This document shows positions 1-20,365 of a stretch of DNA of 20,365 bases, one piece after another. Each line of letters starts with the position of its first letter. Position 1 is the stretch's first letter. The notes under the pieces were generated by a model. That model saw only the letters and a list, made by a program, of their open reading frames with translations. It did not search any database and was not told the DNA's origin. Source of the stretch: a virus; the IMG/VR virus record IMGVR_UViG_3300018424_000341, positions 1 through 20,365 of that record; one strand, 5' to 3'. Both the position numbers and the translations under genes were made by a program.

Positions 1-829
1 ATTCTTTTCTCGTTGTAATGCCTTGTGCTTCTGCATTCATTAGCCTATTGATTTGCTCTGCATTTTTATAATTACTGTATTTTATTTTTGTATCAGACAA
101 TCTATCTTGTATCTGACTTAAATCAAATACTATTTCATCATGTACTAATTCTTCTTTGAGATTTTCGTCTCTATATCGTTGTAGTGTTGTTTGTAATTCT
201 TCTATACATTCTTCGATAGTATTACCTGTCATACTTGTATCTGCAGGTAATGTAAAGTATTTGTCAGTCCACGACTCATCATCTCCGATAGTTACTAGTA
301 CATCGTATGTACTACCAGCGGAATCAATGGATACATCTATTGTAGCAATTTCACATTTGTAAATGTATGGTCCTGCTATCTGTGTTTCGATTTCGCCACC
401 ACCTTCTAAATCATCTAAATCTTCTCTATAACCTTTAAAATCTATTCTGAGGAATAAGGGCACTGGGGCAAACATTCCTGCTTCTATACCAAGGTGAAGT
501 TTAGCGGCTTGTATTTGATCTAATAGATCGGCGGCTCCGGGTTGGATTAGTGTAAAGTTAGCAGATGTTGCAAATGCACCCGAAGGACCTTTTTTAATGT
601 CTATAGATAAATTATCTATTTGTATGCCAGTAACACTTGATTGTGCAATAATAACAGTTTCACTTGGCTCGGCTTCCTTGGCACCATTTAGATATCCCCC
701 ACCAGAAGATGTCTTGTCTTTTATCATGTACAACTTCATGGTGTATGAAGTGTTATTATATGCATCAAGGATATTCCCTTGAACACTGCCTAAATATCTA
801 TCTTCTACTGGTACACTTGTTTCTGGCAT
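1..829 (-). CDS. Virion structural protein, probable baseplate/hub component (N-terminal part, cut by left edge)
   Basis: The reverse strand is open from an ATG at 829 to the window edge, giving 276 residues (begins MPETSVPVEDRYLG) with no stop. The ATG shares one base with the stop of the gene 53 homologue (TAATG), so it is translationally coupled and is the third gene of a leftward baseplate operon. The visible part has no membrane segment. It shows a beta-rich body (about residues 14-200) with IQIDNLSIDIKKG and FTLIQPGAADLLDQIQ segments, then a helical, charged stretch from about residue 205. I recall similar N-termini in large unnamed structural proteins of marine T4-like phages, but cannot name a T4 counterpart. 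A hub or wedge role (for example gp27- or gp5-like) is inferred from position only. Confidence 0.7.
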   Translation of the reverse strand, partial: MPETSVPVEDRYLGSVQGNILDAYNNTSYTMKLYMIKDKTSSGGGYLNGAKEAEPSETVIIAQSSVTGIQIDNLSIDIKKGPSGAFATSANFTLIQPGAADLLDQIQAAKLHLGIEAGMFAPVPLFLRIDFKGYREDLDDLEGGGEIETQIAGPYIYKCEIATIDVSIDSAGSTYDVLVTIGDDESWTDKYFTLPADTSMTGNTIEECIEELQTTLQRYRDENLKEELVHDEIVFDLSQIQDRLSDTKIKYSNYKNAEQINRLMNAEAQGITTRKE

Positions 830-1128
830 TATGCTAATACTCTATCAATAGTTTCTCTAGGTGGTATGTAAATATTCTTACCTGACGTAAAATCCGCTAG
901 CGGATCTAGTATTTGATCTGGATTACGCAGAGCAAATACCCACCATAGTTGTGTAGTACCATATAAGTCGTGTGCTAATAGGTCAGGTCTATTTTCATAC
1001 TTAGATTCTATTGAATAAAGTCTGTCGCTTGTGCCTTTAGGAATTTTAGGCAATCTATTCACATCAAGATAAAAATCTCTGATTTGTGCATTTTTCAAAA
1101 AACTATTTTTATTATGAAAGGCCGCCAT
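829..1128 (-). CDS. gp53: Baseplate wedge protein gp53-like
   Basis: A 99-residue protein. The segment at about residues 48-92 (RPDLLAHDLYGTTQLWWVFALRNPD, then ILDPL and IYIPP) is the LysM-like pattern typical of the T4 gp53 family: an aromatic-rich helix, a conserved WW, then an IPP near the end. T4 gp53 is about 196 residues, so this is a short form holding mainly the conserved domain, as is common in marine T4-like phages. In T4, gp53 joins wedges into the six-fold baseplate around the hub. The start overlaps the stop of the upstream gene 48/54-like gene and the stop overlaps the start of the next gene (TAATG at both junctions), so the three are co-translated. Confidence 0.85.
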   Translation of the reverse strand: MAAFHNKNSFLKNAQIRDFYLDVNRLPKIPKGTSDRLYSIESKYENRPDLLAHDLYGTTQLWWVFALRNPDQILDPLADFTSGKNIYIPPRETIDRVLA

Positions 1129-1859
1129 TAAATAAATCCTTGGTTATATTGCTTACCGCTTGTAAAAGCATTAAGATCAAATCTTTTTCTTGTTTTCTTA
1201 TATGTGTACTGTGGTGCTAATTCAATCATTATACTGGTTTCTGAAGGCATGTATGTAGTAGTGCCTTTAAATTTAACAGGAACATAATCTACGTCAGGTG
1301 GTAATTGGAAGTTGTAGTTTCTAATAATTACTGGCACTTTATTAAATCCAAACTCTCCTAAATATTCAAATAACAATACTGGAGGAGGTGTACCATAGTA
1401 CCCAGAAGTTACTGCACTGTCACCATAATATGCCTTAGTCACAGTTCTCAAAAAATGGAACAATGCTAACATGTATTGGCCCTCTTCTATAGTTTGTGCT
1501 GTGAATGTGCCTGTAATTGGCAAGGTTGGTGGCCTTGAGCTAATGTATGTATAGAAAGGATAGTTAGATCCATGTTGTTGTGCTTCATTGTAATCTACTG
1601 ACCCTTGTAAAAAGATGTCAGGTGTATATGGAAATATAATTCCGCCTTTATCTTGCAATGGTTTTAGTATACTATCTTGTACTTCGTTGCCGTCACTATC
1701 AACTAAACCGTATGCCCATCTTTCTCCGCCTCTTTTTGGTCGTATTCTTGCTCGCCAATCAACATCCTTGAATGTTTTTGTCTCGGTTCGTTTTACCAAA
1801 TCGTCAAATTGTTGACTTGGGACTACGGTACTAGTTGTAAATTTGGTCTCTTCTGCCAT
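1128..1859 (-). CDS. gp48: Baseplate tail-tube cap / initiator protein, gp48/gp54-like
   Basis: A 243-residue protein starting MAEETKF. An in-frame ATG at 1886 exists, but the ATG at 1859 has a strong ribosome site (AGGAGA, about 6 bases upstream) and the upstream ATG sits in the late-promoter region, so 1859 is preferred. The central segment (PFYTYISSRPPTLPITGTF, then FHFLRTVTKAYYG, then PPPVLLFEYLGEFGFNKVPVIIRNYNFQLP) matches the tail-tube-like fold of T4 gp48/gp54, which cap the baseplate hub and start tube polymerisation. It is shorter than T4 gp48 (364) and gp54 (320), and only one such gene is visible here, so which one it corresponds to is not settled. It heads the leftward baseplate operon behind a GATAAATA late promoter. 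Confidence 0.75.
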   Translation of the reverse strand: MAEETKFTTSTVVPSQQFDDLVKRTETKTFKDVDWRARIRPKRGGERWAYGLVDSDGNEVQDSILKPLQDKGGIIFPYTPDIFLQGSVDYNEAQQHGSNYPFYTYISSRPPTLPITGTFTAQTIEEGQYMLALFHFLRTVTKAYYGDSAVTSGYYGTPPPVLLFEYLGEFGFNKVPVIIRNYNFQLPPDVDYVPVKFKGTTTYMPSETSIMIELAPQYTYKKTRKRFDLNAFTSGKQYNQGFI

Positions 1860-1876
1860 AACTATCTCCTGCACAA

Positions 1877-1884
1877 TATTTATC
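1877..1884 (-). promoter_or_regulatory. Late promoter, GATAAATA type (leftward, baseplate operon)
   Basis: Reverse strand reads GTGATAAATATT. GATAAATA differs at one base from the T4 late -10 octamer TATAAATA, and lies 17 bases upstream of the ATG at 1859, leaving room for initiation and the AGGAGA ribosome site. The same extended form (RTGATAAATATW) occurs before the tape measure and portal genes. Confidence 0.7.
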
Positions 1885-1886
1885 AC

Positions 1887-1894
1887 GATAAATA
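1887..1894 (+). promoter_or_regulatory. Possible rightward late promoter, mirror of the leftward one
   Basis: GATAAATA occurs on the top strand two bases from its mirror image, making an 8+8 inverted repeat at 1877-1894. Flanking bases (CAC before, AAA after) depart from the extended form at the other sites. It could give gene 55 late expression in addition to its early promoter, or be only a by-product of a palindrome. Confidence 0.35.
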
Positions 1895-1923
1895 AAAACG
1901 AGTTTTAATTCTTAAAATAAAAA

Positions 1924-1952
1924 TTGACTTTAACTTAAAAATGTACTATAAT
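1924..1952 (+). promoter_or_regulatory. Early sigma70-type promoter for 55-47-46 operon
   Basis: TTGACT (1924-1929), 17-base spacer, TATAAT (1947-1952): near-perfect host sigma70 consensus. Initiation would fall near 1959, just ahead of the AAAGGAGAG ribosome site (1965-1973) of gene 55. A matching element (TTGACT-N17-CATAAT) lies before the 7567 gene. Confidence 0.88.
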
Positions 1953-1976
1953 TGCATATTGAGTAAAGGAGAGTTC

Positions 1977-2837
1977 ATGGCACAGGCTAAAAAAACAAAT
2001 TATTTAAATAACAAAGATCTTCTAAAAGAAATACACAAAAGTAAAATGACTTATTGTTATGTTCAAGACGAAAGATTTTTGAATCCAGATATTATTGTGG
2101 ATAGTGTTAAAAAAATAAACAAATCTGCAATAAAACAAGCACAATTAAATCGTGTTGCAAAATTACAATCAGAGGCATACCAAACTGCTATTGCGGAAGG
2201 CAACTGGGATAAAAAACCCAAGCAAAAAGATTTTGCTGTTGATCCAAATTCTATTGCGGTAGACGATCTAGTGTTCAGGGTAATGACTTATGAGCATATA
2301 CCAGAGGAACCTGGTAGGAAAAAGACAACAAAAACCGTTGCAGATACAAAAGCAAAAGTAAATTTTCCGCCATTCAAACATTATATTTTAGACAGCAACG
2401 GCATCAACCCACGTGAGGTTGCAAGAAGCCACTGGGAAGGTAGTTTAAGTAATGGTCAATTTAATACGGAACACGGTCAAATAACCAATGAATTGGGAAG
2501 AATGTTTATGAAACTTGTTGAGCGTTATAGTCAAAGAGGTAACTGGCGTGGATATACATACGTTGATGAAATGCGTGGACAAGCATTAGTACAATTAGCT
2601 CAAGTTGGTTTACAATTCAATGAGGCAAAATCAGATAATCCTTTTGCATACTATACTGCTACAGTAAACAATAGTTTTACAAGAGTTTTAAATTTAGAAA
2701 AACGCAATCAATCAATTCGGGACGACATTCTTATAGAAAGCGGTCATTTACCAAGTTATGGTCGACAAATACAGTATGAAAACGAAATGCGAGAATTGCG
2801 TGAAGCGGCTGAAACAGAACTAGAATCTAGCGAGTAA
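1977..2837 (+). CDS. gp55: Late-transcription sigma factor gp55
   Basis: A 286-residue protein. The frame is open from 1941, but the promoter -10 lies inside that extension and the ATG at 1977 has AAAGGAGAG just upstream, so 1977 is the start (MAQAKKTNYLNNKD). Residues about 186-245 (RGNWRGYTYVDEMRGQAL, then GLQFNEAKSDNPFAYYTATVNNSF, then LNLEKRNQSIRDD) are the gp55 core, a reduced sigma region 2 that recognises the late -10 octamer with gp33 and the gp45 clamp in T4. Residues about 100-135 carry YEHIPEEPGRKK and NFPPFKHYILD, seen in marine phage gp55. T4 gp55 has 185 residues, so there is an N-terminal extension of about 100. First gene of the early recombination operon; its presumed target sites are in this window. 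Confidence 0.9.
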   Translation: MAQAKKTNYLNNKDLLKEIHKSKMTYCYVQDERFLNPDIIVDSVKKINKSAIKQAQLNRVAKLQSEAYQTAIAEGNWDKKPKQKDFAVDPNSIAVDDLVFRVMTYEHIPEEPGRKKTTKTVADTKAKVNFPPFKHYILDSNGINPREVARSHWEGSLSNGQFNTEHGQITNELGRMFMKLVERYSQRGNWRGYTYVDEMRGQALVQLAQVGLQFNEAKSDNPFAYYTATVNNSFTRVLNLEKRNQSIRDDILIESGHLPSYGRQIQYENEMRELREAAETELESSE

Positions 2838-2842
2838 TATAC

Positions 2843-3856
2843 ATGGCTAACCTTTTTAAAAGGGCCGCATGTTTTACTGACATTCATTACGGTCTTAAAC
2901 AAAACAGTAGGCAACATTTGAAAGATTGTCACGATTTCATCGATTGGTTTATTGCGGAATCGCATGCCAGGGGTGCAGAAACGTGCTTCTTTTTAGGTGA
3001 CTGGCATCATCATAGAGCTAGTGTGAATGTTGCTACTATGAATGCCACCATTAAAGATCTTAAAAAATTAAACGACAATTTTGAAAAAGTGTATTTTATT
3101 ACTGGTAATCATGATTTATACTACAGAGAAAAACGTGATCTAAACAGTGTAGAGTTTGCTAGAGATCTTGAAAATTTTGTAATGATAGATGAATGGTTTT
3201 GTGAAGATGGTGTTGCTATTATCCCATGGCTAGTAGGTGACGAACATAAAAAACTAAACAAGTTAGATTGCAAATACATGTTTGGTCATTTTGAGTTACC
3301 TTATTTTAAAATGAATGCAATGGTAGAAATGCCAGATCATGGTGGTGTAAAAGCAAGTGATTTAACTAATCCAGAATATGTGTTTAGTGGTCACTTTCAC
3401 AAACGCCAATATAAAGGCAACATACATTATATTGGCAATGCTTTCCCACACAACTATGCAGATGCTGGCGATAATGAACGTGGTGCTATGTTCCTGGAAT
3501 GGGGTGGCGAACCTCAATATGTGAACTGGGAAGAATGTCCAAAATTTATAATGACTGGCCTTAAATCGTTGCTAGATAATCCAGATGTTCTAGATGCAAA
3601 AACACATGCTCGAGTAAAACTTGATATTGGTATCAGTTATGAAGAAGCAAACTTTATCAGAGAAACGTTTGCAGAAAAATATAATGTTAGAGAAATACAA
3701 CTTATTCCTGTTAAAGAGGAAGAAGAAATATATGAGGGTACAGAAATAAAGTTTGAAAGTGTTGATCAAATTGTGATACAACAATTAGAAACCATAGAAA
3801 GTAATACTGTTGAAACTAATAAACTAATTGAAATTTATCGAGAGTTAGAAGTATAA
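2843..3856 (+). CDS. gp47: Recombination endonuclease subunit gp47 (Mre11-like)
   Basis: A 337-residue calcineurin-like metallophosphoesterase. The metal-site motifs are in order: D13-x-H15 (TDIHYG), GD53WHHH, GN89HD, GHFE at about residue 149, and GH184FH186. It forms the nuclease of the gp46/gp47 complex, which resects DNA ends for recombination-dependent replication and for degrading host DNA. Length matches T4 gp47 (339). It begins 5 bases after gene 55; no strong ribosome site is visible, so it may be coupled to 55. Its stop overlaps the gene 46 start (TAATG). The C-terminal 60 residues are rich in E and I, plausibly the helical part that contacts the gp46 coiled coil. Confidence 0.95.
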   Translation: MANLFKRAACFTDIHYGLKQNSRQHLKDCHDFIDWFIAESHARGAETCFFLGDWHHHRASVNVATMNATIKDLKKLNDNFEKVYFITGNHDLYYREKRDLNSVEFARDLENFVMIDEWFCEDGVAIIPWLVGDEHKKLNKLDCKYMFGHFELPYFKMNAMVEMPDHGGVKASDLTNPEYVFSGHFHKRQYKGNIHYIGNAFPHNYADAGDNERGAMFLEWGGEPQYVNWEECPKFIMTGLKSLLDNPDVLDAKTHARVKLDIGISYEEANFIRETFAEKYNVREIQLIPVKEEEEIYEGTEIKFESVDQIVIQQLETIESNTVETNKLIEIYRELEV

Positions 3857-5634
3857 TGCTGACTATTAAAAATGTAAGTGCAAAAAACTTTATGAGTATA
3901 GGTAATAATACTCAAGCAGTAAACTTTAATACTGAATCTTTAACATTAGTATTGGGGCATAATTTAGATCTTGGAGGTGATGGTAGTAGAAACGGTACAG
4001 GTAAAACTACAATTATCAACGCACTAAGTTATGCACTATACGGTGATGCTTTAACAAACATTCGCAAAGACAATCTCATAAACAAAACAAATGGTAAAGG
4101 CATGATTGTTTCTGTAGATTTTGAGATCAATGGAATTGAGTATCGTATTGAACGTGGAAGACGACCAAATGTTTTGAGATTTTTTATAAACGGTGCTGAA
4201 AATGCTGATGATGAACAACAAGGCGACAGCAGAGAAACACAAAAAGAAATAGAAAAAATAATTGGCTTCCCTCACAATATGTTCAAGCATTTAATTGCTC
4301 TAAATACATATACTGAACCTTTCCTTAGCATGAAAACAAACGATCAACGTGATATGATCGAGCAACTATTAGGTATTACTGAAATTAGTGCAAAAGCAGA
4401 AGTGCTTAAAGAAAAATTAAAAGAAACCAGAGATAGTATCAAAGAAGAAGAGTTGCGTATTAGTGCTGTTAAAAACAGTAACGAAAGAGTAGGTAAGAAC
4501 ATTGTTGAGATTGAAAATCGTAGCAAACTTTGGACTAAAAACAAACAAGATAAAATCACTGAGCTACAACAAAGTTTAGATGTTTTACAACAAACTGACA
4601 TTGATCAAGAATTAAAAAATCACAAAATTATTACAGAAGTAAACGAAAAATATTTAACAATAAAAGGCTTACAAAGTGAGCAAACTAATTTGCAAAGTAG
4701 TTTACTAAGAAGCGATAACAACTTAGAAACATTACAACTTAATATACAAAAAGCACAAGAAGGTGTTTGCCCTACTTGCGAACAAAGTACTGCACACCTA
4801 GACACACACGAAGCCTACACACAGGACTTGCAAGATAAACTAAAAGTAGAAGAAGAATATAACAGTGAACTAAATAGTAAAGTAAAAACAATTCAGTCAA
4901 AGATTGATGACTTTGGTGAGTTGCCGGAAACACCAATTACTTTTTATAATAATTTAGAAGATGCATTACAGCACAGGCATAATGTTGAAACGTTACAATC
5001 TCAAATAGAAGAAAAAACAAACGAAGTAAATCCATATATTGAACAAATTGATAGTCTAAAAAAGACTGCATTGGAAGAGATAGATTACGAACTTATAAAT
5101 GATTTAACCTTTTTAAAAGAACATCAAGAATTTTTACATAAGTTGCTTACCAGCAAAGACAGTTTTATTCGTAAAAAGATTATAGATCAGAATTTACAAT
5201 ATTTAAACTATAGGTTAAATCATTACTTAGACAAGTTAGGATTACCACATGATGTTAAATTTAACAGTGACTTGTCAGTAGATATTACAGAATACGGTAG
5301 AGATTTAGATTTTGATAACTTGAGCAGAGGTGAACGTAATAGACTTATACTCGGTATGAGTTGGGCATTCAGAGACATTTATGAAAGTTTAAATCAACCA
5401 ATGAATTTGATGTGTATAGACGAACTGGTAGACAGTGGCATGGATACCACTGGTGTTGAAAATGCATTGGCAGTTCTTAAGAAGATGGGTCGAGAGTCCA
5501 AGAAAAATGTGTTCCTTATTTCGCACAAAGAAGAGTTACAAGGTAGAGTAAACAATGTACTATATGTTGTCAAGGAGGGAGGATTTACTTCATATTCGAA
5601 TGATATTGAAATCCTTGACTCGGAGAATGGATGA
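3856..5634 (+). CDS. gp46: Recombination endonuclease subunit gp46 (Rad50/SbcC-like ATPase)
   Basis: A 592-residue SMC/Rad50-type ATPase. Walker A is at 43-51 (GSRNGTGKT), followed by a coiled-coil arm (about 170-300), a zinc hook at C305-P-T-C308, the returning coiled coil (about 310-455), the ABC signature at 489-493 (LSRGE) and Walker B with CIDE at 520-523, then VFLISHKEEL with the switch histidine. Length is close to T4 gp46 (560). It works with gp47 in DNA-end resection. The start overlaps the gp47 stop by one base and the stop overlaps the next gene by ATGA, so 47-46-endonuclease are likely translated as a unit. All ATPase motifs are intact. Confidence 0.95.
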   Translation: MLTIKNVSAKNFMSIGNNTQAVNFNTESLTLVLGHNLDLGGDGSRNGTGKTTIINALSYALYGDALTNIRKDNLINKTNGKGMIVSVDFEINGIEYRIERGRRPNVLRFFINGAENADDEQQGDSRETQKEIEKIIGFPHNMFKHLIALNTYTEPFLSMKTNDQRDMIEQLLGITEISAKAEVLKEKLKETRDSIKEEELRISAVKNSNERVGKNIVEIENRSKLWTKNKQDKITELQQSLDVLQQTDIDQELKNHKIITEVNEKYLTIKGLQSEQTNLQSSLLRSDNNLETLQLNIQKAQEGVCPTCEQSTAHLDTHEAYTQDLQDKLKVEEEYNSELNSKVKTIQSKIDDFGELPETPITFYNNLEDALQHRHNVETLQSQIEEKTNEVNPYIEQIDSLKKTALEEIDYELINDLTFLKEHQEFLHKLLTSKDSFIRKKIIDQNLQYLNYRLNHYLDKLGLPHDVKFNSDLSVDITEYGRDLDFDNLSRGERNRLILGMSWAFRDIYESLNQPMNLMCIDELVDSGMDTTGVENALAVLKKMGRESKKNVFLISHKEELQGRVNNVLYVVKEGGFTSYSNDIEILDSENG

Positions 5635-6059
5635 GTGCTGATTGGACATATAAAGGTAAAAAAATAGATGTTATACCCGAAGAATACGAAGGTTTTGTGT
5701 ACCTTATCACTAATAAGACTAATGGCAAAAAATATATCGGTAAAAAACTTGCTAGGTTCAAAACAACCAAACCACCCTTAAAAGGCAAAAAGAACAAACG
5801 TCGAGGTACCAAAGAAAGCGACTGGCGTACATATTGGGGTAGTAGTGATCATTTGATTGAGGATGTAGCAAATTTAGGTGAGAATAACTTTACCAGAGAA
5901 ATATTAGAGTTATGTACGACTAGGGGTGTAATGAGCTACATAGAAGCAGAATTACAATTCAAACACAAAGTATTACTATCTGATGATTATTACAATGGAA
6001 TTATCAACTGTCGTATAGGTGGTTCAAAAATTCTTAAAGAAAGTTTGAAAGATAGATAA
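5631..6059 (+). CDS. GIY-YIG family endonuclease
   Basis: A 142-residue protein. The GIY-YIG pattern is seen as GFVY (21-24), ten residues, then YIG (35-37) in FVYLITNKTNGKKYIGKK. A very basic segment follows (about 40-60, KTTKPPLKGKKNKRR), then DWRTYWGSS, a central NNFTREIL strand, and the YIEAELQFKH helix carrying the likely catalytic Glu near 105. No separate DNA-binding module follows the domain, unlike the longer Seg homing enzymes. The ATG lies in an ATGA overlap with the gene 46 stop, so it is the last gene of the recombination operon. Whether it acts in recombination or is a captured homing enzyme cannot be told. No intron or interrupted gene is visible beside it. Confidence 0.8.
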   Translation: MSADWTYKGKKIDVIPEEYEGFVYLITNKTNGKKYIGKKLARFKTTKPPLKGKKNKRRGTKESDWRTYWGSSDHLIEDVANLGENNFTREILELCTTRGVMSYIEAELQFKHKVLLSDDYYNGIINCRIGGSKILKESLKDR

Positions 6060-6060
6060 C

Positions 6061-6400
6061 TATTTTTCGCAAGGCACTTCATAGACACCAAGTCAGACTA
6101 ACACAGGCAACACATAGGCTCCACACCACCCCGCCGAGGCAGATAATATCGGTATCCTTGACAATCCGTTAAACACGGTGCGAGAATCTGGATTGTGGAC
6201 GGCAAGATACAAAAACGACACAGTATTAAAAAGATGTAGGCTCTGAGAAAAAGCAACCTACGAGTCAGTGTAACTAAACTCTACAAGGTTATACAGACTT
6301 CCGTGAGATTCGTGACGGTAGTGTATGGGGACAGAAGGCTCACCGGTTCCTAGTAGCACCCGAGTTAGAGATGGCGATGCTCATCATGATGACATCATTT
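6061..6400 (+). ncRNA. Candidate structured non-coding RNA (unknown class)
   Basis: No reading frame of useful size exists here on either strand, GC is about 47 % by my count (flanking genes clearly lower), and several stems can be drawn on the top strand: a long hairpin 6152-6210 (GTATC/GATAC and TTG/CAA below ACAATCC 6161-6167 with GGATTGT 6190-6196); GTAGG 6236-6240 with CCTAC 6257-6261; an 11-bp stem 6263-6274/6288-6299 (AGTC/GACT and GTGTAAC/GTTATAC around one A-A mismatch); CCGT 6301-6304 with ACGG 6315-6318. It follows the GIY-YIG gene directly and could be made as the 3' end of that transcript. I compared it by eye with tmRNA, RNase P RNA and group I intron cores and found no match. 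Strand and ends are uncertain. Confidence 0.45.
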
Positions 6401-6422
6401 TTTTCACCCGGCAACGGGTGAA
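6381..6422 (+). terminator. Overlapping palindromes, U7 run and 8-bp GCAA-loop hairpin; probable terminator region
   Basis: TCATCATGATGA (6381-6392) is a perfect palindrome, followed by CATCAT and seven T (to 6404), a plausible rho-independent stop for the rightward 55-47-46 transcript. Directly after is a perfect hairpin: TTCACCCG (6403-6410), GNRA-type loop GCAA, CGGGTGAA (6415-6422). On the other strand the second hairpin is followed by A rather than T, so it would not be a classical leftward terminator; it may protect a 3' end. Confidence 0.5.
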
Positions 6423-6515
6423 TTATGGCTCAACTTTCATGATAACGTTTAGATCTAAAGATCTAAAAATTTCTTACAAGTGAATAAGTGAGTGAAACGA
6501 ACGTATGAACGTAGT
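6423..6515. repeat. Short iterated repeats in the non-coding gap
   Basis: AGATCTAA is present twice in tandem (6451-6458, 6459-6466), the first copy lying in the palindrome TTTAGATCTAAA (6448-6459), and GAACGTA occurs twice (6499-6505, 6507-6513). No gene or further signal is seen in this part. The repeats may be a protein-binding site or slippage remnants. Confidence 0.35.
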
Positions 6516-6536
6516 AAGAAAAGACACGAAGTGTCT
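6516..6536 (-). terminator. Rho-independent terminator for the two leftward oxygenase-like genes
   Basis: On the reverse strand, AGACAC (6536-6531), triloop TTC, GTGTCT (6527-6522) and then TTTCTT form a 6-bp hairpin with a U-rich tail. It overlaps the TAG stop (6537-6535) of the leftward gene, which is typical of compact phage genomes. Confidence 0.6.
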
Positions 6537-7056
6537 ATAATATGGTATCTAAGTATTCTACTGTGTCGTTGTAAGTTTTTCTAATGTTTAACGTAAACAG
6601 TTTGGTAAGTTGATTTATTTCTTTATGATCGCATCCATGTTTTTTAGTAACATCTAAAACTAAAATTTGTTGTGGGTGAATATATTTGTTGTGTGTGGGA
6701 TCTTCATGAATAATGTAAACAGGAAAATTATTTAGGTTGAAAATTATATTGGATTTTCTAGTAAATGGATTTACCCAACCAGTTAAAAAATCTTGGTGTA
6801 ATTGCACAATCTGATTAGGTCTGACATGTTCAAATCCTATACTGTGTTCTGGCAGTATTTCTATAGGGTTTAGAATTTCATTTACTTTATCAATACATGT
6901 TAAATCTTTGAGCATCAAGATATCCTGAGTCATGTCTGGAGTGTCATTACGATGCATAAAATATCCATGATCAGCCGGAGTAGTGTTTAATACTTCTTCC
7001 TCAAGGGATAATAATTCATCTACGTTGTATTTGAAATTATAAATTTTACTAAACAT
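6535..7056 (-). CDS. Putative 2-oxoglutarate/Fe(II)-dependent oxygenase-like protein
   Basis: A 173-residue protein of the double-stranded beta-helix type by motif. H87-x-D89 (VQLHQDF) fits the first two iron ligands, H140 (KKHGCDH) the distal histidine, and R159 (FTLNIRK) the 2-oxoglutarate carboxylate contact. The spacings are those expected of the 2OG-Fe(II) superfamily. Around H140 and R159 it aligns with the neighbouring leftward gene (LH/KHG, then LxINL/FTLNI), so the two look like diverged paralogues. Its ATG is 8 bases inside the end of that gene, so they are co-expressed. Such oxygenases are frequent in marine phages, but substrates are mostly unknown; nucleic-acid or protein hydroxylation is possible. 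Motif-level assignment only. Confidence 0.6.
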   Translation of the reverse strand: MFSKIYNFKYNVDELLSLEEEVLNTTPADHGYFMHRNDTPDMTQDILMLKDLTCIDKVNEILNPIEILPEHSIGFEHVRPNQIVQLHQDFLTGWVNPFTRKSNIIFNLNNFPVYIIHEDPTHNKYIHPQQILVLDVTKKHGCDHKEINQLTKLFTLNIRKTYNDTVEYLDTIL

Positions 7057-7495
7057 TAAAATGTATCCTTGCTTTTTCGTAATCAGTTTTTAAATTTATA
7101 GTCAAAAACTGATAATCGTAATCGTGTTTATTTTCTGACCCATGTAATTTTCTAGTGTTTAACAAAAACATATCGTTAGGCGATATAACTACATGTTCTG
7201 TAACATTGTTGTTGCTGTGAAATATCACAGCATCATTGTCTCCGACATTTACTAGCAAGTTAGATTTTCGTATATGATCTATGTGGGGATCTAACTTGCT
7301 GTTAGCAGGTATTGTTTCTGCACCAATTAAATGGTCATCGTGCAGATTAAATTGTTCCATGAATTGTGTTGTAATCCAGTCGAAATGCTTGATTTGACCT
7401 ATAGGAAAAACACACTGCACAATGTTATTATACTCAAATTCCCAACGTCCAAAGCCTTGTGTTTCCTGTAACTTAGTGTAAATTTGCTTGTACAT
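7049..7495 (-). CDS. Putative small 2-oxoglutarate/Fe(II)-dependent oxygenase-like protein
   Basis: About 148 residues from the ATG at 7495; an in-frame GTG two codons earlier (7501) is an equal alternative, since neither has a clear ribosome site. The HxD...H pattern is clear, numbered from the GTG: H73-x-D75 in KLDPHIDHIR, then VISPNDMFLLNTRKLHG with H120, and a basic residue in FLTINLK about 17 residues on. The stretch LLVNVGDNDAVIFH between them fits beta-helix strands. It lacks other domains. First gene of a two-gene leftward unit (overlap of 8 bases), divergent from the early operon at 7567. Upstream, reverse-strand CATAAATA (7510-7503) resembles a late promoter but would give an almost leaderless mRNA. 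Function beyond the fold is unknown. Confidence 0.62.
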   Translation of the reverse strand: MYKQIYTKLQETQGFGRWEFEYNNIVQCVFPIGQIKHFDWITTQFMEQFNLHDDHLIGAETIPANSKLDPHIDHIRKSNLLVNVGDNDAVIFHSNNNVTEHVVISPNDMFLLNTRKLHGSENKHDYDYQFLTINLKTDYEKARIHFNV

Positions 7496-7531
7496 TTGCA
7501 CATATTTATGGTATTTTTTGTGAAAAAAAGG

Positions 7532-7560
7532 TTGACTTTGGCCAGTTTTTGTGGCATAAT
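7532..7560 (+). promoter_or_regulatory. Early sigma70-type promoter for the lipoprotein operon
   Basis: TTGACT (7532-7537), 17-base spacer, CATAAT (7555-7560). It shares TTGACTTT and the spacing with the gene 55 promoter. The first ATG (7567) is only 6 bases past the -10, so initiation from it would put that start at the very 5' end of the mRNA (leaderless), or the hexamers may be used with a slightly different register. Confidence 0.7.
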
Positions 7561-7566
7561 ATACTC

Positions 7567-7821
7567 ATGGCTAACAAAACACAGGTTGACAATATGAACA
7601 TTGCCAAATCGTATGTACGCATAGATCATTACGGCAAATTGCTTATTCCTACAAATATGTTGGAAAAACTGCTGGAACATGCATTTGTAGCAGATACTGA
7701 TTATGTTGATGGTAAAGATGTTCTTTCAAAACTCGAACGAATTGACCGTGTTAAAGTTCACAGTGCTGATGAAGTAAAAGGAATTTTAATGCATCAAGAA
7801 CTAGGTGGTAACAGTGATTGA
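7567..7821 (+). CDS. Small phage protein of unknown function
   Basis: An 84-residue protein (MANKTQVDNMNIAK). The frame is open from 7549, but that start lies inside the -10 element, so 7567 is taken; a further in-frame ATG (7594, MNIAKSYVRID) is possible if the mRNA is leaderless. No Cys, no membrane segment and no recognised motif. It reads as a short beta part (SYVRIDHYGKLLIP) followed by two or more helices (TNMLEKLLEHAFVAD, VLSKLERIDRVKV, ADEVKGILMHQEL), acidic overall. First gene of the early rightward operon; its stop overlaps the start of the SWIM protein. I do not recognise a family, although small proteins of this type are common near early promoters of T4-like phages. Confidence 0.7.
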   Translation: MANKTQVDNMNIAKSYVRIDHYGKLLIPTNMLEKLLEHAFVADTDYVDGKDVLSKLERIDRVKVHSADEVKGILMHQELGGNSD

Positions 7822-8119
7822 GATATTACAAGAAGTAACTGATTGGGGCGACTACCCAGTTAAAAATGGAATTTATCATGTCAACAGTGCTGGACAACTT
7901 GTTCAGCACAATGACGTTGTATTTAAAAACCCGATTAAGCAATTCAGCAAGTCTTACAGGAAGTTTGTTAAAATAGGCGAACGCCCTGAAGAGTTTAGCA
8001 AAAATGTTATTGTAGTCAATGGTTCAAAAGGCAATACTTACACAATTGAAGATGGTAAGTGTAGTTGCCCTGGTTTTACTTTTAGGGGAGATTGTAAGCA
8101 TGTTAAAGAACATTGTTAG
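7814..8119 (+). CDS. Small SWIM-type zinc-finger protein
   Basis: About 101 residues from a GTG at 7814, chosen because AGGTGG (7803-7808) sits 5 bases upstream; another in-frame GTG at 7805 would overlap that site. The C-terminus is a SWIM-like zinc motif, C83-x-C85-x8-C94-x-H96 (GKCSCPGFTFRGDCKH), preceded by NTYTIEDGK, the usual beta-hairpin entry of SWIM domains. The N-terminal part (VTDWGDYPVKNGIYHVNSAGQLV) looks like a small beta domain, followed by a basic helix (KQFSKSYRKFVK). SWIM fingers bind DNA or partner proteins. The start overlaps the previous stop and its end overlaps the lipoprotein start by 20 bases, so the three genes are coupled. The molecular role is unknown. Confidence 0.75.
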   Translation: MIEILQEVTDWGDYPVKNGIYHVNSAGQLVQHNDVVFKNPIKQFSKSYRKFVKIGERPEEFSKNVIVVNGSKGNTYTIEDGKCSCPGFTFRGDCKHVKEHC

Positions 8120-10442
8120 TTTATTTTTAGTATTGTCTGTGATTGGCTGTGCAAGTGGCGGGGGTTCAGCAGGTATTGCAACAACCACGGTTGCACCTCC
8201 TCCTACCACAACCACTACCAATACTGACAAACGATATCAATTTGATGCATTTTCAGATCAGTACACTGAAGCAACCAGCAAACTAGGATATAACAAAGTC
8301 ACCTATCAAGTAGGCGAGTTTAATAATACTCAGTGGGTAAATGGCAAATACACTGTGGAAGATTTTTCATTTTTGCAGGTTGTTATAGACGGCAGTCACG
8401 GTGGTAAAGATCAAAATGATCCAAACAGTGACGAGTATTCAGAACCAGGTAATTGGATGACCAATGCATCTGTGGTTATAGAAAATGATATCAATCAAGA
8501 CGGCCACAGCGATTTTGTGATTTACATGCAGACGTTTGGTGATAGAAATACATTACCGGGTATGCGAATGTTACAATTTGTAAATGACGGGGAAGGACAT
8601 TTCAAATTAGACTGTAGTGTGTTTGAAAACAATGTGTGTCCTATTGTGTTTGGGGAAGGTTCTGTAATGAATAATCTTGGTTGGTGGCACAACGAAGAAG
8701 CACCTGTACAAGAATACAATATGGGCATAGCACATCAATACGACTTGAACGGCGATGGCAACAAAGACATTTTTAATGTTAGTCAGTTGTGGCTTACTGA
8801 TAGTGGAAAGTTTGTTGACTCCCATACCAATCTACCTGATTTTATGTTTGAAAACTTAAATCCTGATGGTGTTGACGTAGGTATTTTTGTGCATGATCAT
8901 GCAGTCGGTGATCTCAATGGTGACGGATTTAATGATATTTTTATGCCTAATACCACACCAGTGTATTCACAAAATAATGGCTACATGTTTTTTATGCTAA
9001 ACGACGGCAAAGGAAACTTTAAGAACACCAGTTTTAAAGTTGGTCATGCCGGCCATTTTGCAACGTCTACTACTATTGGAGATTTTGACAATGACGGATA
9101 CGGTGATATTGTTTTGGGTTGGAGTAACAATGCATACAAGAATTTAGGTGGCAACAGTGTTGGTGGAATTTACTGGGGTAATAGTGACTCTGATTATACC
9201 AAAGACTACACAGCACTGCCTGCAGGGTATTACGACCAGAACATAGCATTTGATGTACAGTCTATGGATTTTAATAACGATGGATTGTTAGACTTAGTTT
9301 TTGCAAACACTAATGCTGATCCTTACTATCAAGGACATGTATTACAACTAATAGAAAATCTTGGTAATAGACAGTTTAGCCACTTCAAGTTTTTTGACGA
9401 AGGTGCAGAAACTAGTAACCTTGGAGTTGGGCATATTTATATACTAGACTTTGATCATGATGGCAACAATGATATTTTTGTAGGCCCTTACACTGATGCA
9501 TATGTTTTAAAAAATAACGGTGATGGCACATTTGTAAAATACAATCAATTTGCTGTACCCGAAAATAATCCAGATATGTCATTGCTGTTTCCAGTAGAAG
9601 TAGATGGCAAGTACGAATACGATTTTATTGGAATGGATATTTTGTCCATGAGTGAAACACAAACTGTTACAAACTTTTTTATCAGTTTAGATCCCCCGGC
9701 ACAATTACAAGAAATGCATGATGAATTGTTTGACAAATCTATAAATCATGTTCAATCAATATTTGAAAACAAGACTATGTTTCATAACATTAAAAACACT
9801 TCGCTGTCAGATAGTGTATTTTTTGTAAACAATGAACAAAATAATATTGCAGGGTACTCTCATAACTTTGAAAACTTTGGTATTACTTTTGGACAAACAG
9901 ATGATGGCGGCTTGTTATATTTAGACAGACAGCATGACGGATATCATTATGGTATTGGTTATTTTAACAACAGTGTAGACTCATTGAATGTTGGTAAATG
10001 GTATGGTACTGGTACAGCAACAATTGATTTTGAGACTATAAATGCATTTGCTGAAACATTTATACCTTTAAACTCAAATATTTTTATAACATCGGGTGTT
10101 GCATTGTTTAACACAAAAGTGAAAGGCTTTACTGAACAAAATAGTCAATACAATATTTCTGTACAAGATTTTACAATGAACGATTTAGAATTGTACACTG
10201 ATATTACAGGATACAAAAGTACTAAATTTGGAACCACAATGTTAAGTCTAGGACTTAGTTCATATTACAGTTTGGGCAACACTGACATTGTGTGGGACGG
10301 TGGTTTAGTTTCTAAGTTTAAAGAATCTGAGCAAGTTGCTAGAGCAACTCTTACACATACATACAATATTTTTTATGCTAAGGCAACGTTCAGCTCGTTT
10401 GATAGTGACACGTTTGAAATAGGATTTAATTTAAGTTTTTAA
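8100..10442 (+). CDS. FG-GAP/VCBS-repeat lipoprotein with outer-membrane-like C-terminus
   Basis: A 780-residue protein. The ATG at 8100 is chosen (the frame is open from 8019) because it opens a lipoprotein signal: K3, hydrophobic core, lipobox VIGC with lipidated C17, then ASGGG; Ala at +2 favours the outer membrane. GGGGAG lies about 9 bases upstream. A T/P-rich linker follows (about 27-42). Six calcium-binding type DxNxDGxxD motifs begin near residues 130, 215, 271, 328, 390 and 450, spaced mostly 56-62 apart, as in FG-GAP/VCBS beta-propellers. The last 180 residues have alternating polar/hydrophobic strands and end in Phe (FEIGFNLSF), the hallmark of outer-membrane beta-barrels. It is last in the early operon and not next to virion genes on its strand. 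Role unknown: host-surface change or superinfection block is inferred. Its stop abuts the convergent gene 51-like stop with no gap. Confidence 0.85.
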   Translation: MLKNIVSLFLVLSVIGCASGGGSAGIATTTVAPPPTTTTTNTDKRYQFDAFSDQYTEATSKLGYNKVTYQVGEFNNTQWVNGKYTVEDFSFLQVVIDGSHGGKDQNDPNSDEYSEPGNWMTNASVVIENDINQDGHSDFVIYMQTFGDRNTLPGMRMLQFVNDGEGHFKLDCSVFENNVCPIVFGEGSVMNNLGWWHNEEAPVQEYNMGIAHQYDLNGDGNKDIFNVSQLWLTDSGKFVDSHTNLPDFMFENLNPDGVDVGIFVHDHAVGDLNGDGFNDIFMPNTTPVYSQNNGYMFFMLNDGKGNFKNTSFKVGHAGHFATSTTIGDFDNDGYGDIVLGWSNNAYKNLGGNSVGGIYWGNSDSDYTKDYTALPAGYYDQNIAFDVQSMDFNNDGLLDLVFANTNADPYYQGHVLQLIENLGNRQFSHFKFFDEGAETSNLGVGHIYILDFDHDGNNDIFVGPYTDAYVLKNNGDGTFVKYNQFAVPENNPDMSLLFPVEVDGKYEYDFIGMDILSMSETQTVTNFFISLDPPAQLQEMHDELFDKSINHVQSIFENKTMFHNIKNTSLSDSVFFVNNEQNNIAGYSHNFENFGITFGQTDDGGLLYLDRQHDGYHYGIGYFNNSVDSLNVGKWYGTGTATIDFETINAFAETFIPLNSNIFITSGVALFNTKVKGFTEQNSQYNISVQDFTMNDLELYTDITGYKSTKFGTTMLSLGLSSYYSLGNTDIVWDGGLVSKFKESEQVARATLTHTYNIFYAKATFSSFDSDTFEIGFNLSF

Positions 10443-10679
10443 TTACATCCAGTCGCCGCTTTTATCACCACTCTTTGCTTTATTATATCTGTTTAAGGTA
10501 TTGATTAAAAGCTCTCTTTCCACAGGACTAAGGTGCCAAGCCTCTGTATAGGTAACGGCACCTTCACTGTATATAGCCAACTCTGCTACTTGTTTTAGAA
10601 TCTGTTTTTGATCTTTATCGAGTTTACCTAAGTAACCAGTAATTTCTTCTGGTTCGGCTGACCCTAGGAACCCGTGAAA
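10443..10679 (-). CDS. gp51: gp51-like frame, made as a -1 frameshift extension of gp26
   Basis: In the -1 frame relative to gene 26, the reverse strand codes for 78 residues from the slip site to the TAA at 10445-10443 (FHGFLGSAEPEEITGYLGKL..., then EGAVTYTEAWHLSPVERELLINTLNRYN, ending SGDWM). The latter matches what I recall of gp51, the T4 baseplate-hub assembly factor encoded right after 26. There is no ATG, GTG or TTG between the in-frame TGA at 10694-10692 and residue 34 of this stretch, so ordinary initiation cannot make the whole conserved protein. The frame opens exactly at the gene 26 heptamer A-AAT-TTT. A gp26-gp51 fusion by frameshifting is the simplest reading; initiation at an ATT codon is the less likely alternative. 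Confidence 0.75.
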   Translation of the reverse strand, partial: FHGFLGSAEPEEITGYLGKLDKDQKQILKQVAELAIYSEGAVTYTEAWHLSPVERELLINTLNRYNKAKSGDKSGDWM

Positions 10680-10685
10680 AAATTT
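10651..10685 (-). promoter_or_regulatory. -1 frameshift signal: slippery heptamer A-AAT-TTT plus downstream stem
   Basis: The reverse strand reads AAATTTT at 10685-10679 in the phase X-XXY-YYZ of gene 26. Six bases later a stem can form: GGTTC (10672-10668) with GAACC (10655-10651), loop of 12. An alternative stem, AACCAG with CTGGTT further on, competes for the same AACC. The gene 26 stop (TAG 10666-10664) falls in the loop. Confidence 0.65.
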
Positions 10686-11530
10686 ACAGGATCAAAGTTG
10701 ATAGGTGCTGTAAATACTTGATCACAAGTTTCACTACTGCACTCTATTTGCACTTCTTGTTTAACTCCTTTAGAGTTGACAGAATTTACAAAGGTCTCAA
10801 TTTCTTTTCCTGTTTTGCTGTCTGTGTTTTCTAAAAATTCTCTAATAGTGGGTTTGTCTTTGACGACCATTGGTTGACCGTCTTCGCCATCAAATGTTAC
10901 TGATGATATACACTCAATAAGTAATTCAAAGTTCAAGTCTGCTAAAGTTACAAAACTGGTGTTGAATGCTTTAAGACGTTCCATATCATCTTTCATTTCT
11001 GAAATGCTTTGCATACTTCTTGTACTTTGAAAACTTGCTATTCCTGCTTTAATAGTATTTTGGTATGTAAAAGGTAATGCTTTTATAACAAGACCGTTAG
11101 CAAGGGTTTTTTCATATTCTTTATCTAATTCTTCCATGCTCATCAAAGATGATTCTACACTGATTACAACGTCTGTTACATTTTCGCATGCAGGACATGT
11201 TGCACTAACATCTACTTCATCGCCACCACTTGCTCCTCTGATAGCAATCAAAAGTGCATCAACGTCTGCACTGTATAATTGTTTAGGGTGCTTGATTTGT
11301 GGTACACATGATTTTATCAATGCTGACACTGCTTCGCCGTTTAATAGTGCATCAGGATTTTTTAGCAATAATTCATCCTTTGTGGTCATAGGATAAATTG
11401 CTAATTCTTCGCCTACAGCATCTTGATCCATGACATTTTCGTCGTAAAACTTGCCGCCACTTGGAATTTTTGTATAAAGTTTGGGCGATCTAAAATACGC
11501 ACTCAATGGATTCTGGTTATTTTTGCTCAT
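10664..11530 (-). CDS. gp26: Baseplate hub assembly protein gp26-like (T4 baseplate family), with frameshift site
   Basis: A 288-residue protein, start at the ATG 11530 with AGGAGT upstream. It opens with SAYFRSPKLYTKIPSGGKFYD and IYPMTTKDELLLKNPDALLNGEAV, the signature of the T4 gp26 family in marine phages. A four-Cys pair probably binds zinc: CPAC near 111-114 in the first half and CSSETC near 270-275 at the end. T4 gp26 is 208 residues, so this is a longer form. The last codons before TAG contain A-AAT-TTT, where a -1 slip continues into the gp51-like frame. This parallels the tail-assembly chaperone pairs (lambda G/GT) encoded before tape measure genes, and the tape measure gene does start 120 bases away, divergently. 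Confidence 0.85.
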   Translation of the reverse strand: MSKNNQNPLSAYFRSPKLYTKIPSGGKFYDENVMDQDAVGEELAIYPMTTKDELLLKNPDALLNGEAVSALIKSCVPQIKHPKQLYSADVDALLIAIRGASGGDEVDVSATCPACENVTDVVISVESSLMSMEELDKEYEKTLANGLVIKALPFTYQNTIKAGIASFQSTRSMQSISEMKDDMERLKAFNTSFVTLADLNFELLIECISSVTFDGEDGQPMVVKDKPTIREFLENTDSKTGKEIETFVNSVNSKGVKQEVQIECSSETCDQVFTAPINFDPVNFFTGS

Positions 11531-11553
11531 TAAAACTCCTGTTTATAATTTAT

Positions 11554-11561
11554 GATAAATA
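11554..11561 (+). promoter_or_regulatory. Late promoter, GATAAATA type, for the tape measure gene
   Basis: ATGATAAATATAAC matches the extended form at the baseplate and portal sites. It lies about 90 bases before the ATG at 11650, in the 119-base divergent gap between 26 and the tape measure gene. A leader of about 80 bases, A/T-rich, would follow. Confidence 0.65.
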
Positions 11562-11649
11562 TAACTTAACAACTCGTTAAAGTTATTTTTTTAACATGTT
11601 ACTTATTTATCTGAGTTAAAACTAGTTATAAAGGATTTTTTGAACATAA

Positions 11650-14600
11650 ATGATTGAATTCCAGATAGACGGCCAAAACTATAGGTTCCCTGAATGGGCA
11701 ACAGAGTCTACACAAGTGCAACTTCGTGATCTTATGGCTGAACTGGCTAAAAGGAATGGTGTCGGTAATAATGCATTAAACAGAATTCTAAAAGCACAAG
11801 AAGAAGCGTTAGACGAATTAAAAGATCAAGCAAAAGGCGACAAGAAATCCGAAGACGACAAGAAAAAAGCAGATGACAAACTGATTAAAAAACTTGACGA
11901 AATGGTAGAAGGCTTAGACGAAGTCAGAGATGCTACACAAGAAATCAAAGTAGAAGTACCAAAATCATTTAGAGACCAAATTGCAGACACATTAGAACGT
12001 GATGGCGAGTATCTAGGGGGTGCCTTGTTGGGTGCCGCAGGCACAGTTGTTAAGTTTGGTGGTGTAATAGGTGGTACACTTTTAACTGGTGCCGGATTTG
12101 TTGGCAACAAGTTGATGGAAGCCGGCTCTACTGTAAATGAATTAGTTCAAAGTGGTATAGGTTTTAACACAACATTCTCTGAAATGGGCATGGGTGTTGT
12201 TGAAGCCACAGGACACCTAGGGGCATTAGGTTTAGGATTTGGTGAAGCGGCTGAATTGATGAAACGCAGTTCAGCAGTAATTGCAACACAAGGATTTAAA
12301 CGTTTTGAGCAAACCATGCAATTTGCCGCTGATACTTCAGAAGAACTTGGTATGAGTTTTGATGAGAGCATGAACACATTTGGTGAGGCATTGACTAGAC
12401 GCCAACGTATGTTAAATATTGGCAGTTTAGATCAAGGTAGATTAAATGCACAGATTGCCAAAACAACCAAGGTACAAACAGCATACGCCACAGCATTGGG
12501 TGTTAGCACAGAAACGTTACAAGCATTTGTTGACGGGTTATTAAACAACAATGGATTACTAACATCTTCTATTTTGAGATTCAGCAACACAGTTAGAGCA
12601 GACTTAGTTGCCGGCATAGAAGTTTTTGCTAGTGGCTTAGCCGCAATGGGCGGCAAATCGGGTGAAGACATTGCCGCGGCATTTTTAGAAGCCGGTTCAG
12701 CAGGCGCAATAGGACTTAGCGATGCGGCAGTAGGATTAGTTACAGCATTGCCTAATTTGGCTGGACCAATGAACCAGTTTATCAAAGGCATTCAAAGCGG
12801 CACAATGAATCAAGACGAAGCCAATGATATGGTTCAAGGCCTGTCAAAAAACTTAGGAAATCTCAGTAACACTGAAAAAGAAAGAATTAGATTACTAGCA
12901 AGAACAGGCGACCAATCTGCACAGATGTTAGCAAATGCTATTGCACAATTTGAGCAATCAGAATCAAAAATCAAAGAAATAAACAAAGCATTAGGCACAG
13001 GCTTTGACATGGACATGGTACAAAAAGGCAGAAACGAATTTGCAAAAACCATGGCACAAATAAGCGGCGGTGCCGAAAATGCATTCTTTAGTTTGTTTGC
13101 AGACCCAGAAATTACCAAAGCACTCACAGATGGATTTAAAGAAATATTGGGTGTGTTTGGTATGGGGGTTGACGACACAGGCAAAGTTGCTCAAGATATG
13201 GGTAAAACTGTTAAAAAGTTTGTGCCTATAGTTAAAAATTTAGTAACAGGTGCAGTAACATTAGTTAAAGATTTATTAGAATATTTTAAAGGCTTCATGG
13301 GAGACGACGGATTTGACTTCTCGGGTCTCATTGGCGATTTAATAGGCAAAGCATTAGGCGCCGCAGTCAAAGGACTGCTCTTTGCAATTCCTAGTTTTGC
13401 TCTTGCACTATTTGGTCTTGCAGTTGCAAAAACAGCAGTAACAAACTTTTTAATGCCACAAATACAATCTTTTACTAGTGCGTTGTTCAGTAAAGGTTCA
13501 GAGCTTGCTAAAAAAGTAGGTGAAACTGCACTTGGATTCGCCAAGAGCATGTTTGACAGCAAAGGCGGAAAAGCCACACAAGCATTTATGGGCAAAGCCG
13601 CAGGATTTATCAAAGACAAAGCAGGCGGCATATCCGAAAAAATACAAAGCAGTCCTATAGGGCAAAAAGTTGCAGACAAATTAGGCAGTTTTCAAAAAGA
13701 CGGTGCCAAGATGACCGAAAAACTTCAAGGGTCTATGACCAAAGGAGGTTCATCTGGAGGATTCTTAAAAAGTATTGCAGATGGTGTTGCCAAGTTTGGC
13801 GATACCAAAGTTGTTAAAGGTGCCGCCAGTTTAACATTATTGGCAGGTGCAGTTACACTCACAGCAATAGGACTTAAAAAGTTTAACGATGTAGACTTTA
13901 TGTCTGTAGTTAAAGGCACTGTTGCAATGGCAGGCTTGGCCACTATGGCACAATTCTTAGGCAAAGGTTCAACAGCAATGGTCAAAGGTGCCGCGGCAAT
14001 ATTATTGTTAGGCACAGCAGTAGTACCAATGGCATTTGGTTTAAGCCTAATGAAAGATGTTGGCCTAGATACCATAGGTATTATGGCAGCCGGATTAGTA
14101 ACATTAGGTATTGCGGCTGCCGGATTAGGTTTAGCATTACCATTTATACTGTCAGGCGCCGCCGCTATAGGTGCGTTAGGATTAGCCCTCATACCGTTTG
14201 GAATAGCACTTAATTTAGTTTCTTTAGCATTACCAACATTTACTGAAAGCATGGATGCTATGTCAAAGATAGATGGTGGTGGTTTATTAAATGCGGCAGG
14301 TGGTATGTTAGCAATCGGTGGCGCAATGGCACTGATGGCTCCGCTATTACCGTTTATGTTGATAGGCACTTTAGCGGCACCAGCCATTATTGCAATGGCA
14401 TCAGCATTAAAATCGTTCAATGATGTTGACATGTTTAATCTCTTGTTAGCAGGAGAAGCCATGAAGTCTATCGGCTCGGGCATGTCTACTTTAAGTGGCG
14501 GCTCGTTGATGAGCAGTCTCAAAGACGGTATAGGGTCACTGTTTGGAGCAGACAGCCCAATAGACAAAATCAAGAAATTTGCAGATGGATTAAGTGAAAT

Positions 14601-15675
14601 AGATGTTCATCCGCTTTTAGATGTTTCATACGGATTAGAAAGCATAGTTGACAGCAGTCAACGATTACCTCAAGCCGCCGCCGGAATGCTGATGCTTGCA
14701 GAACTTTCTAAGCCATTTGTAGACGGTATGTCTCGATTAAGCAGATCACTAGATAAAATGGGGCAAGATCCATTTGAGAAGTTTTCAACACTAGAACAAC
14801 ATGCAGAATCAATGAACATATTCAGAGGAAGTATCGACGGTGTTGTAACAGGTATTGGCAATATTCAAAGTTCACTTGACACCATAGATGGTGATTACAT
14901 ATCTGATCAATTCTATGTAATAGGTGACGGCATTGAGTACATGAATGAACAGCTCAGTAACATAAAGATGGGCGACATGTTAAAACTTGGCGCAATGAAA
15001 CTGTTTGGACCTAGCAAAGAAGAAAAACAAGCCGAAGAGGAAAAAGAAGCAATTAAAAACGTAGCCTATGAGAAATTACACGGAGGTTTCGATAACAAGC
15101 CCGGTCTATATGACTTAATGAACAAATTCACAATGACAGAAGGCAAGTCAGCGTGGAAAGCCGGAACTGAAGCAGAAACTCAAATGGCAACACACCTGTC
15201 GTCTCTTGGTGCCGCAGGCATTGATGTAGACACAGAAGCGTTAAGAGGGGACAAAGGCGGCGCCGCCTTGGCCAAAGAAATGACTAACATCACAAACCAA
15301 TTGCAAAAGCAAATTGATTTGTACACTATGGCATTTGAGACAGGTAAAGCATCACCTGCACTTATTGGAGAACAAAAATCTAATGCAGATATCAAATTAC
15401 CAGTACCATTACCAGCACAAGCACAGGTTCGTGGTTCAAATGCCACAGTTGATCCTGCAAGCATTCCGGTTATTGGTGCAAGACCCGAAGACCAAAACCA
15501 ACAACAACAACCTCAACCTACAACGCCAACAACAGCAGAAAATCAAAAAGAAACACAAGACGGCACTGTTATGATGAGTCAACAAGAAATGTTAGCAGAA
15601 CTAATTAGACTGCAAGCAGAAAATAACAGATTAGTCAAAAAACAAATCAAAGCAACAGGTGAATTAGACCTTTAA
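11650..15675 (+). CDS. Tape measure protein (tail-length ruler)
   Basis: A 1341-residue protein. It has the tape-measure build: a charged helical N-terminus (about 20-120, with runs of K, D and E), a glycine/alanine-rich hydrophobic stretch (130-170), a long helical part (190-520), then very hydrophobic Gly/Ala/Leu blocks (about 570-610 and 705-960) with repeated FNDVD / KxxxAMAGL-like units, a mixed C-terminal third, a Q/P/T-rich linker (about 1278-1300) and a final coiled-coil-like helix. It sits next to the gp26/51 chaperone pair. T4 gp29 is 590 residues; this is more than twice that, and at about 1.5 angstrom per residue would suit a tail near 200 nm if the whole length is ruler. The ribosome site is weak (AAGGA, far upstream). 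Another large structural protein cannot be excluded. Confidence 0.75.
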   Translation: MIEFQIDGQNYRFPEWATESTQVQLRDLMAELAKRNGVGNNALNRILKAQEEALDELKDQAKGDKKSEDDKKKADDKLIKKLDEMVEGLDEVRDATQEIKVEVPKSFRDQIADTLERDGEYLGGALLGAAGTVVKFGGVIGGTLLTGAGFVGNKLMEAGSTVNELVQSGIGFNTTFSEMGMGVVEATGHLGALGLGFGEAAELMKRSSAVIATQGFKRFEQTMQFAADTSEELGMSFDESMNTFGEALTRRQRMLNIGSLDQGRLNAQIAKTTKVQTAYATALGVSTETLQAFVDGLLNNNGLLTSSILRFSNTVRADLVAGIEVFASGLAAMGGKSGEDIAAAFLEAGSAGAIGLSDAAVGLVTALPNLAGPMNQFIKGIQSGTMNQDEANDMVQGLSKNLGNLSNTEKERIRLLARTGDQSAQMLANAIAQFEQSESKIKEINKALGTGFDMDMVQKGRNEFAKTMAQISGGAENAFFSLFADPEITKALTDGFKEILGVFGMGVDDTGKVAQDMGKTVKKFVPIVKNLVTGAVTLVKDLLEYFKGFMGDDGFDFSGLIGDLIGKALGAAVKGLLFAIPSFALALFGLAVAKTAVTNFLMPQIQSFTSALFSKGSELAKKVGETALGFAKSMFDSKGGKATQAFMGKAAGFIKDKAGGISEKIQSSPIGQKVADKLGSFQKDGAKMTEKLQGSMTKGGSSGGFLKSIADGVAKFGDTKVVKGAASLTLLAGAVTLTAIGLKKFNDVDFMSVVKGTVAMAGLATMAQFLGKGSTAMVKGAAAILLLGTAVVPMAFGLSLMKDVGLDTIGIMAAGLVTLGIAAAGLGLALPFILSGAAAIGALGLALIPFGIALNLVSLALPTFTESMDAMSKIDGGGLLNAAGGMLAIGGAMALMAPLLPFMLIGTLAAPAIIAMASALKSFNDVDMFNLLLAGEAMKSIGSGMSTLSGGSLMSSLKDGIGSLFGADSPIDKIKKFADGLSEIDVHPLLDVSYGLESIVDSSQRLPQAAAGMLMLAELSKPFVDGMSRLSRSLDKMGQDPFEKFSTLEQHAESMNIFRGSIDGVVTGIGNIQSSLDTIDGDYISDQFYVIGDGIEYMNEQLSNIKMGDMLKLGAMKLFGPSKEEKQAEEEKEAIKNVAYEKLHGGFDNKPGLYDLMNKFTMTEGKSAWKAGTEAETQMATHLSSLGAAGIDVDTEALRGDKGGAALAKEMTNITNQLQKQIDLYTMAFETGKASPALIGEQKSNADIKLPVPLPAQAQVRGSNATVDPASIPVIGARPEDQNQQQQPQPTTPTTAENQKETQDGTVMMSQQEMLAELIRLQAENNRLVKKQIKATGELDL

Positions 15676-15705
15676 TCACAATTTTTTCCATATTTTCTAA
15701 AAAGT

Positions 15706-15713
15706 GATAAATA
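15706..15713 (+). promoter_or_regulatory. Late promoter, GATAAATA type, for portal gene 20
   Basis: GTGATAAATATACAC lies 20 bases before the ATG at 15734, with AAAGGA between. Same extended sequence as the leftward baseplate promoter. Confidence 0.75.
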
Positions 15714-15733
15714 TACACAAATAAAGGAAATAT

Positions 15734-17443
15734 ATGGCAACTTGGCGAAAATATTTTAATAGTACTAACAGCGGTCTTCCTGTAAATGTTACAGGTGAAG
15801 GCGTTGATGGCTATAGTACTGCTCATACCCGTTATAGCAGTTGGTTACCTGAAGTTTATGCAGGAAGTCCTAACAGACTTATGCGTTATATTCAGTACGA
15901 TCAAATGGATAATGACTTAGAAATAAATGCTGGATTAGACATTATTGCAGAATTTAGTTCTCAAGATGACGAATACACAGAATTACCATTTGTGTTAAAA
16001 TTTACTGAAGACCCTAGCGAAACTGAAATGAAGATTCTCAGCAAATCATTAGATCAGTGGAACAAATTAAATGACTTAAGAAGACGTGCATTTAAAATAG
16101 TTCGTAGCACAATCAAATACGGCGATCAGTTTTTTATTAGAGATCCAGAAACATACAAATTATTTTGGGTGGATCCAGCCAACATAGAAAAAGTTGTTGT
16201 AAACGAAAGCGAAGGCAAAAAAATTGAAACATATTTTATCAAAAATCTTGATGCTAACTTTGAGCAATTAGCGGCCACAAGTGTATCGCCTATACATGCT
16301 AGACCTTATGGAAGTGGTCAAGGCCTCACAGGAATGTATTCATCGGTTGGATCAACAGTAGGAAATTACCAAACTCAAACAGGCGACTCGGGTGCTACCT
16401 ATGGAACACCTGTAGATGCACAACATGTAGTGCATATCAGTTTAACCGAAGGCATGGATCACAACTGGCCTTTTGGTGTTAGTGTATTAGAACCAGTATT
16501 TAAAGTTTTCAAGCAGAAGGAACTGCTTGAAGACTCCATTATTATTTACAGAGTGCATAGAGCACCTGAAAGACGTGTGTTCTTTATTGATGTTGGTAAC
16601 ATGCCACCCCATAAAGCACAACAATACTTAGAACGTGTTAAGTATGAAGTACAGCAAAAACGTGTTCCTAACAAAAACAAGGACGGTGGTAATGTAGCAG
16701 ATGCCGCATACAATCCAATGAGTATGCTTGAAGACTACTTCTTTGCACAAACAGCAGATGGTAGAGGTTCAAAAGTAGACACACTACCAGGCGGTGAAAA
16801 TTTAGGTCAAATTGACGACTTAAAATATTTCAACAACAAATTGATTAGAGGACTTAGAGTACCTAGTTCTTATCTACCTACTGGACCAGATGATGGTACA
16901 GCACAATTCAACGATGGTAAAGTGGGTGTAGCATATATTCAAGAGCACCAATTTGCAAAATATTGTGAAAGGTTACAAAAGCAGATTATCAGAAACTTAG
17001 ATAGAGAATTTAAAATGTTTTTGAATTACAAAGGCATTGAAATTGATAACAGCACTTTTAACTTGGAATTTACTAAACCACAAAACTTTAGTTCTTACAG
17101 AGAATTGGATTTAGACACACAACGAGCACAACTGTTTACCAGTTTAGAAGCAGTACCATATCTTTCACAACAGTTTAAACTGAAAAAATATTTAGGCTTG
17201 ACTGAGGAAGAAATGAATGACAATGAACACTATTGGAAAATGGAAAATCAATACACAAGTGATAATTCTCAGCAAGTAGGTTTGAGAAACGTAGGTGTTA
17301 GACCAGGTCCTAGTGCAGATTTAGATTTAGATGCACCAGTTGAAGATCTTCCTATGCCCGAAGATGACATACAAACACCCGACGTTGATGTAATGGGCGC
17401 CGGTAACCCAGAGATTGGCGGACAGACGCCAGGCGGAGTATAA
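15734..17443 (+). CDS. gp20: Portal vertex protein gp20
   Basis: A 569-residue protein, close to T4 gp20 (524). The region at about 270-390 holds the strongly conserved block used as a marker of marine T4-like phages: IIYRVHRAPERRVFFIDVGNMP, YLERVKYEVQQKRVPNKNKDGG, YNPMSMLEDYFFAQTADGRGSKVDTLPGG, and LIRGLRVPSSYLPTG. Twelve copies form the ring at the capsid vertex through which DNA enters and leaves and to which the neck attaches. The C-terminal tail (about 530-569) is acidic, then Gly/Pro-rich (GGQTPGGV). The start has AAAGGA 8 bases upstream and a late promoter just before it. The next gene starts one base after the stop. Confidence 0.95.
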   Translation: MATWRKYFNSTNSGLPVNVTGEGVDGYSTAHTRYSSWLPEVYAGSPNRLMRYIQYDQMDNDLEINAGLDIIAEFSSQDDEYTELPFVLKFTEDPSETEMKILSKSLDQWNKLNDLRRRAFKIVRSTIKYGDQFFIRDPETYKLFWVDPANIEKVVVNESEGKKIETYFIKNLDANFEQLAATSVSPIHARPYGSGQGLTGMYSSVGSTVGNYQTQTGDSGATYGTPVDAQHVVHISLTEGMDHNWPFGVSVLEPVFKVFKQKELLEDSIIIYRVHRAPERRVFFIDVGNMPPHKAQQYLERVKYEVQQKRVPNKNKDGGNVADAAYNPMSMLEDYFFAQTADGRGSKVDTLPGGENLGQIDDLKYFNNKLIRGLRVPSSYLPTGPDDGTAQFNDGKVGVAYIQEHQFAKYCERLQKQIIRNLDREFKMFLNYKGIEIDNSTFNLEFTKPQNFSSYRELDLDTQRAQLFTSLEAVPYLSQQFKLKKYLGLTEEEMNDNEHYWKMENQYTSDNSQQVGLRNVGVRPGPSADLDLDAPVEDLPMPEDDIQTPDVDVMGAGNPEIGGQTPGGV

Positions 17444-17444
17444 A

Positions 17445-17651
17445 ATGAGATTAGACGAGTTTTACAATCCAGAAAAAGATAGGCAGGCTTCTCGTAGCAT
17501 TGATGATGTAAGAAAAACCAAACTTACATTAGAAACTTTGAACAAATTAAGAAAGTACAGAGAAATTAAAAAATCAGAGGCTATTGAACAGAAGAAGTTT
17601 GCATCTTTGATGTATGCAAAACAAGCACAGGCAGATACCGGCGGTTTCTAA
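17445..17651 (+). CDS. Small charged protein in the prohead-core (gp67/gp68) position
   Basis: A 68-residue protein from the ATG at 17445; the frame is open further left into gene 20, but 17445 starts one base after the portal stop (TAAAATG) and is preferred. It is highly charged and helical (LETLNKLRKYREIKKSEAIEQKKFASLMYAKQAQ), basic in the middle, with no Cys. In T4 the gene after 20 is 67, an 80-residue prohead core protein, followed by 68. Position and size fit, but T4 gp67 is acidic and I see no direct sequence match; similar LxKLRKxREIKK proteins occur behind gene 20 in marine T4-like phages. Its stop overlaps the start of the SGNH-like gene (TAATG). Confidence 0.75.
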   Translation: MRLDEFYNPEKDRQASRSIDDVRKTKLTLETLNKLRKYREIKKSEAIEQKKFASLMYAKQAQADTGGF

Positions 17652-18490
17652 TGCTGTTAGCAGTATGCGGTTGCAGTTGGAGTTGCCGCGATCCCAAACA
17701 CCCTAATATTGAATTCGGTCAGCACCTAGCAGATGAGTTAGGTTATGAGTATGTGAATCTAGCAAAACCAGGTTGTAGTAATTTTGGTATTGCATTACAA
17801 ATAGAATATGCTCTTGCAGAACTTGACCCGGATCTACTTATTATAAATGCTACAACAGTTACTCGCGGAGAGTTTAAACTTAACAATAACAAACGTTATG
17901 TCCCACAAAATCATTATCATAATGTAGATTACGACCACAAATTAGTAGAAAAATTCACAGATCAAGATGCCCCCGGATACGGTAAAAATTATGATCCTAC
18001 AATACTGATAGATAGTTTTGGAAGTATACTTAATGATCGTTTAGATGCTGATTTTGAGCAGTTATATCTATTGCCTAGGTATGCAAAAGCCTTTGATAAA
18101 AGCAGTTATGATGCGTTTAGAAAGTGGTTTTTATACCTTTTTGATGCAGATTTAGAAAGACATAAACAACAAATGATACTACAGTATGCCTTATTAAAAT
18201 TGCAATTAAAGGGCAAAAAATTTATTTTTTCTCCAAATACTTTTGATTGGGCCGAAGGTTTTGACCTTAAAAGTCCGTTAGTTTATGCTGATCCGCCTAC
18301 TGTTTGGGACATAGACGAAAAGTATTTTATGCTTAAAGGTATATCAGAATATTTAGAAGTATGCGACAAAATTTACGGTAGTTGGGAAAATAGCCCAGGA
18401 GTCGATTACGACCATCATTTGCCAGAAGAAGCCCATATAGAATATAAAAACAATTTACTGATTAAGTTAAATGCACTTTTATATGACTAA
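17651..18490 (+). CDS. SGNH/GDSL-hydrolase-like protein
   Basis: A 279-residue protein. The N-terminus VCGCSWSC carries the block I nucleophile Ser (S9) after the first beta strand. NLAKPGCSNFGI (about 37-48) fits block II with its Gly. LLIINATTVTRGEF (about 62-75) stands where block III Asn lies, and DYDHHLPEEAHIEYKNNLL near the end has the Asp/His of block V. The substrate is unknown; members act on esters, acetyl groups or sugars. The gene is wedged between the portal/core genes and the acidic core protein, coupled to the former by TAATG, and is not part of the T4 order. It may be a virion-associated or glycan-modifying enzyme acquired as a cargo gene. No signal peptide is seen (the first residues are the domain's first strand). 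Confidence 0.7.
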   Translation: MLLAVCGCSWSCRDPKHPNIEFGQHLADELGYEYVNLAKPGCSNFGIALQIEYALAELDPDLLIINATTVTRGEFKLNNNKRYVPQNHYHNVDYDHKLVEKFTDQDAPGYGKNYDPTILIDSFGSILNDRLDADFEQLYLLPRYAKAFDKSSYDAFRKWFLYLFDADLERHKQQMILQYALLKLQLKGKKFIFSPNTFDWAEGFDLKSPLVYADPPTVWDIDEKYFMLKGISEYLEVCDKIYGSWENSPGVDYDHHLPEEAHIEYKNNLLIKLNALLYD

Positions 18491-18498
18491 TAATTGTT

Positions 18499-18506
18499 GC
18501 TAAATA
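18499..18506 (+). promoter_or_regulatory. Late promoter, GCTAAATA variant, for acidic protein-21-22
   Basis: TTGCTAAATATTT differs at one base from the GATAAATA sites and keeps the flanking TG/TT. It starts 9 bases past the SGNH gene stop and opens the 196-base gap before 18687. TATAAGTA at 18611-18618 is a second, weaker candidate nearer the gene. Confidence 0.5.
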
Positions 18507-18558
18507 TTTCTGTATTATTATAATTATACACAAAAACATATCATCGATAGACAAATAC

Positions 18559-18584
18559 AGGCAAAAAATGACTGTTTTTTGCCT
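18559..18584 (+). terminator. 10-bp inverted repeat, possible terminator or processing hairpin
   Basis: AGGCAAAAAA (18559-18568), loop TGACTG, TTTTTTGCCT (18575-18584): a perfect stem with a T6 run in its 3' arm. No U-run follows the stem, so it is not a classical terminator. It could separate the portal and core transcripts or stabilise a leader. Confidence 0.4.
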
Positions 18585-18637
18585 ATTTGCGTCTTAAAAA
18601 CACCACATTTTATAAGTACTACTACATTAAATTGTAT

Positions 18638-18672
18638 CTGTGCGAATGCACAGGTTGAATTATATTATTCAA
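18638..18672 (+). promoter_or_regulatory. Two adjacent leader hairpins before the acidic core protein
   Basis: CTGTGC-GAAT-GCACAG (18638-18653) and TTGAAT-TATATT-ATTCAA (18655-18672) are two perfect 6-bp hairpins one base apart, ending 3 bases before the AGGAG (18676-18680) of the gene at 18687. They may keep the ribosome site open, protect the mRNA 5' side, or be operators. Confidence 0.45.
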
Positions 18673-18686
18673 TATAGGAGCTCATA

Positions 18687-19487
18687 ATGTCAGATCGCAG
18701 TAAATTAGAACAAGTTCTAGAACTTCTACTTGCGGAAGATAACGAGCGTGCCGAAGAGCTACTTCACGAATATGTCGTCGAAACTGCTCGAGCAGAGTAC
18801 GAGCGTATCTTAGATGAAGATGAAGTAGTTAGTGAAGAATCTGAAGAAGAAGCAGTTGAAGAAGCAGAAGAATCAGAAGAAGAAGCAGTCGAAGAGGCTG
18901 AAGAATCTGAAGAAGAGGCTGTTGAAGAAGATGCTGTTGACGAAGTTGTAGATTTCGCAGACCCAGAGCAAGATTTTGTATCCGACGTAGAAGAAGCAGA
19001 CGATGATATCGAAAGCGACGAAGTCGGTGAAGAAGAAGGCGAAGGCGAAGACGAAGATCTTGAAGACAAAGTTGATTCTTTAGAAGATGAACTTGAAGAT
19101 TTAAGAGCTGAATTCGAAAAATTATTAGCAGACGAAGACGGTGATGACGGCGAAGAAGCAGAAATGGATGCAGACATGGACATGGAAATGGACATGGAAC
19201 CTGAAATGGAAGAAGAATCAGTCGAATATGACCTAGACGAAGAAGTTGTTGAAGAAGAAGACGAAGATGTTGTTGAAGAAGCAACTAAATTGTCTGATAA
19301 CGTTGCAGAGCCAAAAGGCGAAGTACACAACGATAAGTCACCTTTGTCAAGCAAGCCAAAACCAACTGTAGTTAGCGGCGCTGGTCAACCAGTTAAAGCA
19401 AACGACGGTAGCGAAGGCGTTAAAGGCGAATCAGCAAAAGACCACACACCATCAGATAATATCAAAGTAGAGCCTAAAACGGCTTAA
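18687..19487 (+). CDS. Extremely acidic repeat protein, probable prohead core component
   Basis: A 266-residue protein with a clear start (AGGAG 6 bases before ATG). Residues 1-45 form a normal helical domain (KLEQVLELLLAEDNERAEELLHEYVVETARAEYERIL). Residues 50-82 are three copies of an 11-residue repeat EESEEEAVEEA; 83-205 continue as a D/E-rich low-complexity region with a likely coiled coil (DLEDKVDSLEDELEDLRAEFEKLL) and a DMDMEMDME run. The last 65 residues are a less acidic, K/P/S-rich tail. In T4, acidic core proteins gp67 and gp68 lie between 20 and 21, fill the prohead scaffold and are cleaved by gp21; position and charge support that role. No direct homology to gp68 was recognised. 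Confidence 0.7.
   Translation: MSDRSKLEQVLELLLAEDNERAEELLHEYVVETARAEYERILDEDEVVSEESEEEAVEEAEESEEEAVEEAEESEEEAVEEDAVDEVVDFADPEQDFVSDVEEADDDIESDEVGEEEGEGEDEDLEDKVDSLEDELEDLRAEFEKLLADEDGDDGEEAEMDADMDMEMDMEPEMEEESVEYDLDEEVVEEEDEDVVEEATKLSDNVAEPKGEVHNDKSPLSSKPKPTVVSGAGQPVKANDGSEGVKGESAKDHTPSDNIKVEPKTA
18834..18932 (+). repeat. Three tandem 33-bp repeats inside the acidic protein gene
   Basis: Units 18834-18866, 18867-18899 and 18900-18932 each encode EESEEEAVEEA or EESEEEAVEED, with synonymous differences between units (tct/tca, gca/gct). Repeat number may vary between relatives. Confidence 0.85.
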
Positions 19488-19503
19488 TGTGAGGTAAAAA
19501 ACA

Positions 19504-20130
19504 GTGCGTAAGTTATATGAATACATGAGTCCAGAACAGAGTAGAATCGAGTTACTCGAATCTAACGACGGGAAAGACTTGTTCATGCAAGGATTATTCA
19601 TTCAAGGTGATGTAAAAAACCAAAACGGTAGAGTATATCCCAAGGATGAAATTCAACGTGCTGTGGAAAATGTTACATCAAGATTATCAAAAGGTGAAAC
19701 AGTAATGGGTGAGTTAGATCATCCAGAAGAACTTCAAATCAATCTAGACAGAGTGAGCCATATCATTACAGAAATGCAATGTGATGGCTCTAACGGTCTA
19801 GGGAAGTTGAAAATAATTGATACGCCAATGGGTAATATTGCAAAGGCTTTGTTAAAAGCAGGTGCAAAATTAGGTGTTAGCAGTAGAGGTAGCGGTAACG
19901 TAAATGAATCAGGTCGTGTGTCTGATTTTGATATTGTTACTGTAGATATTGTTGCACAGCCTAGTGCACCAGATGCGTATCCAAAGACTATTTACGAGTC
20001 TTTGTTTAATATGAAGGGCGGTAGCATTATACATGAGATCGCCAAAGACTATACACACGGTAACCCAAGTGCAGAAAAGCACTTAACTAAATCAATCGTT
20101 TCATTTATAAACGAGCTAAAATTGAGGTAG
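19504..20130 (+). CDS. gp21: Prohead core protease gp21
   Basis: A 208-residue protein, near T4 gp21 (212). It begins at a GTG (19504) with GAGGT about 8 bases upstream. Motifs in order: LFMQGLFIQGDVKNQNGRVYPKDEI, GELDHP with catalytic His near 73, and LGVSSRGSG with catalytic Ser at 126-127, followed by FDIVTVDIVAQPSAPDA carrying the expected Asp. This is the T4-type serine protease that matures the prohead by digesting the scaffold and trimming the capsid proteins, after which DNA is packaged. Lies between the acidic core protein and scaffold gene 22, the T4 order. Confidence 0.95.
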   Translation: MRKLYEYMSPEQSRIELLESNDGKDLFMQGLFIQGDVKNQNGRVYPKDEIQRAVENVTSRLSKGETVMGELDHPEELQINLDRVSHIITEMQCDGSNGLGKLKIIDTPMGNIAKALLKAGAKLGVSSRGSGNVNESGRVSDFDIVTVDIVAQPSAPDAYPKTIYESLFNMKGGSIIHEIAKDYTHGNPSAEKHLTKSIVSFINELKLR

Positions 20131-20139
20131 GAGACTACT

Positions 20140-20365
20140 ATGGCAGTAAATTTTGAAGACCTGATCGAGTCAAACGATATAAACGAAGAAGTTCGTTCCA
20201 GTATCGTTGAGGCCTGGGAAAGTCGTCTTGCCGAAGCCCGTGAGGAACTTACAGCAGAATTAAGAGAAGAGTTTGCTCAAAGATATGAGCACGACAAAGG
20301 CTTAATTGTTGAAGCAGTTGACGGTTTTATCAAACAGCGAGTAGAAGCAGAAATTGCAGAACTTG
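20140..20365 (+). CDS. gp22: Prohead core scaffolding protein gp22 (N-terminal part, cut by right edge)
   Basis: Seventy-five codons are visible from the ATG at 20140 (MAVNFEDLIESNDINEEVRSSIVEAWESRL). AGGAG overlaps the stop of gene 21 (20129-20133), 6 bases before the start, so the genes are coupled. The sequence is helical, E/A-rich and charged, as for the gp22 scaffold that forms the prohead core and is destroyed by gp21. In T4-like phages gene 22 directly follows 21 and precedes the major capsid gene 23, which should lie just past the window. Confidence 0.88.
   Translation, partial: MAVNFEDLIESNDINEEVRSSIVEAWESRLAEAREELTAELREEFAQRYEHDKGLIVEAVDGFIKQRVEAEIAEL

Follow-up and report, generated by a model that had tools for sequence, protein, structure and literature searches.

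The window analysed here, a 20,365-base IMG/VR record taken whole (IMGVR_UViG_3300018424_000341), encodes a large, structured, pseudoknotted RNA of about 480 bases that occurs widely among uncultured marine T4-like phages. The presence of a structured RNA at this spot is nearly certain; its function is inferred only. As delimited by nhmmer and blastn homologues of up to ~480 nt and by the pair counts of the full-length alignment (A3), the RNA gene (6055..6540, plus strand, as for each of its elements below) comprises a promoter-like box, a CA-rich leader, 13 helices, two pseudoknots, and a duplicated element (R1 and R2). The RNA belongs with the Rfam family RF01718 and greatly extends that fragment, and we propose a Polynucleobacter-1 superfamily to hold both. 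Large structured RNAs of this superfamily apparently occupy a fixed place in marine T4-like phages, and the part covered by Rfam is a mere 141 nt from a distant branch.

The genes around the spot form a T4-like set, including a gp47-like metallophosphoesterase (2843-3856) and a gp46-like SMC/AAA protein (3856-5634), followed by a gene for a 142-aa SegE-like GIY-YIG endonuclease (5631..6059, plus strand; Pfam PF19835, E 1.1e-35), which adjoins the RNA in nearly all homologous loci. An earlier sequence-only reading of the window had singled out 6061-6422 as a non-coding stretch of raised GC (~47%) carrying a candidate structured RNA without resemblance to tRNA or tmRNA, and had named covariation and Rfam searches as the checks. 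These points were upheld: no convincing gene lies inside the stretch, its GC content is 46.4% vs. 36.6% window-wide, covariation is strong, and scores of contigs conserve the RNA. ARAGORN and Rfam find neither tRNA nor tmRNA in the window, no Rfam family reaches its gathering score there, and nothing sensible appears at E ≤ 10; for introns, Rfam gives no group I or group II match in the window, and none was found in 11 divergent loci. The MFE of 6061-6422 relative to shuffled sequence provides no folding signal by itself (z -0.04 for the plus strand and 0.12 for the minus strand); the stems are raised above chance by conservation and covariation in relatives, not by single-sequence folding.

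The fold rests on two alignments. In A3 (32 distinct sequences), the 13 helices and 82 pairs, with the two pseudoknots included, have 93.9% of cells paired, and at 53 of the 82 pairs both positions have changed. The covariation score of 0.373 compares with 0.147 in shuffles (0 of 500 reached the observed value) and ≤0.081 with pairing partners slid. The core alignment (A1; 34 sequences, excluding those ≥90% identical) covers six helices (two of them the pseudoknots) and 38 pairs, with 98.3% of cells paired, both-side changes in 27 of the 38 pairs, and a score of 0.422 (0.176 in shuffles, with 0 of 500 reaching it; ≤0.106 with partners slid). The fold was derived from the same alignments that were scored, which biases it in its favour relative to the slid control, and the shuffles leave relatedness among the sequences in place; yet the compensatory changes are many and diverse.

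The CA-rich 5' leader (6070-6117) contains short units (GACACCAAGTCA and GGCACACA(T) among them) whose number varies, and its length differs between phages (e.g., tandem GGCATACAC in L041). The 5' domain helix (TCCACA/TGTGGA; 6120-6125 / 6194-6199), for which the four inner pairs were counted, has 100% of counted cells paired and two of four pairs changed on both sides (A3 helix 1), and a hairpin at 6133-6137 / 6149-6153 has 90.6% of cells paired, the pair 6134-6152 being CG in 22, UA in 8, and GC in 2 sequences (A3 helix 2). The two weakest helices in A3 are a hairpin with mid pairs that are non-canonical in most members (6162-6169 / 6175-6182; 67.2% paired, seven of eight pairs changed on both sides; A3 helix 3), and a conserved stem (6206-6210 / 6223-6227; 100% of cells paired; A3 helix 4) that is nearly invariant and thus constitutes weak evidence. 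Within the core, a stem closing the loop CTCTGAGAAAAAGCAA (6236-6240 / 6257-6261; compensatory change in four of five pairs; A1 helix 1) precedes the 11-pair stem with one mismatch, which the earlier reading had correctly recognised (6263-6274 / 6288-6299; compensatory change in 10 of 11 pairs, 97.3% of cells paired; A1 helix 2). Pseudoknot PK1 joins 6279-6283 with 6366-6370 (compensatory change in four of five pairs, 93.5% of cells paired; A1 helix 3), and pseudoknot PK2 (GTGAG with CTCAC) joins 6303-6307 with 6339-6343, its 3' arm lying in the loop of the stem 6327-6351 (100% paired, three of five pairs compensatory; A1 helix 4). That stem (6327-6332 / 6346-6351; A1 helix 6) and another formed by 6316-6318 and 6321-6323 with 6357-6359 and 6360-6362 (A1 helix 5) are each 100% paired, with three of six pairs compensatory. 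A stem between 6301-6303 and 6316-6318 was considered and dropped, because compensatory changes favour the pairing of 6316-6318 with 6360-6362.

The sequence-only reading had also taken a run of seven T and a GCAA-loop hairpin as the end of the RNA. Both are present (T run, 6398-6404; perfect 8-bp GCAA-loop hairpin, 6403..6422, with 90.3% of cells paired and four of eight pairs compensatory; A3 helix 11), but they do not form its end: the T run precedes the hairpin and lies inside the RNA, and therefore is not a terminator end, and conserved structure continues through a 3' domain stem (6470-6477 / 6514-6521; seven of eight pairs compensatory; A3 helix 12) to a covarying final hairpin at 6522-6536 (6522-6527 / 6531-6536; four of six pairs compensatory; A3 helix 13). 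The 3' limit of the RNA is past 6422, at about 6536-6540.

Relatives were located by searching IMG/VR with the gp46-like protein and retaining 80 loci. By blastn with window positions 6061-6560, 74 of the 80 loci and the window's own locus have a match, and the six that do not (L003, L009, L010, L012, L016, and L049) stop before or just at the start of the RNA, so that every related contig reaching the spot has an RNA homologue at the same place. A gapped pattern from the RNA alone recovered at least 119 stretches in IMG/VR, and a profile search recovered the RNA from 187 of the first 197 loci, the exceptions being the same six short loci, three phage records, and a chance MAG match. The loci are partly non-independent, as several represent the same contig twice.

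No true relative was found among isolates when the window RNA and five homologues (L048, L037, L249, L233, and L238) were compared by blastn with 50,697 phage records. One search gave two short matches, and a 31-base blastn match in the T-even vs gene (many records) was rejected as chance. The core model has no match in Melnitz, HTVC008M, phiM19, or S-SRM01. Melnitz, an OM43 phage (PMC9004378), encodes a GIY protein with 70% identity followed by a gap of only 148 bases, and the RNA is absent there by both DNA and model search. In bacterial genomes, the only hit of a 20-base gapped pattern lies in a Clostridia MAG, where the RNA itself has no match. No description of the RNA was found in the open literature on large phage RNAs, marine structured RNAs, or GIY-YIG with non-coding RNA, most subscription journals being outside the scope of that search.

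Among known RNA systems, HEARO (HNH endonuclease-associated RNA), the IscB omega RNA, is likewise a structured RNA adjoining an endonuclease gene; unlike HEARO, however, the neighbour of the window RNA is GIY-YIG and not IscB/HNH, there is no guide match in the flanks, and the HEARO model (RF02033) fails to match the window at E ≤ 10. The suggestion made in the earlier reading, that this could be a smaller GOLLD or ROOL relative, is unsupported, since neither model (RF02032 and RF03087, respectively) matches the window at E ≤ 10; for ROOL this negative is weak, as control genomes gave no match either. What the window RNA has in common with these two is being large, ornate, and non-coding (PMC12286853). 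The two-piece tmRNA of marine myophages such as Melnitz (PMC9004378) is another large pseudoknotted RNA in related phages, but neither ARAGORN nor Rfam detects a tmRNA, with its tRNA-like domain and tag frame, in the window.

The closest connection is to Polynucleobacter-1, which is RF01718 in Rfam, 141 nt in length and of unknown function, listed in a table of Weinberg 2010 (PMC2864571). When the Melnitz GIY protein served as query, 80 loci were retained, of which 78 were new; in 65 of these, GIY is followed by ≥350 bases, and a single blastn cluster takes in 51 of those 65. With the core model, seven distant members are clear (E 9.7e-7 to 3.5e-4) and a further three have E ~0.013, these E-values being rough. 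In L238 (1465-1611), Rfam reports RF01718 right after GIY (107.8 bits), and all nine IMG/VR stretches with the RF01718 signature are preceded by a SegE-like GIY gene and followed by an R1-hairpin-R2 domain. A model of the 3' domain, built from 15 sequences with no RF01718 type among them, matches nine of nine RF01718-type loci (E 8.6e-8 to 5.5e-4), and has no match in the GIY loci tested from RNA-less groups. It also matches beside 40 of the 80 GIY relatives of a further scan (E ≤ 0.013), which gave four extra weak matches in place (L364, L366, L381, and L382) and, on the upstream side of GIY, another four that are partial. The topology of PK2 was compared in ten hand-chosen sequences from seven branches: the arms, of eight different sequences, are complementary in 10 of 10, and their order relative to the hairpin stem is constant, with the L215, L233, and L262 types left unfitted.

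Thus, like Polynucleobacter-1, the window RNA has a SegE-like GIY gene directly upstream, the same R1-hairpin-R2 3' domain, and (by string comparison) PK2 within a hairpin loop; unlike Polynucleobacter-1, it has a different version of the central domain. The core model has no match in RF01718-type or L230-type phages, and neither the window (at E ≤ 10) nor any of the relatives tested is matched by the RF01718 model. These comparisons show RF01718 to be a mere piece of a longer RNA from a distant branch. In L238 and L316-L324, RF01718 lies within a phage RNA of ~600 nt with GIY-YIG upstream, and the Rfam entry could be extended. The suggestion that the window represents a new class holds, with a single reservation: the window has no Rfam match, but Rfam already includes, as RF01718, a piece of one of the distant branches.

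The strongest column signal in the alignment is identity, not complementarity, and involves two elements, R1 (TCATGATGAC; 6384..6393) and R2 (TCATGATAAC; 6437..6446), with the layout NNN-TGAT-G-NN (R1) and NNN-TGAT-A-NN (R2) on either side of the GCAA hairpin, NNN having six values. Within each of 55 sequences, R1 equals R2 at bases 1-7 and base 9 (55/55) and, bar a single T/C, at base 10 (54/55), and base 8 is constantly G in R1 and A in R2 (55/55). The sequence of R differs between phages, though both copies within one phage agree. Sequences ≤430 bases and identical ones had been removed beforehand (from 75 to 66 to 61), and rows L063, L002, L004, L018, and L041 were left out as divergent or truncated. 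Distant members share the R1-hairpin-R2 layout, as judged from 18 pair types with 15 distinct 7-mers; these were collected by hand because an automatic pick erred in 10 of 47 loci (L260, L323, L251, L319, L321, L231, L317, L229, L230, and L232, which were read by eye or omitted). On average over these types, 6.94 of seven positions match within a molecule vs. 3.71 across types, and of the 13 differences between copies in the 8-mers, 12 are A/G and one is A/T. In a model-made alignment of 37 distinct sequences, identity at two R column pairs is 0.97, vs. 0.56 and 0.71 expected. The direct repeats are 46-72 nt apart with the hairpin between them; in L362 and L342, R was read by eye as GGAACAAGT and GGCAAGT, respectively, twice each. 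Pairing between R1 and R2, a local R1 hairpin, palindromic kissing, and a short reading frame with tandem stops were each weighed by eye and rejected, as variants disrupt them. The RNA displays one short, fast-changing sequence in two copies, probably as a means of recognising an unknown partner; that R1 equals R2 within the molecule across many changes is a rare and testable sign of an RNA reading a variable partner.

Searches for that partner covered both complement and copy of R. No 10-mer complement occurs in the RNA loci except at the element itself, eight long contigs gave no consistent match, and shorter R words in the RNA and flanks are not enriched relative to the words of other phages. 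No complementary column to R was found inside the RNA alignment, which points to a partner in trans. In the best controlled of these searches, for positions that change in step with R in seven contigs (~580 kb total), only R1 and R2 themselves were recovered (56 coincidences vs. 0-20 with shuffled assignments); the seven contigs are incomplete, and non-alignable regions fell outside this search. Once found, the partner of R would show the role of both the window RNA and RF01718 in infection.

The RNA gene begins with a promoter-like box (GATAACTA; 6055..6062) that overlaps the GIY stop codon. The box, [N]ATAA[CG]TA, is found in 73 of 92 distinct upstream stretches (those from truncated contigs being counted as misses) vs. 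6 of 1060 background windows, and it resembles the T4 late promoter, TATAAATA. The conserved ATAACTA box is likely the start signal of the RNA, and suggests T4-type late or middle transcription; because of the overlap with the stop codon, part of its conservation may be coding. Among seven printed loci in which DNA is inserted between GIY and the RNA, the box is kept in four and absent in three. Just after GIY in L230 and L257, a sigma70-like promoter was noted by eye upstream of the RNA (TTGACA ~17 bases before TATATT or similar).

The GIY gene is directly upstream on the same strand in 160 of the 187 RNA loci, and upstream on the same strand behind an insert in 17; the remaining 10 end before it, and no RNA locus among the 187 has upstream DNA without GIY. 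An ORF between GIY and the RNA is antisense in L092 and L143, and others were judged by eye as IMP dehydrogenase-like (L156), HNH-like (L150), and methyltransferase-like (L041). Antisense insert ORFs in L092, L143, and L148 are by eye of the 2OG-oxygenase type, with two in tandem in L148. That the box persists in four of the seven loci with inserts, and that the intervening ORF is antisense in L092 and L143, shows the RNA to be more than just the 3' UTR of GIY. In L362 (1950-2480) and L342 (2180-2480), the RNA instead lies upstream of the GIY gene, and in one clade the GIY-RNA pair is inverted relative to gp46 while the relative orientation of the pair is kept. The fetched DNA of 39 of the 40 RNA-positive loci from the further GIY scan includes gp46, so that the RNA has a single syntenic home, lying between gp46 and a baseplate-hub-type gene; GIY linkage alone is therefore no proof of joint function.

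The explanation we prefer, if only tentatively, is a trans-acting large structured non-coding RNA of T4-like marine phages, independently transcribed, in which R1 and R2 are two equivalent recognition elements for one phage-variable partner; trans action and recognition are inferred, without transcript data. By this mechanism, the stretch ~6055-6536 (plus strand) would be transcribed on its own, the RNA would act in trans, and its folded body would present R1 and R2 to a single partner that changes between phages. The copies differ almost only by A/G, both of which pair with U, so that a nucleic-acid partner is slightly favoured over a protein dimer. Against this reading, 10 bases are short for a trans target, and no partner has been found. 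The lack of a complementary nucleic-acid partner, and identical elements duplicated around a hairpin, would also be expected if R1 and R2 were each a site for one subunit of a dimeric phage or host protein, with the RNA as a protein sponge or scaffold; we regard this as unlikely, given that R varies at several bases between related phages, including by transversions, which is unusual for a protein site, and that the copy differences are almost all A/G. A strand switch between the copies (polymerase slippage, ribosome bypass, or strand annealing) could keep R1 equal to R2 with no outside partner at all, consistent with direct repeats at such spacing around a hairpin and with the failed partner searches; the fixed G/A mismatch within the repeat in 55/55 would be odd, and the frame between copies is not kept (by eye), which leaves this explanation very improbable. 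Very little also speaks for a ribozyme with R1 and R2 as substrate-binding arms: the core is pseudoknotted and has highly conserved loops (e.g., GAGAAAAAGCAAC), but there is no match to any Rfam ribozyme or intron family.

Two further explanations turn on the neighbouring gene. The RNA might bind, guide, or restrain the SegE-like GIY-YIG as an RNP, R1 and R2 being its recognition segments. The gene is present upstream on the same strand wherever the 187 RNA loci reach it, remains linked where the RNA precedes it (L362 and L342), and keeps its orientation relative to the RNA on inversion; however, with nearly all loci (39/40) in one syntenic home, synteny alone might account for the linkage, the GIY gene of Melnitz and related phages has no such RNA beside it, and R matches in the flanks are not above chance, so that we consider an RNP quite unlikely. 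A cis element, i.e., a 3' UTR or a processing or termination structure of the recombination/GIY operon, accords with the position of the RNA directly 3' of the GIY stop codon in most loci and with its terminal hairpin, but is made rather doubtful by the antisense (L092 and L143) and other (L156, L150, and L041) intervening ORFs, by the loci in which the RNA is upstream of GIY, and by two pseudoknots that far exceed the needs of a terminator. To return to trans recognition by R1 and R2, its broadest extension would be a widespread superfamily of pseudoknotted phage RNAs that target via a duplicated, fast-evolving address of 7-10 bases, possibly with the GIY-YIG nuclease, as an RNA-addressed effector of an undescribed kind; we offer this as speculation that is rather unlikely to hold.

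Other features of the window include a 12-nt perfect inverted repeat with one arm in the RNA and the other shortly past its end (6214-6225 / 6559-6570; separated by 333 nt), and an 807-aa protein (8019-10442) with FG-GAP repeats (Pfam PF13517), unusual in a phage contig. An ORF at 18687-19487 encodes a 266-aa product that is extremely acidic and repetitive (EESEEEAVEEAE...).

What the first reader, a model, noticed from the sequence alone, without database searches (positions are those of the whole stretch)
8100..10442. Phage-encoded surface lipoprotein with six FG-GAP/VCBS calcium repeats and an outer-membrane C-terminus
A 780-residue protein with a lipobox (VIGC), a calcium-type propeller and a C-terminal part ending in Phe like a beta-barrel is unusual for a tailed phage. 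It sits in an early-promoter operon rather than with the virion genes on its strand, so it is more likely to remodel the host surface (superinfection block, adhesion, or aggregation) than to be a tail part. The combination of lipid anchor and barrel-like end is itself odd, since either alone would suffice for membrane attachment.
Basis: partly seen in the sequence, partly recalled or inferred. Interest (0 to 1): 0.8.

Follow-up and report, generated by a model that had tools for sequence, protein, structure and literature searches.

The report
Phage-encoded autotransporter-like surface lipoprotein
An uncultured large T4-like phage and its relatives carry an early-type gene for a protein that appears built to insert itself into the infected bacterium's outer membrane and display an integrin-like propeller on the cell surface, probably to change what can stick to or infect that cell.

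Summary
The 780-aa gene at 8100-10442 has a lipobox (VIG-C17), six FG-GAP motifs (shuffled mean 0.02) and a C-terminal outer-membrane-type domain. AlphaFold2 on 11 homologues gives that domain (pLDDT 88, pTM 0.81) as a long helix plus 12 strands; its best PDB matches are type Va autotransporter translocators (EspP, NalP, EstA). No sequence link to Pfam Autotransporter was found (hhalign probability 2%), so it looks like one in fold but is not filed in that family. Lipid anchor plus barrel is not paradoxical: NalP has both.

The gene is fixed in a family of uncultured T4-like phages distantly related to PA5oct/Paride (21 other contigs, about 33-95% identity, dN/dS 0.05-0.18). It travels with a small SWIM zinc-finger ORF behind a strong sigma70-type promoter, while virion blocks carry GATAAATA late-type motifs; the early-promoter claim is supported. 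In one relative the two-gene cassette sits about 67 kb away and the usual site lacks it.

No cellular homologue was found. Most likely: early surface display on infected cells by autotransport, for receptor masking/superinfection exclusion or cell-cell capture. Function is untested.

The parts
8100..10442 (+). 780-aa autotransporter-like surface lipoprotein gene (whole)
   Evidence: homologues
8100..8150 (+). lipoprotein signal peptide, lipobox V-I-G-C17 (Cys codon 8148-8150), Ala at +2
   Evidence: Cys and CASGGG invariant in homologues
8151..8231 (+). Gly/Ser then Pro/Thr-rich flexible linker (residues 18-44)
   Evidence: sequence
8232..9689 (+). FG-GAP propeller passenger (residues 45-530) with six Ca-type motifs starting at 8487, 8742, 8910, 9081, 9267 and 9447
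   Evidence: Pfam FG-GAP_3 1.2e-20; motif scan; integrin alpha-4 is the nearest solved sequence, E 1.3e-4 with profile
9693..9806 (+). predicted helices (residues 532-562, 564-569), pore-helix-like linker before the barrel
   Evidence: AF2
9813..10439 (+). predicted 12-strand outer-membrane barrel (residues 572-780), last strand TFEIGFNLSF
   Evidence: AF2; Foldseek
7814..8119 (+). SWIM zinc-finger ORF, overlaps the lipoprotein start by 20 bp (likely translational coupling); partner gene of the cassette
   Evidence: Pfam SWIM 1.9e-4; linked in the relatives, including the relocated cassette of L066
7532..7560 (+). sigma70-type promoter TTGACT-17-CATAAT with extended -10 TG, upstream of the SWIM-lipoprotein operon
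7567..7821 (+). small ORF between promoter and SWIM gene, found only in the window and L002 (start codon uncertain)
11554..11561 (+). GATAAATA late-type motif upstream of the tape-measure-like gene (others: 1887 +, 1884 -, 11611 -, 15706 +); none upstream of the lipoprotein operon

Best explanation
A phage-encoded, lipidated, autotransporter-like protein. It is made early from a host-type promoter, exported by Sec and lipidated at Cys17, and carried to the outer membrane. Its C-terminal helix plus 12-strand barrel is inserted by the host BAM machinery and lets the N-terminal FG-GAP propeller pass to the outside, where it stays held by the barrel and/or the lipid. The displayed Ca-type propeller binds a surface ligand and so alters the infected cell's surface, most likely masking a receptor against superinfection (about 0.35 on its own), or else holding neighbouring cells close (about 0.25). 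Shown from sequence: lipobox, repeats, gene fixation, promoter type. Predicted: barrel fold. Inferred: translocation, early expression in vivo and ligand function. The confidence given is for early host-surface display, not for one particular function.
For: Lipobox and six motifs. AF2 helix + 12 strands, pLDDT 88, pTM 0.81. Foldseek top PDB hits are EspP 5.8e-6, NalP 2.0e-5, EstA 5.1e-5 and AaaA 7.9e-5, i.e. autotransporter translocators; top viral hits are phage proteins named 'Autotransporter beta-domain'. The strict sigma70 pattern occurs at only two places in the window (expected 0.25), before gp55 and before this operon, and the operon's copy is kept in the relatives. Virion blocks carry GATAAATA instead. 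Purifying selection, dN/dS 0.05-0.18. The SWIM-lipoprotein pair is kept even when relocated. Lipidated autotransporter precedent NalP.
Against: No profile link to PF03797. Strand amphipathicity over the whole barrel is not above shuffles, so the barrel rests on the AF2 model. Foldseek TM-scores are moderate (0.53-0.63). The propeller is as conserved as core genes within the main group (78-80%), less expected if it were in an arms race with rival phages. No expression, localisation or virion data; host unknown.
Confidence: 0.66

Rival explanations
1. Outer-membrane barrel with the propeller kept in the periplasm: lipid in the inner leaflet, barrel anchoring it, with the protein acting from inside, for example on envelope assembly or on blocking incoming phage DNA.
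For: The lipid anchor alone would put the N-terminus on the inner leaflet; no translocation data exist.
Against: The helix plus 12-strand layout best matches translocators whose passenger is outside; FG-GAP propellers such as those of integrins are extracellular ligand binders (general knowledge).
Confidence: 0.15
2. A virion or tail-associated adhesin encoded away from the tail cluster.
For: It lies next to the baseplate-hub and tape-measure genes; its divergence from L053 and L066 is of the same order as that of tail proteins.
Against: Signal peptide, lipobox and barrel would send it to the host envelope; sigma70 promoter and no GATAAATA motif upstream; absent from the corresponding place in PA5oct and Paride.
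Confidence: 0.06
3. Host-nutrition aid: a surface binding or uptake protein that helps the infected cell capture substrate.
For: Conserved propeller; related uncultured phages carry other host-like modules (radical SAM, carbamoyltransferase).
Against: No transporter partner beside it; the barrel is small with a predicted helix before it and shows no TonB-receptor features.
Confidence: 0.1
4. FapF-like export channel that secretes another phage protein rather than its own passenger.
For: FapF also appears in the Foldseek list (E 5e-4); clade D relatives carry a curli-type operon.
Against: Weaker match and much higher rmsd than EspP/NalP; an N-terminal passenger is fused to the barrel; no conserved exported partner beside it except the SWIM ORF, which has no signal peptide.
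Confidence: 0.03

Closest known systems
NalP (Neisseria lipidated subtilisin-like autotransporter) and other type Va autotransporters (EspP, EstA)
   Same: Signal peptide with lipobox (NalP), N-terminal passenger, helix and 12-strand C-terminal barrel.
   Different: No sequence relation detected to PF03797 (hhalign 2%); passenger is an FG-GAP propeller, not a protease, esterase or beta-helix; encoded by a phage with an early-type promoter.
Phage superinfection-exclusion envelope lipoproteins (T5 Llp, phi80 Cor; from general knowledge)
   Same: Early, lipidated, outer-membrane proteins that act on receptors.
   Different: Those are small and lack a propeller and barrel; function here is not tested.
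Phage curli (T8SS) operons in pelagiphages (PMC7029224, PMC9599517)
   Same: Phages equipping the infected cell's outer surface; proposed roles are superinfection block or 'sibling capture'. Relatives in clade D carry such an operon too.
   Different: Different machinery (CsgG/CsgF/curlin), not an autotransporter.
'Autotransporter beta-domain' proteins of uncultured Caudovirales in BFVD (A0A6J5KUW0, A0A6J5R861)
   Same: Best viral fold matches, 5.6e-7 and 3.4e-4.
   Different: 11-13% identity; passenger type not examined; no paper on them found.
FG-GAP proteins of viruses of eukaryotes (prasinovirus MntV1, PMC11467894)
   Same: FG-GAP repeats in a virus.
   Different: Viruses of algae; no lipobox or barrel mentioned in the passages read.

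Membership tests
Type Va autotransporter (by mechanism/fold) | N-terminal Sec signal peptide | tested here: met
   Lipoprotein signal peptide by sequence; no SignalP run
Type Va autotransporter (by mechanism/fold) | C-terminal 12-strand barrel preceded by a helix | tested here: met
   AF2; Foldseek to EspP/NalP/EstA; predicted, not solved
Type Va autotransporter (by mechanism/fold) | C-terminal aromatic beta-signal | tested here: met
   DTFEIGFNLSF in the window; L066 ends in Leu
Type Va autotransporter (by mechanism/fold) | Passenger crosses to the cell surface | not testable with these tools
   Needs protease shaving or labelling
Pfam PF03797 Autotransporter (sequence family) | Profile match | tested here: not met
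   No Pfam hit; hhalign against 13 PF03797 domains gives probability 2%
FG-GAP/VCBS repeat proteins | Several FG-GAP repeats with DxDxDG-type motifs | tested here: met
   PF13517 1.2e-20; six motifs
Outer-membrane lipoprotein | Lipobox [LVI][ASTVI][GAS]C with no Asp at +2 | tested here: met
   VIGC-A; invariant Cys-Ala in homologues
Superinfection-exclusion protein | Blocks secondary infection | not testable with these tools
   No PADLOC match; needs an infection assay

The most novel reading that the evidence does not exclude
A phage-specific class of self-translocating surface proteins, unrelated in detectable sequence to bacterial autotransporters, lets a lytic phage display an integrin-like propeller on the infected cell in the early phase using only host Sec, lipidation and BAM machinery. 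The passenger exists in exchangeable allelic classes (about 33% identical), carried as a mobile two-gene cassette with a zinc-finger partner, to control who else can attach to that cell.
Probability: 0.35. Interest if true: 0.8.

Novelty: new variant of a known kind. Interest (0 to 1): 0.63.

Why it matters
Known phage superinfection-exclusion proteins are mostly small lipoproteins or inner-membrane proteins (general knowledge). A full autotransporter-type display protein behind an early-type promoter would be a one-gene way to repaint a host surface with no dedicated secretion system, useful in hosts that lack one. A 2024 paper called a prasinovirus possibly the first virus confirmed to have FG-GAP repeats (PMC11467894); here is a whole phage family that carries them. 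It gives a directly testable case of how such phages alter the infected cell's surface, alongside the unexplained phage curli operons.

Tried and rejected
Single-sequence AF2 of the full protein was useless (pLDDT 32). tblastn of the protein in 50,697 phage records: none even at E=10. Cellular homologues: a family-based peptide-pattern scan and a signature-pattern scan of 84,980 genomes gave only chance matches; the barrel profile in 398 genomes of the phylum and 369 of the class of the Colwellia genome, and 296 of the phylum of Draconibacterium, gave none, apart from one E=0.009 hit that is a TonB-dependent receptor. The same search finds 6 of 6 phage contigs. In plasmids only generic FG-GAP proteins match, over the propeller. 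A looser H-x-A-x-GD pattern in viral contigs gave unrelated ORFs. A strand-amphipathicity statistic was not significant, so it is not used as support. GATAAATA count alone is not significant (5 against 1.5); its placement before the same genes in the clades is the argument. PADLOC: no hit. The weak Pfam 'Viral movement protein' match (E=0.02-0.06, below cut-off) was dismissed as chance.

Full report
What is there. The window is a 20,365-base virus record of a T4-like phage: portal (PF07230, 3e-108), T4-type baseplate hub, late sigma factor gp55, and two nuclease-subunit genes of the gp47/gp46 kind (the latter by gene order and naming in Paride). Portal and gp55 are nearest, among named phages, to Pseudomonas phages of the PA5oct/Paride kind (about 55% and 48% identity). 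Paride and PA5oct share the order gp55 - gp47 - gp46 - ... - hub - large gene - portal and have small hypothetical genes, not an FG-GAP gene, in the gap.

The finding's gene (8100-10442) is real: lipobox, Gly/Ser and Pro/Thr linker, six FG-GAP motifs, C-terminal domain. Its nearest relatives in solved structures by sequence are integrin alpha-4 propellers, over about 80 residues only.

Relatives. IMG/VR contigs give 95% (L002), 72-75% (L003-L012), about 65% (L078, L079, L082, L084, L094), 34% (L053/L054) and 35% (L065-L067) homologues, 21 contigs besides two fragments. In the first four groups the gene sits in the same spot wherever neighbours were read. dN/dS against L002 is 0.05 (propeller) and 0.12 (barrel); against L003, 0.06 and 0.16 (synonymous sites are near saturation in the latter). 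Within the main group the propeller (78-80%) is as conserved as gp46 (76-81%) and more so than the barrel (60-72%). The L053 type has gp46 at 78% but this protein at 34%, so the protein there is a distant allele, about as divergent as tail proteins of the same phage pair (35% against 42-47% for tape-measure, hub-like and fibre genes).

Cassette. The small SWIM zinc-finger ORF upstream overlaps the start by 20 bp and accompanies the gene in the relatives. In G401 (the contig of L066) the pair lies at 80.4-83.2 kb while the orthologous place, between hub (ends 12345) and the GIY-YIG gene (starts 13071), holds no such gene. The pair is therefore a two-gene unit that can relocate with its own promoter. 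SWIM identity to the window (79-81%) is far above that of the lipoprotein (35%) for that contig, which suggests exchange of the lipoprotein behind the SWIM gene.

Timing. A strict sigma70 pattern (TTGACN-15/18-[CT]ATAAT) occurs at only two places in the window, before gp55 (1924) and before this operon (7532); shuffles give 0.25. The operon's copy recurs in L002, L003, L006, L010-L012, L066, L078 and L094; in L063 the nearest site is farther upstream (6800), so less clearly tied to the cassette. In G400 only two such sites occur in the 74 kb counted. GATAAATA, resembling the T4 late TATAAATA, lies before wedge, hub, tape-measure, portal and gp55 in the window and in the same places in L002, L003, L006 and L010.

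Fold. AF2 on the 250 C-terminal residues with 11 homologues: helix 2-32, 34-39, then 12 main strands; pLDDT 88, pTM 0.81. Foldseek against PDB: EspP, NalP, EstA, AaaA first (5.8e-6 to 7.9e-5; TM 0.53-0.63); against viral models: two phage 'Autotransporter beta-domain' proteins (5.6e-7, 3.4e-4) and, weakly (0.019), a phage protein named for VCBS repeats. hhalign with 13 PF03797 domains: no relation. So: it resembles a type Va translocator by predicted fold, but is not a demonstrated member of the sequence family. The domain is nearly constant in length (250-253 aa) down to 32% identity, as expected of a compact barrel.

Mechanism. NalP is both lipidated and barrel-bearing; after transport its passenger is held at the surface by the lipid (PMC7857515, PMC5472700). 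By analogy the phage propeller would be displayed outside soon after infection. I favour receptor masking or superinfection exclusion: early-type promoter; distant alleles at one locus. Cell capture by adhesion is the close second, as proposed for pelagiphage curli (PMC7029224, PMC9599517). The high conservation of the propeller within the main group fits a fixed host ligand better than an arms race. These functional steps are inference.

Novelty. No paper in the searched library describes a phage autotransporter of this kind or a phage FG-GAP lipoprotein (one paper mentions a YadA-like anchor domain in N4-like viruses), though deposited phage proteins with autotransporter names exist. Rating: new variant of a known kind.

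Noticed in passing
L119:16963-19312 (contig of L094), also G405 and G406: Clade D relatives carry a curli-type operon: CsgF-like protein, CsgG (PF03783, 3.4e-48) and a curlin-repeat-like protein, with a GATAAATA motif upstream at 16296. Known in pelagiphages; here in a different T4-like lineage, and apparently with its own curlin-like protein.
   Followed up: partly
L118:9626-11087: A 425-aa secreted CxxCH (c-type-haem-like) protein and a 64-aa lipoprotein are inserted between the GIY-YIG and 2OG-like genes of clade D phages; no Pfam match for the former.
   Followed up: partly
window 6060-6535: About 475 bp without a long ORF between the GIY-YIG gene and the minus-strand pair; no Rfam match in the window.
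   Followed up: no
window 10443-10664 (-): Small minus-strand reading frame following the hub gene, similar by eye to a 65-aa ORF beside the hub gene in G401; possibly a small baseplate factor.
   Followed up: no
window 6535-7501 (-): Two adjacent small genes that resemble 2-oxoglutarate oxygenase folds by motif only (no Pfam or PHROG hit), next to the cassette in the main group.
   Followed up: no
L121:2831-5776 and G400/G401/G402: Radical SAM/SPASM genes, a carbamoyltransferase and a giant ORF of up to 5,983 codons in these phage contigs.
   Followed up: no

Follow-up and report, generated by a model that had tools for sequence, protein, structure and literature searches.

In the window, by which we mean the whole stretch of 20,365 nucleotides of viral DNA analysed here, genes 26 and 51 in all likelihood form one translational unit for a tail assembly chaperone (TAC), joined by a −1 ribosomal frameshift. 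The frameshift itself is very probable, and a role of the products as chaperones is probable. The coordinates of the features are listed in Table 1.

Table 1. Features of the gene 26/51 locus and its neighbour (positions within the window)
Feature	Position	Strand	Remarks
Probable tape measure protein, 1341-aa ORF	11650..15675	+	phrog_4372 tail length tape measure, E 5e-4
Gene 26-like ORF, short form (TAC-N)	10664..11530	−	288 aa; two CxxC-type pairs; PF12322, phrog_150
TGA stop of the −1 frame, ahead of the slip site	10692..10694	−	read from sequence
Heptamer A_AAT_TTT	10679..10685	−	slip phase; present across almost the whole clade of the window
Heptamer T_TTT_TTC	10676..10682	−	slip phase; kept in jumbo phages, cyanophages, KVP40, Aeh1, phiW-14 and L023 (595-kb uncultured phage)
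−1 frame extension, gp51-like (TAC-C)	10443..10676	−	77 residues and TAA; no ATG/GTG/TTG before the conserved part
TAG, 0-frame stop	10664..10666	−	9 nt past T_TTT_TTC; spacing constant across the window's clade
Candidate stimulatory stem-loop	10627..10668	−	outer stem 10668-10663/10632-10627; inner hairpin 10654-10649/10639-10634

Reading frames and protein domains at the junction

The product of gene 26 matched PF12322 (T4_baseplate, E 2.2e-19) and phrog_150 (baseplate hub, E 2e-23), and the domain of the gp26/gp51 family is thus present in the short form. Its AlphaFold model (pLDDT 85) matched predicted T4-like baseplate hub assembly proteins with E values down to 2e-24, while searches of solved structures by sequence and by fold gave no PDB match with E ≤ 0.001. 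The 3′ end of gene 26 reads GTA AAT TTT TTC ACG GGT TCC TAG in the 0 frame from position 10687. In the −1 frame the closing TGA is followed by TCC TGT AAA TTT TTT CAC GGG TTC CTA GGG, and the frame continues to a TAA at 10445-10443. The first-pass annotation of this DNA had described the gp51-like frame as start-less and closed by this TGA, which direct reading confirmed. It had also predicted a fusion of 365 residues, but the actual length is 362, with 285 residues read in the 0 frame and the remaining 77 in the −1 frame. The two heptamers overlap, and a slip at either of them would lead to the identical protein. Among 6402 codon positions in the genes of the window we counted 34 in-phase heptamers of the type X_XXY_YYZ, and the pair at the junction are the only two that open a −1 frame of at least 40 codons beyond the 0-frame stop.

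For the 77-residue extension, AlphaFold predicted four helices (pLDDT 88). A profile of short gp51 proteins from cyanophages and KVP40 matched the extension in hhalign (E 4.6e-5, probability 69), which identifies the gp51 C-terminal domain of the gp26/gp51 family in this part; T4 gp51 alone gave a weak profile match. No significant match was obtained with the TAC-C fragment alone in Pfam and PHROG. A fold search ranked two annotated TACs weakly (the TAC of Microbacterium phage BonaeVitae had E 0.69), and a second fold search (VIA) returned generic helical matches only, with a best Z of 5.7.

The two frames, the conserved heptamers and selection acting in both frames are seen in the sequence; slippage, its efficiency and the chaperone role are inferred. 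In this reading most ribosomes would end at the TAG, yielding TAC-N (gp26), the short form of 288 residues. Some of the ribosomes would slip back by one base at AAATTTTTTC, where the Phe tRNAs, or the Asn and Phe tRNAs, would re-pair in the −1 frame, and would continue to position 10443 to give the 362-residue long form (TAC-NC) with a gp51-type helical domain. By analogy to lambda gpG and gpGT, coating of the tape measure protein would fall to the short form, whereas tail tube subunits would be brought in by the long form.

Conservation of the heptamers and selection on both frames

We gathered 108 loci from IMG/VR relatives, annotated phages and classical T4-like genomes, the last by a PF12322 search. 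Two of them are T4 genes 26 and 51; the other 106 (74 distinct) are non-T4 loci and include IMG/VR relatives, jumbo phages, cyanophages, KVP40, Aeh1 and a 595-kb phage. All 106 non-T4 loci had an X_XXY_YYZ heptamer in phase close to the 3′ end of gene 26, together with a −1 frame that passes the 0-frame stop and is open for 51-101 codons past the heptamer. In the 595-kb uncultured phage T_TTT_TTC sits 63 nt before the stop. For 73 distinct loci the heptamer types were T_TTT_TTC only (31), both heptamers (26), A_AAT_TTT only (13) and T_TTT_TTT (3); the 13 loci with A_AAT_TTT as sole heptamer belong to a second clade. In one member of the window's clade (L056) the sequence is GTA ACT TTT TTC, by which A_AAT_TTT is lost and T_TTT_TTC is retained. 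T_TTT_TTC is the more widely conserved heptamer. Originally A_AAT_TTT had been named as the slip site; it does lie in slip phase, but the overlapping T_TTT_TTC is kept more widely.

Past the stop of gene 26, differences at codon positions 1, 2 and 3 of the −1 frame amounted to 0.32, 0.24 and 0.55, which indicates that the extension is under protein-level selection. No stops occurred in the −1 frame downstream of the gene 26 stop, whereas the two other frames had 4.2 and 6.0. Among 23 distinct members of the window's clade, the final nine codons of gene 26 showed a synonymous divergence of 0.30 of expectation, while the same scan away from the gene end had a minimum of 0.63 and a median of 1.01. 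The codons GTA, TTT and TTC were invariant in 23 of 23 members. The low synonymous divergence together with the codon pattern of the −1 frame shows that both frames are coding and that the nucleotide sequence of the junction itself is under constraint.

Start codons in the −1 frame

To find possible starts, ATG, GTG and TTG were scanned in the −1 frame from the upstream stop to 45 nt past the start of the heptamer. No such codon was found in 43 of 73 distinct loci, among them the window's own and those of almost its entire clade. A possible start near the slip site was found in the remaining 30, often overlapping or adjoining the stop of gene 26 as in KVP40 and 121Q. Whether the heptamer and the start-less frame are conserved in relatives had been posed as a check; conservation holds throughout for the heptamer, and for the start-less frame in those 43 loci. 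An ordinary gene 51 start in relatives had been named as evidence against frameshifting. Such evidence is present in part, in the 30 loci with a possible start, all of which carry the heptamer. The near-cognate starts AUU, AUA and AUC were rejected, as they lie at least 14 codons in, inside the conserved part.

These data bear on an alternative in which the end of gene 26 serves for reinitiation or coupled translation of an independent, short gene 51, and the heptamer is a side effect of two conserved Phe residues in a row. The ATG in the −1 frame beside the gene 26 stop of KVP40, 121Q, Phosso and Atu_ph07 would suit such a gene, as would the annotations of P-SSM2, S-PM2 and KVP40 that list a separate short gp51. 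We regard it as improbable, since the 43 loci, the window's clade among them, have no ATG, GTG or TTG and the near-cognate codons lie inside the conserved part. Moreover, the Phe-Phe codons are fixed as TTT TTC in 23 of 23 members of the window's clade, compared to a pairwise Phe codon identity of about 67% elsewhere in the gene. For the relatives that do bear a start, separate translation of a short gp51 or reinitiation is possible.

RNA structure 3′ of the slip site

A stimulatory RNA structure at the junction is likely, although its exact form is unproven. The candidate two-tier stem-loop begins 7 nt past T_TTT_TTC. In 14 close relatives 94.6% of its cells were paired and 3 pairs showed compensatory change, and its covariation score was reached by 0 of 500 shuffles. 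The stem GGTTC/GAACC (10672-10668 with 10655-10651) taken as a possible stem in the first-pass annotation fared less well: it was paired in 92.9%, showed no covariation and is broken in two loci (L045 and L050), whereas the two-tier stem-loop covaries modestly. RNAalifold, on the other hand, favours an extended form of the GGTTC/GAACC stem over the two-tier stem-loop. Over 73 loci the folding z just 3′ of the site had a mean of −1.69, against values between −0.6 and +0.1 for seven control offsets. S-PM2 and the A_AAT_TTT clade show this signal strongly; taken alone, the window folds no better here than shuffled sequence (z 0.0).

The second clade (L077-L079, L081-L084, L098-L100, L105, L106 and L110), which has A_AAT_TTT only, carries a stable and partly covarying stem AGGTC.../...GACCT. 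This stem begins a few bases past the heptamer and has z values of about −3 to −7.

The same protein would also arise by transcriptional slippage on the T run, with one U added by the polymerase and no contribution of the ribosome. Most loci do have a run of six T, and one added T leads to the same product. However, in the second clade, with five T only (AAATTTTTCA), A_AAT_TTT still stands in ribosomal phase and a stable stem lies 3′ of it, while a polymerase-slippage site would need neither codon phase nor a 3′ stem in the mRNA. We regard this origin of the fusion as very improbable. That gene 51 has decayed, or that the arrangement is an assembly error, as the frame without start codon might suggest, is refuted by conservation, with the same frame relation in 106 loci including reference genomes and purifying selection on the −1 frame, and can practically be dismissed. 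Ribosomal frameshifting at the heptamers is the reading that we follow below.

The neighbouring tape measure gene and gene order

A very long tape measure gene had been reported next door to gene 26. The 1341-aa ORF is indeed adjacent, but it is transcribed divergently from the opposite strand, and its identification as a tape measure gene is weak (Table 1); a Pfam search with this ORF gave no match. In KVP40 and S-PM2 the gene order is 26, 51, large tail gene. The large gene that follows 26/51 in S-PM2 matched a tape measure family (E 5e-21); for the large genes of KVP40 and P-SSM2 at the same place no tape measure match was found. By BLAST, the large ORF of the window had no match to the S-PM2 gene and a marginal match to a gene of Phosso (E 0.005).

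Some further observations were made on the surrounding genes. The S-PM2 gene after 26/51, S-PM2p209 (L121:2857-6357), matched Phage_lysozyme2 in addition to the tape measure family, and its N-terminal part matched ADP-ribosyltransferase models (PF01129, E 1e-5). An 807-aa ORF (8019-10442), which contains FG-GAP repeats and begins like a lipoprotein, ends a single base short of the gene 51 frame's TAA, which lies on the other strand. A SegE-type GIY-YIG endonuclease gene (5631-6059; PF19835, E 1e-35) directly follows a 592-aa ORF that resembles gp46. Between the portal gene, which lies upstream, and a protease-like ORF there is a very acidic, repetitive ORF (18687-19487) with EEAVEEAEESE repeats.

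Comparison with T4, lambda and other phages

T4 has two copies of PF12322, one in gene 26 (E 8e-65) and one in the first 200 residues of gene 51 (E 1.8e-53), while the other eight T4-like genomes have one copy each. Against PHROG, T4 gp51 matched phrog_150 almost from end to end; its C-terminus matched phrog_634 and aligns with the TAC-C motif. Phrog_634 (baseplate hub assembly catalyst) was also matched by the −1 extensions of P-SSM2 and KVP40. A single ORF of T4, that of gp51, combines the gp26 domain with the extension, showing that the fusion is a real protein architecture. Unlike in the window, the short and the long form of T4 are encoded by two genes on opposite strands, and its gene 26 lacks the heptamer. 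The view that genes 26 and 51 are joined by a −1 frameshift as a lambda G/GT-like pair, with gp26/gp51 as its T4-type version, had already been put forward for this DNA; it is supported by the conservation of the locus, the synonymous constraint and the architecture of T4 gp51.

As in lambda G/GT and the tail genes of other dsDNA phages (Xu, Hendrix, Duda 2004), a short protein and its probable −1 frameshifted extension are encoded beside a putative tape measure gene, and the lambda order G-T-H is matched by the order 26-51-large tail gene of KVP40 and S-PM2. The heptamer differs from that of lambda, however, and the putative tape measure gene of the window is divergent and not downstream. Between lambda-type chaperones and the proteins of the window, we found no sequence match and no convincing fold match.

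In cyanophages gp51 was reported to have about 20% of its usual length, and to be missing in Aeh1 (Sullivan et al. 2010, PMC3037559). The 20%-length gp51 of cyanophages and vibriophages corresponds to the −1 extension downstream of gene 26, although the "reduced" gp51 is described there as a shortened separate gene. In Aeh1 (L035, L120; NC_005260.1 near 119000) we found T_TTT_TTC and an unannotated 58-codon −1 extension just downstream of gene 26. The frameshift arrangement therefore explains both the "reduced" gp51 of cyanophages and the "missing" gp51 of Aeh1.

Vandenendeviridae and Andersonviridae are another phage lineage with a similar TAC locus. In Pseudomonas phage Adele (PMC12846349) a conserved poly-T −1 site lies at the 3′ end of TAC-N, with the −1 frame open in all genomes, but the motif is GTTTTT.

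Discussion

The abstract of the 2022 paper by Vladimirov and colleagues is said to state that frameshifting is conserved in several T4-like groups and that T4 uses genes 26 and 51 separately. This work (Vladimirov, Gautam and Davidson, Virology 2022) identified the TAC genes of T4-like phages. PMC10885494 cites it for T4-like phages in which a short TAC gene and a long, fused one take the place of frameshifting. PMC12846349 cites it for poly-T −1 frameshift signals in T4-like TAC-N genes. By these citing accounts the T4-like phages studied there resemble the window in having genes 26/51 as TAC-N and TAC-NC and in their poly-T −1 signals. The first-pass annotation had considered frameshifting in T4-like phages as not yet described, which does not agree with these two citations; judged by them, it appears to have been published already in 2022. 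The general statement on frameshifting is probably contained in that paper, while the turnover of heptamers and the stem-loops may not be. What our analysis would add to the printed principle is its breadth, the correction of the heptamer and a candidate RNA signal.

We put forward, as an evenly balanced proposal, that the frameshifted gp26/51 is the general T4-like state and the two-gene layout of T4 the exception, with the signal rebuilt by lineage from T_TTT_TTC, A_AAT_TTT or both and from lineage-specific covarying 3′ stem-loops; this would account for the gp51 described as reduced in cyanophages or missing in Aeh1. Where gene 51 is annotated as short or missing in a T4-related phage, a frameshifted chaperone is in most cases probably made, and many public annotations would then share one error. 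For studies of evolution, the locus also allows two solutions for one function to be compared, frameshifting and two separate genes.
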